A stretch of 64,000 nt of DNA from Psychrobacter sp. 72-O-c (GTDB lineage: Bacteria; Pseudomonadota; Gammaproteobacteria; Pseudomonadales; Moraxellaceae), in the NCBI RefSeq assembly GCF_904846605.1, contig NZ_CAJHBI010000012.1, positions 19,249 through 83,248 on the forward strand. Direction: 5' to 3'. The translations under genes were made by a program, and so were the position numbers. The notes under the pieces were generated by a model. That model saw only the letters and a list, made by a program, of their open reading frames with translations, searched no databases and was not told where the DNA came from. Below are positions 1 to 64,000 of this stretch, in pieces. The number at the start of each line of letters is the position of its first letter. The first letter of the stretch is position 1.

Positions 1-309
1 GATGGGTTTGATGCTAAGACCACGGCCTTCATTAAGATAGGCATCGGCTGCGGCGTTGGGGCTGATGTCAGTCTGTTTATAAGTCGCTGACCAGTCTTTG
101 AATAGATCAGAAAAGAGATCCTTTACGTGGATCTCCATACCGCATTTATTAAGACGGCCACACTTGACGACGCGGGGCGTGGTGGAATGAGTGAATAAAG
201 ATTTTTTGCTGCAATCTGGGCATCTGCCTTCGCGTAGCCAGTTGCCGCTTACTTTGAATCCGTAGTCCGATATCAGGCGGTCTACGACTTTGTCATTAAC
301 TCGTGTCAT
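1..309 (-). CDS. Primase/helicase replication protein, N-terminal 103 codons (cut by window edge)
   Basis: This is the start of the 888-aa replication protein seen complete at 32438..35104; the rest lies outside the window. The start ATG (307..309) is preceded by a TAGGTAAT Shine-Dalgarno-like stretch. The visible part holds the Zn-finger-like CPDC...C...C segment (residues about 29-53) that opens primases of the P4-alpha/toprim type. It is the last visible gene of the minus-strand early operon that begins at 3236. Confidence 0.85.
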   Translation of the reverse strand, partial: MTRVNDKVVDRLISDYGFKVSGNWLREGRCPDCSKKSLFTHSTTPRVVKCGRLNKCGMEIHVKDLFSDLFKDWSATYKQTDISPNAAADAYLNEGRGLSIKPI

Positions 310-351
310 GGTATTACCTAATTATTTGAGTACAAGGGTTTTGGGTTGTTA

Positions 352-648
352 CTACGCTATAAGACTTAAGTTGGCGGTCTGCGCGATTATCTCTTGATGA
401 TACTCATAGGCCCTCTTATTGGCTGCATACGATATCGCTTGAGAATAACGACCTAAATGAATGTGATTGGCCAACATGTGGTAGTTCGTAATATCAGCCT
501 TAAGATGGAAGGCTATGTCTATATCTACAGAGGAATAAACAAATACGATGTTGTCTCTATCACCGATGCTGGGTACTAAGCGTATGCTAGTGCCCGAGGT
601 TAGCTTTAGGTTGATCGGCTTGATCGTTTCTTTAAATAACTTAGCCAT
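352..648 (-). CDS. Hypothetical early phage protein, 98 aa
   Basis: I do not recognise this protein. It has a strong Shine-Dalgarno (AAGGAGC) 6 nt before its ATG and sits between the 148-aa early gene and the replication primase, 12 nt and 42 nt from its neighbours, so it is part of the early lytic operon. The N-terminal half looks beta-rich and the C-terminal half helical (Ala/Tyr-rich). No membrane segment or cysteine motif is visible. A role in replication or its control is only suggested by position. Confidence 0.7.
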   Translation of the reverse strand: MAKLFKETIKPINLKLTSGTSIRLVPSIGDRDNIVFVYSSVDIDIAFHLKADITNYHMLANHIHLGRYSQAISYAANKRAYEYHQEIIAQTANLSLIA

Positions 649-659
649 GCGACTGCTCC

Positions 660-1106
660 TTATCTACGGTCTATAAAGTTTTTGCTATGCTCATAGCGAC
701 CCCAAAGGTCTTGCATAACTTTAGTGCCATTGGCTATGTAGTTATGGACATCTTTGTCTGGGCTAGTAAGGGTTTGATAGGCCAATACATCCATGCAGGC
801 TCTCCAATTATCAAAGCTAAGGTTGCGCATGCTGACCAGATCGAATTGCCAAGCATATCTATTGAATATATTGAGTAGCATAGTGGCTGCTACATAACCT
901 CCGCCGCAGTCCTTTAATGCTAGCTCTACTACCTTTGGTAGCGCTGCTATCATCTTTTGACGGGCTTGATAGCGATAATCTTCTATCACCATCTGATCTG
1001 CTAGCCATTCATTCAGCTGGTACTGGGTTAAATTACTAGGAGCCATGTTGAGCAAGTTGTTACGAATCTGCTCTCGCTGTGCTTGATTGGGAACTGAATT
1101 AGACAT
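660..1106 (-). CDS. Hypothetical early phage protein, 148 aa (DUF7673-like pattern)
   Basis: The protein is soluble and mostly helical. Its middle part (about residues 55-125: ALPKVVELALKD, a Gly-rich turn, MLLNIFNRYAWQFDL and a following Leu-rich helix) resembles the small phage family with a 'lpkLlelA..d.G......LL......FdL..l..ld' pattern (DUF7673-type); this is from memory and not tested. The start is preceded by GGACAACACGATG, a degenerate form of the leader cassette seen before several early genes here. Function unknown. Confidence 0.7.
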   Translation of the reverse strand: MSNSVPNQAQREQIRNNLLNMAPSNLTQYQLNEWLADQMVIEDYRYQARQKMIAALPKVVELALKDCGGGYVAATMLLNIFNRYAWQFDLVSMRNLSFDNWRACMDVLAYQTLTSPDKDVHNYIANGTKVMQDLWGRYEHSKNFIDRR

Positions 1107-1120
1107 CGTGTTGTCCTTAT

Positions 1121-1345
1121 TTATCTGGTTAATGCTGCCGCAATATCAGGATTGGGGCATAAGCTGGGTTGTAGTTGCTGGGTGATTTCTATACCTACTC
1201 TTGCTGAGAATAAGCAGTCTGGATTTTGGCAAGCGGCTACGAGCTGTTTGGTCAATGCGCTAAACATGACGTGGCCATAAGTGCGCATTCTCCCTGCACA
1301 GTGAGGGCAGTTTATATATGCGGTTGGTGAAGTAGGGCTTGCCAT
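1121..1345 (-). CDS. ogr: Ogr/Delta-type zinc-finger late-gene activator
   Basis: The 74-aa protein carries cysteines at 13, 16, 39 and 44, giving C-x2-C-x22-C-x4-C, the signature of the P2 Ogr / P4 Delta family. These bind one zinc ion and activate phage late promoters by contacting host RNA polymerase alpha. The DNA-contact stretch between the cysteine pairs (CPHCAGRMRTYGH...) matches the family layout. The start has a CTGGAG Shine-Dalgarno 6 nt upstream. It lies in the early operon rather than next to gene D as in P2. It is the likely switch for the late operons, which share a palindrome at 19521..19545 and 25569..25593. Confidence 0.88.
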   Translation of the reverse strand: MASPTSPTAYINCPHCAGRMRTYGHVMFSALTKQLVAACQNPDCLFSARVGIEITQQLQPSLCPNPDIAAALTR

Positions 1346-1360
1346 AGAGACTCCAGATGA

Positions 1361-1384
1361 TTATTTGATAGGGTGAGTGGTCAT
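1361..1384 (-). other. Seven-codon mini-ORF with the conserved early leader, upstream of ogr
   Basis: On the minus strand ...CGCCACGATG opens an ORF of seven codons (MTTHPIK, then TAA) ending 15 nt before the ogr ATG. Its upstream sequence resembles the leader used by the genes starting at 2059, 2695 and 2734, with the Shine-Dalgarno altered (GAAAAGAG). It could be a leader peptide that couples ogr translation, or just a decayed remnant of a duplicated leader. Confidence 0.25.
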
Positions 1385-1420
1385 CGTGGCGACTCTTTTC
1401 AGGTGAGTTATCGTTATGGC

Positions 1421-2059
1421 TTATAAGCCAGTGAGTAAATCTTTATCTTCTGCTCTGGTAATCCCTAAACAGGCATCTATCTGCTGAGATACGACATGCT
1501 TTTGCTGCTTGTCATTCAGCCCTTTATAAATATCGGTAAGGAGCTTGAGCTGCTTGGTGTTATTGAACAAACTAGACTTGATGGCAATGCCGTGGGTTTC
1601 GTAGTCATGCAGTGCCTGTGCCCATTCTGTTTGTAGGCTTAGTAGATAATCCGCAGAATCAATATTACCGTTTGCCCTTATTCTCGATGTGTTCACTCGA
1701 GCTAAATACATGTGCACACGGTCTAAACGCATACATAAAATGTCCAAAAATTGCGAGTTATCAGCTATTTCTGTATCAGTTGCGCCCATATTGGTGCCTG
1801 AAAGCGAAGCTTCGCTGGTCTTAAGACCCCCCAAATTATCGATTTTTGGGGTAATTAAGCGAATAACACCATATAAAATCTTGTTATCTTCAACTTCAAA
1901 GTTTCTTTTCACATTGCGCCAGTCGATACCAATAGCATCAGTGATTGACTTAGCGGGTACATATTCAATATCGCCAAACTTATATACCAGTAAGTTTAAG
2001 TTGTGAAAATTGATAATCTTATTAAGAACCGCTAATGGATATTCATCTACATGTGACAT
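1421..2059 (-). CDS. Phage antirepressor-like protein (P22 Ant N-terminal domain)
   Basis: The 212-aa protein begins with a segment (about residues 17-70: NLLVYKFGDIEYVPAKSITD, then AIGIDWRNVKRNF) that fits the P22 Ant / BRO-like N-terminal fold of phage antirepressors, where 'Y.p.k.i.eaiGidW..q.r' is typical. The rest is helical without a domain I recognise, and may be the effector part. Antirepressors of this type bind and inactivate prophage repressors or act as regulators themselves. Its place in the early operon opposite the XRE repressor fits. Translation starts from an AAAAGGAA Shine-Dalgarno in the shared leader. Confidence 0.65.
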   Translation of the reverse strand: MSHVDEYPLAVLNKIINFHNLNLLVYKFGDIEYVPAKSITDAIGIDWRNVKRNFEVEDNKILYGVIRLITPKIDNLGGLKTSEASLSGTNMGATDTEIADNSQFLDILCMRLDRVHMYLARVNTSRIRANGNIDSADYLLSLQTEWAQALHDYETHGIAIKSSLFNNTKQLKLLTDIYKGLNDKQQKHVVSQQIDACLGITRAEDKDLLTGL

Positions 2060-2104
2060 CGTGGTATTTCCTTTTAGGTTGGGGTTGGGTTATAACAAAG
2101 TGAT

Positions 2105-2734
2105 CTAATCAATCGGTGGTAGTAGTAGACCGACGCGCTTATAAAAGGCTTGGTAGTGTTCGCCATTTCTGCGCGTCTTGAATAGAGGGACTAGGACGCG
2201 CTGCTCATCGCCGTTTTGGTCGGTATAGGTCTTTTCTGCGAAGCGACTGACATCGATGTCTTGATAATAAGCGGGCAGCTCTACGCCATATGTATCGCAT
2301 AACCCCATGGGTGTGCATCTATTTCTTTGCTCCTCTGAGATCCTGCGCATATAGAAATGGCGCACCGTGCATTCGTTCTTACTGTTGCCTCTATTTTGTA
2401 CAACGATGCAGGGTTCTGTCCTATTTACAATGGGCGCGGCTATCTGGTCTGAGTCACTAAGCATCTGCTCAAAGTCACTGCATGCCTTGTCAAAGTCAAT
2501 ATCCGACTCGTCAAAGTCAGATAGCTGTGTACAGACGCCGCTGAGTGTCTGCTGTATATCGGCAAACGCCTGCTGTAATTCTCGGCGGTTGATGGTGATG
2601 GTGTTCCCTTGAGCCGCTTGGGTGAGCTGCGCCATCATGGCGGTATGGACTTGGAGCTTGCTTAGGGTGGCTAGGATTGGGTTAAGTGGTAACATCGTGG
2701 TGGTTCCTTTCAGGTTAGGGTTAAGGTGTGACAT
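2105..2734 (-). CDS. Hypothetical early phage protein, 209 aa (196 aa from the inner start)
   Basis: I do not recognise a family. There are two in-frame starts: 2734 and 2695. Each is preceded by the same initiation cassette (AAAGGAA, about 9 nt, CCACGATG). The 13 extra residues of the longer form are simply the translated second leader, so the inner ATG at 2695 is a strong alternative. The middle is acidic and Asp/Ser-rich (about residues 72-95, helical). The C-terminal half contains an aromatic, basic segment (RHFYMRRI, FKTRRNGEHYQAFYKRVGLL) that could bind nucleic acid. Confidence 0.7.
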   Translation of the reverse strand: MSHLNPNLKGTTTMLPLNPILATLSKLQVHTAMMAQLTQAAQGNTITINRRELQQAFADIQQTLSGVCTQLSDFDESDIDFDKACSDFEQMLSDSDQIAAPIVNRTEPCIVVQNRGNSKNECTVRHFYMRRISEEQRNRCTPMGLCDTYGVELPAYYQDIDVSRFAEKTYTDQNGDEQRVLVPLFKTRRNGEHYQAFYKRVGLLLPPID

Positions 2735-2761
2735 CGTGGTGTTTCCTTTTCATAAAGTCGC

Positions 2762-3031
2762 TTAGCTTGGGGTTGAGTCAATCACGGTATATTTACCGCT
2801 TGGGAACAGTAGTTTTACCGTTGCTATGGCATGACTGCTTGGTTTAAAGTTCTTACTATCGTGCTTGATGATGATCTGGTCTGAATGCGCTAATAAGAAC
2901 TGTCTGATGGCGGTTGCCTCCTGACTTATCCCTGCTAAGCGCATGGCGAACTCAAAGCGCTCATGCTCTGGGTCATTCATGTAGCTGTATAGACGACGAT
3001 CGCGGACGTTGTCCCAGTTTTTATGCGTCAT
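2762..3031 (-). CDS. Hypothetical early phage protein, 89 aa
   Basis: The chosen ATG (3029..3031) has an AAGGAGAT Shine-Dalgarno 6 nt upstream and overlaps the stop of the preceding regulator gene by 11 nt. A longer reading frame to 3127 runs through that gene and has no ribosome site. The protein is basic and helical at the N-terminus (MTHKNWDNVRDRRLYSYMND) and I cannot place it in a family. Its tight coupling to the ribbon-helix-helix gene suggests a regulatory or replication accessory role. Confidence 0.7.
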   Translation of the reverse strand: MTHKNWDNVRDRRLYSYMNDPEHERFEFAMRLAGISQEATAIRQFLLAHSDQIIIKHDSKNFKPSSHAIATVKLLFPSGKYTVIDSTPS

Positions 3032-3236
3032 CGCTGATCTCCTTATCGCTACTCGTAGTGTCAGTAGGCGCTGATAAGGAGGCAAACAGCTGCATAAACT
3101 CACTATCGTGCTGCTGATAGAAGTCAATGATCTCTGCCATTAACTCCTGCTGCTGCTTGCCTGTGTGCATGGCCTTATACTGGATGTACCTGCGCTTAGA
3201 TTCAGGTAAGCGTGTGGCAAACATGACTTGTGACAT
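3021..3236 (-). CDS. Ribbon-helix-helix-type regulator at the Cox position
   Basis: The first 45 residues (FATRLPESKRRYIQYKAM, then HTGKQQQELMAEIIDFY) follow the Arc/ParD/CopG pattern: a beta strand, a helix ending in a Gly turn and a second helix. An acidic tail follows. It is the first gene of the minus-strand early operon and is divergent from the XRE repressor at 3345, the position held by cox or apl in P2 and 186. I infer that it represses the lysogenic promoter and may help excision. There is a weak GGAG 8 nt before the ATG. Confidence 0.65.
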   Translation of the reverse strand: MSQVMFATRLPESKRRYIQYKAMHTGKQQQELMAEIIDFYQQHDSEFMQLFASLSAPTDTTSSDKEISDDA

Positions 3237-3344
3237 CGTGGATACTCCATAATTGAGTTTTGTGGTAAAGTGCTAACTGTCTTACGAGCTAACAATTGCA
3301 TTATTACATAACCGAAAGGTCATGTAAATAGATTAAGTGACTAT
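3237..3344. promoter_or_regulatory. Divergent early/lysogeny control region
   Basis: This 108-bp gap separates the early operon from the repressor. On the minus strand I see a promoter with -35 TTTACA (3323..3328), a 17-nt spacer and -10 AATAAT (3300..3305), directed at the gene starting at 3236. On the plus strand GCTAAC occurs twice as a direct repeat around TGTCTTAC, a possible operator. A plus-strand promoter for the repressor must lie here too but I cannot place it confidently. Confidence 0.5.
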
Positions 3345-3686
3345 ATGGTTATTTTAAGTGATGATATTAAACCTCAGATATCTAGGCGTTTAGCTTTAGA
3401 GCGTGAACGGCTTGGTCTAGAACAGACTGAAATAAGGGATGCTTTAGATATTGCCCTTGCGACAATTTCTAGATATGAGAATGCCAAACGGTTACCTGAC
3501 CTCGGCATAGCCAAACAGTTATCTGATTTAGGTTATGACATGTCTTATGTAATTTCGGGCAGACGGCTAGGTGAGTCTGCTAGCGATCTGACTGATGATG
3601 AGATGCAGTGGTTAGAGCTATATCGAAATAGCCAGCGGCGTGCTGAACTGGTGAGACTGATAAAGACTTACGAGTCTATGGAGTAG
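3345..3686 (+). CDS. XRE-family prophage repressor
   Basis: The 113-aa protein starts with a helix-turn-helix of the Cro/C1/XRE type (about residues 10-62): RLALERERLGLEQTEIRD, ALDIALATISRYENAKRLPD, with the usual Q-x6-A-x3-IS-x-YE-x-G/A spacing. A short C-terminal helical part probably dimerises; there is no LexA-like protease domain, so control by cleavage is unlikely. It is divergent from the early operon and is the most likely lysogeny repressor. The gene downstream follows after 3 nt. Confidence 0.85.
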   Translation: MVILSDDIKPQISRRLALERERLGLEQTEIRDALDIALATISRYENAKRLPDLGIAKQLSDLGYDMSYVISGRRLGESASDLTDDEMQWLELYRNSQRRAELVRLIKTYESME

Positions 3687-3689
3687 GTT

Positions 3690-3950
3690 ATGTTTGAGAG
3701 ACAAAGACTGATAGAAAAAAAGGATGTTGGCACAGCGGACTCTTTAGAAGATGCGTGGTATGAAATGGCCTATGCTGTAGAAAGCTCATTGCATAACGCT
3801 GGTGCTAATAAACGGGACTATACTTTGATGGATTTATTCTCTCTAGCACAACCGTTTGTACTAGAGATGTGGAAAGATAATAATAAAAATATGGATTATG
3901 ATAAGGCGTTTGAAAAAAAGAACAAATCACCCTCACTTAACCCTGAATAA
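3690..3950 (+). CDS. Hypothetical protein co-transcribed with the repressor, 86 aa
   Basis: The ATG lies 3 nt after the repressor stop codon, so the two are almost certainly one transcript expressed in the lysogen. The protein is charged, with a central helical part (SLEDAWYEMAYAVESSLHNA) and a Lys/Asn-rich C-terminus. I do not recognise the family. Being lysogen-expressed, it may modulate the repressor or act in immunity. Confidence 0.65.
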   Translation: MFERQRLIEKKDVGTADSLEDAWYEMAYAVESSLHNAGANKRDYTLMDLFSLAQPFVLEMWKDNNKNMDYDKAFEKKNKSPSLNPE

Positions 3951-3963
3951 ACTGATGAACTTT

Positions 3964-4176
3964 TCACAAAGTTATTAGGCTTTCTGATGCCTCACCAGTG
4001 ACTTGCGAAATATCTTTAAAGATGATCTCTAACTGCTCAAGTGATAGTGGCTCGGCATTGGGTGATAGCTCGCATAACTGACCGAGCATATGAGCGTAAG
4101 CGGCTACCCTCGCTAGTTCATCTGCCATGGCTTTGTTTCTGGTACTCATCTCAAAGGTTGTTGTATTATTAATCAT
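3964..4176 (-). CDS. Hypothetical protein, 70 aa
   Basis: A small acidic, helical protein on the opposite strand, converging on the repressor operon with a 13-bp gap. Its ATG is preceded by AGGAAAGCAATTAGT, an acceptable ribosome site. Two helices dominate (TRNKAMADELARVAAYAHML and LEQLEIIFKDISQVT). No family recognised. Confidence 0.55.
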   Translation of the reverse strand: MINNTTTFEMSTRNKAMADELARVAAYAHMLGQLCELSPNAEPLSLEQLEIIFKDISQVTGEASESLITL

Positions 4177-4360
4177 ACTAATTGCTTTCCTAAGTTGGTT
4201 AGTTTGATTAACTTTTGTTCTGTTCTTATTATGAAGTTCAAGGCATGGCGATGAAGCGGGTGGCTCTTAAGCGTATCGCTATAGACAATTAATATAAATA
4301 ATAGTGATGATGATAATTGATATTTGCTAGACTGGTGTTTTGTTTTTTGAGGATAAATAG

Positions 4361-4930
4361 ATGTTTAGAATATTTGCTTTATCAATAATGATCTCGGCTA
4401 TCGCTGGATGTAGTCAGCCAGAGCCAGAAGTTATAGACATGGATGAGATGGCGGCTGAAGCAGGACTTGCGCCTGAAGATTACACGGTGCATGAGAATGG
4501 AGCGATGGAGATTAAGTCGAAGCTGGGTGCAGCTCCAAAAGTAGAGGACGTCATCGCTGCTTTTAAAGATGAAGGTCTGCCTCTCGGTGAAATCATTATA
4601 CAAACCGCTGAAACTGATCCTAATGAGAGATTGGGAAGACCTGGAGAGTATGTTGGAAGCGCTCAATTTGAAGATACAAGAGTTGAGCAGCCAGAACCAA
4701 TGTCAGAGCTTGAATTTGACGAGCCTGATCTGCCAGTTGGGGGAGTGATTGAGGTATTTGAAAGCAATAAAGACTTACAGACACGAAAACAGTATCTTGA
4801 GCAGGTTTATGAGGCAATGCCTTTAGTTAAACAATATATGTATGCTAGTGAACTCGGTTTGCTGCGTCTTGAATTCTCCTTGACTCCAGATCAGGCAAAG
4901 GAATACGAAACTGTATTTATGTCTTTATAA
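4361..4930 (+). CDS. Putative phage-encoded lipoprotein (moron), 189 aa
   Basis: The N-terminus is a lipoprotein signal peptide: MFRIFALSIMISA with lipobox IAGC (lipidated Cys17). The mature part is acidic and predicted helical at its end. The start has GAGGA 8 nt upstream. The gene stands alone on the plus strand between the control region and the tail operon, with a terminator behind it, the usual place and form of a moron expressed in the lysogen. Phage lipoproteins of this kind often alter the envelope or exclude superinfecting phage; that role here is inference. Confidence 0.75.
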   Translation: MFRIFALSIMISAIAGCSQPEPEVIDMDEMAAEAGLAPEDYTVHENGAMEIKSKLGAAPKVEDVIAAFKDEGLPLGEIIIQTAETDPNERLGRPGEYVGSAQFEDTRVEQPEPMSELEFDEPDLPVGGVIEVFESNKDLQTRKQYLEQVYEAMPLVKQYMYASELGLLRLEFSLTPDQAKEYETVFMSL

Positions 4931-4944
4931 AACAGGCTACTAAT

Positions 4945-5067
4945 ATGAATATAGAATCTGATAGATGGATGATACTTTGGCTTGAGCATTTCTTTGAGCA
5001 TGCCCAGCCAGTTACTCAACTGCCAGCGGGGTGGTGTGTGTATTGTGAGCCAGTAGATTGGGATTAA
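4945..5067 (+). CDS. Possible small protein downstream of the lipoprotein, 40 aa
   Basis: An ATG 14 nt after the lipoprotein stop opens a 40-codon ORF rich in Trp (five) and ending AGWCVYCEPVDWD. It carries a C-x2-C pair and lies directly before the shared terminator. The ribosome site is weak (ACAGGC). The unusual composition argues that it may be real; I cannot assign a function. Confidence 0.4.
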   Translation: MNIESDRWMILWLEHFFEHAQPVTQLPAGWCVYCEPVDWD

Positions 5068-5075
5068 TTAACAGT

Positions 5076-5111
5076 AAAGAAAAGCCCTACTAAATAGCAG
5101 GGCTTTTCTTT
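5076..5111. terminator. Bidirectional rho-independent terminator
   Basis: The sequence AAAGAAAAGCCCT-N10-AGGGCTTTTCTTT forms a long hairpin flanked by A- and T-rich arms. It can end the plus-strand lipoprotein transcript and the minus-strand tail operon that ends at gene D (5234). The 122 bp from here to D hold no gene. Confidence 0.85.
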
Positions 5112-5233
5112 AACTTAAATTAGGGTGCTTGGGGCTGAATCCGCACCACGATAATACGGCCGCCTTATTCGTATCTACAGTACTATAGATCTTATTTAGA
5201 GCGCTCCCAAGCAAGTATTATTATAGCATAGTG

Positions 5234-6226
5234 TTACTTTAGTGGTGCTAATAAATCAAGTTGAGATGTTAATCCGCCTGATTTGCTATAAGTATGTACT
5301 GCCTTATCTACCGTCCATTTTAAGGCGTCGACTTCCGCCTTATATCCTTGCAACTCAATCGGGCTTTCAGTAGTAATAGCAGGGTAGGCGTAGGCTGTGG
5401 CAATACTAAACTTAGCTTGTTGATCCTTAATACGTTTTGACTCCGCATTAGCAGCGGCATTAGCGGCCTTTTCACTCTTATACGTGCCTTTAAGTTTTTT
5501 TGTTTTACTCTTGGTGCCAGTCGTATCGACTGTCTTGCGCTTGGCGTCGTCCTTGTCCTGATAGCTTGCCGATACATTGTCATAGTCGGCCTGCCTGTCC
5601 TCAACGCTATATCTAAACTGGTCGCCTGTCTGCCTTGTAATGACTGTTAAATCTAACGCGTGGCCACTCGCACTGACATTAGCATTAGCGGTAAATATAA
5701 GCAGCTTGCCATGCTTAATGTTTACCACTGCGCCGTACTGGTGGCATAGTCGCGTCAGTAGATTAATATCGGACTCATCTGTCTGGTCAATGTGGCCGAC
5801 ATCGATAGTGACCAGCTCTGGCTTGATAGACAACGCTAATTGTTGACGCTTAGCGACTGTATTTGCAATCTCGCCTAGCGTCTTATTGTGATAAGACTCG
5901 CTGTGTCCTGACTTAAGTGATGATTTAAAGTCAGCAGACTTGGCCCTGATACTGATAGTATCGGGCGACCCTGACCACTCGCTACTGTCTACGACATACG
6001 TGCCCATATCATGAATACCGGCATCCGTATAACCCATCCAACATTGTAGTATCACGCCACGTTTGGGTAGCTCCAATGCGCCATCGTGATCGTCTAATGT
6101 CAATGATAACTCGTCGGCGTCCATGTTCTTATTATCAGTGATAGACAGCGTCATAAGACGTGCCATGACTTGATCGTTTAATGGCTGGTCATCAGCGGTG
6201 AGCTGAAGTACAGGTGTGCGTATCAT
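5234..6226 (-). CDS. D: Baseplate hub / late control protein gpD
   Basis: The 330-aa protein matches P2 gpD (387 aa), the hub-type tail protein related to T4 gp27 that sits above the spike. Typical features are the opening PVLQLTADDQPLNDQVMARLMTLSIT and the central DLTVITRQTGDQFRY...YDNV segment followed by a Lys/Thr-rich, Ala-rich helical stretch. Its ATG overlaps the stop of U by 4 nt (ATGA). It is the last gene of the tail operon, followed by the terminator at 5076..5111. Confidence 0.9.
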   Translation of the reverse strand: MIRTPVLQLTADDQPLNDQVMARLMTLSITDNKNMDADELSLTLDDHDGALELPKRGVILQCWMGYTDAGIHDMGTYVVDSSEWSGSPDTISIRAKSADFKSSLKSGHSESYHNKTLGEIANTVAKRQQLALSIKPELVTIDVGHIDQTDESDINLLTRLCHQYGAVVNIKHGKLLIFTANANVSASGHALDLTVITRQTGDQFRYSVEDRQADYDNVSASYQDKDDAKRKTVDTTGTKSKTKKLKGTYKSEKAANAAANAESKRIKDQQAKFSIATAYAYPAITTESPIELQGYKAEVDALKWTVDKAVHTYSKSGGLTSQLDLLAPLK

Positions 6227-6663
6227 CGCTGGACCCCTTCTGGCTGGTATTCAGCAGCGACAACTTTGTCGGCTTGGACACGGTCATCATCGACACGGGT
6301 TAACTTCATCATACCGTCAATCTTACGTGCCACGCCTCTATTCGTGATATGACTGCGGGTCTCGTCTATAGCCGTAATGACAAAGACACCATACAGATAA
6401 CCGCTACCATCGAGCAGCACATAACCGCTACCACTGTCTGCCATCTCTGACAAATCATCGATGGACTGACGGTCGCCAAAGCCGTGTGATTGATAGATAA
6501 GAAAAGGGATAGTGATTGTCTCTTCTCCCACTCCGGTGAACTGATGTTGATCGCGGCCTTGTGCAATACTATTGCTCCCATACGACCATGAGCGGCTACG
6601 TTGTAGCTCGCTAAAAGTCATAGTGTCCACACTAAAGATAAATTGTCCGAGGGCTAAAAGCAT
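6223..6663 (-). CDS. U: Tail terminator/completion protein gpU
   Basis: Homologous to P2 gpU (159 aa): MLLALGQFIFSVDT start, then the conserved F.GVGEETITIPF and LLDGSGYLYGVFVI segments and a KIDGMMKLTRVDD strand near the end. The start at 6663 overlaps the stop of T (TAATG) and has GGAG 8 nt upstream, so I prefer it to the ATG two codons earlier at 6669. Confidence 0.9.
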   Translation of the reverse strand: MLLALGQFIFSVDTMTFSELQRSRSWSYGSNSIAQGRDQHQFTGVGEETITIPFLIYQSHGFGDRQSIDDLSEMADSGSGYVLLDGSGYLYGVFVITAIDETRSHITNRGVARKIDGMMKLTRVDDDRVQADKVVAAEYQPEGVQR

Positions 6664-9398
6664 TACCATTGCTCCGCTAAGTCATACATGGCTGTGTTGT
6701 TGTTACTTTGGCTGCGCTGCTGCTTGGCTAAAGTGGCGGCTACTAGGTCAGCAATCTGCTGCTCTGACTGATTTGGCTGGGCATTGATAGTAAAGTTATA
6801 GTTGATTGTCGCTGGTTGACCTTGACCACCAGCGCCATTCATTGCTGATGCGCTGATCGGCTTGCGATTGTCAAAGCGGATCTCGCTGGTGTCCATGGCA
6901 TCGCGTAAGCTGTTGCTCGTCTGTAGCATGGCATTGACTGGGCTATTATTACTCAGTATGCCGTTCGTAATTCCATCTGGAATATAGCCACCATATTTAG
7001 TAAATACTTTGCTAGGGCTGTTGCTATTAATACCTTTGACGCCTGTAAAGGCAGACTTGACACGATTAGCTACATTAAGAATAGCATCCACGACAGCTTG
7101 CGCTTTACCGATAATACCATTTTTTAAGCCATCCATAATATCACCGCCCATAGCTGACATACGAGCAGGCAGACCTGCTAGGAAGGCCATCATACGTGAT
7201 GGTATACCTGCCACGTAATTAACAGCTATGCCACCATACACCATGACCATACCTGCAAATGTACCGATCGCTGTACCAATAGTGGTAAAGCCTAATGCTA
7301 GTGCGCCGACTAGTCCAGCAACCACTTGAGCAATTAGACTGACAATCGTACCCAATATATAGCCAAACTGACTGCCATTGGCTGTAGCCGTAGCCAGTTG
7401 CGCATCAGTGGCTTGAAATGGTGCGATGAGTGAAGCTAGGGCTGTGCCAAGCCAAGCAATACCTGTAATGATTATATCCAATACAGGACGTAACGGCTCA
7501 AATGTACTTGATAACATAGAGCCTAGACTATCGAATGTCGCTTGAAGCGGTGCTATGCCTGTTAGGAAACCATCCCACATTCCTGTAAAGAATGCTTTGA
7601 TTGGTTGCCAGTACTTCATAATAAGCAAGGCGCCCACAGCAATAGCAAGTATTGCCCAACCAATAGGCGATGTCAGCAATGCTACTGATAGCTGCCCTAT
7701 TGCTCCAATCAGAAATGGCAGAGATTGTCGTGCTAAAAACCAAAAGGTTCTAGCAAATAATTTGCTAAACCATAATAAAGCCTTGCCCATCAGTCTGAAC
7801 TTGCCCCAAAATGATATTCCAAGCTTGGCTAGTATGGCGTTGAATATCATTATCGTTGCACCAAATTTAATAAAACTTGCGGCCATACTAAAGAATGTAC
7901 CAAACATTAATGCTGCACCGTATTTAACTGCCCAGATTGCAGCATTGATCTTAATAAACTTTACTACCAAGGAGGCTATGGTTTTGACCAGTTCAGGGTT
8001 CTCTTTTACCCATTTGCTAATCCTATCTACTAAGTCAGTAATATTAGTTACTAAGGCCTTAATTTCTGGCGTAAATACTTCTACGACTGTTACCATAGCT
8101 GATGTAAACGTGCCTTTAGCAGCATCCCATAAATTAGCAAGTGTCCCTAATTGTGCGTTGACTCTTTGTTGAAGACTTGCTTGGACTGCCATCTGCTTAA
8201 CAGTTTGATCGTAACCTGCTTGGCCTTTATTGATAAGAATATTTAATGCAGTTAAGTTCTCTTTATCTGTTCCATACAGCGTTTCAATCACTTTGGTACG
8301 CTGTTGCGAGTTGAGTGTTGATAGTTTATCCATTTGTTTATAGAAGTTCTCTATACCGCCAAACTCACCTTTACCATCAGTAAAGTCCATTGATATATCG
8401 ATGCCATAATCTTTTTTTAGACTGTCTAGCTTATCACCGACATCCAAACTTAGTGAGCGTGAAAAAATCTTACTCATAGCATTACCTGCTGACCCACCTT
8501 CAGTCATACCGGAATTGCCTAGCATAGTTAAGAATGGTGATAGGGCTTTGATACCTTTAGCGCCTTCCATTCGTAATACTTTCATACCAGGGGAGAGTCC
8601 GACAAAGGCCTGTTTAATCCACTCTGGATCTAAGCCGGTATGATGAATACGCTGAACAATATCCATGAACTCCATCATGTCTTTGGACGCTACGTTGGTC
8701 GCATCTGATAATTGAGCAACGAACTTTGCCGAATCACCAAACTCCATCTTCATGATGATGCCGATTTGCCCAGCTGCTTCGCCAACGCCGTCCAGTATTC
8801 GCTCTGCTGATATGTTTTCTTTAATCAGTACGTCAAACATATTTTGAAAGTCAGAAATGGACCCTGGTAACTTTTTGCCCATATTACCAGCAAGCTCAGT
8901 CAGCTCATCAAAACCATCGGCAATCTTACCCGTAGAGTCCATCATAGAAACTTTTAGATTAGTCGTCGCTGCCTCAGCATCCATAAAGGCTTTAATGGGT
9001 ATGGACGCTAATGCTGCTATACCGCCTACAACTAAAGCATTGTTTACGACTTGCTGTCGCATCTGTCTGCGCGTATCCGCGAAACCACGAGCCAAACTAT
9101 CAGTCTTACGCTGTACAGCGGTTACGCCCTTTAAGACTAAAGCAAAGTCGCCTACCAACCCTCTTGCGTGCTGTCGAGCCGTTGTCAATAAACTGTTAGT
9201 ACGGCCAAGCGGCTGATTAACTTTATTTAGTCCTGTGCGATCAACCTGCGCGAGACTGTCATTGAAAGCATCGACAGTACGTGTAGCCCGCTCGAACGAC
9301 TTCGACATTTTGTCTGATCTATCGATAATGCCCCGTAATGGCCCACTAATATCATCAATGAGCTTGAGTGTTGCCGATAGATCTAAGTTGCCTGCCAT
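6663..9398 (-). CDS. T: Tail tape measure protein gpT
   Basis: At 911 aa this is the longest tail gene, as expected of the tape measure that sets tail length (P2 gpT is 815 aa). The N-terminus is helical and polar (LDLSATLKLIDDISGPLRGI..). The middle has several hydrophobic segments (about residues 475-660, e.g. LPFLIGAIGQLSVALL and GWAILAIAVGALLIMKYW) that may insert into the host membrane during DNA entry. The C-terminus ends with a Gln/Ala-rich helix. It lies after the E/E' chaperone genes and the spanins, before U. Confidence 0.93.
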   Translation of the reverse strand: MAGNLDLSATLKLIDDISGPLRGIIDRSDKMSKSFERATRTVDAFNDSLAQVDRTGLNKVNQPLGRTNSLLTTARQHARGLVGDFALVLKGVTAVQRKTDSLARGFADTRRQMRQQVVNNALVVGGIAALASIPIKAFMDAEAATTNLKVSMMDSTGKIADGFDELTELAGNMGKKLPGSISDFQNMFDVLIKENISAERILDGVGEAAGQIGIIMKMEFGDSAKFVAQLSDATNVASKDMMEFMDIVQRIHHTGLDPEWIKQAFVGLSPGMKVLRMEGAKGIKALSPFLTMLGNSGMTEGGSAGNAMSKIFSRSLSLDVGDKLDSLKKDYGIDISMDFTDGKGEFGGIENFYKQMDKLSTLNSQQRTKVIETLYGTDKENLTALNILINKGQAGYDQTVKQMAVQASLQQRVNAQLGTLANLWDAAKGTFTSAMVTVVEVFTPEIKALVTNITDLVDRISKWVKENPELVKTIASLVVKFIKINAAIWAVKYGAALMFGTFFSMAASFIKFGATIMIFNAILAKLGISFWGKFRLMGKALLWFSKLFARTFWFLARQSLPFLIGAIGQLSVALLTSPIGWAILAIAVGALLIMKYWQPIKAFFTGMWDGFLTGIAPLQATFDSLGSMLSSTFEPLRPVLDIIITGIAWLGTALASLIAPFQATDAQLATATANGSQFGYILGTIVSLIAQVVAGLVGALALGFTTIGTAIGTFAGMVMVYGGIAVNYVAGIPSRMMAFLAGLPARMSAMGGDIMDGLKNGIIGKAQAVVDAILNVANRVKSAFTGVKGINSNSPSKVFTKYGGYIPDGITNGILSNNSPVNAMLQTSNSLRDAMDTSEIRFDNRKPISASAMNGAGGQGQPATINYNFTINAQPNQSEQQIADLVAATLAKQQRSQSNNNTAMYDLAEQW

Positions 9399-9422
9399 GT
9401 TATCCGCCTAATTAATTATCCG

Positions 9423-9707
9423 CTATTCGTTATTTTCGTTTTGCGATGCCTTGTAACATTCGGATGTCATTGACGTGCATATCAGCGACTCTTGCCAGGT
9501 CTGTAATTGAGCTGCTACAGTCTTTGAGTAGCTGTCCGCTGGTAGTGGCGTACTCAACTCTAAACTGGGCGTCGGTGGCGGCGTTGGCACTGAGTCGGTC
9601 GATAGTCTGTGACAGCCGCTCATTAGCAGCGACAGTATTAGCAGCGTCAATAGCATTAGATTTTTCACGCTTCTTGGCATCGTTAATAGCTGCAATGGTT
9701 TGGTCAT
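9423..9707 (-). CDS. Outer-membrane spanin, Rz1-like lipoprotein nested in Rz
   Basis: Read in a different frame from the Rz-like gene and almost entirely inside it. From the ATG at 9707 the 94-aa product starts with a basic segment, a hydrophobic core and lipobox LMSGC (lipidated Cys32), followed by a Pro-rich stretch (VPTPPPTPSLELSTPLP). That is the classic o-spanin layout. It would pair with the i-spanin to fuse the two host membranes at lysis. It ends 7 nt beyond the Rz stop codon. An ATG at 9680 is an alternative start. Confidence 0.75.
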   Translation of the reverse strand: MTKPLQLLTMPRSVKNLMLLTLLILSLLMSGCHRLSTDSVPTPPPTPSLELSTPLPADSYSKTVAAQLQTWQESLICTSMTSECYKASQNENNE

Positions 9708-9924
9708 AACTTTCTTTCTCCAGCTTACGCGCTCGTACTTCATAATTTGCACGCTCAGTAGTTAATGTCAGCGCGTGTTCAGTCTTTATATATTCAACTT
9801 CAGCGTTAGCCTGCTTGACTTGCAAAAACAAAATGATACAAGCAGCTATGACGATCAACAGCAATGCTAATAGTGCGCCGATAATTATTTCTCTCCAAAA
9901 CTTGAGCGCTAAAAACATCTCCAT
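9430..9924 (-). CDS. Inner-membrane spanin, Rz-like
   Basis: The 164-aa protein has one N-terminal membrane anchor (about residues 11-34, IIIGALLALLLIVIAACIILFL). A long Ala/Glu/Lys-rich coiled coil and a periplasmic C-terminus follow, the layout of i-spanins. It overlaps the Rz1-like lipoprotein in another frame. The location is unusual: P2 keeps its spanins in the lysis cassette, whereas here they lie between E' and the tape measure, some 11 kb from the muramidase gene. Confidence 0.8.
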   Translation of the reverse strand: MEMFLALKFWREIIIGALLALLLIVIAACIILFLQVKQANAEVEYIKTEHALTLTTERANYEVRARKLEKESYDQTIAAINDAKKREKSNAIDAANTVAANERLSQTIDRLSANAATDAQFRVEYATTSGQLLKDCSSSITDLARVADMHVNDIRMLQGIAKRK

Positions 9925-9937
9925 AAAGCCCTACCTA

Positions 9938-10593
9938 TTATTTATCTGACTCGCTACGTTTACGTGCCTTGTCATGCCAATCCATCAACTCATCCACATC
10001 CATGTCTTCGCAGTCTGACGGTCGCCAATGAAACACGACCGCTAGATCCGCAATGACATCATCTACGCAGTGAGGGACGCCTCGGCTTTGGCGCTCTCGG
10101 CCTCGGCTCGTGCCTTCTTGCGCTGATCCGCTGAAGCGAAAAAACCAACCACCGCTGTACTGATGCTGAGAAAGTCAGAAGGATCCAAGTTAGCGACTTC
10201 GTGTTCAGCGAGTGGTGGTGTGCTGACACGAGGGACTAGCTTGATAACGGTATCCACATCTAGCTTGAGCAAGTCAGATAGCGATAGGCCGCGTAGTGCA
10301 CCGGTCTTAGGCTTGTTGATATTGACTTCGTTAATGGTTAGGTCACCGCGAACGATAGGGTTGTCAAATTTAACCGTTTCGATATCAGGATTGCTGGGCA
10401 TTGGGGGTGGGGTAGACTTTGATTGTGGAGCTTCACTGCGAATTCGTGCCATTTCTATGGCTTCAATTTCTTCGTATGACAAATGAGGGTTGTCTTTTAA
10501 AGCTTTAGCAGCTTCAGGTGATAATGTTGCACTATTAAAAATTGGGGCTGCTTCACCTGTAGCTATGGCTTCTACTGCGTCTTTTTTGCTCAT
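9938..10593 (-). CDS. E: Tail assembly chaperone E+E' (by -1 frameshift); E alone is 10063..10593
   Basis: E (176 aa, stop at 10063) carries the TAC_7-type region around VKFDNPIVRGDLTINEV to FLSISTAVVGFF. At residues 151-152 the codons ggT TTT TTC form the slippery heptamer T TTT TTC (10138..10144). A -1 slip there opens a frame of 66 codons to a TAA at 9938, ending with the GpE/E' signature: ADLAVVFHW, then MDVDELMDWHDKARKRS. The product would be about 218 aa. P2 makes E and E+E' from T TTT TTG in the same way; both act as chaperones for the tape measure, the next large gene. Confidence 0.85.
10138..10144 (-). promoter_or_regulatory. -1 ribosomal frameshift site in E/E'
   Basis: T TTT TTC in the frame of E. 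The -1 frame is open from here through the E' domain, and the E' frame has no plausible independent start near its domain. The arrangement matches the P2 E/E' frameshift. Confidence 0.8.
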
Positions 10594-10793
10594 AATAATT
10601 GTCCTGGTATGTGTAATTTATTGGGTAACTTTTTAGGTAAAGAGGGTGTTAAAAATTTGGCCATGTTTGGATGATAGTGACTCTCTTTAAATATAAGGCA
10701 CTACCTGCCGATCGTCGCCTTGGTTAAGTCATCACCTTACCAACTAGCTAATCGAAACCTGTTATCCAAACGCAGATGATTGGCCAATGCGGT
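10594..10793. other. 200-bp gap between FII and E with a hairpin
   Basis: No ORF is credible here. The stretch TTGGTAAG-N7-CTTAACCAA (10720..10743, minus sense) can form a hairpin with one bulge. It lacks a T-run, so it is not a clear terminator and may be an mRNA processing or stability element. Confidence 0.35.
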
Positions 10794-11309
10794 TTATAAG
10801 CCTAACTGAGCGTTAATCTCACCGGTCATGTCTTTACCGGCGACGATAAAGATGCCATTGACGAAGTCGATCTCAAGCAAGGTAACGCCATCGTCTACAA
10901 TCTTGAGATAAGTGACGCTGTATGTCAGTTCGTGCTCGTTGATACTGCCAAGCTCAAGCTCACCTAATGGTAGGTTGGTGACTGAGCCACGCATATACAC
11001 ATCGCGCACAACATGGGTGCAAGTGTCTTGACGCTCATACGCACCAATGTAGCGGATGGGCAGCGCGTCAACACCGCAATAAGCAAGCTGGGTAATATGA
11101 CGGGCATCGACACCCGTGTAAGTCACCGTTGACTCCATGGCCTCAAAACCCATGTCCAACTTGATGTCGCCGATCATACCAGCGGCGCGATAGTCTTCTG
11201 TTTTCTTCACAATCTCTGGCAGTGTAATGGTCTTGGCTGTACCCGCGTAGCTGTCACCATCGACGCGGACGTTAAAGTTTTTTAGTACTGCAGGCAGTTG
11301 CTTAGCCAT
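10794..11309 (-). CDS. FII: Tail tube protein gpFII
   Basis: 171 aa, almost exactly the length of P2 FII (172 aa). The start LPAVLKNFNVRVDGDSYAG and the segments KTEDYRAAGMIGDIKLDMGFEAME and DVYMRGSVTNLPLGELELG are typical of the P2 inner tail tube. It forms the tube inside the contractile sheath and follows the C-terminal sheath half after 28 nt, with an AAAAGGAC Shine-Dalgarno. Confidence 0.93.
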   Translation of the reverse strand: MAKQLPAVLKNFNVRVDGDSYAGTAKTITLPEIVKKTEDYRAAGMIGDIKLDMGFEAMESTVTYTGVDARHITQLAYCGVDALPIRYIGAYERQDTCTHVVRDVYMRGSVTNLPLGELELGSINEHELTYSVTYLKIVDDGVTLLEIDFVNGIFIVAGKDMTGEINAQLGL

Positions 11310-11337
11310 AATAGATGTCCTTTTAAGTTATTTAAGC

Positions 11338-11937
11338 TTAAGCGCCTTGTGCGATGAGCTTGCCAAAGTCGACTAGATAGCGGTCGGTAATGCGCTGATT
11401 GAGCTGGAGGTTTTCAAGCGTGGGCACTGGGGTGTAGTCATAATCAATGACCAGTAGGCCTTGGCTTAAATCTTGTTCATTGTTCTGCGCGTCGTTATAC
11501 CAGCAGCTTGCACCGATAAGCCAGCCTTTGGCCACAGTAGCGCGTAGCTTGGCATTGATTGAGTCGATAATATCGCGCACCAGTACCGGCGTTAGCGGTT
11601 GATCAATGAAGGGGAAGCAGCCATTGATAATAGTGTCAAGTAGCCACTGCGCTGTAAGCGTGCCGGTCTCAAAGGCAAAGCGCGGATCTGCTGAGCAAGT
11701 ACGGTTGCCCCAAAAGCGGAAGCCTTCGTGCTGAATCACCGAGGTGACATCATTCGCATTTAGGTAGCCGACTTCAGTGTTGGGGTCTTCCAAATCCCAA
11801 GTGCGTGGATGGACGATACCGCCCACGCCAGGGACAGGGACGTTAGAGATGGATTTGGTAAAGCTTGCAGGGTACTTTTCATCGATTAGGCAGCGCATTG
11901 CAAGTGCGGTGGCGATGATGGGTTTTAGTTGGGTCAT
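11338..11937 (-). CDS. FI: Tail sheath gpFI, C-terminal half (separated by a DGR)
   Basis: The 199 residues align with the second half of P2-type sheaths: ATALAMRCLIDEKYPASFTK, SISNVPVPGVGGI, then GFRFWGNRTCS and the end GLLVIDYDYTPVPTLENLQL, QRITDRYLVDF. The sheath normally continues from the N-terminal half at 14950..15507, but a DGR lies between. This half has its own ATG, an AAAAGGAGC Shine-Dalgarno 6 nt upstream, and a 4-nt overlap (ATGA) with the RT stop, so translation is probably coupled to the RT. The two halves total 384 aa against 396 in P2, so little was lost. Confidence 0.92.
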   Translation of the reverse strand: MTQLKPIIATALAMRCLIDEKYPASFTKSISNVPVPGVGGIVHPRTWDLEDPNTEVGYLNANDVTSVIQHEGFRFWGNRTCSADPRFAFETGTLTAQWLLDTIINGCFPFIDQPLTPVLVRDIIDSINAKLRATVAKGWLIGASCWYNDAQNNEQDLSQGLLVIDYDYTPVPTLENLQLNQRITDRYLVDFGKLIAQGA

Positions 11938-12956
11938 AGATTGCTCCTTTTGGGGTGATGTCTCTGATGATACGTTTTTGGTAGCTGACGATATAAGTCA
12001 GGATTTTCTTGCGCTGCGTAATTTAGCAAATGCTGCAACGACCGCGTTTTTGACGCATGAGCTAAATGTGATATAAACGAGTCAAGCTTGTTATTTCTTA
12101 CCGCCTTTCTTGACTTGTATAAACTATATTTTCTGATAAATCTAGCCGACCGCCATGTCCTGTAACCGCAGAAGTTAGCGCCTTTACGCGTGTTCGCAAT
12201 CGTCGACCTTGATAGCGTTAGTTTCAACTCGTTATTCACAAAGTCTGTTATCTTCGCCCTGTAGTCCAGTGCTTCGTCGCGGGTCAAACCGAACAACAAA
12301 AAATCATCAACATATCGGCAATATCCAGCGCGTGGTTGTAATTCTCTTTTAACGTAATGATCTAAAGGGTTCATATAAATTAACGCGTACATCTGAGACA
12401 ACAAATTGCCGATTGGTATACCAGTAGGCTCTTGGTACTCAGCAAACATCATCATTAAATTCACAAGCTTTTTATCTTTAATCTTTTTCTCAATTAAGCG
12501 TCTAAGCGTAGGGCGGTCAATGCTATAAAAGAACTTTTTAATATCCAGCTGTAATGTATATGTGCCTTGACCTGCTCGTCTAAGTGCTTGCTGTGTGTAG
12601 TCCGCCGCTTTATGTGTACCCAGTCCGACTCTGCACGCAAAAGACTGTTCGATAAATGTCTTTTCAAATACAGGCATAGCCTTAGCGTATACAGCGTGTT
12701 GAACCACGCAGTCTCTAAACGCTGGGGCATAGATATCCCTCTGTTTTGGTTCATAAATCGTAAACTTAAAATAAGGTCTTGGTTTATAAGTGCCCGTCAT
12801 TAGCTGGTTGTTTAGTGCGGATAACTCAGTTGCCAATTTCTTTTCAAATTCAAAACAACCGCGTCTGCCGCTTTTGCTTTTCTTAGCGTCTAAAAACCCT
12901 TGGTACAAGGAGTCTTTTGAGACGGTAGATTCATATAGGTTGCCCACTCTTTTCAT
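11934..12956 (-). CDS. DGR reverse transcriptase
   Basis: The 340-aa protein has the motifs of DGR (retron/group II-related) reverse transcriptases: LDIKKFFYSID (137-147, first catalytic Asp), GIPIGNLLSQ (179-188, with the SQ that marks DGR enzymes), YVDD (215-218, catalytic centre) and KGANFCGYR (258-266). It copies the TR RNA with errors at adenines, together with Avd, and the cDNA replaces VR. The start has AAGGAT 6 nt upstream. Active-site residues are intact. The gene ends in a 4-nt overlap with the C-terminal sheath half. Confidence 0.95.
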   Translation of the reverse strand: MKRVGNLYESTVSKDSLYQGFLDAKKSKSGRRGCFEFEKKLATELSALNNQLMTGTYKPRPYFKFTIYEPKQRDIYAPAFRDCVVQHAVYAKAMPVFEKTFIEQSFACRVGLGTHKAADYTQQALRRAGQGTYTLQLDIKKFFYSIDRPTLRRLIEKKIKDKKLVNLMMMFAEYQEPTGIPIGNLLSQMYALIYMNPLDHYVKRELQPRAGYCRYVDDFLLFGLTRDEALDYRAKITDFVNNELKLTLSRSTIANTRKGANFCGYRTWRSARFIRKYSLYKSRKAVRNNKLDSFISHLAHASKTRSLQHLLNYAAQENPDLYRQLPKTYHQRHHPKRSNL

Positions 12957-13062
12957 AAATATCCTTAAAAAAGATAACGTGCCTGACTTTCGATTTATCT
13001 ACTAGAAATGCACGCTTATTCCGATTTCGCTTACAGCAGGAAAACGTCTCCCTTGGCACCAG

Positions 13063-13077
13063 ACGACAACGTGTCGT
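13063..13077 (-). other. Hairpin just downstream of TR
   Basis: ACGACA-ACG-TGTCGT (plus-strand reading) is a perfect 6-bp stem with a 3-nt loop, 17 bp past the IMH-side end of TR in the TR-RT spacer. DGR template RNAs need spacer sequence between TR and RT for priming and RT/Avd binding; this stem may be part of it. The 138-bp spacer holds no gene. Confidence 0.4.
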
Positions 13078-13094
13078 TTGAGGTGATGCCGAGT

Positions 13095-13208
13095 CCGCCC
13101 GCACACCAACGTTGTTGTTGCTATTCGTACGAGAATTATTGAAGTTGATGTTCCACACGCCCGCAAGCGCGCTGTTATTCCAATTGCCACCCGCAAGCGG
13201 GCACATAT
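13095..13208 (-). repeat. DGR template repeat (TR)
   Basis: 114 bp matching VR at 13660..13773 (offset 565). Read on the minus strand it is rich in AAT/AAC codons (NWNNS, NINFNNSRTNSNNN), 28 adenines in all, as expected of a template whose adenines are mutagenised. It differs from VR at 12 adenines and at two thymines. It lies between avd and RT, a common DGR order. The last 16 bp (minus sense GTTGGTGTGCGGGCGG) contain no adenine and are identical to VR. Confidence 0.95.
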
Positions 13209-13233
13209 TAAGACGCTTCCCTTTTTTACTTTG

Positions 13234-13617
13234 TTACTGCTTAACTGACTTTATCCAACCGCCAATAATCTGGCCGATTTCATCAATTCTCAGTGATATC
13301 GCTAGATACCTTTTTGTATTGAGTTTTTCAGTCGATGTTTTCTCGGTTTTTGGATGACCAAAATAGCCTAGCTCAAAAGCCAATCTAACCTGCATCCTTA
13401 GCTGTTCATGTCTAATATCTAAATTGGTCAAAGTCGTTTTCTTGTGATATCTCTTTTGCGCCTCTATGACATAATCGTACATCTCATAAGCTGTGTTTCT
13501 TATCCGCAGTGCCAAGCCATTTTTTTCATGACTTGGAAAGTGATTCAGATAGATATTCAACAACTTCATAGTCAGTACAAACTTACGATCAAGATTGGCT
13601 TCACTATCTACTGCCAT
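13234..13617 (-). CDS. avd: DGR accessory variability determinant (Avd)
   Basis: 127 aa, the usual size of Avd. It is all-helical, with the conserved RIRNTAYEMYDYVIEAQKRY, LDIRHEQLRMQVRLAFELGY and YLAISLRIDEIGQIIGGWIK helices of the Avd / 23S-IVP-like four-helix bundle. Avd forms a basic pentameric barrel that binds the RT and template RNA and is needed for mutagenic retrohoming. It has an AAGGAG Shine-Dalgarno 7 nt before the ATG and sits between VR and TR. Confidence 0.92.
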   Translation of the reverse strand: MAVDSEANLDRKFVLTMKLLNIYLNHFPSHEKNGLALRIRNTAYEMYDYVIEAQKRYHKKTTLTNLDIRHEQLRMQVRLAFELGYFGHPKTEKTSTEKLNTKRYLAISLRIDEIGQIIGGWIKSVKQ

Positions 13618-13642
13618 TTCAAACTCCTTCGCTATCGCTCAG

Positions 13643-14974
13643 TTAAACACTATACAAGGCCGCCCGCACACCAACGCTGCTGCTGCTATCCGTACGAGAA
13701 TCACTGAAGTTGATGTCCCACACGCCCGCACGCGCGCCGTAACCCCAATAGCCACCCGCACGCGGGCACATATCATCGACACGGTTGTTATAAAAACGGT
13801 CATGACCAAATAGATCTGTGCCGGTAGTAGCGTCAACACCGCCAGTTTGCGGAATGCCTGCACAAGATGCTTGCCACTCTTTTCCAGTCAGGGCACTGGA
13901 GAATACTTGCTGAGTATCGGAACCTATGTACATACCCTGACTAGTGCCGGTCAATGCGCCGATACTCGTGCCTAGCGACTCATAGTTTTGTGCGATACCA
14001 GTCGCACCCCATGCATCATTTGCTGCTGTCGCACCACTGGTAAGTGACGCCGCTTTAGCAGAGGTTTTGAGTGCATAAAAATTGCCTGACAACTGAGTTA
14101 GACCTAAGCATATCTCAAACATATTGCCGTTCAGATCAGCCACGCCTGACGCTTGCCCGTTATGCGTGGTTTTGGCAAATAGTGTTGCTGAACCAGTTTT
14201 TCCCGCTTTTAGATAACCAGTTGCAGTATAGTTAACCGTTGCATCATCAACATCACCAAGCGCGTCGTTGTTACAGCCTTTTGGGTAGTTTGCAATGCCT
14301 GTTGCGTCATACCATGCGCAATTATCAATGCTAGTCGCCGCTTGAGCGTGCGCCATACTGAGTAGTGATAATGCACGTTGGATAAAGATGGTGGTAACAA
14401 AGAAAGCACCGCCGCGCGTTTTAACAGCATCAATAGCACCGGCGTATGTGTTCTCCGGCACACCATCCAAGCCGCTAAATGGGGCGTTGGTCGATGCAGA
14501 CGACAATGGGATGCCATTTTTAATTGAGCTTGCTGTTCCCGCGTTATTACTGGCTAAATACTTATCGACAAAGACGCCGTCTTTAAGCTTGCCGTCGTCA
14601 TAAAAGGCACGATGTACCGCATAACCCGCTTCGTTAGCTGCTGCCACGTCTGCAAAGTCGTACTTAGACTTAACATCACAAGAGTTTAGACCATACTCAG
14701 CATAACGGGGGCTATCCGCTCCACCCCAGCGATAATAAAACATAGGAACCCAAACCATTACAGAGTTGTCTGAGTATTGGTAGTTACCGTAGTTTACATC
14801 TCCAACGGTACGTGTGCCTGTCATTTCACTCATGCCAAGCGGCAAGTTATCAGTAGTGCCGATACCGAATGTGGCTGCGCCTTGGATGCCGATATTATTA
14901 AGAGTACTGTTTACTACAGGTGGTGGTGTTATTGGCCCCGGTAACGGGGCTACGGCTTTCCCGGCACACCCCAT
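13643..14974 (-). CDS. DGR target: variable C-type-lectin/FGE-like protein, probably made as a sheath fusion
   Basis: 443 aa from the ATG at 14974, inside the end of the sheath N-terminal half. The N-terminus is a Pro-rich linker (PLPGPITPPPVV). The body has FGE-sulfatase/C-type-lectin features such as VWVPMFYYRW and VADLNGNMFEICLGLTQLSG. Residues about 401-438 are the variable region, MCPRAGGYWGYGARAGVW and onward, ending VGVRAALYSV. The ATG has no Shine-Dalgarno. A -1 frameshift from the sheath frame (14956..14962) enters this frame at codon 7, giving a fusion of about 621 aa. It is the likely ligand-binding, hypervariable protein of the DGR. Confidence 0.92.
   Translation of the reverse strand: MGCAGKAVAPLPGPITPPPVVNSTLNNIGIQGAATFGIGTTDNLPLGMSEMTGTRTVGDVNYGNYQYSDNSVMVWVPMFYYRWGGADSPRYAEYGLNSCDVKSKYDFADVAAANEAGYAVHRAFYDDGKLKDGVFVDKYLASNNAGTASSIKNGIPLSSASTNAPFSGLDGVPENTYAGAIDAVKTRGGAFFVTTIFIQRALSLLSMAHAQAATSIDNCAWYDATGIANYPKGCNNDALGDVDDATVNYTATGYLKAGKTGSATLFAKTTHNGQASGVADLNGNMFEICLGLTQLSGNFYALKTSAKAASLTSGATAANDAWGATGIAQNYESLGTSIGALTGTSQGMYIGSDTQQVFSSALTGKEWQASCAGIPQTGGVDATTGTDLFGHDRFYNNRVDDMCPRAGGYWGYGARAGVWDINFSDSRTDSSSSVGVRAALYSV
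13660..13773 (-). repeat. DGR variable region (VR)
   Basis: The 114-bp counterpart of TR, forming the last variable codons of the target gene. Twelve positions that are A in TR are G (10) or T (2) here, changing N/S codons to Y, G, D and S. Two further differences are T in TR and G in VR. The adenine-free 3' end (minus sense, 13660..13675) is the presumed initiation of mutagenic homing (IMH) site. After it TR and VR diverge. Confidence 0.95.
14935..14962 (-). promoter_or_regulatory. -1 ribosomal frameshift signal joining sheath half to DGR target
   Basis: In the sheath frame the codons ccG GGA AAG form the heptamer G GGA AAG (14956..14962), the same heptamer used in lambda gpG/gpGT. After a 5-nt spacer comes a hairpin GCCCCG-TTAC-CGGGGC (14935..14950), whose first base is the last base of the sheath TAG. 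A -1 slip passes into the target-protein frame, which is open for 437 codons. The hairpin has no following T-run, so it is not a terminator. Confidence 0.82.
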
Positions 14975-15507
14975 TCATTATCAATAAGACACAATTCACG
15001 GTCGCCATAGGTATCGCGATAAGCCGTAATTAATTCTTTATCAGTGATTAGTGTGCCATCGATATTACGCGGTGAAGCGTAGACCATGCAGCGACGGCGC
15101 TTAGCGATAGATACCAATTTAAGCACCACTTCTGGCGTGTCAATCTCTGGTGCGCCCAGACGTTTAGGCGTCAAGCCAAAGCGCGATTGGCAGGTCAGTA
15201 GCACGTCCAGTATATTGACATCGAATGCGGCGTCGAATGAGGTGTCAACTCGCAAGATAACGACGGTAGGATTGTGAATATCACGGATGGTTTGTAGGCA
15301 GTCGCCCAATGTGCCTTCGATGCCTGCCTTGTCGATATTATCCTGAGTGATGCCCGTTAATAAGACCGGTGTATCGAGCGGATACATATCAGCGTCAGCG
15401 TCAGTACTGGTAACGACCAAGCCAATGACGCTGACATTGGCATTGCGCATGGGCAATATGCCTTGAACCAACTCTTGAGCGGTGATGCCGTGGTGAAATG
15501 TAGCCAT
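14950..15507 (-). CDS. FI: Tail sheath gpFI, N-terminal half
   Basis: 185 aa aligning with the first half of P2-type sheaths: HHGITAQELVQGILPMRNAN, then DADMYPLDTPVLLTG, GTLGDCLQTIRD, PKRLGAPEIDTPEVV and ELITAYRDTYGDREL. In P2 the chain continues into an ALGLRAKID segment; here it stops after NEWGVPGKP and that segment begins the separate C-terminal half at 11937. AAAGGAAAA precedes the ATG. The last codons carry the -1 frameshift signal that links it to the DGR variable protein. No other sheath gene exists in the unit, so the contractile tail must use these pieces. Confidence 0.92.
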   Translation of the reverse strand: MATFHHGITAQELVQGILPMRNANVSVIGLVVTSTDADADMYPLDTPVLLTGITQDNIDKAGIEGTLGDCLQTIRDIHNPTVVILRVDTSFDAAFDVNILDVLLTCQSRFGLTPKRLGAPEIDTPEVVLKLVSIAKRRRCMVYASPRNIDGTLITDKELITAYRDTYGDRELCLIDNEWGVPGKP

Positions 15508-15534
15508 AGTATTTTCCTTTGTTAAAAATTGAGG

Positions 15535-16515
15535 TTAAGCGGTGCGTAACCAATGGCCAACGACGCGTGATGGCTGAATATTGTTATGGGGCTGGTCGCC
15601 GCCACCTGACTCATCTATATAGTCAGGATAAGTTGAACCTGTCGTATCTACCGCCCTATCAGATTCTTGACTTGAGTCATGAGCTATTTGAGTCCGACTT
15701 GAAATTTTCAAATCATGAGCGTGACTAGCAGACTCAGCAAGGGTTAAGGTATGCTCATTCTCACCAAACTCATTACCTATGGTTTTGTAGTCTGCAGGGT
15801 CTGCTGACTTAGTAGATAACCCAACGAGCGTACGCCCCTCGGCAAAGCGTGCCCACGTACCATAACCATGATGTGTGGCAACGGCGTCGGCATTCGCATG
15901 ATTAATAGTCGTGGTGTAGGTGTCGCCAACCTTGATAGATTTACGGTCTAGCAGTTCAGTCAGTTTTTCATTTAGCTGCTGTAGGGTGTTATCGGTTGAA
16001 GTCTTGGATGCGTATTGGTCGTGTGGATCAGTGTCCGCTAAATGACTGAGCGGCACAAAAGTAGTTCGCGCCCACGATTGAGTAGCAGTAACAACATTGG
16101 CATCAATAACTAAGTTGACGTCAGGATTATCGATACTAATGACTGCTTTGATGCGATAGTCCACAGCTGCAGTACTGCCAGCGACTGGCTTTTGCACCTC
16201 TGGTAATTGACCGACCCAAATTAAGTCGCCATCACCATCGATAAGTCCAAGCTCACGAATGAACCAACCACCTTGATTTTGCGGAACAATACAAGTGATT
16301 TCATATTGCCCCGATTGAGCAGTAGCAGCGACACTTTGCACTGCTGCTTGATAGCGCTTACTGACTAAGACTTGCTCACCCAAGCGCTGACTAAAGTCAA
16401 CATTGATACCTTGGCCAACCGCAAATTCAGCAATGCGTAACGGCGGACTGCCAGCGTTGGCAGCTGCTGCGATTTTCTGTTGGCCAAGTGTGGTAAGTAA
16501 GAGCTGATAGGTCAT
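15535..16515 (-). CDS. Tail fibre / collar protein (gpH-like N-terminus), 326 aa
   Basis: The N-terminus (MTYQLLLTTLGQQKIAAAAN, then PPLRIAEFAVGQG) is the DUF3751-type tail-fibre domain that attaches P2 fibres to the baseplate. The C-terminus has a tail-collar pattern: GTWARFAEGRTLVGL, GNEFGENEHTLTLAESASHAH, and GGGDQPHNNIQPSRVVGHWL. It is about half the length of P2 gpH (669 aa) and no fibre chaperone (gpG) follows. The receptor-binding fibre is thus reduced, which may be why a DGR-diversified protein was acquired just downstream. Confidence 0.82.
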   Translation of the reverse strand: MTYQLLLTTLGQQKIAAAANAGSPPLRIAEFAVGQGINVDFSQRLGEQVLVSKRYQAAVQSVAATAQSGQYEITCIVPQNQGGWFIRELGLIDGDGDLIWVGQLPEVQKPVAGSTAAVDYRIKAVISIDNPDVNLVIDANVVTATQSWARTTFVPLSHLADTDPHDQYASKTSTDNTLQQLNEKLTELLDRKSIKVGDTYTTTINHANADAVATHHGYGTWARFAEGRTLVGLSTKSADPADYKTIGNEFGENEHTLTLAESASHAHDLKISSRTQIAHDSSQESDRAVDTTGSTYPDYIDESGGGDQPHNNIQPSRVVGHWLRTA

Positions 16516-16570
16516 TATTTAGCCTTTAATAAACAATTATTTTTTAAATATTAATATTATTTTTTATAGC

Positions 16571-17065
16571 CTAGGTCGTTCCACCCCCAGTTCCATAACC
16601 ATCCTCTTTCTGAGGTATATCTTCTGTGCCACCACCATTTTCAGGTGCTGCGGGCATTACCAGACGATCGATGGCTGCGCCATCAAATACAATGACGTTG
16701 GCTAATTTTTTGACAGAGAATAACTCAGACTCATTAGCTGCGATGGCCAAAATGCGCTTGGGCGCGGTGGTGTAGTCCGCGACATGATCTGGCGTCTGTA
16801 AAGTATAGATATTTAGATTGGTTGCAACGTCACTGACGACTTCAATATGAACGGTGTCAAATCGCGTACGGAGTAGCGCTGGGTTAAATACGACGTCGAT
16901 ATCGGCACGAGCGACTGTGTCATTGATAATCAAAGCCAAGTGACTGGCGGTAGCAATACCATTGTCTTCAGGCATATCAAAATCAATGACGTATTTACCG
17001 GCAGTATTAACTTCTGGATTGATAACAGTTTTGGTAAGGCCTTGCGGCTGTGCATCATTTGGCAT
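16571..17065 (-). CDS. Hypothetical tail/baseplate-associated protein, 164 aa
   Basis: The ATG at 17065 has AGGAAT 7 nt upstream; a longer frame to 17305 lies inside gene I and is not credible. The protein is beta-rich with a Gly/Thr-rich acidic tail (GGGTEDIPQKEDGYGTGGGTT). It lies between gpI and the fibre gene, so it is probably a structural fibre or baseplate part. No family recognised. The 55 bp after it are very AT-rich. Confidence 0.7.
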   Translation of the reverse strand: MPNDAQPQGLTKTVINPEVNTAGKYVIDFDMPEDNGIATASHLALIINDTVARADIDVVFNPALLRTRFDTVHIEVVSDVATNLNIYTLQTPDHVADYTTAPKRILAIAANESELFSVKKLANVIVFDGAAIDRLVMPAAPENGGGTEDIPQKEDGYGTGGGTT

Positions 17066-17075
17066 AGTAGTATTC

Positions 17076-17615
17076 CTAGTTATTGGTAGTATTGGTGATT
17101 GTGATTTCAACACCGACAGCTGGGACAGCATAGGCGGCGATAGTGGCAGTAACGGTCGTACCAAAATAGATGTCGTAATGGGCAGATAAGCGTTTAACCG
17201 CATCGACAACAGCACGGATCTGGCGAACTGAATCAGTGATAATGCCGTTGGCCGGATTAACCGAAATACTAAAAGTACCCGGCGTACCTTTTGGATTTTT
17301 TTCAAACCACTCGATGACGCTAGTGTCGTAATTCATAACCGCCAAAGCGCGTTTGACTGCCCCCAGCGTGCCTTTACGTTGATGCACTGCGATAGAGTTT
17401 TTTACAACGGCCCTCTGGGTCTCAACAGTCCAATTGTCATTCCACTCGTCAACGCTCCAAGCGAATGCCAAAAAAGGTAGATATTCGACAGGGCAGGTAT
17501 CAGCGTTCCAAATCTGATTGAACGGCACCGCTATCGACTCAAGACGGGCAGTCAAAGTTGCAAGCTCACGCTCAATCGGACGGCTGTTAGACGGTAATAG
17601 TGATATATCAGTCAT
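17076..17615 (-). CDS. I: Baseplate protein gpI
   Basis: 179 aa against 176 in P2. Characteristic segments: SLLPSNSRPIERELATLTAR, then LPFLAFAWSVDEWNDNW and KNSIAVHQRKGTLGAVKRAL. gpI is a baseplate component at the fibre attachment side. It overlaps J by 8 nt. Confidence 0.92.
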   Translation of the reverse strand: MTDISLLPSNSRPIERELATLTARLESIAVPFNQIWNADTCPVEYLPFLAFAWSVDEWNDNWTVETQRAVVKNSIAVHQRKGTLGAVKRALAVMNYDTSVIEWFEKNPKGTPGTFSISVNPANGIITDSVRQIRAVVDAVKRLSAHYDIYFGTTVTATIAAYAVPAVGVEITITNTTNN

Positions 17616-18552
17616 TGCTACTTACCGCCGTAATATTATGATCAGTACAGTGGGCAACCTCTGAGACAGCGACTAATACATCGCTGGCCGGATTGGTCAG
17701 TTCAATGCGGCTGACACCGGTTACGTCCAATGCACCGATAATTCGACTAGTAGCAATACGATTGCCAGGCTTAAATTCAGCGCGTAGATAACGGCGTAAC
17801 TCTGCCATCGCCTGAGACAATATGAGCTGCGGACTAATACCAGACTTCACGTAAATAATTGCGTCAATACGATAGCTTTTAGCCGTTGCGCTGTGTACTC
17901 GCACCAAATCAGTGAGAGGACGCACATCATCAGCACTCAACGCTTGAGTGACATCATCAACGGCGGTCTGGTCAACGCCGACAGTCTTGGTGGCTTGGTC
18001 TAATACATCACCTTCAATCTGGCCAGACAAATACACATCGACTTCAGTGGGCGCTGGGCTATCGACTGTGGCATTAAACACTTTCGGACTGGCAGACAGC
18101 GCGTGAAACAAATAAGCGCCTGCGCTACCGGCTTTGGTTTCTGCTTCGACTGATAATGCCAAGCGGTCGCGATAAGCGGTGTCATCTTCATAAATAGCAG
18201 GGGTCGGTGGTACAGTCGTATTGTCAGCAACTTGCAAAATCTTACGCTGGACACGGTAATAAGTGACGCCAATATGATCCAAGTCTGAGGCATTGGCATA
18301 AGCGAGCATCAAGCTGCGTGCAGTGCGATTTACCTCACTAACTTTTAAGCTATAACGGTAGGCCAGTACTTCCAGTATTTTATTAATCGGCTCGGACTCT
18401 AATGCCAATGCCGTATGAATAGGGTGGTTGGGCGCGAACTTATCGGCAAATTCTGCTCGAATTGCAATCAGCTCCGCTTCAGGATTAATCGCTTGAATAA
18501 GGTTGGGTAGCGGTAAGCCTTGTAAATTAATAGCGGTAAATACACTGCTCAT
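17608..18552 (-). CDS. J: Baseplate wedge protein gpJ
   Basis: 314 aa (P2 gpJ 302 aa), a T4 gp6-like wedge subunit. The segments FADKFAPNHPIHTALALESE, then LAYRYSLKVSEVNRTARSLM and LDHIGVTYYRVQR are typical. It overlaps W by 4 nt and I by 8 nt. Confidence 0.93.
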   Translation of the reverse strand: MSSVFTAINLQGLPLPNLIQAINPEAELIAIRAEFADKFAPNHPIHTALALESEPINKILEVLAYRYSLKVSEVNRTARSLMLAYANASDLDHIGVTYYRVQRKILQVADNTTVPPTPAIYEDDTAYRDRLALSVEAETKAGSAGAYLFHALSASPKVFNATVDSPAPTEVDVYLSGQIEGDVLDQATKTVGVDQTAVDDVTQALSADDVRPLTDLVRVHSATAKSYRIDAIIYVKSGISPQLILSQAMAELRRYLRAEFKPGNRIATSRIIGALDVTGVSRIELTNPASDVLVAVSEVAHCTDHNITAVSSND

Positions 18553-18920
18553 GTCGCGCCTCGCACTAATGATAATGATGTGGTTAACGTGGAGCTGTCC
18601 GACCGGCGCATTTCAATCAAGGTCTCCCAGCCACTATTGATACCGTCATTGATAATAGCCAAAGTCACTTTGCTAACTTTAACCCGTGGCTCCCAGCGGA
18701 TAAGCGCAGTAGCCGTAGCGGCCATTAGTCTAAGACGAGTCGCATCATTGGCCGGGGCGTCAATCAAAAAGGGTAGTAAGCTGCCATATTCACGGCGCAT
18801 CAATCGTGTGCCAAGTGGCGTGGTTAAGATGTCATGAATAGACTGGCGTAAATGCTCATCAGCATTCAAAAGCGCACCTGAGTTTCGAGACATGCCAGAC
18901 GCGTGCATCAAATTACTCAT
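18549..18920 (-). CDS. W: Baseplate wedge protein gpW (gp25-like)
   Basis: 123 aa with the gp25/gpW core HLRQSIHDILTTPLGTRLMR, REYGSLLPFLID, and RWEPRVKVSKV containing the conserved EPR motif that nucleates sheath assembly in contractile tails. 4-nt overlaps with V and J. Confidence 0.94.
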   Translation of the reverse strand: MSNLMHASGMSRNSGALLNADEHLRQSIHDILTTPLGTRLMRREYGSLLPFLIDAPANDATRLRLMAATATALIRWEPRVKVSKVTLAIINDGINSGWETLIEMRRSDSSTLTTSLSLVRGAT

Positions 18921-19492
18921 TGAGGAGTGCCCGTACTTGACCCACCAGACTGCACGCCACTATGAGTATGTGTGGTCAAGTCAATACCAGCGGCGGTGAC
19001 TTCAGTTGATGCGGTAATCGTCTTGCTACAATTAATAGCGCCATCGACTTGCAGGTCGCCTGTTAATACTGTGTTTGGCGTATCCAATACCATGCTGGTC
19101 GCCGCTTGGTTGGTAATTTGGCTGATATGCATCGTGAGCTGGCTGTTAGCCACATCAATACTGCAAAAGTCAGTGTCGTTATAGCGGATGCGGATCTCAT
19201 TGGGGTCTGTACTCGGACTTGGATTGTGGTCACTGTATAAACTAATAACAGGGATAGCATTGGCAAGTTCACCGCTGGGTGACACGAGCAAGTACTGCTC
19301 ACCAATACTTGGACAGCGCCATACACTCACTTGCCCAGCGGCTATCGATGGAATATTTATCCAATCGGTCTCATTGTCACCAACCGCCAAGCGCATCAAG
19401 GCACTGTCAGCATCAATATGCGTAACAGTGCCAATGGTGGCGATATTATGTAGGCGTCTTTGGGATTCTGCATTCATGCGTATAGTCTGCAT
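18917..19492 (-). CDS. V: Baseplate central spike gpV
   Basis: 191 aa (P2 gpV 211 aa). An OB-like N-terminal domain (IATIGTVTHIDADSALMRL, WINIPSIAAGQVSVWRCPSI GEQ) is followed by a beta-helix and the C-terminal THTHSGVQSGG motif. Its H-x-H residues bind the iron at the spike tip that pierces the outer membrane. It is the first gene of the tail operon; a terminator and a palindrome lie just upstream. Confidence 0.93.
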   Translation of the reverse strand: MQTIRMNAESQRRLHNIATIGTVTHIDADSALMRLAVGDNETDWINIPSIAAGQVSVWRCPSIGEQYLLVSPSGELANAIPVISLYSDHNPSPSTDPNEIRIRYNDTDFCSIDVANSQLTMHISQITNQAATSMVLDTPNTVLTGDLQVDGAINCSKTITASTEVTAAGIDLTTHTHSGVQSGGSSTGTPQ

Positions 19493-19520
19493 GGACGTTG
19501 CTGACAGTGCATCTAATCGT

Positions 19521-19545
19521 TAACCGTAAAGCGGTTTTACGGTTA
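19521..19545. promoter_or_regulatory. 25-bp palindrome upstream of V, shared with the O/P region
   Basis: TAACCGTAAA, 5 bp (GCGGT), TTTACGGTTA: perfect 10-bp arms. The identical 25 bp occur at 25569..25593 between the divergent late genes O and P. Each copy stands at the head of late transcription units, so it is a candidate binding site for the Ogr-type activator or another late regulator. Confidence 0.6.
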
Positions 19546-19571
19546 ATAAAAAAGCCCGCACAAGGCGGGTT
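19546..19571 (-). terminator. Rho-independent terminator of the O-to-S operon
   Basis: On the minus strand CCCGC-CTTGT-GCGGG followed by CTTTTTTAT forms a short GC stem with a T-run. It ends the head/lysis operon downstream of the 59-aa gene, so V needs its own promoter, which must include the palindrome next to it. Confidence 0.8.
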
Positions 19572-19595
19572 GAGGAAAGTGGTTGGCGTCAGTCA

Positions 19596-19775
19596 TCAAA
19601 GCTTTTTAATAATATCTACCACAAAAAGCTCACCTTCGAAAAGCGTACCATGCTCAAACTCATCACCATCTGGCTCACTGTCACACCAGTCCGAAAAATC
19701 ATTGAGTCTATCAACAGCGACATAGTAGTTATTGCCTTCGTTGTCTGTAGTAATTACCACGTTTTTGGCTATCAT
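19596..19775 (-). CDS. Hypothetical small acidic late protein, 59 aa
   Basis: MIAKNVVITTDNEGNNYYVA then an acidic stretch (SDWCDSEPDGDEFEHG). The ATG at 19775 has GAGG 6 nt upstream; a start at 19787 overlapping S by 4 nt is possible. Last gene of the head/lysis operon before the terminator. Family not recognised. Confidence 0.6.
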   Translation of the reverse strand: MIAKNVVITTDNEGNNYYVAVDRLNDFSDWCDSEPDGDEFEHGTLFEGELFVVDIIKKL

Positions 19776-19783
19776 AATCAACC

Positions 19784-20224
19784 TCATTCATTCAATAAGA
19801 AGTCTTTAATCTCACTGATAATAAGTTTTTTATCATCATCTGACCAACCCACAGTTTCGCGGATAGGGTAGCGGGTGGCTTTGGAATCCTCGGAAGGCTT
19901 AATCGTCTTACCGTATTGATGGACGGCCATCACTTCAGCAGTACGTCCAGAAAAACCAACTTCAGCATGATTACTACTATAGGCAGTCTTAATCATTTTA
20001 GGTAAGCGCTTGAACATTGCACCCTGGCGAATGCTGCCAGCTTGATTTCTTTTACGAGGCGTAAACTTACGACCGTCAGGATCCTTTTGTGCTTTGATTC
20101 TACGCTTCATTTGCATGCGTAGTTTGGTTGATAGGCGTCGGTTGAGCTTTCGCTTTTGACCAGAGTCGAGTTGCTGGTCAATGCGGTCTAGCCAAGGCGC
20201 TAATTCGTCAAAGTTATCATTCAT
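19784..20224 (-). CDS. S: Tail completion protein gpS
   Basis: 146 aa (P2 gpS 150 aa). Basic N-terminal half (KRKLNRRLSTKLRMQMKRRI, KAQKDPDGRKF.PRK) and the segment AEVGFSGRTAEVMAVHQYG are typical of this family. It acts with gpR at the head-proximal end of the tail. 4-nt overlap with R. Confidence 0.92.
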   Translation of the reverse strand: MNDNFDELAPWLDRIDQQLDSGQKRKLNRRLSTKLRMQMKRRIKAQKDPDGRKFTPRKRNQAGSIRQGAMFKRLPKMIKTAYSSNHAEVGFSGRTAEVMAVHQYGKTIKPSEDSKATRYPIRETVGWSDDDKKLIISEIKDFLLNE

Positions 20225-20628
20225 GGCACGGCCGAATCAGCGACATCTTGAGTCACCCAATCACCAAACGCATCCGACCATATTTTAGGGGGACATAGAT
20301 TGTAATCACCGCTAACATTAATAACCAGCTTGTCCATCAAGCCAATATCAATAGTCATGTCATAAGTTTCAGCGTCAATGACTTCACAATCAAAATTCAG
20401 ATCTGGTACCGGATAGCCTTTGGACTCAAACCATTTCCGAATATACGTCAATAAGCTAAACGGATCACCATCGCGGCAATCGATAAACAAAAAGCGAGCG
20501 ACATAATTAATGTCACCGCTATTGGCTGGCAGCTCTCCATTTACCAAAAAAAGATGCGCCTTTTCAGGATTGATCTGAGACTCAAACTTGACGAGTAGAT
20601 CATCTTTTAATTGCTGAAGGTATTTCAT
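20221..20628 (-). CDS. R: Tail completion protein gpR
   Basis: 135 aa (P2 gpR 155 aa), starting MKYLQQLKDDLLVKFESQIN, with PEKAHLFLVNGELPANSGD and the family-typical DLNFDCEVIDAETYDMTIDI. Overlaps the muramidase and S genes by 4 nt each. Confidence 0.9.
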   Translation of the reverse strand: MKYLQQLKDDLLVKFESQINPEKAHLFLVNGELPANSGDINYVARFLFIDCRDGDPFSLLTYIRKWFESKGYPVPDLNFDCEVIDAETYDMTIDIGLMDKLVINVSGDYNLCPPKIWSDAFGDWVTQDVADSAVP

Positions 20629-21215
20629 CTATGTCTAGCCTCAGCAGCTTCAAGTCTGCCATGATAATTAGACTTATAATAATTAGGACCGTTGTAGCCA
20701 CGAGCGAAACCTTTCCAGTCACGGCGTTGTAATTCGTCAACTAATCCGAAATGCTCAATATACCGGCACATAGCTTCTAATTGCTTGGCTTCAGATTCAT
20801 ACATGTCATTAATAAAGTCCTGCAATGATGGATAACCAAGCTCTTTCCACCAATAACCCATGACTTGACCAACGCCCCAACTGCACGCTTCAAGAGCACT
20901 ATCACGATGATATTTTGAAGCATCTGCCAGACGTGTTGTTTGCTCACTATAAAATCCATAACCACCGGCAACGGTAGGTCTTGACCAACAGAGATCAGGT
21001 CGCTCTTTCATAGCGCGGCGACGGGCCGTGTAATAGTAATGTTCACCTAACCGTTCATAAAAAACATGGCGCTCAAATAAAATGGTTGGCGTACCGTCTG
21101 CATTAAAACCATTATCTCGGCCTTCAACTTCATTTACGGCCTTTAGAGCAGATGGGCTTACCCCTAAATCTTTGGCGGCGGTGGCAATATCAGCATTACT
21201 TAAATTTTTGCTCAC
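20625..21215 (-). CDS. N-acetylmuramidase-type endolysin (DUF3380)
   Basis: From a GTG at 21215, preceded by GAGGAG 6 nt upstream, the product is 196 aa. It matches the N-acetylmuramidase domain family: AVNEVEGRDNGFNADGTPTI (candidate catalytic Glu29/Glu31), LFERHVFYERL, and the YGFYSEQTTRLADA / ALEACSWGVGQVMGYWWKEL segments. There is no signal peptide, so it needs the holin for release. A longer frame to 21326 overlaps the preceding gene and is unlikely. It replaces P2 gpK. Confidence 0.88.
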   Translation of the reverse strand: MSKNLSNADIATAAKDLGVSPSALKAVNEVEGRDNGFNADGTPTILFERHVFYERLGEHYYYTARRRAMKERPDLCWSRPTVAGGYGFYSEQTTRLADASKYHRDSALEACSWGVGQVMGYWWKELGYPSLQDFINDMYESEAKQLEAMCRYIEHFGLVDELQRRDWKGFARGYNGPNYYKSNYHGRLEAAEARHR

Positions 21216-21216
21216 A

Positions 21217-21546
21217 TCAATCTCCTCGTTTAAAAATATTCTGTAGCCGATCATTAAAATAACGGTCGCGGGTCTTTTTACCGTCTTTGCCAAGTAAATG
21301 CCATGACAAAAACATGGCAGCGACAAGTGCTAGGCAGCCAAACCGAATAAACATATAACGGGTCGGTAAGGCAGAACCGATAACGCTAGTATCGTATGCC
21401 AAATAAACAAAACAAACCAGCGCATAACAAGCCAAGACGCGAAACGCCCACCAGCCCACACTGTCGTAACAGCGCGTACGCATAAGCATCCAAGTCAGCA
21501 TGAGCGCTGCGATTATCATAGATAATACGTTGAATATAACGATCAT
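21217..21546 (-). CDS. Small membrane protein of the lysis cassette, holin-like, 109 aa
   Basis: Three hydrophobic segments (about residues 3-22, 31-52 and 66-86) and a basic C-terminus (GKDGKKTRDRYFNDRLQN). It lies between another membrane protein and the muramidase, overlapping the former by 4 nt, which fits a holin or antiholin. The family is not certain. Confidence 0.7.
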   Translation of the reverse strand: MIVIFNVLSMIIAALMLTWMLMRTRCYDSVGWWAFRVLACYALVCFVYLAYDTSVIGSALPTRYMFIRFGCLALVAAMFLSWHLLGKDGKKTRDRYFNDRLQNIFKRGD

Positions 21547-22007
21547 TTACTGCCTCCAAATAATCGGCCAATCAAATTCGTTAGAATTGCTTGAACGGGT
21601 TCAGATTGAACAACAGACACGACCAAGCGTAATAAGAAATAGCCGATACCAGCCCATAAAAAGCTAGCGAATAAGACAACATCATCACTACTGTCTATAT
21701 AACCCATAATCTCAAGACTACCCCGGGTAAAAAACAAACCAGCCCCGAATCCAAGTAGGATATGGCCAATGCTAGTAGCGGACGGTGGAAACTTCTTATC
21801 TTCACCAAAAGCCAAAAAACTGCCTATTGCACCAATGATGGTAGCGAATAACATCGATGGGGTAATAAAAGGTAGGGCGGCATACATTGGGCTGTCAGCA
21901 TTGGCGTTAGAGATGGTTAATAGCATCCAAATAACTAAGGCAGCCAGCCACCCAAGGGCGCAGCCGATACGTTCAAGCCATACTTTTTTGTTAAACGGAT
22001 TTATCAT
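21543..22007 (-). CDS. Holin-like membrane protein, 154 aa
   Basis: Four hydrophobic segments (about residues 13-32, 44-67, 80-97 and 108-134), opening with a short basic N-terminus. It occupies the place of P2 gpY after X. Together with the next membrane protein it is a holin/antiholin candidate. It is larger than P2 gpY (93 aa) and not clearly related. Confidence 0.7.
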   Translation of the reverse strand: MINPFNKKVWLERIGCALGWLAALVIWMLLTISNANADSPMYAALPFITPSMLFATIIGAIGSFLAFGEDKKFPPSATSIGHILLGFGAGLFFTRGSLEIMGYIDSSDDVVLFASFLWAGIGYFLLRLVVSVVQSEPVQAILTNLIGRLFGGSK

Positions 22008-22008
22008 T

Positions 22009-22233
22009 TTAATCCCATAATTTTATAGATGGCGCGGCAGCCGTAGCATTGTCATCAGGCAATACAATGACAGCACGATGGGGCAGCAGGGCAACCGGAG
22101 AATAATCGGGGTTGCTCTCAATGAGTTTGGGTAAAATATCTGTTGATCGACTGGCATAGACACGATGAGCAATAGCGTCGAGCGTGTCGTTTTGTACCGC
22201 TAGGATAGTGCGTTGATAATCTAGATTGCTCAT
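22009..22233 (-). CDS. X: Tail protein gpX (LysM-like)
   Basis: 74 aa from the ATG at 22233, which overlaps the stop of L (ATGA). The LysM-like pattern VQNDTLDAIAHRVYASRSTD, ILPKLIESNP and LPHRAVIVLP is typical of P2 gpX (67 aa), a hub-associated tail protein. Confidence 0.9.
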   Translation of the reverse strand: MSNLDYQRTILAVQNDTLDAIAHRVYASRSTDILPKLIESNPDYSPVALLPHRAVIVLPDDNATAAAPSIKLWD

Positions 22234-22670
22234 ATTAGCTTCACGCGATTTCGGCGACGGCCGGTTATATCTGCGATGCAATGACTAACGATGCGGCGGA
22301 GTCGATCTGACTTACTAAGCTGAGATTCACCACGAATAGCGCCCTGACTGGTCGTATCGTAGTCAATGTAATTATCGGCAATTAGTGCAGCGGCCTCATT
22401 CATGATGGCACGCTTATAAGTGCGATTAAAAACATCTGGCTTAGTACGACTAACAGACATATGACGCTGTAAAGTCAATAGACTAAAAAAGGTAGCAGGT
22501 AAGTCACCGTTGACCGTGTCATAAGCGTCACTGATATAACCAGCGATACGTTCAGCGCCAAGCGTCTTATCTATACGCATAAGCTGCACCATGTCATCAG
22601 TTCCGACAGATGGCAGATGCCCATAAGGGTTAGGGACGTTTTGCGCTTGGACTTGTTGATTGATCAACAT
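22230..22670 (-). CDS. L: Head completion protein gpL
   Basis: 146 aa (P2 gpL 169 aa). Segments VNGDLPATFFSLLTLQRHMS and YKRAIMNEAAALIADNYIDY are typical. It closes the head-tail connector. The 110 bp to M hold no gene. Confidence 0.9.
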   Translation of the reverse strand: MLINQQVQAQNVPNPYGHLPSVGTDDMVQLMRIDKTLGAERIAGYISDAYDTVNGDLPATFFSLLTLQRHMSVSRTKPDVFNRTYKRAIMNEAAALIADNYIDYDTTSQGAIRGESQLSKSDRLRRIVSHCIADITGRRRNRVKLI

Positions 22671-22780
22671 GACAATACCTGCAAAATAAATGAAAAGCGG
22701 TAGTCACTTCGTTGGCGTTGCTATGATGCGATCAGCAAACAGCATTGACAAAGTAGTGAGCCGCTTCCCGGGTGGGGACG

Positions 22781-23533
22781 TTACTCTCCAGCTTTGAGGA
22801 GCTGGGCGAGGTCTTTTTTGCAGCCAACAGCGTTATCAAGCTTAATTGCAGTTTCATAAGCAGTGATAGCATCAGCAGGCTTAGCATCTTTTAAGCTGTC
22901 ACCAAGGACACGATAAATCTTAGCGCGAACTTGGTCTGGCATATCTTGGTCAGTAGTATTGTTAACAGCACGTTGGATTAATTCCGCGTGAACACCTAAG
23001 TCTCCTTCGACGTTTTGCAACATCTCGTCACTTAGTTGCTCCACAAAAACAGTGGCCACATCACGCTTGAAGGGTTCAGGCATCACAAAATCGTTCAGCA
23101 AAGCATAGTCAGCAATACTGATAGCGACTTCGAATTCATGAGTGTCTAAACACCAAATCATTAGCTTAACCAGCATGTCATCTTGAGCGCCAACGCCTTC
23201 AGCGATAGTACCTTCAATCCAAGGGATATAGCTGGGCAATAGCTCAGCTTTCAGCTCTGTTTTATGGCTAATAGATTGAATGTTGGACAAGTTCTCAAAG
23301 TCATTCCAGAACTTTAAGGCGATACCGCCGATATTTCCGGGCGCGGCATCAGGGTCGGCATCAGCATTAGTATTGGACTGTGCATCAGAGACTGGTGTGG
23401 TCTGACTAACCATAGTATTGCCTTGACGACGACCTAGCACTTGTGCAGATAAGCGCGGGTCATTATTAGCAGCAGCCGCTTTTTTGGCTGCTTGCGTACG
23501 AACAAAGTGATCACGTAAAAAATTTGACTTCAT
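22781..23533 (-). CDS. M: Terminase small (endonuclease) subunit gpM
   Basis: 250 aa (P2 gpM 247 aa). N-terminal RDHFVRTQAAKKAAAANNDP followed by the helical core ELKAELLPSYIPWIEGTIAE, VKLMIWCLDTHEFEVAISIA typical of GpM. It works with the ATPase subunit P to cut at cos. GAGGGT Shine-Dalgarno upstream. Confidence 0.92.
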   Translation of the reverse strand: MKSNFLRDHFVRTQAAKKAAAANNDPRLSAQVLGRRQGNTMVSQTTPVSDAQSNTNADADPDAAPGNIGGIALKFWNDFENLSNIQSISHKTELKAELLPSYIPWIEGTIAEGVGAQDDMLVKLMIWCLDTHEFEVAISIADYALLNDFVMPEPFKRDVATVFVEQLSDEMLQNVEGDLGVHAELIQRAVNNTTDQDMPDQVRAKIYRVLGDSLKDAKPADAITAYETAIKLDNAVGCKKDLAQLLKAGE

Positions 23534-23537
23534 AGAA

Positions 23538-24539
23538 TTAACCCTCCATCACGATATTTTCAATCAATACCGTCTTGCTATAGTCTTCTACGACATAGCA
23601 TTCATTGACTGATTGGTAATCGGTTGTACGATCCCATGCTGGCTCATCAATAAGATGACGGCGCATAGTGCCACGTTGCTGATAGATTGAAAGGTTGTCA
23701 TGAGTGGTGATTAACAAGCCGTTCGGAACAAAGAAAGCAGGCGTATCGACTGGCAAACTACCCAATTGCTGACGTTGATACAGTGCCTTTGCAGCGGTCT
23801 GTTCAGTCGGTGAATGGTTTTGATTGAGCAGACCGACATATTTATCAGAGACCAGGTTGCGACTGGTGATTGCGGTCAAGCCATCTGCCTGACGATGCTG
23901 TTCAGAAATCATCTCGTTAATGGCCATCTCTACCAAAGCATCAAGATTCTTAAATTCTTGAGATGCGCCAATAGTAATACCATCAATGTGACGTTCTGAA
24001 TTGTAGGCGCGGATTTTCTCAAGCCAACCAGTGTTTACGTCTTGCAGTAATGGATTTAAGTCACGATTGGAAGTCTTAGCGCGATGCGTACCATTGAAGC
24101 CGATACGTTGCTTGTCTTCAGAAACGATTTTGACCGCCATAGCAGCAAGCTTAGTCTGGAAATCTGGTAGATAGCCCCAGTTATCAATAATTTCGTATAG
24201 ATAAGCAATATCAGAGTTGGTCTGGGTGCATAAGTACTCATCGATAGCTTCAAGAGCACCAATATTAGTAGGTCGACGGGGCTGAATACGAGTATCGGTA
24301 GTACTAGCAGCTGACTGATTGCCGCCAAGACCTAGCTTCTGACCGTGACCAGCTTTTACGCCTTGAATATTAATACGACCTAAAAAGTCCGTTGCCTGAC
24401 GATAAACTTCAAGCAACTTTTGCTCGATAGAAGGAATGACATTAAATGCAGAAGTATGGTTGTTCGCATTGTTTAAACGAGCAACCTGCTGTTTGTACTG
24501 TTCTAACTGTATAGCTGTTTGGGGATCTAAGGTAAACAT
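23538..24539 (-). CDS. N: Major capsid protein gpN
   Basis: 333 aa (P2 gpN 357 aa), HK97 fold. Characteristic segments: SIEQKLLEVYRQATDFLGRI, NSDIAYLYEIIDNWGYLPDF, QDVNTGWLEKIRAYNSERHI, and the C-terminal ECYVVEDYSKTVLIENI. AAGGAT precedes the ATG. A decayed echo of the end of O lies in the 58-bp gap upstream. Confidence 0.94.
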   Translation of the reverse strand: MFTLDPQTAIQLEQYKQQVARLNNANNHTSAFNVIPSIEQKLLEVYRQATDFLGRINIQGVKAGHGQKLGLGGNQSAASTTDTRIQPRRPTNIGALEAIDEYLCTQTNSDIAYLYEIIDNWGYLPDFQTKLAAMAVKIVSEDKQRIGFNGTHRAKTSNRDLNPLLQDVNTGWLEKIRAYNSERHIDGITIGASQEFKNLDALVEMAINEMISEQHRQADGLTAITSRNLVSDKYVGLLNQNHSPTEQTAAKALYQRQQLGSLPVDTPAFFVPNGLLITTHDNLSIYQQRGTMRRHLIDEPAWDRTTDYQSVNECYVVEDYSKTVLIENIVMEG

Positions 24540-24597
24540 AAATATCCTTGATGATTAATAAGTCAACTGAGCACCAGCACCAGTAGATGAATGAGTA

Positions 24598-25485
24598 TTA
24601 GTAAGCGGTTAGTTGAGCACCAGCGCCTGAAGATGGCGGGATATTAGTCAAATTGGTGGCAGGTTCTACTGACAGTTGAGTATTTAATGACTCAAGCTTG
24701 GTTTCTAATTCAGAGACCTGAGTAGTTAGCGACTCATTTACTTGAGCAACCTTGTCAGCTTTATCATTTAACTTTTCAAAGGATTGTAAGATTAAGTCTT
24801 GCTCTTGTGTGCTCATTCCTGATTTTTTGGAAGCAAACATAGCAGATAGTTTTTGCAAAAACCCATCAGCTTCAGGCTGAGTATTAAGCTCTTGCGTGGC
24901 TTCTGGCTGAACAACAGGTTGCTCAGTGGTAGTCGTGTCAGTACTAGCAGCTGGTGCTGGGACATTTTTAGTCATAAGGATAAGTTCCTGGTCAAAGTCA
25001 GTATGGAGTGCATCTGAATTTCGGCTGAATTTAAGGGGTTCGGTACCAAGGGAGGCAGGGGTGTCAGTGACAGCGAGTCCAACCAAGTAAGCGCGGTCAG
25101 TATCTGCAAATTTTGGATAAAATTCGATTGAAGGAAATATTTTTTCACCTTTCCCATTAGCTTCTATTAAGTCAGGTAGCGCCGATAATGTGGTATAAAG
25201 ACACATTAACTGCACGTCTAGCCCATTCTTTGTAAAAGTCTCCATTCCATGAGAGACAGCAATGACATCACCTAATCCAGAAGATTTTCTTTCACTATTC
25301 AAACCAGACCAGTAGTCACTCATGTGCTCACAGTTAATGCGTGCTATGTATTCGACAGGATCGTAAGTCTCGGACATATCAATAATTTGCTGTTGGGATA
25401 AAGAACGGCCGTCAACAGTTTGTCCCTCACGGGCTACGCGAAAGCGCTTAACGACTCGTTTGCCGGGCAATACAGGATCAGCCAT
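24598..25485 (-). CDS. O: Capsid scaffold and protease gpO
   Basis: 295 aa from the ATG at 25485 (a TTG two codons earlier is less likely). The N-terminal part resembles the P2 gpO protease domain (RVAREGQTVDGRSLSQQQII, MSETYDPVEYIARINCEHM, EKIFPSIEFYPKF). The rest is an acidic helical scaffold ending with a coiled coil (VAQVNESLTTQVSELETKLE). First gene of the head/lysis operon, divergent from P. Confidence 0.92.
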   Translation of the reverse strand: MADPVLPGKRVVKRFRVAREGQTVDGRSLSQQQIIDMSETYDPVEYIARINCEHMSDYWSGLNSERKSSGLGDVIAVSHGMETFTKNGLDVQLMCLYTTLSALPDLIEANGKGEKIFPSIEFYPKFADTDRAYLVGLAVTDTPASLGTEPLKFSRNSDALHTDFDQELILMTKNVPAPAASTDTTTTEQPVVQPEATQELNTQPEADGFLQKLSAMFASKKSGMSTQEQDLILQSFEKLNDKADKVAQVNESLTTQVSELETKLESLNTQLSVEPATNLTNIPPSSGAGAQLTAY

Positions 25486-25568
25486 AATCAATCTCGGTTA
25501 TTAGGGTTTAGTAATTTTTAAATAGGCTTTAGTGTGTCGGCTAAAGGGGGTTACGGGCAACCGAATGT

Positions 25569-25593
25569 TAACCGTAAAGCGGTTTTACGGTTA
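25569..25593. promoter_or_regulatory. 25-bp palindrome between O and P, shared with the V promoter region
   Basis: Identical to 19521..19545 (arms TAACCGTAAA and TTTACGGTTA). It stands 46-70 bp before the P start codon and 84-108 bp before O, so a single bound factor could serve both divergent late operons. Confidence 0.6.
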
Positions 25594-25638
25594 CAAACAG
25601 CGTGGTTGCAAGGGTTACGAGCTATAAGCTATAGCCCT

Positions 25639-27441
25639 ATGACTACTAACAATACTGACACCCCAGACGACGCCAACAGCGACAATAGAGAACGGGCTCG
25701 ACTACTCTATGCGCAAGGCTTGACCGTCACTCAAATAGCAAAAGAACTCAATGAAAAGCGCCCGACTGTTGCCAGTTGGAAAAAGCGTGATGCGTGGGTG
25801 CGTGCAAGTATTTTTGAGAACGTCACATCAGCGATGCAAGCTCGGCTTTTATCGCTGATCAACATGGATAAGAAAGGCAATGCGGAATACAAAGAAATTG
25901 ACTTCTTCAATAAGCAGTTAGAGCATGCGGCCAAAATCCAGCGTTATAACGATGGCGGTAACGGCGCAACGCTGAACCCAAAGCTATCCAATCGATATAA
26001 AGAAGATAGAAAGCCAGCAGTTAAAAATTTATTTACTGAAGAAGAAATCGATGCGCTAGAAGAAGCTTTTAACTTGATGTTAGAGCCTTACCCGTTTCAA
26101 CAGCGCTGGGTAGAAATACTAAACGGGACAAAAAAGCACCGTGCTGCACGTATCTTTATGATGCTCAAGTCTCGTCAGATTGGGGCGACTTACGTCATAG
26201 CACTGTGGGCACTGATAAATGCACTACGGACTAAAAAGAATAAGATTTTCCTTTCAGCTAGTAAGGCGCAAGCCTATCAGTTTATTGAATACATCAAGGC
26301 TTTTGTATTTGAAGTTTTAGGCAGAAATGTTGGCGGTGAGCCGATTGTATTATCGCTAGAAGACAATACGCAGGTCAGTCTTTACTACATGGGCACCAAC
26401 GCACTGACAGCGCAAGGTCGTCACGGCGATGTCATCATGGATGAGTTCTTTTGGATTCGTAAATTTAAAGAGTTTAGAGCTGTCGCATCTGGTATGGCAT
26501 CACAAAGTCACTTTCAGCAAGTCTATCTATCAACACCTAGCAGCGTTCTACACGAGGCTTATGCATTTTGGGCTGGTAAGGATGGCGTCAACAAAACAGA
26601 TATAGATATATCACACAGCGCTCTGAAGTCGGGCCGTTACTGCGGTGATGGTAAGTGGCGACTTATAGTTAATATAAAAGACGCGATTAGAGGTGGCTTT
26701 GACAAATTAGATATAGCACAGCTGCTATTGGAATACACACCCGAACGCTTCGCCAACTTATTCATGTGTGTTTTTCTTGATGACAGCAATAGTTATTTCC
26801 CACTATCAGTACTGCAGCCAAATATGGTTGACAGCTGGCAAATATGGGATGACTTCACACCGATGGGCAGCAAGCCTTTTGATGGTCCAGTCTGGGTAGG
26901 GTATGACCCTAGTTTTACGGGTGACCGTCCAGCACTGGCAGTCATTGCACCGCCCAAAAATCAGCATGAACCCTATCGAATATTAGAGCGCAAGCATCTT
27001 GATCACATGCCACCTCACGTCCAAGCCAAATATATAGAAAAAATATGTGAGCATTACAACGTTGAATTCTTAGGTATTGATACGACCGGCGCGGGTATCG
27101 CTGTAGCTGAGCACGTAAAAAAATTCTTCCCAAACTATACCGCCATCGTTTATAGCGTTGAAAGTAAAACGCGCATGGCACTACGAGCCAAAGAATTATT
27201 CACAAGACGCAAATTACACTTTGACGCGGGCAGTATTGATATTGCCAAAGCATTCATTGCAATCAAACAAGCATTGACTGGCAGTCAGAGACAGATGACC
27301 TTTGTCAGTAGCCGATCCAAAGAGGTTGGTCATAGCGATATTGCATGGGCAATTATGAATGCGTTAGAAAAAGCGCCATTAGCCAGCACAGAAATAATTA
27401 ATGACACCGTAAATAAATCTCGAATAAGGGTACACAAATGA
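25639..27441 (+). CDS. P: Terminase large (ATPase) subunit gpP
   Basis: 600 aa (P2 gpP 590 aa). N-terminal helix-turn-helix (about 27-50, GLTVTQIAKELNEKRPTVAS W), ATPase domain with Walker A-like LKSRQIGAT (about 178-186) and Walker B VIMDEFFW (about 266-273), and C-terminal nuclease with WVGYDPSFTG (about 418), LGIDTTGAG (about 477) and GHSDIAWA (about 565). I chose the ATG at 25639 because a longer GTG frame (25534) translates through the palindrome and adds 35 residues absent from P2 gpP. It packages DNA with gpM. Confidence 0.94.
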   Translation: MTTNNTDTPDDANSDNRERARLLYAQGLTVTQIAKELNEKRPTVASWKKRDAWVRASIFENVTSAMQARLLSLINMDKKGNAEYKEIDFFNKQLEHAAKIQRYNDGGNGATLNPKLSNRYKEDRKPAVKNLFTEEEIDALEEAFNLMLEPYPFQQRWVEILNGTKKHRAARIFMMLKSRQIGATYVIALWALINALRTKKNKIFLSASKAQAYQFIEYIKAFVFEVLGRNVGGEPIVLSLEDNTQVSLYYMGTNALTAQGRHGDVIMDEFFWIRKFKEFRAVASGMASQSHFQQVYLSTPSSVLHEAYAFWAGKDGVNKTDIDISHSALKSGRYCGDGKWRLIVNIKDAIRGGFDKLDIAQLLLEYTPERFANLFMCVFLDDSNSYFPLSVLQPNMVDSWQIWDDFTPMGSKPFDGPVWVGYDPSFTGDRPALAVIAPPKNQHEPYRILERKHLDHMPPHVQAKYIEKICEHYNVEFLGIDTTGAGIAVAEHVKKFFPNYTAIVYSVESKTRMALRAKELFTRRKLHFDAGSIDIAKAFIAIKQALTGSQRQMTFVSSRSKEVGHSDIAWAIMNALEKAPLASTEIINDTVNKSRIRVHK

Positions 27442-28457
27442 CAGAGACCGTTACAGATCCAATCGCACAGTCTAATAACCCACGCCAAAAAGTAATCATG
27501 AGTGGATTTGGAGAACCAGAGCCAGTACTTGATGGGCGGGGTATGTTTGAGTACGGCTATTGTCCGATGATGCAAGATTATTATGAATACCCTTTTGACA
27601 TTGACGCAGTGTCCAAACTATACCGAGCAACCAGCCATCACACTAGTGCGCTAATCACCAAGCGTAATGTATTGGCTAGCCTTTATAAGCCACACCCGAA
27701 ACTAAGTCGCCAAGCATTCATCAAATTAGTAACCAATCTATTAGTATTCGATAACGCCTATGTTCAAGTGGTCCGAAACAGATTGGGTGGTGTTTTAGAG
27801 TTGCGAGCAAAGCTTGCACGCAATACGCGAAAAAGCATTATAGGTGACGGCTACCATCATGTTGATTTTAGACAGGCTTTGATCATCGAATACAATGAGC
27901 AAGTCATCCATATATCGAATCCTGATATTGACCAAGAGTTGTATGGCATCCCTGATTATCTTAGCAGTGTAAATGCCATCACACTCAACGAAGCAGCGAC
28001 ATTATTCCGCCGCAAGTACTATAAGAACGGCGCTCATGCTGGTTATATCTTACATTTATCAGATCCACTATCTACGCCTGAAGATGTTGACGACTTAGAG
28101 CAAGCCGTCCAAGAGTCAAAAGGCGCGGGCAACTTCAAAAACCTGTTTATGTACGTTCCCAACGGCAAGCCGGACGGCGTCAAAGTAATACCGCTGGCAG
28201 AAGTAGCGGCTAAGGATGAGTTTGCCAATATCAAAATAGCTTCACGCGATGATACTTTGGCCGGTCATCGAGTCCCGCCCCAATTAATGGGCGTGGTACC
28301 TAACAATGCTGGCGGATTTGGTGACGCCAAGAAAGCTGCCGAGGTGTTCTATTGGCACGAGATACTACCGCTACAAAACATGCTGCTCGACATCAATGAG
28401 CAAGTTGGTGAGACTATCATTACATTCAATGGCTACGAGCTCGTAAAATCTGACTGA
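27438..28457 (+). CDS. Q: Portal protein gpQ
   Basis: 339 aa (P2 gpQ 344 aa). Conserved segments: YYEYPFDIDAVSKLYRATSH, LLVFDNAYVQVVRNRLGGVL, PDIDQELYGIPDYLSSVNAI, and TLAGHRVPPQLMGVVPNNAG. It forms the dodecameric portal. Its ATG overlaps the P stop by 4 nt (ATGA). Confidence 0.95.
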   Translation: MTETVTDPIAQSNNPRQKVIMSGFGEPEPVLDGRGMFEYGYCPMMQDYYEYPFDIDAVSKLYRATSHHTSALITKRNVLASLYKPHPKLSRQAFIKLVTNLLVFDNAYVQVVRNRLGGVLELRAKLARNTRKSIIGDGYHHVDFRQALIIEYNEQVIHISNPDIDQELYGIPDYLSSVNAITLNEAATLFRRKYYKNGAHAGYILHLSDPLSTPEDVDDLEQAVQESKGAGNFKNLFMYVPNGKPDGVKVIPLAEVAAKDEFANIKIASRDDTLAGHRVPPQLMGVVPNNAGGFGDAKKAAEVFYWHEILPLQNMLLDINEQVGETIITFNGYELVKSD

Positions 28458-28475
28458 TAATTATATTTTTCAACC

Positions 28476-28508
28476 AAAAGGCCGCTCATTTTTGAGTGGC
28501 CTTTTTTT
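28476..28508 (+). terminator. Rho-independent terminator after Q
   Basis: AAAAGGCCGCTCA-TTTT-TGAGTGGCC followed by seven T residues, 19 bp after the Q stop codon. A strong terminator of the P-Q transcript. Confidence 0.9.
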
Positions 28509-28708
28509 GTCACCCGACCATGGTGAAATTCGCTCCCTCCCGCCCGAGTTTGGCACACATAAGGGCCTTATTTTAATGCATCAATATCCCTCCGGAGGCC
28601 CACAGCTGCTAGAGGTTGATAAAACGGTGTAATGCGTATTAATGCAGTGTGATGCGGTATATATGGCGTTCTGAGAGCCTCTAAAATATCATGACGATAA
28701 AAAGAAAA
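28509..28708. other. Gene-free region after Q, possible cos
   Basis: P2-like phages have cos beyond the end of Q. Here a 5-bp inverted repeat TCACC-N7-GGTGA (28510..28526) is followed by a C-run CGCTCCCTCCCGCCCGA (28531..28547). Its complement, a GGGCGGGAGGGAGC-type stretch, loosely recalls the G-rich P2 cohesive end. No gene is visible. The exact cut site cannot be read from sequence. Confidence 0.3.
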
Positions 28709-28980
28709 GGTAATAAAGGTAATTCTATAACTTATCACGCCTAAGTTGTTGATTTTAATGGTTAATATTATTACCTCTAAAAGGTAATAAGAGGTAATTA
28801 AAAAGGTAATAATATATTAAATATAATTAAATCAATGGTTTAGGTATAAGTGTATATCACCTTTTAAAAAGGTAACTTATTACTTCTATATTACCTTATT
28901 ATTACCTTTTATCAAATCTCTATAAGCTATATAAATAAAGGTATACAGAGTATTATAAATAAATTATTACCTGTATTACC
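28709..28980. repeat. GGTAAT iteron-like array
   Basis: Ten perfect GGTAAT/ATTACC motifs in 272 bp of AT-rich, gene-free DNA: plus at 28709, 28718, 28783, 28793, 28805; minus at 28770, 28890, 28901, 28966, 28975. Near-matches lie between them, and several are paired as inverted repeats. Three more occur upstream of int (30692, 30753, 30766). The layout suggests iterons of a replication origin for the alpha-like primase/helicase, or sites for Int or an accessory protein. Confidence 0.65.
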
Positions 28981-29063
28981 TTTTTATTTGGTCGTGTGAA
29001 ATATCTAGGGAATAACACTAAACAATACCGAGCATATACTTTTGGGGTTATTTTTTAATGGCC

Positions 29064-29082
29064 GTGGGCTGAGTGTGGGCTG
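29064..29082 (+). promoter_or_regulatory. Candidate integrase arm-type sites, left pair
   Basis: Two GTGGGCTG octamers (29064..29071 and 29075..29082) in direct repeat with an 11-bp period, about 100 bp left of the att core. Three more copies in the same orientation lie on the other side of the core. Confidence 0.5.
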
Positions 29083-29172
29083 ATATATAACGTAAATATT
29101 AGTTAGTGTATTATCTGTAACCGTTGAATAGTGGGTCATTGACGCTTTGATGACTGCGGGCGTTGGCATATA

Positions 29173-29205
29173 CAGAGGTTTCGAATCTCTCCGTCTCCTC
29201 CAAAT
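29173..29205 (+). other. Phage attachment site core (attP/hybrid att), tRNA/tmRNA 3'-end-like
   Basis: CAGAGGTTTCGAATCTCTCC then GTCTCCTCCAAAT resembles the T-arm, acceptor strand and encoded CCA of a tRNA or tmRNA gene. The acceptor strand CGTCTCC fits a tmRNA-like stem with a G.U third pair, but the T-loop has an extra T, so no functional RNA is claimed. It lies 215 bp beyond the int stop, the usual place of attP. The same sequence ends the window at 64000. Confidence 0.65.
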
Positions 29206-29296
29206 ATCGGGTGATAGCTAAAAACGTTGGAACCCTTATAGAGCCTACCTTGTGTAGGCTTTTTTAATGCCTGTAATTTGGTTATGGTTTGATAGT

Positions 29297-29417
29297 GTGG
29301 GCTGCTGTGTGGGCTGGGAATTATCACTAAACCGTATCAATGATTTTGTGAGCGCCCATAAATAAAGGGCTTCCAGCGTTGATACGCCAAAAGCCCCGGT
29401 TATTTTGCCGTGGGCTG
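29297..29417 (+). promoter_or_regulatory. Candidate integrase arm-type sites, right cluster
   Basis: GTGGGCTG at 29297..29304, 29309..29316 (12-bp period) and 29410..29417, the last touching the end of int. With the left pair this brackets the att core, as arm sites do in P2- and lambda-type attP. Confidence 0.5.
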
Positions 29418-29419
29418 GG

Positions 29420-30589
29420 TTATAGGTCTAGTGCGTGATTTAGCAGTTTTATGATATGGCCAGAGTCTTGCGGTATGAATTTGCCGTAATGTTTGTGGAT
29501 CATGTCGGTATTGCTATGGCCAAGTTGGTTGGCCAACCATTCGGCCGTGACGACGCCAGTTGACAGCACCTGACTGGCATAGGTGTGCCGGCCATTATTC
29601 AGTGGTCGGTAATCTACTTCGATACTCTCTAAATAATCGGCCCATTGATGGCGCAGCTGCTCATAAGTATGATGCGTGCCGGTGTTTGGGTTGTGCCAAA
29701 GAAACTGCAAGTTGTGTGGGCGTGCTGTCCGGTGATCGCGCTCTGTAATCATGACTGTTTGTAGCGGTGAGTCTTTTACTAATTCGATTTGGCTGCGTAG
29801 CGCGTCAATAACGATGGGCAATAGCTCGACTTGGCGCTTGCGGCGTCTGTTTTTGGTGACTCGATAGGCCCCTTTTACTACGCCCCTGCGGATATGAGCG
29901 TGACCGTTGTCCAAATCTAAGTCTGCCACTGCTAATGCAAGCAGCTCATGTGATGATAGACCTGACCAAATCATGACTGTCCATAGGTTTTTACGTGCCT
30001 GGTCCTGTTCATTATCTATAATGAGACGTATTTCGCTTTTGTTAAAGGGATATATGTCGTCTGGATCGTTAAAATTTAGCTTTATATACTGCGTTGGGTC
30101 ATTTACTTGGCTTTGATGACGTGACCAGTAGCCATAAATCTTGCGCCATAAGCCCAAGATCTCTTTAATCGTGTTTGAGCTGAGCTGCTTTTGTTTTATT
30201 AAGTCTTTATATACCCAGTCCTCAACGTCTTCGACGGTGATTTTGGCTATTTGTTTGTGTGTCCAATAGGTACTGATATGGTTATTTACTTTGCTTTGAT
30301 AGGTTATCCATGAGGACTCGGACACTAATGATTGTTCAGTAGTTTGCCACTGATTCAAGTAATGGCCAAAGTAGGAGGCTTTGCGCTTAGGGGAGTGGGG
30401 GAATGTCTGATCTCGGTCAAACGTACCCATTTCTATTTGAGTATCTATCGATTGCGCTATGGCTGCGGCTTTTTTAAGATTGGCTTCAGTGGGCGGGGTG
30501 TCGTACATGGTTTCGCGGTCGCGCTGGCCATTCTTGTCTTTCCACCAAATGCGGATACTGGTCTTTAGCGGCTCTATGCCTGCGGACAT
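29420..30589 (-). CDS. int: Tyrosine recombinase integrase
   Basis: 389 aa. The N-terminal arm-binding domain has the DUF3596-type pattern (GIEPLKTSIRIWWKDKNGQR, TEANLKKAAAIAQSI, IEMGTFD), then a SAM-like core-binding domain (about 90-165) and the catalytic domain. Visible catalytic features are Lys246, R334-H335 (GRHTYAS), LGH (356-358) and nucleophile Tyr368 (HKHYGKF). The box I position, normally Arg in GLR..E, reads GLSSHE (Ser212). The start has AAAGGAGACC upstream. It lies at the end of the early strand beside attP, not next to the repressor as in P2. Confidence 0.9.
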   Translation of the reverse strand: MSAGIEPLKTSIRIWWKDKNGQRDRETMYDTPPTEANLKKAAAIAQSIDTQIEMGTFDRDQTFPHSPKRKASYFGHYLNQWQTTEQSLVSESSWITYQSKVNNHISTYWTHKQIAKITVEDVEDWVYKDLIKQKQLSSNTIKEILGLWRKIYGYWSRHQSQVNDPTQYIKLNFNDPDDIYPFNKSEIRLIIDNEQDQARKNLWTVMIWSGLSSHELLALAVADLDLDNGHAHIRRGVVKGAYRVTKNRRRKRQVELLPIVIDALRSQIELVKDSPLQTVMITERDHRTARPHNLQFLWHNPNTGTHHTYEQLRHQWADYLESIEVDYRPLNNGRHTYASQVLSTGVVTAEWLANQLGHSNTDMIHKHYGKFIPQDSGHIIKLLNHALDL

Positions 30590-30795
30590 TTTGGTCTCCT
30601 TTGATTTCAGGTCAAGAGTGGCGTTATATCGCGTATGCGTTCTTTATGTGAGCGGTAAACGAGCGGTAAAACTACGGTAGTAAAAAAAAGAGGTAATAGA
30701 GGTTAGATCTCCATTATCTCTTTTTAACCACCTGATTTACCTTGCATTAATTATTACCTTATAAAGGTAATTTTGGGGTAAGTTTGCTGTGATTA
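30590..30795. promoter_or_regulatory. Upstream region of int with repeats
   Basis: 206 bp without a gene. It holds a tandem direct repeat GAGCGGTAAA (30650..30659 and 30661..30670, 11-bp period) and three GGTAAT motifs. Two of these form the near-palindrome ATTACCTTATAAAGGTAAT (30753..30771). A -10-like TATAAC occurs near the int start. Candidate control region of int and second cluster of the GGTAAT element. Confidence 0.45.
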
Positions 30796-30957
30796 TTACT
30801 TATTTGATGGCTCTGTCTTGGTGCAATCGTACACAGTTTGACCGATATAGAACTCTCCAAGGCGCTGACATTCTGTCTTTACCACATTGTGCGCGATGAC
30901 GCTGCCAACGTTATAAGACATGAATGCCGTGATTAACATCCAAAATAGTGTTTTCAT
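30796..30957 (-). CDS. Small membrane protein, 53 aa
   Basis: From the ATG at 30957, which overlaps the stop of the zinc-finger gene by 4 nt (ATGA) and follows GGGAGG, the product begins MKTLFWMLITAFMSYNVGSV, a single hydrophobic segment. Two Cys residues follow in a polar tail. Function unknown; last gene of the early block before int. Confidence 0.65.
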   Translation of the reverse strand: MKTLFWMLITAFMSYNVGSVIAHNVVKTECQRLGEFYIGQTVYDCTKTEPSNK

Positions 30958-31157
30958 TGCCTCCCTCGCTTCTCTAGCACGGTTTGGCAATCAACACATA
31001 AGTTACGGCCACCAAAAGCTTGTCGCTGAATGGGGATGTCTTCGCCACACTCTAAACATTCTGGCAGTGACGGCGCATCAAACTTTGGGGCCTTCGCTAT
31101 GATTCTGTCTATTGTTTCTTGAGCAACGTCATTTGCTCTGTCGATGTCGTCAGCCAT
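30954..31157 (-). CDS. DksA/TraR-type C4 zinc-finger protein, 67 aa
   Basis: Cysteines 34, 37, 54 and 57 (C-x2-C-x16-C-x2-C) in LPECLECGEDIPIQRQAFGG and RNLCVDCQ match the TraR/DksA zinc finger of small phage proteins such as P2 Orf82. Such proteins bind RNA polymerase in its secondary channel and can modulate host transcription. Confidence 0.85.
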   Translation of the reverse strand: MADDIDRANDVAQETIDRIIAKAPKFDAPSLPECLECGEDIPIQRQAFGGRNLCVDCQTVLEKRGRQ

Positions 31158-31159
31158 CG

Positions 31160-31420
31160 TTACTGTCTCCTTAGCTTTTTTATTAACTGATCGTCTGTCA
31201 TAGACATCATGGTTTCGATCTCGTTGTCATCGATATAAATAGATAGCCCTGCTCTACTAGACGCTTCAAACGTATTCAGCATGGTTTGACCATTACAGAG
31301 ATATATCATCATATCTAGCGGCGCTAGCTTTTCGTTTAGCGGTGCTAAGGTTTTTGTCATACCGCTTTTTGCAATATTTAGATTTTTCTTGTGTTGGCCA
31401 AAAGAGATTTGATCATTCAT
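31160..31420 (-). CDS. Hypothetical early protein, 86 aa
   Basis: Starts MNDQISFGQHKKNLNIAKSG, overlaps the upstream gene by 8 nt and precedes the zinc-finger gene by 2 nt. Helical, no recognised family. Confidence 0.65.
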   Translation of the reverse strand: MNDQISFGQHKKNLNIAKSGMTKTLAPLNEKLAPLDMMIYLCNGQTMLNTFEASSRAGLSIYIDDNEIETMMSMTDDQLIKKLRRQ

Positions 31421-31664
31421 GGGGTTGCTCTCCTATTTTGATTTCGGTTATGGATTCGTACTTACGTTCTTTGTAGACTTCGACTTGGCAGCGCATAACT
31501 ATCTTGTCTCCTTTAATCTCGTAGCGTTTATTTTGATATAGTTCGCGCTGTTTGTGCGTTGGGTGCATCGAGCAATCAATCATCTGACCAGACTCGATGT
31601 CGAAGGTTATCCAATGCAAAGGACTGGTACGGTCGTAAGGAAATAGGGCGCGGACTAGGTTCAT
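31413..31664 (-). CDS. Hypothetical early protein, 83 aa
   Basis: Beta-rich, with LHWITFDIESGQMIDCSMHP and a basic/aromatic strand region (KRYEIKGDKIVMRCQVEVYK). Start and upstream stop share TAATG. Family not recognised. Confidence 0.65.
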   Translation of the reverse strand: MNLVRALFPYDRTSPLHWITFDIESGQMIDCSMHPTHKQRELYQNKRYEIKGDKIVMRCQVEVYKERKYESITEIKIGEQPHE

Positions 31665-31975
31665 TAATCAGTCTCCATATCGTCAGCAATCTTTAAGACA
31701 TCGATGGCAATATTTTTGGCCAGTCCGGTTAATTCACTTATCCCTTCAATTGCGTCTTCATCTTCTTCATAGTCAGCATTCTGGAAGTAATAATCGCGGA
31801 TTTCGTCTAAGCTTTTTTGTAGTTCGGATTCAATCTGTTGATTGGGTACCAACCGACTAATTGTCTTTGCCATAATTAACAAGGTATTTGAATTGGCCAA
31901 TTCTTGAATCTTTTGTTGTTCAGCTAGATTTTTGGCGTTTTCCATCGCCATTTTCATTAGTTTATTTAGGTCCAT
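31664..31975 (-). CDS. Hypothetical early protein, 103 aa
   Basis: Entirely helical and acidic (MKMAMENAKNLAEQQKIQEL; ADYEEDEDAIEGISELTGLA), with coiled-coil potential. Coupled by TAATG junctions to both neighbours. Family not recognised. Confidence 0.65.
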   Translation of the reverse strand: MDLNKLMKMAMENAKNLAEQQKIQELANSNTLLIMAKTISRLVPNQQIESELQKSLDEIRDYYFQNADYEEDEDAIEGISELTGLAKNIAIDVLKIADDMETD

Positions 31976-32232
31976 TAGTCGTGGTCCTCTCTATTCTTCA
32001 CACCACAGAACGGACAGTAAGTGAAAGTGATAGTTGTAATTTTATGATTTTTAAGACCTTTTTCTTTTAGCTTAATATCGGACTTCAAAACCATAGTCAT
32101 TTCGCCGTCTTTTAGAGAAAATACTAAGTCTTTAAAAGATGCTTCTAACACTGGCTTAGCCTGATACTGTTCTTGGTCGTTACAGTGAGCCATAATCTGC
32201 TTAGGTAATTCTGTTAAACATTTGCATGTCAT
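31975..32232 (-). CDS. Hypothetical early zinc-binding-like protein, 85 aa
   Basis: C-x-C near the N-terminus (MTCKCLTEL) and CPFCG near the C-terminus suggest a small zinc site. The CPFCG motif is shared with Lar-type and other short phage proteins, but the rest does not identify a family. 4-nt overlap with the HTH gene. Confidence 0.65.
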   Translation of the reverse strand: MTCKCLTELPKQIMAHCNDQEQYQAKPVLEASFKDLVFSLKDGEMTMVLKSDIKLKEKGLKNHKITTITFTYCPFCGVKNREDHD

Positions 32233-32438
32233 ACTTTTAGCCCTCGTTTCATGTAGCTGTATTTGTAGCCGTTATGTTTGAAGTCGACTAAGCCTTCACT
32301 TGCTAGTCGCATTGCATGACGTTGAACCGTACGAACGTTGAGGAATGTTTTGTCTGCTATTTGCGCCGCTGTCATTAGCTGGTTACTGCTATTGATAACT
32401 CGCATGATGCAGAACATGTTGTCTATTGCTATGCTCAT
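32229..32438 (-). CDS. Small winged-helix/HTH protein, 69 aa
   Basis: VINSSNQLMTAAQIADKTFL, NVRTVQRHAMRLASEGLVDF is a clear helix-turn-helix of the MarR/GntR-like winged type, followed by a wing (KHNGYKYSYMKRG). It starts at the stop codon of the primase gene. Probably an early transcription regulator. Confidence 0.75.
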   Translation of the reverse strand: MSIAIDNMFCIMRVINSSNQLMTAAQIADKTFLNVRTVQRHAMRLASEGLVDFKHNGYKYSYMKRGLKV

Positions 32439-35104
32439 TACGCCTCCATTCCGTTTTCAAACACCCAGCATTTAACGGTTTTGGCTCTATAAACCGTGCT
32501 AGATATGGCAACGTTTGAATCAATGAATTTATTCTTTCGGCTGGATCTAAGCAGGCGCTTCATCTCGGTCTGTTCTGGTAGGCGCTGTCCTTCTTGCTGC
32601 GCGATTTTATAAAAGGCCGGTAGATTAATGGCTATCCGCTTTTTATCAGAGGAATGGTTCATGTCACACTGGGCCAAGGTGTCCATGTACTCATAAATCT
32701 CCCAGAACTGTTCGACCAATGGATGATCGCTGGACAGTCTGGCCACGCGCTGTTGTGACATTTCAATCAAGGTGCTTTTGGCGTCTTTGGCTTGAGCATC
32801 GGTCATAACGTCATTGAGTACGTGCATATGCAAGCAATCTATCATCGCGGCTATCTGGGCATGATTGAGCGCAATACGGGTATGCGTGATGCCAGCAGCA
32901 TGATAAAAGGCTTCGTAGATGCGCACCTTTTCACTATATGTTTTTAAGATGGCTTCTTCATTACGAATGGCTTTTACCATGAATTGACTGGTGACTTCTA
33001 GCGGTATTCGGTCGAGCTCATCGACGATATGTTTGCCTGCCAATGTCTGACCTTCACGGGTTAAGCGTATATGCAATAAGCGAGTCAGCATGGCTTCAGA
33101 TGCTTGAATCGGTTCGTTTTGGCTAATCATGATGGCGGCGCGGAATGGCGGTGAGTAAGTATCGTTGCCGTTATTCTTGACGCCGCGACTCCGGATTGAA
33201 CGACCGTTGAAGGCGTCTTTTAGTTGGTCCCATTCAAACTTTGAGTAGGATTTTTTGCCGTCTTCATCGTTACGGTCGCCTTCGATAAGGGCGATGGGCA
33301 TGTTGGATACTTGGGCAAACTCACGATAGATGGCCACTGATGTGGCTTTTGATGGGTCAAAGCCTTCGTAGTCCTCACGGCCTGATAAGCGCCATAAGAA
33401 TTCTAGTAGACGTGATTTACCAGCGCCTGCTTGACCGACCAATTCAAAAAATGGATAGCTGCGATCGATGCCGCGTATCTGCTCGGCAAAATAAGTGCCT
33501 AGCCACCAAGCCATGACGACCGTGCCATAGTTGCCGCGCACGCTATTAAACTTGGGCCACCAGTCAAAGTTGGGTTTGTCTTTGGTGTTTAATTGCATAA
33601 CCGGGGAGTTGGCCAATGACTTCACTTCTAGTCGGCCTAATTTAAAATAGTCCTGTTCATTGATGGCGACTGATTTGCCCTTGTGGACGGCAACGTTATT
33701 AAAGATATACGCGCCAAGCTCTTTGCTGTAGCCGATAAAGTCGGTGGTTTTGACTTCTTTGAGCGCTTCCGTCTGGTGACGCATGATGATATCGAGCTGA
33801 CCAGCTGCGCCAGTCCAAAAGACACCGGCATAAACGGATAGCAAACGTGGCTTGAATTTGGACGGACTAGATAACTGATCGCCGGTGATGGTGGTGGTGA
33901 CATCGCCTTTTACCGTGCTGACTCGCATGAAGTACCAGGATTCGTCTGTAATCTCATTGCGTTGGAAATAAAGGGCTTCAAGCTTGGCATTGCATAATTC
34001 AGTGACAGTACTTGAGCTTTTGACAAACTCTGGCATGGACTCGTCCACGTCGGTTAAGTCGCTGACGGATTCTAAGTAAGTGCTGACTTGATGCTTCTCG
34101 ACGCCAATACAGCTAGACAGGGCTTTGGTATCCAGCTCGAACCACCAGGTGCGGTAGTTATATTCAAAGTAAAAGCTGCTGCGCTTGGTGTGCATGTACA
34201 TGATGACCGCGGCTTCTATTGCGGACTTGGCTGTCAATAAGTTACCGAAATAGCGATAGGTTTCGATGTGCTCTGGTGATAGACGTTGCATCTCGTGTAA
34301 GTCGTTCCAGTCCAGCTGACGGTGCTTTTCATAAGGGGGCTGTGCTGCGACACAATCAAAGCCCATATCGGTTGCGGCTTTTACACTGCGATGAATACCG
34401 TCTTTACCCGCTTTGTCATTGTCATACGCCCATACCAATTTGGGCAGAGTGCGCTTAGCCTTGTCGTATTGGCTCTTTAGCTCATAGAGGCTGTGCTCTG
34501 GGAAGTTGCTGCAACTGATTGAGCTGACGGCATCGATACCATGCTCAGCTAATGCTGCAGCGTCAAAAATACCTTCTGTTATCCACAATTCAGTTGGCAT
34601 TTGGGTGTTGCTTGGATGCCACCACCAGTAGCCTTTTACGTTATAGCCGTATTTGATATTGGCCTTACGCGGGAAGCGGTCGGCTTGGTCAATGATGCGC
34701 TCCCACCATCCACCGTTTGGTAAAGTAAAGCGAACGGTAGCTGATGATATGCCAAGGTCCCGGCTGCTGTATTGCTCTTGGGTATAGCTGCTTTTGATGG
34801 GTTTGATGCTAAGACCACGGCCTTCATTAAGATAGGCATCGGCTGCGGCGTTGGGGCTGATGTCAGTCTGTTTATAAGTCGCTGACCAGTCTTTGAATAG
34901 ATCAGAAAAGAGATCCTTTACGTGGATCTCCATACCGCATTTATTAAGACGGCCACACTTGACGACGCGGGGCGTGGTGGAATGAGTGAATAAAGATTTT
35001 TTGCTGCAATCTGGGCATCTGCCTTCGCGTAGCCAGTTGCCGCTTACTTTGAATCCGTAGTCCGATATCAGGCGGTCTACGACTTTGTCATTAACTCGTG
35101 TCAT
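32438..35104 (-). CDS. P4-alpha-like primase/helicase replication protein, 888 aa
   Basis: Order of parts: Zn-finger-like CPDC...C...C (about 29-53); TOPRIM-type primase region (about 176-250, ELWITEGIFDAAALAEHGID, LVWAYDNDKAGKDG); helicase with Walker A VGQAGAGKSRLLEF (about 557-570) and an acidic Walker-B-like IALIEGDRNDED; a helical C-terminal domain that may bind the origin. It takes the place of the P2 rolling-circle initiator gpA, so this phage probably replicates by a different, bidirectional (P4-like) mechanism. Complete only here; its first part recurs at 1..309. Confidence 0.88.
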   Translation of the reverse strand: MTRVNDKVVDRLISDYGFKVSGNWLREGRCPDCSKKSLFTHSTTPRVVKCGRLNKCGMEIHVKDLFSDLFKDWSATYKQTDISPNAAADAYLNEGRGLSIKPIKSSYTQEQYSSRDLGISSATVRFTLPNGGWWERIIDQADRFPRKANIKYGYNVKGYWWWHPSNTQMPTELWITEGIFDAAALAEHGIDAVSSISCSNFPEHSLYELKSQYDKAKRTLPKLVWAYDNDKAGKDGIHRSVKAATDMGFDCVAAQPPYEKHRQLDWNDLHEMQRLSPEHIETYRYFGNLLTAKSAIEAAVIMYMHTKRSSFYFEYNYRTWWFELDTKALSSCIGVEKHQVSTYLESVSDLTDVDESMPEFVKSSSTVTELCNAKLEALYFQRNEITDESWYFMRVSTVKGDVTTTITGDQLSSPSKFKPRLLSVYAGVFWTGAAGQLDIIMRHQTEALKEVKTTDFIGYSKELGAYIFNNVAVHKGKSVAINEQDYFKLGRLEVKSLANSPVMQLNTKDKPNFDWWPKFNSVRGNYGTVVMAWWLGTYFAEQIRGIDRSYPFFELVGQAGAGKSRLLEFLWRLSGREDYEGFDPSKATSVAIYREFAQVSNMPIALIEGDRNDEDGKKSYSKFEWDQLKDAFNGRSIRSRGVKNNGNDTYSPPFRAAIMISQNEPIQASEAMLTRLLHIRLTREGQTLAGKHIVDELDRIPLEVTSQFMVKAIRNEEAILKTYSEKVRIYEAFYHAAGITHTRIALNHAQIAAMIDCLHMHVLNDVMTDAQAKDAKSTLIEMSQQRVARLSSDHPLVEQFWEIYEYMDTLAQCDMNHSSDKKRIAINLPAFYKIAQQEGQRLPEQTEMKRLLRSSRKNKFIDSNVAISSTVYRAKTVKCWVFENGMEA

Positions 35105-35146
35105 GGTATTACCTAATTATTTGAGTACAAGGGTTTTGGGTTGTTA

Positions 35147-35443
35147 CTACGCTATAAGACTTAAGTTGGCGGTCTGCGCGATTATCTCTTGATGATACTC
35201 ATAGGCCCTCTTATTGGCTGCATACGATATCGCTTGAGAATAACGACCTAAATGAATGTGATTGGCCAACATGTGGTAGTTCGTAATATCAGCCTTAAGA
35301 TGGAAGGCTATGTCTATATCTACAGAGGAATAAACAAATACGATGTTGTCTCTATCACCGATGCTGGGTACTAAGCGTATGCTAGTGCCCGAGGTTAGCT
35401 TTAGGTTGATCGGCTTGATCGTTTCTTTAAATAACTTAGCCAT
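35147..35443 (-). CDS. Hypothetical early phage protein, 98 aa (second copy)
   Basis: Identical to 352..648. Here the upstream-to-downstream order through the complete primase gene can be seen. Confidence 0.7.
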   Translation of the reverse strand: MAKLFKETIKPINLKLTSGTSIRLVPSIGDRDNIVFVYSSVDIDIAFHLKADITNYHMLANHIHLGRYSQAISYAANKRAYEYHQEIIAQTANLSLIA

Positions 35444-35454
35444 GCGACTGCTCC

Positions 35455-35901
35455 TTATCTACGGTCTATAAAGTTTTTGCTATGCTCATAGCGACCCCAA
35501 AGGTCTTGCATAACTTTAGTGCCATTGGCTATGTAGTTATGGACATCTTTGTCTGGGCTAGTAAGGGTTTGATAGGCCAATACATCCATGCAGGCTCTCC
35601 AATTATCAAAGCTAAGGTTGCGCATGCTGACCAGATCGAATTGCCAAGCATATCTATTGAATATATTGAGTAGCATAGTGGCTGCTACATAACCTCCGCC
35701 GCAGTCCTTTAATGCTAGCTCTACTACCTTTGGTAGCGCTGCTATCATCTTTTGACGGGCTTGATAGCGATAATCTTCTATCACCATCTGATCTGCTAGC
35801 CATTCATTCAGCTGGTACTGGGTTAAATTACTAGGAGCCATGTTGAGCAAGTTGTTACGAATCTGCTCTCGCTGTGCTTGATTGGGAACTGAATTAGACA
35901 T
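35455..35901 (-). CDS. Hypothetical early phage protein, 148 aa (second copy)
   Basis: Identical to 660..1106 (DUF7673-like pattern, function unknown). Confidence 0.7.
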   Translation of the reverse strand: MSNSVPNQAQREQIRNNLLNMAPSNLTQYQLNEWLADQMVIEDYRYQARQKMIAALPKVVELALKDCGGGYVAATMLLNIFNRYAWQFDLVSMRNLSFDNWRACMDVLAYQTLTSPDKDVHNYIANGTKVMQDLWGRYEHSKNFIDRR

Positions 35902-35915
35902 CGTGTTGTCCTTAT

Positions 35916-36140
35916 TTATCTGGTTAATGCTGCCGCAATATCAGGATTGGGGCATAAGCTGGGTTGTAGTTGCTGGGTGATTTCTATACCTACTCTTGCT
36001 GAGAATAAGCAGTCTGGATTTTGGCAAGCGGCTACGAGCTGTTTGGTCAATGCGCTAAACATGACGTGGCCATAAGTGCGCATTCTCCCTGCACAGTGAG
36101 GGCAGTTTATATATGCGGTTGGTGAAGTAGGGCTTGCCAT
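35916..36140 (-). CDS. ogr: Ogr/Delta-type late activator (second copy)
   Basis: Identical to 1121..1345, with the C-x2-C-x22-C-x4-C zinc signature. The mini-ORF with the conserved leader recurs at 36156..36179. Confidence 0.88.
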   Translation of the reverse strand: MASPTSPTAYINCPHCAGRMRTYGHVMFSALTKQLVAACQNPDCLFSARVGIEITQQLQPSLCPNPDIAAALTR

Positions 36141-36215
36141 AGAGACTCCAGATGATTATTTGATAGGGTGAGTGGTCATCGTGGCGACTCTTTTCAGGTG
36201 AGTTATCGTTATGGC

Positions 36216-36854
36216 TTATAAGCCAGTGAGTAAATCTTTATCTTCTGCTCTGGTAATCCCTAAACAGGCATCTATCTGCTGAGATACGACATGCTTTTGC
36301 TGCTTGTCATTCAGCCCTTTATAAATATCGGTAAGGAGCTTGAGCTGCTTGGTGTTATTGAACAAACTAGACTTGATGGCAATGCCGTGGGTTTCGTAGT
36401 CATGCAGTGCCTGTGCCCATTCTGTTTGTAGGCTTAGTAGATAATCCGCAGAATCAATATTACCGTTTGCCCTTATTCTCGATGTGTTCACTCGAGCTAA
36501 ATACATGTGCACACGGTCTAAACGCATACATAAAATGTCCAAAAATTGCGAGTTATCAGCTATTTCTGTATCAGTTGCGCCCATATTGGTGCCTGAAAGC
36601 GAAGCTTCGCTGGTCTTAAGACCCCCCAAATTATCGATTTTTGGGGTAATTAAGCGAATAACACCATATAAAATCTTGTTATCTTCAACTTCAAAGTTTC
36701 TTTTCACATTGCGCCAGTCGATACCAATAGCATCAGTGATTGACTTAGCGGGTACATATTCAATATCGCCAAACTTATATACCAGTAAGTTTAAGTTGTG
36801 AAAATTGATAATCTTATTAAGAACCGCTAATGGATATTCATCTACATGTGACAT
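36216..36854 (-). CDS. Antirepressor-like protein (second copy)
   Basis: Identical to 1421..2059 (P22 Ant-type N-terminal domain). Confidence 0.65.
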   Translation of the reverse strand: MSHVDEYPLAVLNKIINFHNLNLLVYKFGDIEYVPAKSITDAIGIDWRNVKRNFEVEDNKILYGVIRLITPKIDNLGGLKTSEASLSGTNMGATDTEIADNSQFLDILCMRLDRVHMYLARVNTSRIRANGNIDSADYLLSLQTEWAQALHDYETHGIAIKSSLFNNTKQLKLLTDIYKGLNDKQQKHVVSQQIDACLGITRAEDKDLLTGL

Positions 36855-36899
36855 CGTGGTATTTCCTTTTAGGTTGGGGTTGGGTTATAACAAAGTGAT

Positions 36900-37529
36900 C
36901 TAATCAATCGGTGGTAGTAGTAGACCGACGCGCTTATAAAAGGCTTGGTAGTGTTCGCCATTTCTGCGCGTCTTGAATAGAGGGACTAGGACGCGCTGCT
37001 CATCGCCGTTTTGGTCGGTATAGGTCTTTTCTGCGAAGCGACTGACATCGATGTCTTGATAATAAGCGGGCAGCTCTACGCCATATGTATCGCATAACCC
37101 CATGGGTGTGCATCTATTTCTTTGCTCCTCTGAGATCCTGCGCATATAGAAATGGCGCACCGTGCATTCGTTCTTACTGTTGCCTCTATTTTGTACAACG
37201 ATGCAGGGTTCTGTCCTATTTACAATGGGCGCGGCTATCTGGTCTGAGTCACTAAGCATCTGCTCAAAGTCACTGCATGCCTTGTCAAAGTCAATATCCG
37301 ACTCGTCAAAGTCAGATAGCTGTGTACAGACGCCGCTGAGTGTCTGCTGTATATCGGCAAACGCCTGCTGTAATTCTCGGCGGTTGATGGTGATGGTGTT
37401 CCCTTGAGCCGCTTGGGTGAGCTGCGCCATCATGGCGGTATGGACTTGGAGCTTGCTTAGGGTGGCTAGGATTGGGTTAAGTGGTAACATCGTGGTGGTT
37501 CCTTTCAGGTTAGGGTTAAGGTGTGACAT
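36900..37529 (-). CDS. Hypothetical early protein, 209 aa (second copy)
   Basis: Identical to 2105..2734, including the two nested starts (37529 and 37490). Confidence 0.7.
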   Translation of the reverse strand: MSHLNPNLKGTTTMLPLNPILATLSKLQVHTAMMAQLTQAAQGNTITINRRELQQAFADIQQTLSGVCTQLSDFDESDIDFDKACSDFEQMLSDSDQIAAPIVNRTEPCIVVQNRGNSKNECTVRHFYMRRISEEQRNRCTPMGLCDTYGVELPAYYQDIDVSRFAEKTYTDQNGDEQRVLVPLFKTRRNGEHYQAFYKRVGLLLPPID

Positions 37530-37556
37530 CGTGGTGTTTCCTTTTCATAAAGTCGC

Positions 37557-37826
37557 TTAGCTTGGGGTTGAGTCAATCACGGTATATTTACCGCTTGGGA
37601 ACAGTAGTTTTACCGTTGCTATGGCATGACTGCTTGGTTTAAAGTTCTTACTATCGTGCTTGATGATGATCTGGTCTGAATGCGCTAATAAGAACTGTCT
37701 GATGGCGGTTGCCTCCTGACTTATCCCTGCTAAGCGCATGGCGAACTCAAAGCGCTCATGCTCTGGGTCATTCATGTAGCTGTATAGACGACGATCGCGG
37801 ACGTTGTCCCAGTTTTTATGCGTCAT
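37557..37826 (-). CDS. Hypothetical early protein, 89 aa (second copy)
   Basis: Identical to 2762..3031, same AAGGAGAT start. Confidence 0.7.
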   Translation of the reverse strand: MTHKNWDNVRDRRLYSYMNDPEHERFEFAMRLAGISQEATAIRQFLLAHSDQIIIKHDSKNFKPSSHAIATVKLLFPSGKYTVIDSTPS

Positions 37827-38031
37827 CGCTGATCTCCTTATCGCTACTCGTAGTGTCAGTAGGCGCTGATAAGGAGGCAAACAGCTGCATAAACTCACTA
37901 TCGTGCTGCTGATAGAAGTCAATGATCTCTGCCATTAACTCCTGCTGCTGCTTGCCTGTGTGCATGGCCTTATACTGGATGTACCTGCGCTTAGATTCAG
38001 GTAAGCGTGTGGCAAACATGACTTGTGACAT
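37816..38031 (-). CDS. Ribbon-helix-helix-type regulator (second copy)
   Basis: Identical to 3021..3236; first gene of the complete early operon that runs from here to the gene before int. Confidence 0.65.
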   Translation of the reverse strand: MSQVMFATRLPESKRRYIQYKAMHTGKQQQELMAEIIDFYQQHDSEFMQLFASLSAPTDTTSSDKEISDDA

Positions 38032-38139
38032 CGTGGATACTCCATAATTGAGTTTTGTGGTAAAGTGCTAACTGTCTTACGAGCTAACAATTGCATTATT
38101 ACATAACCGAAAGGTCATGTAAATAGATTAAGTGACTAT
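38032..38139. promoter_or_regulatory. Divergent early/lysogeny control region (second copy)
   Basis: Identical to 3237..3344; minus-strand promoter elements at 38095..38123. Confidence 0.5.
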
Positions 38140-38481
38140 ATGGTTATTTTAAGTGATGATATTAAACCTCAGATATCTAGGCGTTTAGCTTTAGAGCGTG
38201 AACGGCTTGGTCTAGAACAGACTGAAATAAGGGATGCTTTAGATATTGCCCTTGCGACAATTTCTAGATATGAGAATGCCAAACGGTTACCTGACCTCGG
38301 CATAGCCAAACAGTTATCTGATTTAGGTTATGACATGTCTTATGTAATTTCGGGCAGACGGCTAGGTGAGTCTGCTAGCGATCTGACTGATGATGAGATG
38401 CAGTGGTTAGAGCTATATCGAAATAGCCAGCGGCGTGCTGAACTGGTGAGACTGATAAAGACTTACGAGTCTATGGAGTAG
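38140..38481 (+). CDS. XRE-family prophage repressor (second copy)
   Basis: Identical to 3345..3686. Two identical repressor genes would act on identical operators in a tandem lysogen. Confidence 0.85.
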   Translation: MVILSDDIKPQISRRLALERERLGLEQTEIRDALDIALATISRYENAKRLPDLGIAKQLSDLGYDMSYVISGRRLGESASDLTDDEMQWLELYRNSQRRAELVRLIKTYESME

Positions 38482-38484
38482 GTT

Positions 38485-38745
38485 ATGTTTGAGAGACAAA
38501 GACTGATAGAAAAAAAGGATGTTGGCACAGCGGACTCTTTAGAAGATGCGTGGTATGAAATGGCCTATGCTGTAGAAAGCTCATTGCATAACGCTGGTGC
38601 TAATAAACGGGACTATACTTTGATGGATTTATTCTCTCTAGCACAACCGTTTGTACTAGAGATGTGGAAAGATAATAATAAAAATATGGATTATGATAAG
38701 GCGTTTGAAAAAAAGAACAAATCACCCTCACTTAACCCTGAATAA
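38485..38745 (+). CDS. Hypothetical protein downstream of repressor, 86 aa (second copy)
   Basis: Identical to 3690..3950. Confidence 0.65.
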   Translation: MFERQRLIEKKDVGTADSLEDAWYEMAYAVESSLHNAGANKRDYTLMDLFSLAQPFVLEMWKDNNKNMDYDKAFEKKNKSPSLNPE

Positions 38746-38758
38746 ACTGATGAACTTT

Positions 38759-38971
38759 TCACAAAGTTATTAGGCTTTCTGATGCCTCACCAGTGACTTG
38801 CGAAATATCTTTAAAGATGATCTCTAACTGCTCAAGTGATAGTGGCTCGGCATTGGGTGATAGCTCGCATAACTGACCGAGCATATGAGCGTAAGCGGCT
38901 ACCCTCGCTAGTTCATCTGCCATGGCTTTGTTTCTGGTACTCATCTCAAAGGTTGTTGTATTATTAATCAT
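38759..38971 (-). CDS. Hypothetical protein, 70 aa (second copy)
   Basis: Identical to 3964..4176. Confidence 0.55.
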   Translation of the reverse strand: MINNTTTFEMSTRNKAMADELARVAAYAHMLGQLCELSPNAEPLSLEQLEIIFKDISQVTGEASESLITL

Positions 38972-39155
38972 ACTAATTGCTTTCCTAAGTTGGTTAGTTT
39001 GATTAACTTTTGTTCTGTTCTTATTATGAAGTTCAAGGCATGGCGATGAAGCGGGTGGCTCTTAAGCGTATCGCTATAGACAATTAATATAAATAATAGT
39101 GATGATGATAATTGATATTTGCTAGACTGGTGTTTTGTTTTTTGAGGATAAATAG

Positions 39156-39725
39156 ATGTTTAGAATATTTGCTTTATCAATAATGATCTCGGCTATCGCT
39201 GGATGTAGTCAGCCAGAGCCAGAAGTTATAGACATGGATGAGATGGCGGCTGAAGCAGGACTTGCGCCTGAAGATTACACGGTGCATGAGAATGGAGCGA
39301 TGGAGATTAAGTCGAAGCTGGGTGCAGCTCCAAAAGTAGAGGACGTCATCGCTGCTTTTAAAGATGAAGGTCTGCCTCTCGGTGAAATCATTATACAAAC
39401 CGCTGAAACTGATCCTAATGAGAGATTGGGAAGACCTGGAGAGTATGTTGGAAGCGCTCAATTTGAAGATACAAGAGTTGAGCAGCCAGAACCAATGTCA
39501 GAGCTTGAATTTGACGAGCCTGATCTGCCAGTTGGGGGAGTGATTGAGGTATTTGAAAGCAATAAAGACTTACAGACACGAAAACAGTATCTTGAGCAGG
39601 TTTATGAGGCAATGCCTTTAGTTAAACAATATATGTATGCTAGTGAACTCGGTTTGCTGCGTCTTGAATTCTCCTTGACTCCAGATCAGGCAAAGGAATA
39701 CGAAACTGTATTTATGTCTTTATAA
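39156..39725 (+). CDS. Putative lipoprotein moron (second copy)
   Basis: Identical to 4361..4930 (lipobox IAGC, Cys17). Confidence 0.75.
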   Translation: MFRIFALSIMISAIAGCSQPEPEVIDMDEMAAEAGLAPEDYTVHENGAMEIKSKLGAAPKVEDVIAAFKDEGLPLGEIIIQTAETDPNERLGRPGEYVGSAQFEDTRVEQPEPMSELEFDEPDLPVGGVIEVFESNKDLQTRKQYLEQVYEAMPLVKQYMYASELGLLRLEFSLTPDQAKEYETVFMSL

Positions 39726-39739
39726 AACAGGCTACTAAT

Positions 39740-39862
39740 ATGAATATAGAATCTGATAGATGGATGATACTTTGGCTTGAGCATTTCTTTGAGCATGCCC
39801 AGCCAGTTACTCAACTGCCAGCGGGGTGGTGTGTGTATTGTGAGCCAGTAGATTGGGATTAA
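39740..39862 (+). CDS. Possible 40-aa protein after the lipoprotein (second copy)
   Basis: Identical to 4945..5067. Confidence 0.4.
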   Translation: MNIESDRWMILWLEHFFEHAQPVTQLPAGWCVYCEPVDWD

Positions 39863-39870
39863 TTAACAGT

Positions 39871-39906
39871 AAAGAAAAGCCCTACTAAATAGCAGGGCTT
39901 TTCTTT
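39871..39906. terminator. Bidirectional terminator (second copy)
   Basis: Identical to 5076..5111; separates the lipoprotein transcript from the end of the tail operon. Confidence 0.85.
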
Positions 39907-40028
39907 AACTTAAATTAGGGTGCTTGGGGCTGAATCCGCACCACGATAATACGGCCGCCTTATTCGTATCTACAGTACTATAGATCTTATTTAGAGCGCT
40001 CCCAAGCAAGTATTATTATAGCATAGTG

Positions 40029-41021
40029 TTACTTTAGTGGTGCTAATAAATCAAGTTGAGATGTTAATCCGCCTGATTTGCTATAAGTATGTACTGCCTT
40101 ATCTACCGTCCATTTTAAGGCGTCGACTTCCGCCTTATATCCTTGCAACTCAATCGGGCTTTCAGTAGTAATAGCAGGGTAGGCGTAGGCTGTGGCAATA
40201 CTAAACTTAGCTTGTTGATCCTTAATACGTTTTGACTCCGCATTAGCAGCGGCATTAGCGGCCTTTTCACTCTTATACGTGCCTTTAAGTTTTTTTGTTT
40301 TACTCTTGGTGCCAGTCGTATCGACTGTCTTGCGCTTGGCGTCGTCCTTGTCCTGATAGCTTGCCGATACATTGTCATAGTCGGCCTGCCTGTCCTCAAC
40401 GCTATATCTAAACTGGTCGCCTGTCTGCCTTGTAATGACTGTTAAATCTAACGCGTGGCCACTCGCACTGACATTAGCATTAGCGGTAAATATAAGCAGC
40501 TTGCCATGCTTAATGTTTACCACTGCGCCGTACTGGTGGCATAGTCGCGTCAGTAGATTAATATCGGACTCATCTGTCTGGTCAATGTGGCCGACATCGA
40601 TAGTGACCAGCTCTGGCTTGATAGACAACGCTAATTGTTGACGCTTAGCGACTGTATTTGCAATCTCGCCTAGCGTCTTATTGTGATAAGACTCGCTGTG
40701 TCCTGACTTAAGTGATGATTTAAAGTCAGCAGACTTGGCCCTGATACTGATAGTATCGGGCGACCCTGACCACTCGCTACTGTCTACGACATACGTGCCC
40801 ATATCATGAATACCGGCATCCGTATAACCCATCCAACATTGTAGTATCACGCCACGTTTGGGTAGCTCCAATGCGCCATCGTGATCGTCTAATGTCAATG
40901 ATAACTCGTCGGCGTCCATGTTCTTATTATCAGTGATAGACAGCGTCATAAGACGTGCCATGACTTGATCGTTTAATGGCTGGTCATCAGCGGTGAGCTG
41001 AAGTACAGGTGTGCGTATCAT
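40029..41021 (-). CDS. D: Baseplate hub gpD (second copy)
   Basis: Identical to 5234..6226. Confidence 0.9.
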   Translation of the reverse strand: MIRTPVLQLTADDQPLNDQVMARLMTLSITDNKNMDADELSLTLDDHDGALELPKRGVILQCWMGYTDAGIHDMGTYVVDSSEWSGSPDTISIRAKSADFKSSLKSGHSESYHNKTLGEIANTVAKRQQLALSIKPELVTIDVGHIDQTDESDINLLTRLCHQYGAVVNIKHGKLLIFTANANVSASGHALDLTVITRQTGDQFRYSVEDRQADYDNVSASYQDKDDAKRKTVDTTGTKSKTKKLKGTYKSEKAANAAANAESKRIKDQQAKFSIATAYAYPAITTESPIELQGYKAEVDALKWTVDKAVHTYSKSGGLTSQLDLLAPLK

Positions 41022-41458
41022 CGCTGGACCCCTTCTGGCTGGTATTCAGCAGCGACAACTTTGTCGGCTTGGACACGGTCATCATCGACACGGGTTAACT
41101 TCATCATACCGTCAATCTTACGTGCCACGCCTCTATTCGTGATATGACTGCGGGTCTCGTCTATAGCCGTAATGACAAAGACACCATACAGATAACCGCT
41201 ACCATCGAGCAGCACATAACCGCTACCACTGTCTGCCATCTCTGACAAATCATCGATGGACTGACGGTCGCCAAAGCCGTGTGATTGATAGATAAGAAAA
41301 GGGATAGTGATTGTCTCTTCTCCCACTCCGGTGAACTGATGTTGATCGCGGCCTTGTGCAATACTATTGCTCCCATACGACCATGAGCGGCTACGTTGTA
41401 GCTCGCTAAAAGTCATAGTGTCCACACTAAAGATAAATTGTCCGAGGGCTAAAAGCAT
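41018..41458 (-). CDS. U: Tail terminator gpU (second copy)
   Basis: Identical to 6223..6663. Confidence 0.9.
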   Translation of the reverse strand: MLLALGQFIFSVDTMTFSELQRSRSWSYGSNSIAQGRDQHQFTGVGEETITIPFLIYQSHGFGDRQSIDDLSEMADSGSGYVLLDGSGYLYGVFVITAIDETRSHITNRGVARKIDGMMKLTRVDDDRVQADKVVAAEYQPEGVQR

Positions 41459-44193
41459 TACCATTGCTCCGCTAAGTCATACATGGCTGTGTTGTTGTTA
41501 CTTTGGCTGCGCTGCTGCTTGGCTAAAGTGGCGGCTACTAGGTCAGCAATCTGCTGCTCTGACTGATTTGGCTGGGCATTGATAGTAAAGTTATAGTTGA
41601 TTGTCGCTGGTTGACCTTGACCACCAGCGCCATTCATTGCTGATGCGCTGATCGGCTTGCGATTGTCAAAGCGGATCTCGCTGGTGTCCATGGCATCGCG
41701 TAAGCTGTTGCTCGTCTGTAGCATGGCATTGACTGGGCTATTATTACTCAGTATGCCGTTCGTAATTCCATCTGGAATATAGCCACCATATTTAGTAAAT
41801 ACTTTGCTAGGGCTGTTGCTATTAATACCTTTGACGCCTGTAAAGGCAGACTTGACACGATTAGCTACATTAAGAATAGCATCCACGACAGCTTGCGCTT
41901 TACCGATAATACCATTTTTTAAGCCATCCATAATATCACCGCCCATAGCTGACATACGAGCAGGCAGACCTGCTAGGAAGGCCATCATACGTGATGGTAT
42001 ACCTGCCACGTAATTAACAGCTATGCCACCATACACCATGACCATACCTGCAAATGTACCGATCGCTGTACCAATAGTGGTAAAGCCTAATGCTAGTGCG
42101 CCGACTAGTCCAGCAACCACTTGAGCAATTAGACTGACAATCGTACCCAATATATAGCCAAACTGACTGCCATTGGCTGTAGCCGTAGCCAGTTGCGCAT
42201 CAGTGGCTTGAAATGGTGCGATGAGTGAAGCTAGGGCTGTGCCAAGCCAAGCAATACCTGTAATGATTATATCCAATACAGGACGTAACGGCTCAAATGT
42301 ACTTGATAACATAGAGCCTAGACTATCGAATGTCGCTTGAAGCGGTGCTATGCCTGTTAGGAAACCATCCCACATTCCTGTAAAGAATGCTTTGATTGGT
42401 TGCCAGTACTTCATAATAAGCAAGGCGCCCACAGCAATAGCAAGTATTGCCCAACCAATAGGCGATGTCAGCAATGCTACTGATAGCTGCCCTATTGCTC
42501 CAATCAGAAATGGCAGAGATTGTCGTGCTAAAAACCAAAAGGTTCTAGCAAATAATTTGCTAAACCATAATAAAGCCTTGCCCATCAGTCTGAACTTGCC
42601 CCAAAATGATATTCCAAGCTTGGCTAGTATGGCGTTGAATATCATTATCGTTGCACCAAATTTAATAAAACTTGCGGCCATACTAAAGAATGTACCAAAC
42701 ATTAATGCTGCACCGTATTTAACTGCCCAGATTGCAGCATTGATCTTAATAAACTTTACTACCAAGGAGGCTATGGTTTTGACCAGTTCAGGGTTCTCTT
42801 TTACCCATTTGCTAATCCTATCTACTAAGTCAGTAATATTAGTTACTAAGGCCTTAATTTCTGGCGTAAATACTTCTACGACTGTTACCATAGCTGATGT
42901 AAACGTGCCTTTAGCAGCATCCCATAAATTAGCAAGTGTCCCTAATTGTGCGTTGACTCTTTGTTGAAGACTTGCTTGGACTGCCATCTGCTTAACAGTT
43001 TGATCGTAACCTGCTTGGCCTTTATTGATAAGAATATTTAATGCAGTTAAGTTCTCTTTATCTGTTCCATACAGCGTTTCAATCACTTTGGTACGCTGTT
43101 GCGAGTTGAGTGTTGATAGTTTATCCATTTGTTTATAGAAGTTCTCTATACCGCCAAACTCACCTTTACCATCAGTAAAGTCCATTGATATATCGATGCC
43201 ATAATCTTTTTTTAGACTGTCTAGCTTATCACCGACATCCAAACTTAGTGAGCGTGAAAAAATCTTACTCATAGCATTACCTGCTGACCCACCTTCAGTC
43301 ATACCGGAATTGCCTAGCATAGTTAAGAATGGTGATAGGGCTTTGATACCTTTAGCGCCTTCCATTCGTAATACTTTCATACCAGGGGAGAGTCCGACAA
43401 AGGCCTGTTTAATCCACTCTGGATCTAAGCCGGTATGATGAATACGCTGAACAATATCCATGAACTCCATCATGTCTTTGGACGCTACGTTGGTCGCATC
43501 TGATAATTGAGCAACGAACTTTGCCGAATCACCAAACTCCATCTTCATGATGATGCCGATTTGCCCAGCTGCTTCGCCAACGCCGTCCAGTATTCGCTCT
43601 GCTGATATGTTTTCTTTAATCAGTACGTCAAACATATTTTGAAAGTCAGAAATGGACCCTGGTAACTTTTTGCCCATATTACCAGCAAGCTCAGTCAGCT
43701 CATCAAAACCATCGGCAATCTTACCCGTAGAGTCCATCATAGAAACTTTTAGATTAGTCGTCGCTGCCTCAGCATCCATAAAGGCTTTAATGGGTATGGA
43801 CGCTAATGCTGCTATACCGCCTACAACTAAAGCATTGTTTACGACTTGCTGTCGCATCTGTCTGCGCGTATCCGCGAAACCACGAGCCAAACTATCAGTC
43901 TTACGCTGTACAGCGGTTACGCCCTTTAAGACTAAAGCAAAGTCGCCTACCAACCCTCTTGCGTGCTGTCGAGCCGTTGTCAATAAACTGTTAGTACGGC
44001 CAAGCGGCTGATTAACTTTATTTAGTCCTGTGCGATCAACCTGCGCGAGACTGTCATTGAAAGCATCGACAGTACGTGTAGCCCGCTCGAACGACTTCGA
44101 CATTTTGTCTGATCTATCGATAATGCCCCGTAATGGCCCACTAATATCATCAATGAGCTTGAGTGTTGCCGATAGATCTAAGTTGCCTGCCAT
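41458..44193 (-). CDS. T: Tape measure gpT (second copy)
   Basis: Identical to 6663..9398. Confidence 0.93.
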   Translation of the reverse strand: MAGNLDLSATLKLIDDISGPLRGIIDRSDKMSKSFERATRTVDAFNDSLAQVDRTGLNKVNQPLGRTNSLLTTARQHARGLVGDFALVLKGVTAVQRKTDSLARGFADTRRQMRQQVVNNALVVGGIAALASIPIKAFMDAEAATTNLKVSMMDSTGKIADGFDELTELAGNMGKKLPGSISDFQNMFDVLIKENISAERILDGVGEAAGQIGIIMKMEFGDSAKFVAQLSDATNVASKDMMEFMDIVQRIHHTGLDPEWIKQAFVGLSPGMKVLRMEGAKGIKALSPFLTMLGNSGMTEGGSAGNAMSKIFSRSLSLDVGDKLDSLKKDYGIDISMDFTDGKGEFGGIENFYKQMDKLSTLNSQQRTKVIETLYGTDKENLTALNILINKGQAGYDQTVKQMAVQASLQQRVNAQLGTLANLWDAAKGTFTSAMVTVVEVFTPEIKALVTNITDLVDRISKWVKENPELVKTIASLVVKFIKINAAIWAVKYGAALMFGTFFSMAASFIKFGATIMIFNAILAKLGISFWGKFRLMGKALLWFSKLFARTFWFLARQSLPFLIGAIGQLSVALLTSPIGWAILAIAVGALLIMKYWQPIKAFFTGMWDGFLTGIAPLQATFDSLGSMLSSTFEPLRPVLDIIITGIAWLGTALASLIAPFQATDAQLATATANGSQFGYILGTIVSLIAQVVAGLVGALALGFTTIGTAIGTFAGMVMVYGGIAVNYVAGIPSRMMAFLAGLPARMSAMGGDIMDGLKNGIIGKAQAVVDAILNVANRVKSAFTGVKGINSNSPSKVFTKYGGYIPDGITNGILSNNSPVNAMLQTSNSLRDAMDTSEIRFDNRKPISASAMNGAGGQGQPATINYNFTINAQPNQSEQQIADLVAATLAKQQRSQSNNNTAMYDLAEQW

Positions 44194-44217
44194 GTTATCC
44201 GCCTAATTAATTATCCG

Positions 44218-44502
44218 CTATTCGTTATTTTCGTTTTGCGATGCCTTGTAACATTCGGATGTCATTGACGTGCATATCAGCGACTCTTGCCAGGTCTGTA
44301 ATTGAGCTGCTACAGTCTTTGAGTAGCTGTCCGCTGGTAGTGGCGTACTCAACTCTAAACTGGGCGTCGGTGGCGGCGTTGGCACTGAGTCGGTCGATAG
44401 TCTGTGACAGCCGCTCATTAGCAGCGACAGTATTAGCAGCGTCAATAGCATTAGATTTTTCACGCTTCTTGGCATCGTTAATAGCTGCAATGGTTTGGTC
44501 AT
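44218..44502 (-). CDS. Rz1-like outer-membrane spanin (second copy)
   Basis: Identical to 9423..9707, nested in the Rz-like gene. Confidence 0.75.
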   Translation of the reverse strand: MTKPLQLLTMPRSVKNLMLLTLLILSLLMSGCHRLSTDSVPTPPPTPSLELSTPLPADSYSKTVAAQLQTWQESLICTSMTSECYKASQNENNE

Positions 44503-44719
44503 AACTTTCTTTCTCCAGCTTACGCGCTCGTACTTCATAATTTGCACGCTCAGTAGTTAATGTCAGCGCGTGTTCAGTCTTTATATATTCAACTTCAGCG
44601 TTAGCCTGCTTGACTTGCAAAAACAAAATGATACAAGCAGCTATGACGATCAACAGCAATGCTAATAGTGCGCCGATAATTATTTCTCTCCAAAACTTGA
44701 GCGCTAAAAACATCTCCAT
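44225..44719 (-). CDS. Rz-like inner-membrane spanin (second copy)
   Basis: Identical to 9430..9924. Confidence 0.8.
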   Translation of the reverse strand: MEMFLALKFWREIIIGALLALLLIVIAACIILFLQVKQANAEVEYIKTEHALTLTTERANYEVRARKLEKESYDQTIAAINDAKKREKSNAIDAANTVAANERLSQTIDRLSANAATDAQFRVEYATTSGQLLKDCSSSITDLARVADMHVNDIRMLQGIAKRK

Positions 44720-44732
44720 AAAGCCCTACCTA

Positions 44733-45388
44733 TTATTTATCTGACTCGCTACGTTTACGTGCCTTGTCATGCCAATCCATCAACTCATCCACATCCATGT
44801 CTTCGCAGTCTGACGGTCGCCAATGAAACACGACCGCTAGATCCGCAATGACATCATCTACGCAGTGAGGGACGCCTCGGCTTTGGCGCTCTCGGCCTCG
44901 GCTCGTGCCTTCTTGCGCTGATCCGCTGAAGCGAAAAAACCAACCACCGCTGTACTGATGCTGAGAAAGTCAGAAGGATCCAAGTTAGCGACTTCGTGTT
45001 CAGCGAGTGGTGGTGTGCTGACACGAGGGACTAGCTTGATAACGGTATCCACATCTAGCTTGAGCAAGTCAGATAGCGATAGGCCGCGTAGTGCACCGGT
45101 CTTAGGCTTGTTGATATTGACTTCGTTAATGGTTAGGTCACCGCGAACGATAGGGTTGTCAAATTTAACCGTTTCGATATCAGGATTGCTGGGCATTGGG
45201 GGTGGGGTAGACTTTGATTGTGGAGCTTCACTGCGAATTCGTGCCATTTCTATGGCTTCAATTTCTTCGTATGACAAATGAGGGTTGTCTTTTAAAGCTT
45301 TAGCAGCTTCAGGTGATAATGTTGCACTATTAAAAATTGGGGCTGCTTCACCTGTAGCTATGGCTTCTACTGCGTCTTTTTTGCTCAT
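44733..45388 (-). CDS. E: Tail assembly chaperone E+E' by -1 frameshift (second copy)
   Basis: Identical to 9938..10593; E alone is 44858..45388 and the slippery T TTT TTC is at 44933..44939. Confidence 0.85.
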
Positions 45389-45588
45389 AATAATTGTCCT
45401 GGTATGTGTAATTTATTGGGTAACTTTTTAGGTAAAGAGGGTGTTAAAAATTTGGCCATGTTTGGATGATAGTGACTCTCTTTAAATATAAGGCACTACC
45501 TGCCGATCGTCGCCTTGGTTAAGTCATCACCTTACCAACTAGCTAATCGAAACCTGTTATCCAAACGCAGATGATTGGCCAATGCGGT

Positions 45589-46104
45589 TTATAAGCCTAA
45601 CTGAGCGTTAATCTCACCGGTCATGTCTTTACCGGCGACGATAAAGATGCCATTGACGAAGTCGATCTCAAGCAAGGTAACGCCATCGTCTACAATCTTG
45701 AGATAAGTGACGCTGTATGTCAGTTCGTGCTCGTTGATACTGCCAAGCTCAAGCTCACCTAATGGTAGGTTGGTGACTGAGCCACGCATATACACATCGC
45801 GCACAACATGGGTGCAAGTGTCTTGACGCTCATACGCACCAATGTAGCGGATGGGCAGCGCGTCAACACCGCAATAAGCAAGCTGGGTAATATGACGGGC
45901 ATCGACACCCGTGTAAGTCACCGTTGACTCCATGGCCTCAAAACCCATGTCCAACTTGATGTCGCCGATCATACCAGCGGCGCGATAGTCTTCTGTTTTC
46001 TTCACAATCTCTGGCAGTGTAATGGTCTTGGCTGTACCCGCGTAGCTGTCACCATCGACGCGGACGTTAAAGTTTTTTAGTACTGCAGGCAGTTGCTTAG
46101 CCAT
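45589..46104 (-). CDS. FII: Tail tube gpFII (second copy)
   Basis: Identical to 10794..11309. Confidence 0.93.
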   Translation of the reverse strand: MAKQLPAVLKNFNVRVDGDSYAGTAKTITLPEIVKKTEDYRAAGMIGDIKLDMGFEAMESTVTYTGVDARHITQLAYCGVDALPIRYIGAYERQDTCTHVVRDVYMRGSVTNLPLGELELGSINEHELTYSVTYLKIVDDGVTLLEIDFVNGIFIVAGKDMTGEINAQLGL

Positions 46105-46132
46105 AATAGATGTCCTTTTAAGTTATTTAAGC

Positions 46133-46732
46133 TTAAGCGCCTTGTGCGATGAGCTTGCCAAAGTCGACTAGATAGCGGTCGGTAATGCGCTGATTGAGCT
46201 GGAGGTTTTCAAGCGTGGGCACTGGGGTGTAGTCATAATCAATGACCAGTAGGCCTTGGCTTAAATCTTGTTCATTGTTCTGCGCGTCGTTATACCAGCA
46301 GCTTGCACCGATAAGCCAGCCTTTGGCCACAGTAGCGCGTAGCTTGGCATTGATTGAGTCGATAATATCGCGCACCAGTACCGGCGTTAGCGGTTGATCA
46401 ATGAAGGGGAAGCAGCCATTGATAATAGTGTCAAGTAGCCACTGCGCTGTAAGCGTGCCGGTCTCAAAGGCAAAGCGCGGATCTGCTGAGCAAGTACGGT
46501 TGCCCCAAAAGCGGAAGCCTTCGTGCTGAATCACCGAGGTGACATCATTCGCATTTAGGTAGCCGACTTCAGTGTTGGGGTCTTCCAAATCCCAAGTGCG
46601 TGGATGGACGATACCGCCCACGCCAGGGACAGGGACGTTAGAGATGGATTTGGTAAAGCTTGCAGGGTACTTTTCATCGATTAGGCAGCGCATTGCAAGT
46701 GCGGTGGCGATGATGGGTTTTAGTTGGGTCAT
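46133..46732 (-). CDS. FI: Tail sheath gpFI, C-terminal half (second copy)
   Basis: Identical to 11338..11937, again with the ATGA overlap with the RT. Confidence 0.92.
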   Translation of the reverse strand: MTQLKPIIATALAMRCLIDEKYPASFTKSISNVPVPGVGGIVHPRTWDLEDPNTEVGYLNANDVTSVIQHEGFRFWGNRTCSADPRFAFETGTLTAQWLLDTIINGCFPFIDQPLTPVLVRDIIDSINAKLRATVAKGWLIGASCWYNDAQNNEQDLSQGLLVIDYDYTPVPTLENLQLNQRITDRYLVDFGKLIAQGA

Positions 46733-47751
46733 AGATTGCTCCTTTTGGGGTGATGTCTCTGATGATACGTTTTTGGTAGCTGACGATATAAGTCAGGATT
46801 TTCTTGCGCTGCGTAATTTAGCAAATGCTGCAACGACCGCGTTTTTGACGCATGAGCTAAATGTGATATAAACGAGTCAAGCTTGTTATTTCTTACCGCC
46901 TTTCTTGACTTGTATAAACTATATTTTCTGATAAATCTAGCCGACCGCCATGTCCTGTAACCGCAGAAGTTAGCGCCTTTACGCGTGTTCGCAATCGTCG
47001 ACCTTGATAGCGTTAGTTTCAACTCGTTATTCACAAAGTCTGTTATCTTCGCCCTGTAGTCCAGTGCTTCGTCGCGGGTCAAACCGAACAACAAAAAATC
47101 ATCAACATATCGGCAATATCCAGCGCGTGGTTGTAATTCTCTTTTAACGTAATGATCTAAAGGGTTCATATAAATTAACGCGTACATCTGAGACAACAAA
47201 TTGCCGATTGGTATACCAGTAGGCTCTTGGTACTCAGCAAACATCATCATTAAATTCACAAGCTTTTTATCTTTAATCTTTTTCTCAATTAAGCGTCTAA
47301 GCGTAGGGCGGTCAATGCTATAAAAGAACTTTTTAATATCCAGCTGTAATGTATATGTGCCTTGACCTGCTCGTCTAAGTGCTTGCTGTGTGTAGTCCGC
47401 CGCTTTATGTGTACCCAGTCCGACTCTGCACGCAAAAGACTGTTCGATAAATGTCTTTTCAAATACAGGCATAGCCTTAGCGTATACAGCGTGTTGAACC
47501 ACGCAGTCTCTAAACGCTGGGGCATAGATATCCCTCTGTTTTGGTTCATAAATCGTAAACTTAAAATAAGGTCTTGGTTTATAAGTGCCCGTCATTAGCT
47601 GGTTGTTTAGTGCGGATAACTCAGTTGCCAATTTCTTTTCAAATTCAAAACAACCGCGTCTGCCGCTTTTGCTTTTCTTAGCGTCTAAAAACCCTTGGTA
47701 CAAGGAGTCTTTTGAGACGGTAGATTCATATAGGTTGCCCACTCTTTTCAT
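46729..47751 (-). CDS. DGR reverse transcriptase (second copy)
   Basis: Identical to 11934..12956; YVDD and the GIPIGNLLSQ signature are intact. Confidence 0.95.
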   Translation of the reverse strand: MKRVGNLYESTVSKDSLYQGFLDAKKSKSGRRGCFEFEKKLATELSALNNQLMTGTYKPRPYFKFTIYEPKQRDIYAPAFRDCVVQHAVYAKAMPVFEKTFIEQSFACRVGLGTHKAADYTQQALRRAGQGTYTLQLDIKKFFYSIDRPTLRRLIEKKIKDKKLVNLMMMFAEYQEPTGIPIGNLLSQMYALIYMNPLDHYVKRELQPRAGYCRYVDDFLLFGLTRDEALDYRAKITDFVNNELKLTLSRSTIANTRKGANFCGYRTWRSARFIRKYSLYKSRKAVRNNKLDSFISHLAHASKTRSLQHLLNYAAQENPDLYRQLPKTYHQRHHPKRSNL

Positions 47752-47889
47752 AAATATCCTTAAAAAAGATAACGTGCCTGACTTTCGATTTATCTACTAG
47801 AAATGCACGCTTATTCCGATTTCGCTTACAGCAGGAAAACGTCTCCCTTGGCACCAGACGACAACGTGTCGTTTGAGGTGATGCCGAGT

Positions 47890-48003
47890 CCGCCCGCACA
47901 CCAACGTTGTTGTTGCTATTCGTACGAGAATTATTGAAGTTGATGTTCCACACGCCCGCAAGCGCGCTGTTATTCCAATTGCCACCCGCAAGCGGGCACA
48001 TAT
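47890..48003 (-). repeat. DGR template repeat (second copy)
   Basis: Identical to 13095..13208, including the two CTTG tetraloop positions. The spacer hairpin recurs at 47858..47872. Confidence 0.95.
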
Positions 48004-48028
48004 TAAGACGCTTCCCTTTTTTACTTTG

Positions 48029-48412
48029 TTACTGCTTAACTGACTTTATCCAACCGCCAATAATCTGGCCGATTTCATCAATTCTCAGTGATATCGCTAG
48101 ATACCTTTTTGTATTGAGTTTTTCAGTCGATGTTTTCTCGGTTTTTGGATGACCAAAATAGCCTAGCTCAAAAGCCAATCTAACCTGCATCCTTAGCTGT
48201 TCATGTCTAATATCTAAATTGGTCAAAGTCGTTTTCTTGTGATATCTCTTTTGCGCCTCTATGACATAATCGTACATCTCATAAGCTGTGTTTCTTATCC
48301 GCAGTGCCAAGCCATTTTTTTCATGACTTGGAAAGTGATTCAGATAGATATTCAACAACTTCATAGTCAGTACAAACTTACGATCAAGATTGGCTTCACT
48401 ATCTACTGCCAT
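48029..48412 (-). CDS. avd: DGR accessory protein Avd (second copy)
   Basis: Identical to 13234..13617. Confidence 0.92.
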   Translation of the reverse strand: MAVDSEANLDRKFVLTMKLLNIYLNHFPSHEKNGLALRIRNTAYEMYDYVIEAQKRYHKKTTLTNLDIRHEQLRMQVRLAFELGYFGHPKTEKTSTEKLNTKRYLAISLRIDEIGQIIGGWIKSVKQ

Positions 48413-48437
48413 TTCAAACTCCTTCGCTATCGCTCAG

Positions 48438-49769
48438 TTAAACACTATACAAGGCCGCCCGCACACCAACGCTGCTGCTGCTATCCGTACGAGAATCACT
48501 GAAGTTGATGTCCCACACGCCCGCACGCGCGCCGTAACCCCAATAGCCACCCGCACGCGGGCACATATCATCGACACGGTTGTTATAAAAACGGTCATGA
48601 CCAAATAGATCTGTGCCGGTAGTAGCGTCAACACCGCCAGTTTGCGGAATGCCTGCACAAGATGCTTGCCACTCTTTTCCAGTCAGGGCACTGGAGAATA
48701 CTTGCTGAGTATCGGAACCTATGTACATACCCTGACTAGTGCCGGTCAATGCGCCGATACTCGTGCCTAGCGACTCATAGTTTTGTGCGATACCAGTCGC
48801 ACCCCATGCATCATTTGCTGCTGTCGCACCACTGGTAAGTGACGCCGCTTTAGCAGAGGTTTTGAGTGCATAAAAATTGCCTGACAACTGAGTTAGACCT
48901 AAGCATATCTCAAACATATTGCCGTTCAGATCAGCCACGCCTGACGCTTGCCCGTTATGCGTGGTTTTGGCAAATAGTGTTGCTGAACCAGTTTTTCCCG
49001 CTTTTAGATAACCAGTTGCAGTATAGTTAACCGTTGCATCATCAACATCACCAAGCGCGTCGTTGTTACAGCCTTTTGGGTAGTTTGCAATGCCTGTTGC
49101 GTCATACCATGCGCAATTATCAATGCTAGTCGCCGCTTGAGCGTGCGCCATACTGAGTAGTGATAATGCACGTTGGATAAAGATGGTGGTAACAAAGAAA
49201 GCACCGCCGCGCGTTTTAACAGCATCAATAGCACCGGCGTATGTGTTCTCCGGCACACCATCCAAGCCGCTAAATGGGGCGTTGGTCGATGCAGACGACA
49301 ATGGGATGCCATTTTTAATTGAGCTTGCTGTTCCCGCGTTATTACTGGCTAAATACTTATCGACAAAGACGCCGTCTTTAAGCTTGCCGTCGTCATAAAA
49401 GGCACGATGTACCGCATAACCCGCTTCGTTAGCTGCTGCCACGTCTGCAAAGTCGTACTTAGACTTAACATCACAAGAGTTTAGACCATACTCAGCATAA
49501 CGGGGGCTATCCGCTCCACCCCAGCGATAATAAAACATAGGAACCCAAACCATTACAGAGTTGTCTGAGTATTGGTAGTTACCGTAGTTTACATCTCCAA
49601 CGGTACGTGTGCCTGTCATTTCACTCATGCCAAGCGGCAAGTTATCAGTAGTGCCGATACCGAATGTGGCTGCGCCTTGGATGCCGATATTATTAAGAGT
49701 ACTGTTTACTACAGGTGGTGGTGTTATTGGCCCCGGTAACGGGGCTACGGCTTTCCCGGCACACCCCAT
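48438..49769 (-). CDS. DGR variable target protein (second copy)
   Basis: Identical to 13643..14974, variable residues included, so no diversification has occurred since the duplication. Confidence 0.92.
   Translation of the reverse strand: MGCAGKAVAPLPGPITPPPVVNSTLNNIGIQGAATFGIGTTDNLPLGMSEMTGTRTVGDVNYGNYQYSDNSVMVWVPMFYYRWGGADSPRYAEYGLNSCDVKSKYDFADVAAANEAGYAVHRAFYDDGKLKDGVFVDKYLASNNAGTASSIKNGIPLSSASTNAPFSGLDGVPENTYAGAIDAVKTRGGAFFVTTIFIQRALSLLSMAHAQAATSIDNCAWYDATGIANYPKGCNNDALGDVDDATVNYTATGYLKAGKTGSATLFAKTTHNGQASGVADLNGNMFEICLGLTQLSGNFYALKTSAKAASLTSGATAANDAWGATGIAQNYESLGTSIGALTGTSQGMYIGSDTQQVFSSALTGKEWQASCAGIPQTGGVDATTGTDLFGHDRFYNNRVDDMCPRAGGYWGYGARAGVWDINFSDSRTDSSSSVGVRAALYSV
48455..48568 (-). 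repeat. DGR variable region (second copy)
   Basis: Identical base for base to the VR at 13660..13773. Confidence 0.95.
49730..49757 (-). promoter_or_regulatory. -1 frameshift signal sheath/DGR target (second copy)
   Basis: Identical to 14935..14962: G GGA AAG at 49751..49757, hairpin at 49730..49745. Confidence 0.82.
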
Positions 49770-50302
49770 TCATTATCAATAAGACACAATTCACGGTCGC
49801 CATAGGTATCGCGATAAGCCGTAATTAATTCTTTATCAGTGATTAGTGTGCCATCGATATTACGCGGTGAAGCGTAGACCATGCAGCGACGGCGCTTAGC
49901 GATAGATACCAATTTAAGCACCACTTCTGGCGTGTCAATCTCTGGTGCGCCCAGACGTTTAGGCGTCAAGCCAAAGCGCGATTGGCAGGTCAGTAGCACG
50001 TCCAGTATATTGACATCGAATGCGGCGTCGAATGAGGTGTCAACTCGCAAGATAACGACGGTAGGATTGTGAATATCACGGATGGTTTGTAGGCAGTCGC
50101 CCAATGTGCCTTCGATGCCTGCCTTGTCGATATTATCCTGAGTGATGCCCGTTAATAAGACCGGTGTATCGAGCGGATACATATCAGCGTCAGCGTCAGT
50201 ACTGGTAACGACCAAGCCAATGACGCTGACATTGGCATTGCGCATGGGCAATATGCCTTGAACCAACTCTTGAGCGGTGATGCCGTGGTGAAATGTAGCC
50301 AT
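49745..50302 (-). CDS. FI: Tail sheath gpFI, N-terminal half (second copy)
   Basis: Identical to 14950..15507. Confidence 0.92.
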   Translation of the reverse strand: MATFHHGITAQELVQGILPMRNANVSVIGLVVTSTDADADMYPLDTPVLLTGITQDNIDKAGIEGTLGDCLQTIRDIHNPTVVILRVDTSFDAAFDVNILDVLLTCQSRFGLTPKRLGAPEIDTPEVVLKLVSIAKRRRCMVYASPRNIDGTLITDKELITAYRDTYGDRELCLIDNEWGVPGKP

Positions 50303-50329
50303 AGTATTTTCCTTTGTTAAAAATTGAGG

Positions 50330-51310
50330 TTAAGCGGTGCGTAACCAATGGCCAACGACGCGTGATGGCTGAATATTGTTATGGGGCTGGTCGCCGCCAC
50401 CTGACTCATCTATATAGTCAGGATAAGTTGAACCTGTCGTATCTACCGCCCTATCAGATTCTTGACTTGAGTCATGAGCTATTTGAGTCCGACTTGAAAT
50501 TTTCAAATCATGAGCGTGACTAGCAGACTCAGCAAGGGTTAAGGTATGCTCATTCTCACCAAACTCATTACCTATGGTTTTGTAGTCTGCAGGGTCTGCT
50601 GACTTAGTAGATAACCCAACGAGCGTACGCCCCTCGGCAAAGCGTGCCCACGTACCATAACCATGATGTGTGGCAACGGCGTCGGCATTCGCATGATTAA
50701 TAGTCGTGGTGTAGGTGTCGCCAACCTTGATAGATTTACGGTCTAGCAGTTCAGTCAGTTTTTCATTTAGCTGCTGTAGGGTGTTATCGGTTGAAGTCTT
50801 GGATGCGTATTGGTCGTGTGGATCAGTGTCCGCTAAATGACTGAGCGGCACAAAAGTAGTTCGCGCCCACGATTGAGTAGCAGTAACAACATTGGCATCA
50901 ATAACTAAGTTGACGTCAGGATTATCGATACTAATGACTGCTTTGATGCGATAGTCCACAGCTGCAGTACTGCCAGCGACTGGCTTTTGCACCTCTGGTA
51001 ATTGACCGACCCAAATTAAGTCGCCATCACCATCGATAAGTCCAAGCTCACGAATGAACCAACCACCTTGATTTTGCGGAACAATACAAGTGATTTCATA
51101 TTGCCCCGATTGAGCAGTAGCAGCGACACTTTGCACTGCTGCTTGATAGCGCTTACTGACTAAGACTTGCTCACCCAAGCGCTGACTAAAGTCAACATTG
51201 ATACCTTGGCCAACCGCAAATTCAGCAATGCGTAACGGCGGACTGCCAGCGTTGGCAGCTGCTGCGATTTTCTGTTGGCCAAGTGTGGTAAGTAAGAGCT
51301 GATAGGTCAT
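50330..51310 (-). CDS. Tail fibre/collar protein (second copy)
   Basis: Identical to 15535..16515. Confidence 0.82.
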   Translation of the reverse strand: MTYQLLLTTLGQQKIAAAANAGSPPLRIAEFAVGQGINVDFSQRLGEQVLVSKRYQAAVQSVAATAQSGQYEITCIVPQNQGGWFIRELGLIDGDGDLIWVGQLPEVQKPVAGSTAAVDYRIKAVISIDNPDVNLVIDANVVTATQSWARTTFVPLSHLADTDPHDQYASKTSTDNTLQQLNEKLTELLDRKSIKVGDTYTTTINHANADAVATHHGYGTWARFAEGRTLVGLSTKSADPADYKTIGNEFGENEHTLTLAESASHAHDLKISSRTQIAHDSSQESDRAVDTTGSTYPDYIDESGGGDQPHNNIQPSRVVGHWLRTA

Positions 51311-51365
51311 TATTTAGCCTTTAATAAACAATTATTTTTTAAATATTAATATTATTTTTTATAGC

Positions 51366-51860
51366 CTAGGTCGTTCCACCCCCAGTTCCATAACCATCCT
51401 CTTTCTGAGGTATATCTTCTGTGCCACCACCATTTTCAGGTGCTGCGGGCATTACCAGACGATCGATGGCTGCGCCATCAAATACAATGACGTTGGCTAA
51501 TTTTTTGACAGAGAATAACTCAGACTCATTAGCTGCGATGGCCAAAATGCGCTTGGGCGCGGTGGTGTAGTCCGCGACATGATCTGGCGTCTGTAAAGTA
51601 TAGATATTTAGATTGGTTGCAACGTCACTGACGACTTCAATATGAACGGTGTCAAATCGCGTACGGAGTAGCGCTGGGTTAAATACGACGTCGATATCGG
51701 CACGAGCGACTGTGTCATTGATAATCAAAGCCAAGTGACTGGCGGTAGCAATACCATTGTCTTCAGGCATATCAAAATCAATGACGTATTTACCGGCAGT
51801 ATTAACTTCTGGATTGATAACAGTTTTGGTAAGGCCTTGCGGCTGTGCATCATTTGGCAT
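51366..51860 (-). CDS. Hypothetical tail-associated protein, 164 aa (second copy)
   Basis: Identical to 16571..17065. Confidence 0.7.
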   Translation of the reverse strand: MPNDAQPQGLTKTVINPEVNTAGKYVIDFDMPEDNGIATASHLALIINDTVARADIDVVFNPALLRTRFDTVHIEVVSDVATNLNIYTLQTPDHVADYTTAPKRILAIAANESELFSVKKLANVIVFDGAAIDRLVMPAAPENGGGTEDIPQKEDGYGTGGGTT

Positions 51861-51870
51861 AGTAGTATTC

Positions 51871-52410
51871 CTAGTTATTGGTAGTATTGGTGATTGTGAT
51901 TTCAACACCGACAGCTGGGACAGCATAGGCGGCGATAGTGGCAGTAACGGTCGTACCAAAATAGATGTCGTAATGGGCAGATAAGCGTTTAACCGCATCG
52001 ACAACAGCACGGATCTGGCGAACTGAATCAGTGATAATGCCGTTGGCCGGATTAACCGAAATACTAAAAGTACCCGGCGTACCTTTTGGATTTTTTTCAA
52101 ACCACTCGATGACGCTAGTGTCGTAATTCATAACCGCCAAAGCGCGTTTGACTGCCCCCAGCGTGCCTTTACGTTGATGCACTGCGATAGAGTTTTTTAC
52201 AACGGCCCTCTGGGTCTCAACAGTCCAATTGTCATTCCACTCGTCAACGCTCCAAGCGAATGCCAAAAAAGGTAGATATTCGACAGGGCAGGTATCAGCG
52301 TTCCAAATCTGATTGAACGGCACCGCTATCGACTCAAGACGGGCAGTCAAAGTTGCAAGCTCACGCTCAATCGGACGGCTGTTAGACGGTAATAGTGATA
52401 TATCAGTCAT
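51871..52410 (-). CDS. I: Baseplate gpI (second copy)
   Basis: Identical to 17076..17615. Confidence 0.92.
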   Translation of the reverse strand: MTDISLLPSNSRPIERELATLTARLESIAVPFNQIWNADTCPVEYLPFLAFAWSVDEWNDNWTVETQRAVVKNSIAVHQRKGTLGAVKRALAVMNYDTSVIEWFEKNPKGTPGTFSISVNPANGIITDSVRQIRAVVDAVKRLSAHYDIYFGTTVTATIAAYAVPAVGVEITITNTTNN

Positions 52411-53347
52411 TGCTACTTACCGCCGTAATATTATGATCAGTACAGTGGGCAACCTCTGAGACAGCGACTAATACATCGCTGGCCGGATTGGTCAGTTCAA
52501 TGCGGCTGACACCGGTTACGTCCAATGCACCGATAATTCGACTAGTAGCAATACGATTGCCAGGCTTAAATTCAGCGCGTAGATAACGGCGTAACTCTGC
52601 CATCGCCTGAGACAATATGAGCTGCGGACTAATACCAGACTTCACGTAAATAATTGCGTCAATACGATAGCTTTTAGCCGTTGCGCTGTGTACTCGCACC
52701 AAATCAGTGAGAGGACGCACATCATCAGCACTCAACGCTTGAGTGACATCATCAACGGCGGTCTGGTCAACGCCGACAGTCTTGGTGGCTTGGTCTAATA
52801 CATCACCTTCAATCTGGCCAGACAAATACACATCGACTTCAGTGGGCGCTGGGCTATCGACTGTGGCATTAAACACTTTCGGACTGGCAGACAGCGCGTG
52901 AAACAAATAAGCGCCTGCGCTACCGGCTTTGGTTTCTGCTTCGACTGATAATGCCAAGCGGTCGCGATAAGCGGTGTCATCTTCATAAATAGCAGGGGTC
53001 GGTGGTACAGTCGTATTGTCAGCAACTTGCAAAATCTTACGCTGGACACGGTAATAAGTGACGCCAATATGATCCAAGTCTGAGGCATTGGCATAAGCGA
53101 GCATCAAGCTGCGTGCAGTGCGATTTACCTCACTAACTTTTAAGCTATAACGGTAGGCCAGTACTTCCAGTATTTTATTAATCGGCTCGGACTCTAATGC
53201 CAATGCCGTATGAATAGGGTGGTTGGGCGCGAACTTATCGGCAAATTCTGCTCGAATTGCAATCAGCTCCGCTTCAGGATTAATCGCTTGAATAAGGTTG
53301 GGTAGCGGTAAGCCTTGTAAATTAATAGCGGTAAATACACTGCTCAT
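52403..53347 (-). CDS. J: Baseplate wedge gpJ (second copy)
   Basis: Identical to 17608..18552. Confidence 0.93.
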   Translation of the reverse strand: MSSVFTAINLQGLPLPNLIQAINPEAELIAIRAEFADKFAPNHPIHTALALESEPINKILEVLAYRYSLKVSEVNRTARSLMLAYANASDLDHIGVTYYRVQRKILQVADNTTVPPTPAIYEDDTAYRDRLALSVEAETKAGSAGAYLFHALSASPKVFNATVDSPAPTEVDVYLSGQIEGDVLDQATKTVGVDQTAVDDVTQALSADDVRPLTDLVRVHSATAKSYRIDAIIYVKSGISPQLILSQAMAELRRYLRAEFKPGNRIATSRIIGALDVTGVSRIELTNPASDVLVAVSEVAHCTDHNITAVSSND

Positions 53348-53715
53348 GTCGCGCCTCGCACTAATGATAATGATGTGGTTAACGTGGAGCTGTCCGACCG
53401 GCGCATTTCAATCAAGGTCTCCCAGCCACTATTGATACCGTCATTGATAATAGCCAAAGTCACTTTGCTAACTTTAACCCGTGGCTCCCAGCGGATAAGC
53501 GCAGTAGCCGTAGCGGCCATTAGTCTAAGACGAGTCGCATCATTGGCCGGGGCGTCAATCAAAAAGGGTAGTAAGCTGCCATATTCACGGCGCATCAATC
53601 GTGTGCCAAGTGGCGTGGTTAAGATGTCATGAATAGACTGGCGTAAATGCTCATCAGCATTCAAAAGCGCACCTGAGTTTCGAGACATGCCAGACGCGTG
53701 CATCAAATTACTCAT
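53344..53715 (-). CDS. W: Baseplate wedge gpW (second copy)
   Basis: Identical to 18549..18920. Confidence 0.94.
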   Translation of the reverse strand: MSNLMHASGMSRNSGALLNADEHLRQSIHDILTTPLGTRLMRREYGSLLPFLIDAPANDATRLRLMAATATALIRWEPRVKVSKVTLAIINDGINSGWETLIEMRRSDSSTLTTSLSLVRGAT

Positions 53716-54287
53716 TGAGGAGTGCCCGTACTTGACCCACCAGACTGCACGCCACTATGAGTATGTGTGGTCAAGTCAATACCAGCGGCGGTGACTTCAG
53801 TTGATGCGGTAATCGTCTTGCTACAATTAATAGCGCCATCGACTTGCAGGTCGCCTGTTAATACTGTGTTTGGCGTATCCAATACCATGCTGGTCGCCGC
53901 TTGGTTGGTAATTTGGCTGATATGCATCGTGAGCTGGCTGTTAGCCACATCAATACTGCAAAAGTCAGTGTCGTTATAGCGGATGCGGATCTCATTGGGG
54001 TCTGTACTCGGACTTGGATTGTGGTCACTGTATAAACTAATAACAGGGATAGCATTGGCAAGTTCACCGCTGGGTGACACGAGCAAGTACTGCTCACCAA
54101 TACTTGGACAGCGCCATACACTCACTTGCCCAGCGGCTATCGATGGAATATTTATCCAATCGGTCTCATTGTCACCAACCGCCAAGCGCATCAAGGCACT
54201 GTCAGCATCAATATGCGTAACAGTGCCAATGGTGGCGATATTATGTAGGCGTCTTTGGGATTCTGCATTCATGCGTATAGTCTGCAT
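53712..54287 (-). CDS. V: Baseplate spike gpV (second copy)
   Basis: Identical to 18917..19492, with the C-terminal H-x-H iron motif. Confidence 0.93.
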   Translation of the reverse strand: MQTIRMNAESQRRLHNIATIGTVTHIDADSALMRLAVGDNETDWINIPSIAAGQVSVWRCPSIGEQYLLVSPSGELANAIPVISLYSDHNPSPSTDPNEIRIRYNDTDFCSIDVANSQLTMHISQITNQAATSMVLDTPNTVLTGDLQVDGAINCSKTITASTEVTAAGIDLTTHTHSGVQSGGSSTGTPQ

Positions 54288-54315
54288 GGACGTTGCTGAC
54301 AGTGCATCTAATCGT

Positions 54316-54340
54316 TAACCGTAAAGCGGTTTTACGGTTA
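54316..54340. promoter_or_regulatory. Late palindrome upstream of V (second copy)
   Basis: Same 25 bp as 19521..19545. Confidence 0.6.
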
Positions 54341-54366
54341 ATAAAAAAGCCCGCACAAGGCGGGTT
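54341..54366 (-). terminator. Terminator of the O-to-S operon (second copy)
   Basis: Identical to 19546..19571. Confidence 0.8.
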
Positions 54367-54390
54367 GAGGAAAGTGGTTGGCGTCAGTCA

Positions 54391-54570
54391 TCAAAGCTTT
54401 TTAATAATATCTACCACAAAAAGCTCACCTTCGAAAAGCGTACCATGCTCAAACTCATCACCATCTGGCTCACTGTCACACCAGTCCGAAAAATCATTGA
54501 GTCTATCAACAGCGACATAGTAGTTATTGCCTTCGTTGTCTGTAGTAATTACCACGTTTTTGGCTATCAT
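54391..54570 (-). CDS. Small acidic late protein, 59 aa (second copy)
   Basis: Identical to 19596..19775. Confidence 0.6.
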   Translation of the reverse strand: MIAKNVVITTDNEGNNYYVAVDRLNDFSDWCDSEPDGDEFEHGTLFEGELFVVDIIKKL

Positions 54571-54578
54571 AATCAACC

Positions 54579-55019
54579 TCATTCATTCAATAAGAAGTCT
54601 TTAATCTCACTGATAATAAGTTTTTTATCATCATCTGACCAACCCACAGTTTCGCGGATAGGGTAGCGGGTGGCTTTGGAATCCTCGGAAGGCTTAATCG
54701 TCTTACCGTATTGATGGACGGCCATCACTTCAGCAGTACGTCCAGAAAAACCAACTTCAGCATGATTACTACTATAGGCAGTCTTAATCATTTTAGGTAA
54801 GCGCTTGAACATTGCACCCTGGCGAATGCTGCCAGCTTGATTTCTTTTACGAGGCGTAAACTTACGACCGTCAGGATCCTTTTGTGCTTTGATTCTACGC
54901 TTCATTTGCATGCGTAGTTTGGTTGATAGGCGTCGGTTGAGCTTTCGCTTTTGACCAGAGTCGAGTTGCTGGTCAATGCGGTCTAGCCAAGGCGCTAATT
55001 CGTCAAAGTTATCATTCAT
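54579..55019 (-). CDS. S: Tail completion gpS (second copy)
   Basis: Identical to 19784..20224. Confidence 0.92.
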   Translation of the reverse strand: MNDNFDELAPWLDRIDQQLDSGQKRKLNRRLSTKLRMQMKRRIKAQKDPDGRKFTPRKRNQAGSIRQGAMFKRLPKMIKTAYSSNHAEVGFSGRTAEVMAVHQYGKTIKPSEDSKATRYPIRETVGWSDDDKKLIISEIKDFLLNE

Positions 55020-55423
55020 GGCACGGCCGAATCAGCGACATCTTGAGTCACCCAATCACCAAACGCATCCGACCATATTTTAGGGGGACATAGATTGTAA
55101 TCACCGCTAACATTAATAACCAGCTTGTCCATCAAGCCAATATCAATAGTCATGTCATAAGTTTCAGCGTCAATGACTTCACAATCAAAATTCAGATCTG
55201 GTACCGGATAGCCTTTGGACTCAAACCATTTCCGAATATACGTCAATAAGCTAAACGGATCACCATCGCGGCAATCGATAAACAAAAAGCGAGCGACATA
55301 ATTAATGTCACCGCTATTGGCTGGCAGCTCTCCATTTACCAAAAAAAGATGCGCCTTTTCAGGATTGATCTGAGACTCAAACTTGACGAGTAGATCATCT
55401 TTTAATTGCTGAAGGTATTTCAT
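55016..55423 (-). CDS. R: Tail completion gpR (second copy)
   Basis: Identical to 20221..20628. Confidence 0.9.
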   Translation of the reverse strand: MKYLQQLKDDLLVKFESQINPEKAHLFLVNGELPANSGDINYVARFLFIDCRDGDPFSLLTYIRKWFESKGYPVPDLNFDCEVIDAETYDMTIDIGLMDKLVINVSGDYNLCPPKIWSDAFGDWVTQDVADSAVP

Positions 55424-56010
55424 CTATGTCTAGCCTCAGCAGCTTCAAGTCTGCCATGATAATTAGACTTATAATAATTAGGACCGTTGTAGCCACGAGC
55501 GAAACCTTTCCAGTCACGGCGTTGTAATTCGTCAACTAATCCGAAATGCTCAATATACCGGCACATAGCTTCTAATTGCTTGGCTTCAGATTCATACATG
55601 TCATTAATAAAGTCCTGCAATGATGGATAACCAAGCTCTTTCCACCAATAACCCATGACTTGACCAACGCCCCAACTGCACGCTTCAAGAGCACTATCAC
55701 GATGATATTTTGAAGCATCTGCCAGACGTGTTGTTTGCTCACTATAAAATCCATAACCACCGGCAACGGTAGGTCTTGACCAACAGAGATCAGGTCGCTC
55801 TTTCATAGCGCGGCGACGGGCCGTGTAATAGTAATGTTCACCTAACCGTTCATAAAAAACATGGCGCTCAAATAAAATGGTTGGCGTACCGTCTGCATTA
55901 AAACCATTATCTCGGCCTTCAACTTCATTTACGGCCTTTAGAGCAGATGGGCTTACCCCTAAATCTTTGGCGGCGGTGGCAATATCAGCATTACTTAAAT
56001 TTTTGCTCAC
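55420..56010 (-). CDS. Muramidase endolysin (second copy)
   Basis: Identical to 20625..21215, GTG start. Confidence 0.88.
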   Translation of the reverse strand: MSKNLSNADIATAAKDLGVSPSALKAVNEVEGRDNGFNADGTPTILFERHVFYERLGEHYYYTARRRAMKERPDLCWSRPTVAGGYGFYSEQTTRLADASKYHRDSALEACSWGVGQVMGYWWKELGYPSLQDFINDMYESEAKQLEAMCRYIEHFGLVDELQRRDWKGFARGYNGPNYYKSNYHGRLEAAEARHR

Positions 56011-56011
56011 A

Positions 56012-56341
56012 TCAATCTCCTCGTTTAAAAATATTCTGTAGCCGATCATTAAAATAACGGTCGCGGGTCTTTTTACCGTCTTTGCCAAGTAAATGCCATG
56101 ACAAAAACATGGCAGCGACAAGTGCTAGGCAGCCAAACCGAATAAACATATAACGGGTCGGTAAGGCAGAACCGATAACGCTAGTATCGTATGCCAAATA
56201 AACAAAACAAACCAGCGCATAACAAGCCAAGACGCGAAACGCCCACCAGCCCACACTGTCGTAACAGCGCGTACGCATAAGCATCCAAGTCAGCATGAGC
56301 GCTGCGATTATCATAGATAATACGTTGAATATAACGATCAT
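56012..56341 (-). CDS. Holin-like membrane protein, 109 aa (second copy)
   Basis: Identical to 21217..21546. Confidence 0.7.
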   Translation of the reverse strand: MIVIFNVLSMIIAALMLTWMLMRTRCYDSVGWWAFRVLACYALVCFVYLAYDTSVIGSALPTRYMFIRFGCLALVAAMFLSWHLLGKDGKKTRDRYFNDRLQNIFKRGD

Positions 56342-56802
56342 TTACTGCCTCCAAATAATCGGCCAATCAAATTCGTTAGAATTGCTTGAACGGGTTCAGA
56401 TTGAACAACAGACACGACCAAGCGTAATAAGAAATAGCCGATACCAGCCCATAAAAAGCTAGCGAATAAGACAACATCATCACTACTGTCTATATAACCC
56501 ATAATCTCAAGACTACCCCGGGTAAAAAACAAACCAGCCCCGAATCCAAGTAGGATATGGCCAATGCTAGTAGCGGACGGTGGAAACTTCTTATCTTCAC
56601 CAAAAGCCAAAAAACTGCCTATTGCACCAATGATGGTAGCGAATAACATCGATGGGGTAATAAAAGGTAGGGCGGCATACATTGGGCTGTCAGCATTGGC
56701 GTTAGAGATGGTTAATAGCATCCAAATAACTAAGGCAGCCAGCCACCCAAGGGCGCAGCCGATACGTTCAAGCCATACTTTTTTGTTAAACGGATTTATC
56801 AT
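56338..56802 (-). CDS. Holin-like membrane protein, 154 aa (second copy)
   Basis: Identical to 21543..22007. Confidence 0.7.
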   Translation of the reverse strand: MINPFNKKVWLERIGCALGWLAALVIWMLLTISNANADSPMYAALPFITPSMLFATIIGAIGSFLAFGEDKKFPPSATSIGHILLGFGAGLFFTRGSLEIMGYIDSSDDVVLFASFLWAGIGYFLLRLVVSVVQSEPVQAILTNLIGRLFGGSK

Positions 56803-56803
56803 T

Positions 56804-57028
56804 TTAATCCCATAATTTTATAGATGGCGCGGCAGCCGTAGCATTGTCATCAGGCAATACAATGACAGCACGATGGGGCAGCAGGGCAACCGGAGAATAA
56901 TCGGGGTTGCTCTCAATGAGTTTGGGTAAAATATCTGTTGATCGACTGGCATAGACACGATGAGCAATAGCGTCGAGCGTGTCGTTTTGTACCGCTAGGA
57001 TAGTGCGTTGATAATCTAGATTGCTCAT
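56804..57028 (-). CDS. X: Tail protein gpX (second copy)
   Basis: Identical to 22009..22233. Confidence 0.9.
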   Translation of the reverse strand: MSNLDYQRTILAVQNDTLDAIAHRVYASRSTDILPKLIESNPDYSPVALLPHRAVIVLPDDNATAAAPSIKLWD

Positions 57029-57465
57029 ATTAGCTTCACGCGATTTCGGCGACGGCCGGTTATATCTGCGATGCAATGACTAACGATGCGGCGGAGTCGA
57101 TCTGACTTACTAAGCTGAGATTCACCACGAATAGCGCCCTGACTGGTCGTATCGTAGTCAATGTAATTATCGGCAATTAGTGCAGCGGCCTCATTCATGA
57201 TGGCACGCTTATAAGTGCGATTAAAAACATCTGGCTTAGTACGACTAACAGACATATGACGCTGTAAAGTCAATAGACTAAAAAAGGTAGCAGGTAAGTC
57301 ACCGTTGACCGTGTCATAAGCGTCACTGATATAACCAGCGATACGTTCAGCGCCAAGCGTCTTATCTATACGCATAAGCTGCACCATGTCATCAGTTCCG
57401 ACAGATGGCAGATGCCCATAAGGGTTAGGGACGTTTTGCGCTTGGACTTGTTGATTGATCAACAT
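57025..57465 (-). CDS. L: Head completion gpL (second copy)
   Basis: Identical to 22230..22670. Confidence 0.9.
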   Translation of the reverse strand: MLINQQVQAQNVPNPYGHLPSVGTDDMVQLMRIDKTLGAERIAGYISDAYDTVNGDLPATFFSLLTLQRHMSVSRTKPDVFNRTYKRAIMNEAAALIADNYIDYDTTSQGAIRGESQLSKSDRLRRIVSHCIADITGRRRNRVKLI

Positions 57466-57575
57466 GACAATACCTGCAAAATAAATGAAAAGCGGTAGTC
57501 ACTTCGTTGGCGTTGCTATGATGCGATCAGCAAACAGCATTGACAAAGTAGTGAGCCGCTTCCCGGGTGGGGACG

Positions 57576-58328
57576 TTACTCTCCAGCTTTGAGGAGCTGG
57601 GCGAGGTCTTTTTTGCAGCCAACAGCGTTATCAAGCTTAATTGCAGTTTCATAAGCAGTGATAGCATCAGCAGGCTTAGCATCTTTTAAGCTGTCACCAA
57701 GGACACGATAAATCTTAGCGCGAACTTGGTCTGGCATATCTTGGTCAGTAGTATTGTTAACAGCACGTTGGATTAATTCCGCGTGAACACCTAAGTCTCC
57801 TTCGACGTTTTGCAACATCTCGTCACTTAGTTGCTCCACAAAAACAGTGGCCACATCACGCTTGAAGGGTTCAGGCATCACAAAATCGTTCAGCAAAGCA
57901 TAGTCAGCAATACTGATAGCGACTTCGAATTCATGAGTGTCTAAACACCAAATCATTAGCTTAACCAGCATGTCATCTTGAGCGCCAACGCCTTCAGCGA
58001 TAGTACCTTCAATCCAAGGGATATAGCTGGGCAATAGCTCAGCTTTCAGCTCTGTTTTATGGCTAATAGATTGAATGTTGGACAAGTTCTCAAAGTCATT
58101 CCAGAACTTTAAGGCGATACCGCCGATATTTCCGGGCGCGGCATCAGGGTCGGCATCAGCATTAGTATTGGACTGTGCATCAGAGACTGGTGTGGTCTGA
58201 CTAACCATAGTATTGCCTTGACGACGACCTAGCACTTGTGCAGATAAGCGCGGGTCATTATTAGCAGCAGCCGCTTTTTTGGCTGCTTGCGTACGAACAA
58301 AGTGATCACGTAAAAAATTTGACTTCAT
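57576..58328 (-). CDS. M: Terminase small subunit gpM (second copy)
   Basis: Identical to 22781..23533. Confidence 0.92.
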   Translation of the reverse strand: MKSNFLRDHFVRTQAAKKAAAANNDPRLSAQVLGRRQGNTMVSQTTPVSDAQSNTNADADPDAAPGNIGGIALKFWNDFENLSNIQSISHKTELKAELLPSYIPWIEGTIAEGVGAQDDMLVKLMIWCLDTHEFEVAISIADYALLNDFVMPEPFKRDVATVFVEQLSDEMLQNVEGDLGVHAELIQRAVNNTTDQDMPDQVRAKIYRVLGDSLKDAKPADAITAYETAIKLDNAVGCKKDLAQLLKAGE

Positions 58329-58332
58329 AGAA

Positions 58333-59334
58333 TTAACCCTCCATCACGATATTTTCAATCAATACCGTCTTGCTATAGTCTTCTACGACATAGCATTCAT
58401 TGACTGATTGGTAATCGGTTGTACGATCCCATGCTGGCTCATCAATAAGATGACGGCGCATAGTGCCACGTTGCTGATAGATTGAAAGGTTGTCATGAGT
58501 GGTGATTAACAAGCCGTTCGGAACAAAGAAAGCAGGCGTATCGACTGGCAAACTACCCAATTGCTGACGTTGATACAGTGCCTTTGCAGCGGTCTGTTCA
58601 GTCGGTGAATGGTTTTGATTGAGCAGACCGACATATTTATCAGAGACCAGGTTGCGACTGGTGATTGCGGTCAAGCCATCTGCCTGACGATGCTGTTCAG
58701 AAATCATCTCGTTAATGGCCATCTCTACCAAAGCATCAAGATTCTTAAATTCTTGAGATGCGCCAATAGTAATACCATCAATGTGACGTTCTGAATTGTA
58801 GGCGCGGATTTTCTCAAGCCAACCAGTGTTTACGTCTTGCAGTAATGGATTTAAGTCACGATTGGAAGTCTTAGCGCGATGCGTACCATTGAAGCCGATA
58901 CGTTGCTTGTCTTCAGAAACGATTTTGACCGCCATAGCAGCAAGCTTAGTCTGGAAATCTGGTAGATAGCCCCAGTTATCAATAATTTCGTATAGATAAG
59001 CAATATCAGAGTTGGTCTGGGTGCATAAGTACTCATCGATAGCTTCAAGAGCACCAATATTAGTAGGTCGACGGGGCTGAATACGAGTATCGGTAGTACT
59101 AGCAGCTGACTGATTGCCGCCAAGACCTAGCTTCTGACCGTGACCAGCTTTTACGCCTTGAATATTAATACGACCTAAAAAGTCCGTTGCCTGACGATAA
59201 ACTTCAAGCAACTTTTGCTCGATAGAAGGAATGACATTAAATGCAGAAGTATGGTTGTTCGCATTGTTTAAACGAGCAACCTGCTGTTTGTACTGTTCTA
59301 ACTGTATAGCTGTTTGGGGATCTAAGGTAAACAT
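58333..59334 (-). CDS. N: Major capsid gpN (second copy)
   Basis: Identical to 23538..24539. Confidence 0.94.
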   Translation of the reverse strand: MFTLDPQTAIQLEQYKQQVARLNNANNHTSAFNVIPSIEQKLLEVYRQATDFLGRINIQGVKAGHGQKLGLGGNQSAASTTDTRIQPRRPTNIGALEAIDEYLCTQTNSDIAYLYEIIDNWGYLPDFQTKLAAMAVKIVSEDKQRIGFNGTHRAKTSNRDLNPLLQDVNTGWLEKIRAYNSERHIDGITIGASQEFKNLDALVEMAINEMISEQHRQADGLTAITSRNLVSDKYVGLLNQNHSPTEQTAAKALYQRQQLGSLPVDTPAFFVPNGLLITTHDNLSIYQQRGTMRRHLIDEPAWDRTTDYQSVNECYVVEDYSKTVLIENIVMEG

Positions 59335-59392
59335 AAATATCCTTGATGATTAATAAGTCAACTGAGCACCAGCACCAGTAGATGAATGAGTA

Positions 59393-60280
59393 TTAGTAAG
59401 CGGTTAGTTGAGCACCAGCGCCTGAAGATGGCGGGATATTAGTCAAATTGGTGGCAGGTTCTACTGACAGTTGAGTATTTAATGACTCAAGCTTGGTTTC
59501 TAATTCAGAGACCTGAGTAGTTAGCGACTCATTTACTTGAGCAACCTTGTCAGCTTTATCATTTAACTTTTCAAAGGATTGTAAGATTAAGTCTTGCTCT
59601 TGTGTGCTCATTCCTGATTTTTTGGAAGCAAACATAGCAGATAGTTTTTGCAAAAACCCATCAGCTTCAGGCTGAGTATTAAGCTCTTGCGTGGCTTCTG
59701 GCTGAACAACAGGTTGCTCAGTGGTAGTCGTGTCAGTACTAGCAGCTGGTGCTGGGACATTTTTAGTCATAAGGATAAGTTCCTGGTCAAAGTCAGTATG
59801 GAGTGCATCTGAATTTCGGCTGAATTTAAGGGGTTCGGTACCAAGGGAGGCAGGGGTGTCAGTGACAGCGAGTCCAACCAAGTAAGCGCGGTCAGTATCT
59901 GCAAATTTTGGATAAAATTCGATTGAAGGAAATATTTTTTCACCTTTCCCATTAGCTTCTATTAAGTCAGGTAGCGCCGATAATGTGGTATAAAGACACA
60001 TTAACTGCACGTCTAGCCCATTCTTTGTAAAAGTCTCCATTCCATGAGAGACAGCAATGACATCACCTAATCCAGAAGATTTTCTTTCACTATTCAAACC
60101 AGACCAGTAGTCACTCATGTGCTCACAGTTAATGCGTGCTATGTATTCGACAGGATCGTAAGTCTCGGACATATCAATAATTTGCTGTTGGGATAAAGAA
60201 CGGCCGTCAACAGTTTGTCCCTCACGGGCTACGCGAAAGCGCTTAACGACTCGTTTGCCGGGCAATACAGGATCAGCCAT
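59393..60280 (-). CDS. O: Scaffold/protease gpO (second copy)
   Basis: Identical to 24598..25485. Confidence 0.92.
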   Translation of the reverse strand: MADPVLPGKRVVKRFRVAREGQTVDGRSLSQQQIIDMSETYDPVEYIARINCEHMSDYWSGLNSERKSSGLGDVIAVSHGMETFTKNGLDVQLMCLYTTLSALPDLIEANGKGEKIFPSIEFYPKFADTDRAYLVGLAVTDTPASLGTEPLKFSRNSDALHTDFDQELILMTKNVPAPAASTDTTTTEQPVVQPEATQELNTQPEADGFLQKLSAMFASKKSGMSTQEQDLILQSFEKLNDKADKVAQVNESLTTQVSELETKLESLNTQLSVEPATNLTNIPPSSGAGAQLTAY

Positions 60281-60363
60281 AATCAATCTCGGTTATTAGG
60301 GTTTAGTAATTTTTAAATAGGCTTTAGTGTGTCGGCTAAAGGGGGTTACGGGCAACCGAATGT

Positions 60364-60388
60364 TAACCGTAAAGCGGTTTTACGGTTA
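60364..60388. promoter_or_regulatory. Late palindrome between O and P (second copy)
   Basis: Same 25 bp as 25569..25593. Confidence 0.6.
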
Positions 60389-60433
60389 CAAACAGCGTGG
60401 TTGCAAGGGTTACGAGCTATAAGCTATAGCCCT

Positions 60434-62236
60434 ATGACTACTAACAATACTGACACCCCAGACGACGCCAACAGCGACAATAGAGAACGGGCTCGACTAC
60501 TCTATGCGCAAGGCTTGACCGTCACTCAAATAGCAAAAGAACTCAATGAAAAGCGCCCGACTGTTGCCAGTTGGAAAAAGCGTGATGCGTGGGTGCGTGC
60601 AAGTATTTTTGAGAACGTCACATCAGCGATGCAAGCTCGGCTTTTATCGCTGATCAACATGGATAAGAAAGGCAATGCGGAATACAAAGAAATTGACTTC
60701 TTCAATAAGCAGTTAGAGCATGCGGCCAAAATCCAGCGTTATAACGATGGCGGTAACGGCGCAACGCTGAACCCAAAGCTATCCAATCGATATAAAGAAG
60801 ATAGAAAGCCAGCAGTTAAAAATTTATTTACTGAAGAAGAAATCGATGCGCTAGAAGAAGCTTTTAACTTGATGTTAGAGCCTTACCCGTTTCAACAGCG
60901 CTGGGTAGAAATACTAAACGGGACAAAAAAGCACCGTGCTGCACGTATCTTTATGATGCTCAAGTCTCGTCAGATTGGGGCGACTTACGTCATAGCACTG
61001 TGGGCACTGATAAATGCACTACGGACTAAAAAGAATAAGATTTTCCTTTCAGCTAGTAAGGCGCAAGCCTATCAGTTTATTGAATACATCAAGGCTTTTG
61101 TATTTGAAGTTTTAGGCAGAAATGTTGGCGGTGAGCCGATTGTATTATCGCTAGAAGACAATACGCAGGTCAGTCTTTACTACATGGGCACCAACGCACT
61201 GACAGCGCAAGGTCGTCACGGCGATGTCATCATGGATGAGTTCTTTTGGATTCGTAAATTTAAAGAGTTTAGAGCTGTCGCATCTGGTATGGCATCACAA
61301 AGTCACTTTCAGCAAGTCTATCTATCAACACCTAGCAGCGTTCTACACGAGGCTTATGCATTTTGGGCTGGTAAGGATGGCGTCAACAAAACAGATATAG
61401 ATATATCACACAGCGCTCTGAAGTCGGGCCGTTACTGCGGTGATGGTAAGTGGCGACTTATAGTTAATATAAAAGACGCGATTAGAGGTGGCTTTGACAA
61501 ATTAGATATAGCACAGCTGCTATTGGAATACACACCCGAACGCTTCGCCAACTTATTCATGTGTGTTTTTCTTGATGACAGCAATAGTTATTTCCCACTA
61601 TCAGTACTGCAGCCAAATATGGTTGACAGCTGGCAAATATGGGATGACTTCACACCGATGGGCAGCAAGCCTTTTGATGGTCCAGTCTGGGTAGGGTATG
61701 ACCCTAGTTTTACGGGTGACCGTCCAGCACTGGCAGTCATTGCACCGCCCAAAAATCAGCATGAACCCTATCGAATATTAGAGCGCAAGCATCTTGATCA
61801 CATGCCACCTCACGTCCAAGCCAAATATATAGAAAAAATATGTGAGCATTACAACGTTGAATTCTTAGGTATTGATACGACCGGCGCGGGTATCGCTGTA
61901 GCTGAGCACGTAAAAAAATTCTTCCCAAACTATACCGCCATCGTTTATAGCGTTGAAAGTAAAACGCGCATGGCACTACGAGCCAAAGAATTATTCACAA
62001 GACGCAAATTACACTTTGACGCGGGCAGTATTGATATTGCCAAAGCATTCATTGCAATCAAACAAGCATTGACTGGCAGTCAGAGACAGATGACCTTTGT
62101 CAGTAGCCGATCCAAAGAGGTTGGTCATAGCGATATTGCATGGGCAATTATGAATGCGTTAGAAAAAGCGCCATTAGCCAGCACAGAAATAATTAATGAC
62201 ACCGTAAATAAATCTCGAATAAGGGTACACAAATGA
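60434..62236 (+). CDS. P: Terminase large subunit gpP (second copy)
   Basis: Identical to 25639..27441. Confidence 0.94.
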   Translation: MTTNNTDTPDDANSDNRERARLLYAQGLTVTQIAKELNEKRPTVASWKKRDAWVRASIFENVTSAMQARLLSLINMDKKGNAEYKEIDFFNKQLEHAAKIQRYNDGGNGATLNPKLSNRYKEDRKPAVKNLFTEEEIDALEEAFNLMLEPYPFQQRWVEILNGTKKHRAARIFMMLKSRQIGATYVIALWALINALRTKKNKIFLSASKAQAYQFIEYIKAFVFEVLGRNVGGEPIVLSLEDNTQVSLYYMGTNALTAQGRHGDVIMDEFFWIRKFKEFRAVASGMASQSHFQQVYLSTPSSVLHEAYAFWAGKDGVNKTDIDISHSALKSGRYCGDGKWRLIVNIKDAIRGGFDKLDIAQLLLEYTPERFANLFMCVFLDDSNSYFPLSVLQPNMVDSWQIWDDFTPMGSKPFDGPVWVGYDPSFTGDRPALAVIAPPKNQHEPYRILERKHLDHMPPHVQAKYIEKICEHYNVEFLGIDTTGAGIAVAEHVKKFFPNYTAIVYSVESKTRMALRAKELFTRRKLHFDAGSIDIAKAFIAIKQALTGSQRQMTFVSSRSKEVGHSDIAWAIMNALEKAPLASTEIINDTVNKSRIRVHK

Positions 62237-63252
62237 CAGAGACCGTTACAGATCCAATCGCACAGTCTAATAACCCACGCCAAAAAGTAATCATGAGTGG
62301 ATTTGGAGAACCAGAGCCAGTACTTGATGGGCGGGGTATGTTTGAGTACGGCTATTGTCCGATGATGCAAGATTATTATGAATACCCTTTTGACATTGAC
62401 GCAGTGTCCAAACTATACCGAGCAACCAGCCATCACACTAGTGCGCTAATCACCAAGCGTAATGTATTGGCTAGCCTTTATAAGCCACACCCGAAACTAA
62501 GTCGCCAAGCATTCATCAAATTAGTAACCAATCTATTAGTATTCGATAACGCCTATGTTCAAGTGGTCCGAAACAGATTGGGTGGTGTTTTAGAGTTGCG
62601 AGCAAAGCTTGCACGCAATACGCGAAAAAGCATTATAGGTGACGGCTACCATCATGTTGATTTTAGACAGGCTTTGATCATCGAATACAATGAGCAAGTC
62701 ATCCATATATCGAATCCTGATATTGACCAAGAGTTGTATGGCATCCCTGATTATCTTAGCAGTGTAAATGCCATCACACTCAACGAAGCAGCGACATTAT
62801 TCCGCCGCAAGTACTATAAGAACGGCGCTCATGCTGGTTATATCTTACATTTATCAGATCCACTATCTACGCCTGAAGATGTTGACGACTTAGAGCAAGC
62901 CGTCCAAGAGTCAAAAGGCGCGGGCAACTTCAAAAACCTGTTTATGTACGTTCCCAACGGCAAGCCGGACGGCGTCAAAGTAATACCGCTGGCAGAAGTA
63001 GCGGCTAAGGATGAGTTTGCCAATATCAAAATAGCTTCACGCGATGATACTTTGGCCGGTCATCGAGTCCCGCCCCAATTAATGGGCGTGGTACCTAACA
63101 ATGCTGGCGGATTTGGTGACGCCAAGAAAGCTGCCGAGGTGTTCTATTGGCACGAGATACTACCGCTACAAAACATGCTGCTCGACATCAATGAGCAAGT
63201 TGGTGAGACTATCATTACATTCAATGGCTACGAGCTCGTAAAATCTGACTGA
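62233..63252 (+). CDS. Q: Portal gpQ (second copy)
   Basis: Identical to 27438..28457. Confidence 0.95.
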   Translation: MTETVTDPIAQSNNPRQKVIMSGFGEPEPVLDGRGMFEYGYCPMMQDYYEYPFDIDAVSKLYRATSHHTSALITKRNVLASLYKPHPKLSRQAFIKLVTNLLVFDNAYVQVVRNRLGGVLELRAKLARNTRKSIIGDGYHHVDFRQALIIEYNEQVIHISNPDIDQELYGIPDYLSSVNAITLNEAATLFRRKYYKNGAHAGYILHLSDPLSTPEDVDDLEQAVQESKGAGNFKNLFMYVPNGKPDGVKVIPLAEVAAKDEFANIKIASRDDTLAGHRVPPQLMGVVPNNAGGFGDAKKAAEVFYWHEILPLQNMLLDINEQVGETIITFNGYELVKSD

Positions 63253-63270
63253 TAATTATATTTTTCAACC

Positions 63271-63303
63271 AAAAGGCCGCTCATTTTTGAGTGGCCTTTT
63301 TTT
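63271..63303 (+). terminator. Terminator after Q (second copy)
   Basis: Identical to 28476..28508. The stretch 63304..63503 is the second copy of the gene-free possible cos region. Confidence 0.9.
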
Positions 63304-63503
63304 GTCACCCGACCATGGTGAAATTCGCTCCCTCCCGCCCGAGTTTGGCACACATAAGGGCCTTATTTTAATGCATCAATATCCCTCCGGAGGCCCACAG
63401 CTGCTAGAGGTTGATAAAACGGTGTAATGCGTATTAATGCAGTGTGATGCGGTATATATGGCGTTCTGAGAGCCTCTAAAATATCATGACGATAAAAAGA
63501 AAA

Positions 63504-63775
63504 GGTAATAAAGGTAATTCTATAACTTATCACGCCTAAGTTGTTGATTTTAATGGTTAATATTATTACCTCTAAAAGGTAATAAGAGGTAATTAAAAAG
63601 GTAATAATATATTAAATATAATTAAATCAATGGTTTAGGTATAAGTGTATATCACCTTTTAAAAAGGTAACTTATTACTTCTATATTACCTTATTATTAC
63701 CTTTTATCAAATCTCTATAAGCTATATAAATAAAGGTATACAGAGTATTATAAATAAATTATTACCTGTATTACC
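63504..63775. repeat. GGTAAT iteron-like array (second copy)
   Basis: Identical to 28709..28980, ten motifs. The left arm-type GTGGGCTG pair follows at 63859 and 63870. Confidence 0.65.
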
Positions 63776-63967
63776 TTTTTATTTGGTCGTGTGAAATATC
63801 TAGGGAATAACACTAAACAATACCGAGCATATACTTTTGGGGTTATTTTTTAATGGCCGTGGGCTGAGTGTGGGCTGATATATAACGTAAATATTAGTTA
63901 GTGTATTATCTGTAACCGTTGAATAGTGGGTCATTGACGCTTTGATGACTGCGGGCGTTGGCATATA

Positions 63968-64000
63968 CAGAGGTTTCGAATCTCTCCGTCTCCTCCAAAT
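63968..64000 (+). other. Attachment site core at the window end (attR or hybrid att)
   Basis: Same 33 bp as 29173..29205. The two cores are one unit length apart and bound a complete prophage. What follows beyond 64000 (host DNA or a third unit) cannot be seen. Confidence 0.65.

Follow-up and report, generated by a model that had tools for sequence, protein, structure and literature searches.

A P2-type tail sheath gene interrupted by a complete DGR (target, Avd, template repeat (TR) and reverse transcriptase (RT)) was identified in a Psychrobacter prophage in the window, the whole 64,000-nucleotide stretch of DNA that was analysed. The sheath gene is more than truncated: the DGR lies inside it, between an N-half and a C-half, and the C-half is kept as a gene of its own. 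It is very probable, from the comparisons described below, that the DGR split the gene into two separately started halves and that slippage at the heptamer G GGA AAG, a predicted event, fuses the N-half to the variable DGR protein in a fraction of translation. According to the proposed mechanism, most N-halves would terminate at the TAG stop codon, and an N-half and a C-half would assemble as one sheath subunit. In a minority of N-halves the variable domain would be attached where a loop links the two sheath halves and would point outward, and the displayed domains would be diversified by the DGR and bind host surfaces. Both the slippage at the heptamer and its rate are presumed in this scheme.

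A sheath gene divided by a DGR

The features of the locus are listed in Table 1. The N-half and the C-half are homologous to the corresponding parts of P2-type contractile sheaths and stand before the tube gene, but they are encoded by two ORFs rather than as a single polypeptide, and the locus is therefore regarded as a split variant and not as an ordinary P2-type sheath. The C-half is a separate ORF, 3,013 nt past the N-half stop, with its own Shine-Dalgarno sequence (anti-SD energy -7.9) and its own ATG, which overlaps the RT stop. This intact gene beyond the DGR had been overlooked in the first-pass annotation. No other sheath C-domain was found in the window's own genome.

Table 1. Features of the split sheath locus (window coordinates)
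Feature	Position	Strand	Remarks
Tail sheath N-half, 185 aa	14950..15507	(-)	
Candidate slippery heptamer G GGA AAG	14956..14962	(-)	Sheath frame; conserved in relatives
Spacer CCGTA, 5 nt	14951-14955	(-)	Between heptamer and hairpin
0-frame stop TAG	14950..14952	(-)	One codon past heptamer
6-bp all-GC hairpin GCCCCG-TTAC-CGGGGC	14935..14950	(-)	5 nt downstream of heptamer
DGR target protein, -1 frame ORF, 443 aa	13643..14974	(-)	Own ATG without Shine-Dalgarno
Variable repeat (VR)	13655..13775	(-)	Comparison with TR
Avd accessory protein	13234..13617	(-)	PF22296 bAvd, phrog_3206
Template repeat (TR)	13090..13210	(-)	Comparison with VR
DGR reverse transcriptase	11934..12956	(-)	PF00078, phrog_1423
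Tail sheath C-half, 199 aa	11338..11937	(-)	PF17482; phrog_23 positions 284-470; pyocin sheath 205-381
Tail tube FII, next gene	10794..11309	(-)	PF04985
Identical second copy of whole cassette	46133..50302	(-)	N-half 49745-50302 to C-half 46133-46732

Two one-chain sheaths, P0137 (382 aa) and P0139 (372 aa), show 74%/86% and 63%/76% identity to the N-half/C-half, respectively, and are the two proteins with a C-domain Pfam label among the 120 matches listed (of 150). The junction reads NEW-LDTVTGVDMVKT-KPIIATA in P0137 and NDW-ASDQ-PIIATA in P0139; at the same junction the window reads NEW-GVPGKP, stop, DGR, MTQL-KPIIATA. Aligned in this way, P0137 and P0139 represent the empty site in close unsplit relatives. 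A related sheath ORF of 390 aa, also one chain, is present in locus L009. The split maps near residue 324 of the Milano sheath in a model alignment with an imprecise end, and thereby falls in the sheath body domain (204-380) close to Cys327, which bears on the proposed outward position of the junction. This cysteine is reported to be bonded to the tail spike in the accessible part of PMC10811340.

The RT and Avd genes adjoin the target, and the TR/VR differences are mostly adenine-specific, both of which are DGR features. Of the 121 positions of TR and VR, 17 differ, and TR has an adenine at 14 of these; the three differences off adenines are two T-to-G changes in the same context and one C-to-T change. 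The window target gave no Pfam match and no Ig-family match. A profile of target relatives matched TaqVP (5vf4) across 48 positions (E 8.4e-5), and the DGR target domain is probably lectin-like. Another DGR-target homologue is present in the window's own genome (G000:C9:57407-58651; 59% identical to P0192). Among the 120 target homologues listed (of 2,395), none has a P2-type N-half in frame with the DGR target.

A DGR within the sheath gene was ruled out as a family-wide trait, RT and Avd being absent from every other split-sheath locus searched for both (L003-L043); RT is also absent from the second-lineage loci L077-L092 described below. The close relatives of the RT are found in other places: one lies directly upstream of an intact 404-aa sheath-like ORF (L097), and a locus with the same target, Avd and RT gene order as the window stands beside another tail gene (L098).

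Two identical prophage copies lie in tandem (window 1-64000; contig C12 13633-83248), each bounded by the 26-bp TTCGAATCTCTCCGTCTCCTCCAAAT, which is likely a tRNA-end attachment core. The copies are offset by 34,795 bp and show 0 mismatches over the 29,205 bp compared. As the contig stops exactly at the end of the third core, the two copies may be those of a genuine tandem lysogen or may have arisen in the assembly. Nine other prophage proteins were tested, and each matches its PHROGs family.

Candidate frameshifting at the end of the N-half

In the sheath frame, the minus strand at the end of the N-half reads GAA TGG GGT GTG CCG GGA AAG CCG TAG. A -1 frameshift had been proposed here in the first-pass annotation, and the heptamer, the 5-nt spacer and the 6-bp GC hairpin on which it relied are all present. 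The -1 frame past the heptamer is that of the DGR target ORF and holds 437 open codons after GK (first residues AVAPLPGPITPPP), again in agreement with the annotation, and the predicted fusion is 621 aa long (184 sheath residues and 437 target residues). The occurrence of heptamer, stop and open -1 frame at this site is beyond chance. The hairpin 16-mer has an energy of -11.1 kcal/mol (z = -2.3 for the 50-nt region); it exists in the window, but its conservation does not hold, z being below -2 in five of 19 loci, the window included. A conserved stem-loop was rejected as a hallmark of the site, as the structures differ and several loci have none nearby. The hairpin is a local feature and the heptamer region is the conserved part, a distinction that had been missed.

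The N-half end was compared in 33 loci of the window's lineage; the window is counted among them, as are the look-alike contigs L005, L028 and L043, with further duplicates excluded. A slippery heptamer is found in 21 loci, which have G GGA AAG (20) or, in L006, A AAA AAG, from which the -1 frame likewise leads into cargo. An in-frame extension (307-389 aa) is present in seven, two of which (L014 and L017) retain G GGA AAG; four have a stop without a heptamer, and one is cut off (L008). The stop of the four heptamer-less loci lies 0.8-1.2 kb before the C-half, and the gap in L003 holds a 237-aa ORF with its own start. N-halves of the 19 other G GGA AAG loci are 54-82% identical to that of the window. 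Of the 32 loci in which the N-half end is contained, 29 have a separate C-half ORF downstream, and no C-half was found before the contig end in L023, L024 and L035.

Codon use was examined by aligning 19 loci and reducing them to eight representatives under 90% nucleotide identity, with L006 lost at clustering. GGA and AAG occupy the heptamer in 8/8 representatives each, and only four of 72 invariant degenerate residues use one codon throughout, GGA and AAG among them. Specificity was assessed on 25 related loci together with one of the window's two prophage copies, 26 sequences that contain 310 ORFs of at least 150 aa. An in-frame G GGA AAG within the last six codons occurs in 16 of these ORFs, all 16 of which are sheath N-halves; the heptamer is found in frame 20 times in total, four of them outside terminal positions.

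Among the 21 slippery loci, 17 have a -1 frame open for more than 100 codons, whereas the +1 frame is never open for more than 32. The exceptions are L025 (30 codons beyond the stop), L027 and L028 (23 codons) and L024, which is at a contig end. For the first 56-60 codons past the heptamer in two groups of relatives, the pN/pS of the -1 frame is 0.095 (five loci) and 0.203 (four loci), against 0.97-3.98 for the other frames, which points to purifying selection on the -1 frame in both groups tested. Variable columns at codons 3-17 of the first group number 1, 2 and 8 by codon position, and four of the five members have no start codon before or within this stretch, the exception being L007 with its upstream GTG. 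As in programmed -1 frameshifting, a 0-frame heptamer stands before the stop and is conserved beyond amino-acid need; coding selection on the -1 ORF and the lack of another start are found in relatives, and the window itself has an ATG. The -1 fusion is favoured because the heptamer is conserved, the -1 and not the +1 frame is open, -1 ORFs are startless in many relatives, the -1 frame is under purifying selection in the groups tested and natural in-frame fusions exist at the same junction. The comparative evidence thus supports the earlier proposal that the N-half is fused to the variable protein.

The target might alternatively be a free protein only, made by ribosomes that end at TAG and restart at the ATG at 14974, in which case the heptamer would be irrelevant. 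This ATG precedes the heptamer by four codons and the stop by 22 nt, and a start four to five codons before the heptamer is found in seven of 19 -1 ORFs (ATG in the window, L030, L031 and L040; GTG in L004, L007 and L018). None of these starts has a Shine-Dalgarno sequence (anti-SD +0.2 to +0.6). The absence noted in the first-pass annotation was borne out by the value of +0.6 for the window target, compared with -5.6 for the N-half, -8.3 for Avd, -5.9 for RT and -7.9 for the C-half; gpV (+1.2) is likewise without one, and gpW (-2.7) and the fibre gene (-3.2) are weak. ATG, GTG and TTG are absent at or before the heptamer in 12 of the 19 -1 ORFs examined, and these loci still retain the heptamer. 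The first start codon lies 18-63 codons into the -1 ORF in L006, L023, L026, L033, L035 and L041, and in L037 a TTG stands 23 codons into the ORF, with a Shine-Dalgarno-like energy that is good (-6.4). Reinitiation, which also leaves the invariant GGA AAG codons and the in-frame fusions unexplained, is considered unlikely. Transcriptional slippage may occur at the A-run of L006 and is unlikely at G GGA AAG.

A frameshift product that acts as a chaperone or regulator, as lambda gpGT does, and is not built into the virion is considered improbable. The best-known phage slippage product is indeed a tail chaperone that is absent from the virion, but the cargos here are adhesin-like (the DGR target, presumably Ig-like Hoc-like and major-tail matches, and a weak tail-fibre match), and the in-frame forms would place cargo on every N-half. 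A defective remnant, in which the sheath gene was merely disrupted by the DGR, would fit the tandem duplication of the prophage, the 390-aa ORF of L009 and the description of Peduovirinae sheaths as one chain and one domain in the accessible part of PMC9230969. Its probability is put very low in view of the intact C-half with its own start and Shine-Dalgarno sequence, the separate C-half in 29 of 32 loci, the 110 N-halves in the databank and the nine phage proteins that match PHROGs families. A broken and decaying sheath was ruled out by the size of the split-sheath family and its coding constraint.

Relation to known systems

The lambda gpG/gpGT frameshift takes place at the heptamer G GGA AAG, and its product is a tail chaperone. 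The heptamer and the -1 direction are alike in the window, whereas the carrier in the window is a sheath. The sheath subunit is usually viewed as one rigid motor protein. The available part of PMC5009743 describes G_GGA_AAG as highly shift-prone in E. coli and reports that capsid or tail proteins of phages, among them the T3 capsid and phage A2, gain Ig-like domains by frameshifting. The proposed system resembles these in its minority C-terminal extension by frameshift, its in-frame versions and the exchange of cargo between phages; unlike them, it has as carrier one half of a split sheath, with the other half as its own gene, and as cargo a DGR target. Phage DGRs (Bordetella phage type; TaqVP, in the part of PMC6328139 available) share the target, Avd, TR and RT order and the adenine-biased TR/VR differences. 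Unlike those, the window DGR lies inside a sheath gene, and its target is joined via a candidate slip site instead of being a well-started gene.

The multi-domain sheaths of T4 and Milano carry extra domains outside the conserved core, for which a role in adsorption has been suggested (accessible parts of PMC9230969 and PMC10811340). These sheaths are single chains, whereas that of the window is encoded by two ORFs. The modelled Peduovirinae sheaths of PMC9230969 are one-domain, and the words 'split' and 'frameshift' are absent from its available text. No split or frameshifted sheath was evident among the open-licence papers listed, as judged by titles and abstract openings. Frameshift-added display domains (PMC5009743) and DGR-varied proteins (PMC6328139) are both known already from the available parts of these sources; within the same range of titles and abstract openings, the new part is the split sheath as a carrier of displayed cargo. 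If the proposed display is correct, a contractile sheath would tolerate a two-chain build with foreign domains in between, phages would set the adhesin dose via ribosome slippage, DGR diversification would act along the tail shaft, and the role of shaft-borne domains in adsorption would become testable.

Cargo, related loci and other tail proteins

The split and its junction are common to a large family of phages whose cargos are of many kinds, which the first-pass annotation had overlooked. The databank contains 110 proteins that match the N-half at 0.55-1.75 times the query length, four of which are fragments. Their C-terminal ends are GK with 0-3 further residues (48), KK or KKK (7), a short SY[IVA]-like tail (14) or other (17), and 24 of the 110 have at least 230 aa. 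In many N-halves (P0054, P0059, P0067, P0029) the C-terminus is a short tail, for example KPSYIYLGE, and a similar peptide (VSYVYLGEDA) is reached in L027 and L028 in the -1 frame only. The short tail is possibly a docking strand for separately made cargo. The phage and plasmid collections contain 289 and 82 matching records, respectively, all below 60% identity; tail sheath is the annotation of most of the 40 phage and 20 plasmid records listed, and the others are labelled gp16, gp19 or hypothetical, are unannotated or have no feature.

The cargo of the window is the DGR target alone. In L004, a domain weakly matching Hoc-like and major-tail families precedes the same target as in the window, and the DGR target is also matched in the cargos of L015 and L037. 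Matches of the L004 and L030 cargos to the Hoc-like and major-tail families, which we take to be Ig-like, have E values of 3e-5 to 5e-3. The cargos of L018, L041 and L030 consist of domains that gave no match or that include a part weakly resembling Ig-like domains. Cargo repeats DAYQPTVKPLDITLK occur in -1 ORFs, and in L006 they are followed by separate ORFs of tail-fibre families. Compared with the window, L015 shows 54% identity in the N-half, 65% in the C-half and 78% in the target, and L037 shows 54% in the N-half and 73% in the target. By such comparisons, cargo and sheath appear to differ in history, which indicates cassette exchange.

A wider reading, to which slightly better than even chances are given, is that the split sheath of Moraxellaceae phages is a plug-in display platform of two permanent chains. 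Adhesins of several kinds (DGR lectins, Ig-like domains, repeat arrays and fibre docks) would be interchangeable at a socket formed by the end of the first chain, where they would be joined by -1 slippage for partial display and in frame for all subunits. The window adhesin would be self-diversifying and would thus give an evolving receptor-binding surface along the whole tail shaft, tip included. The same cassettes would also enter a second, unrelated sheath-like tail protein at the GK junction.

The N-half profile matched in 59 of 348 genomes in a family-wide search. For a second lineage, 15 genomes outside the window's genus and Moraxella were picked in which the ORF was far from the usual 391-411 aa, and 12 of them were examined (G162, G221 and G281 were left out). 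The sheath is split in 11 of the 12: six have a -1 ORF that stays open for 115-424 codons beyond the stop, four have in-frame extensions, and the remaining one is L081, a split sheath without any cargo in which the N-half stop overlaps the C-half ATG. In the twelfth, L088, the sheath is a single chain of 513 aa in which about 120 residues are added at the split site. Candidate slip sites of this lineage are G GGA AAG in L077 and T TTT TTG with a 10-bp hairpin in L079. L082, L083 and L085 have a G-run (GGGGGAG) before a strong hairpin, and no canonical heptamer was found in their frame overlap, GAC TCG GGG GAG TAA; L086 has no clear candidate slip site at the split.

The second-lineage query also retrieved Bracchivirus U2F1 (MF417929.1), which contains a split sheath with GTT TTT TTG GGA AAG and a 465-codon -1 ORF and is annotated as three separate genes: sheath, hypothetical, and hypothetical noted as similar to PF04984. 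No DGR is present among the 11 features shown. If the proposed fusion is correct, hypothetical proteins in public phage records, of which this is one example, would be explained.

A 92-aa module matching the N-terminus of the phrog_1036 tail sheath was observed in a different tail protein (L125 1405-1680; L126 3417-3692, minus strand). Its last residues are GSSGK, followed by a stop, and coincide with G GGA AAG; from there an open -1 frame runs on for 177 codons in L125 and for 85 in L126, where it is weakly like KPLDITL repeats. Module copies with heptamer and stop number two of 13 in one set and none of 26 in another. In L133 (from 2734), in-frame cargo is joined to such a module right at GK and is 85% identical to the cargo of the sheath fusion P0123. 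P0158 showed no meaningful match to the phrog_205 sheath. In L111 (1989-3602), a DGR-type target is succeeded first by a 172-aa ORF that matches phrog_205 in its C-terminal part and then by a phrog_205 sheath that is intact, and this is possibly a split in a further sheath family.
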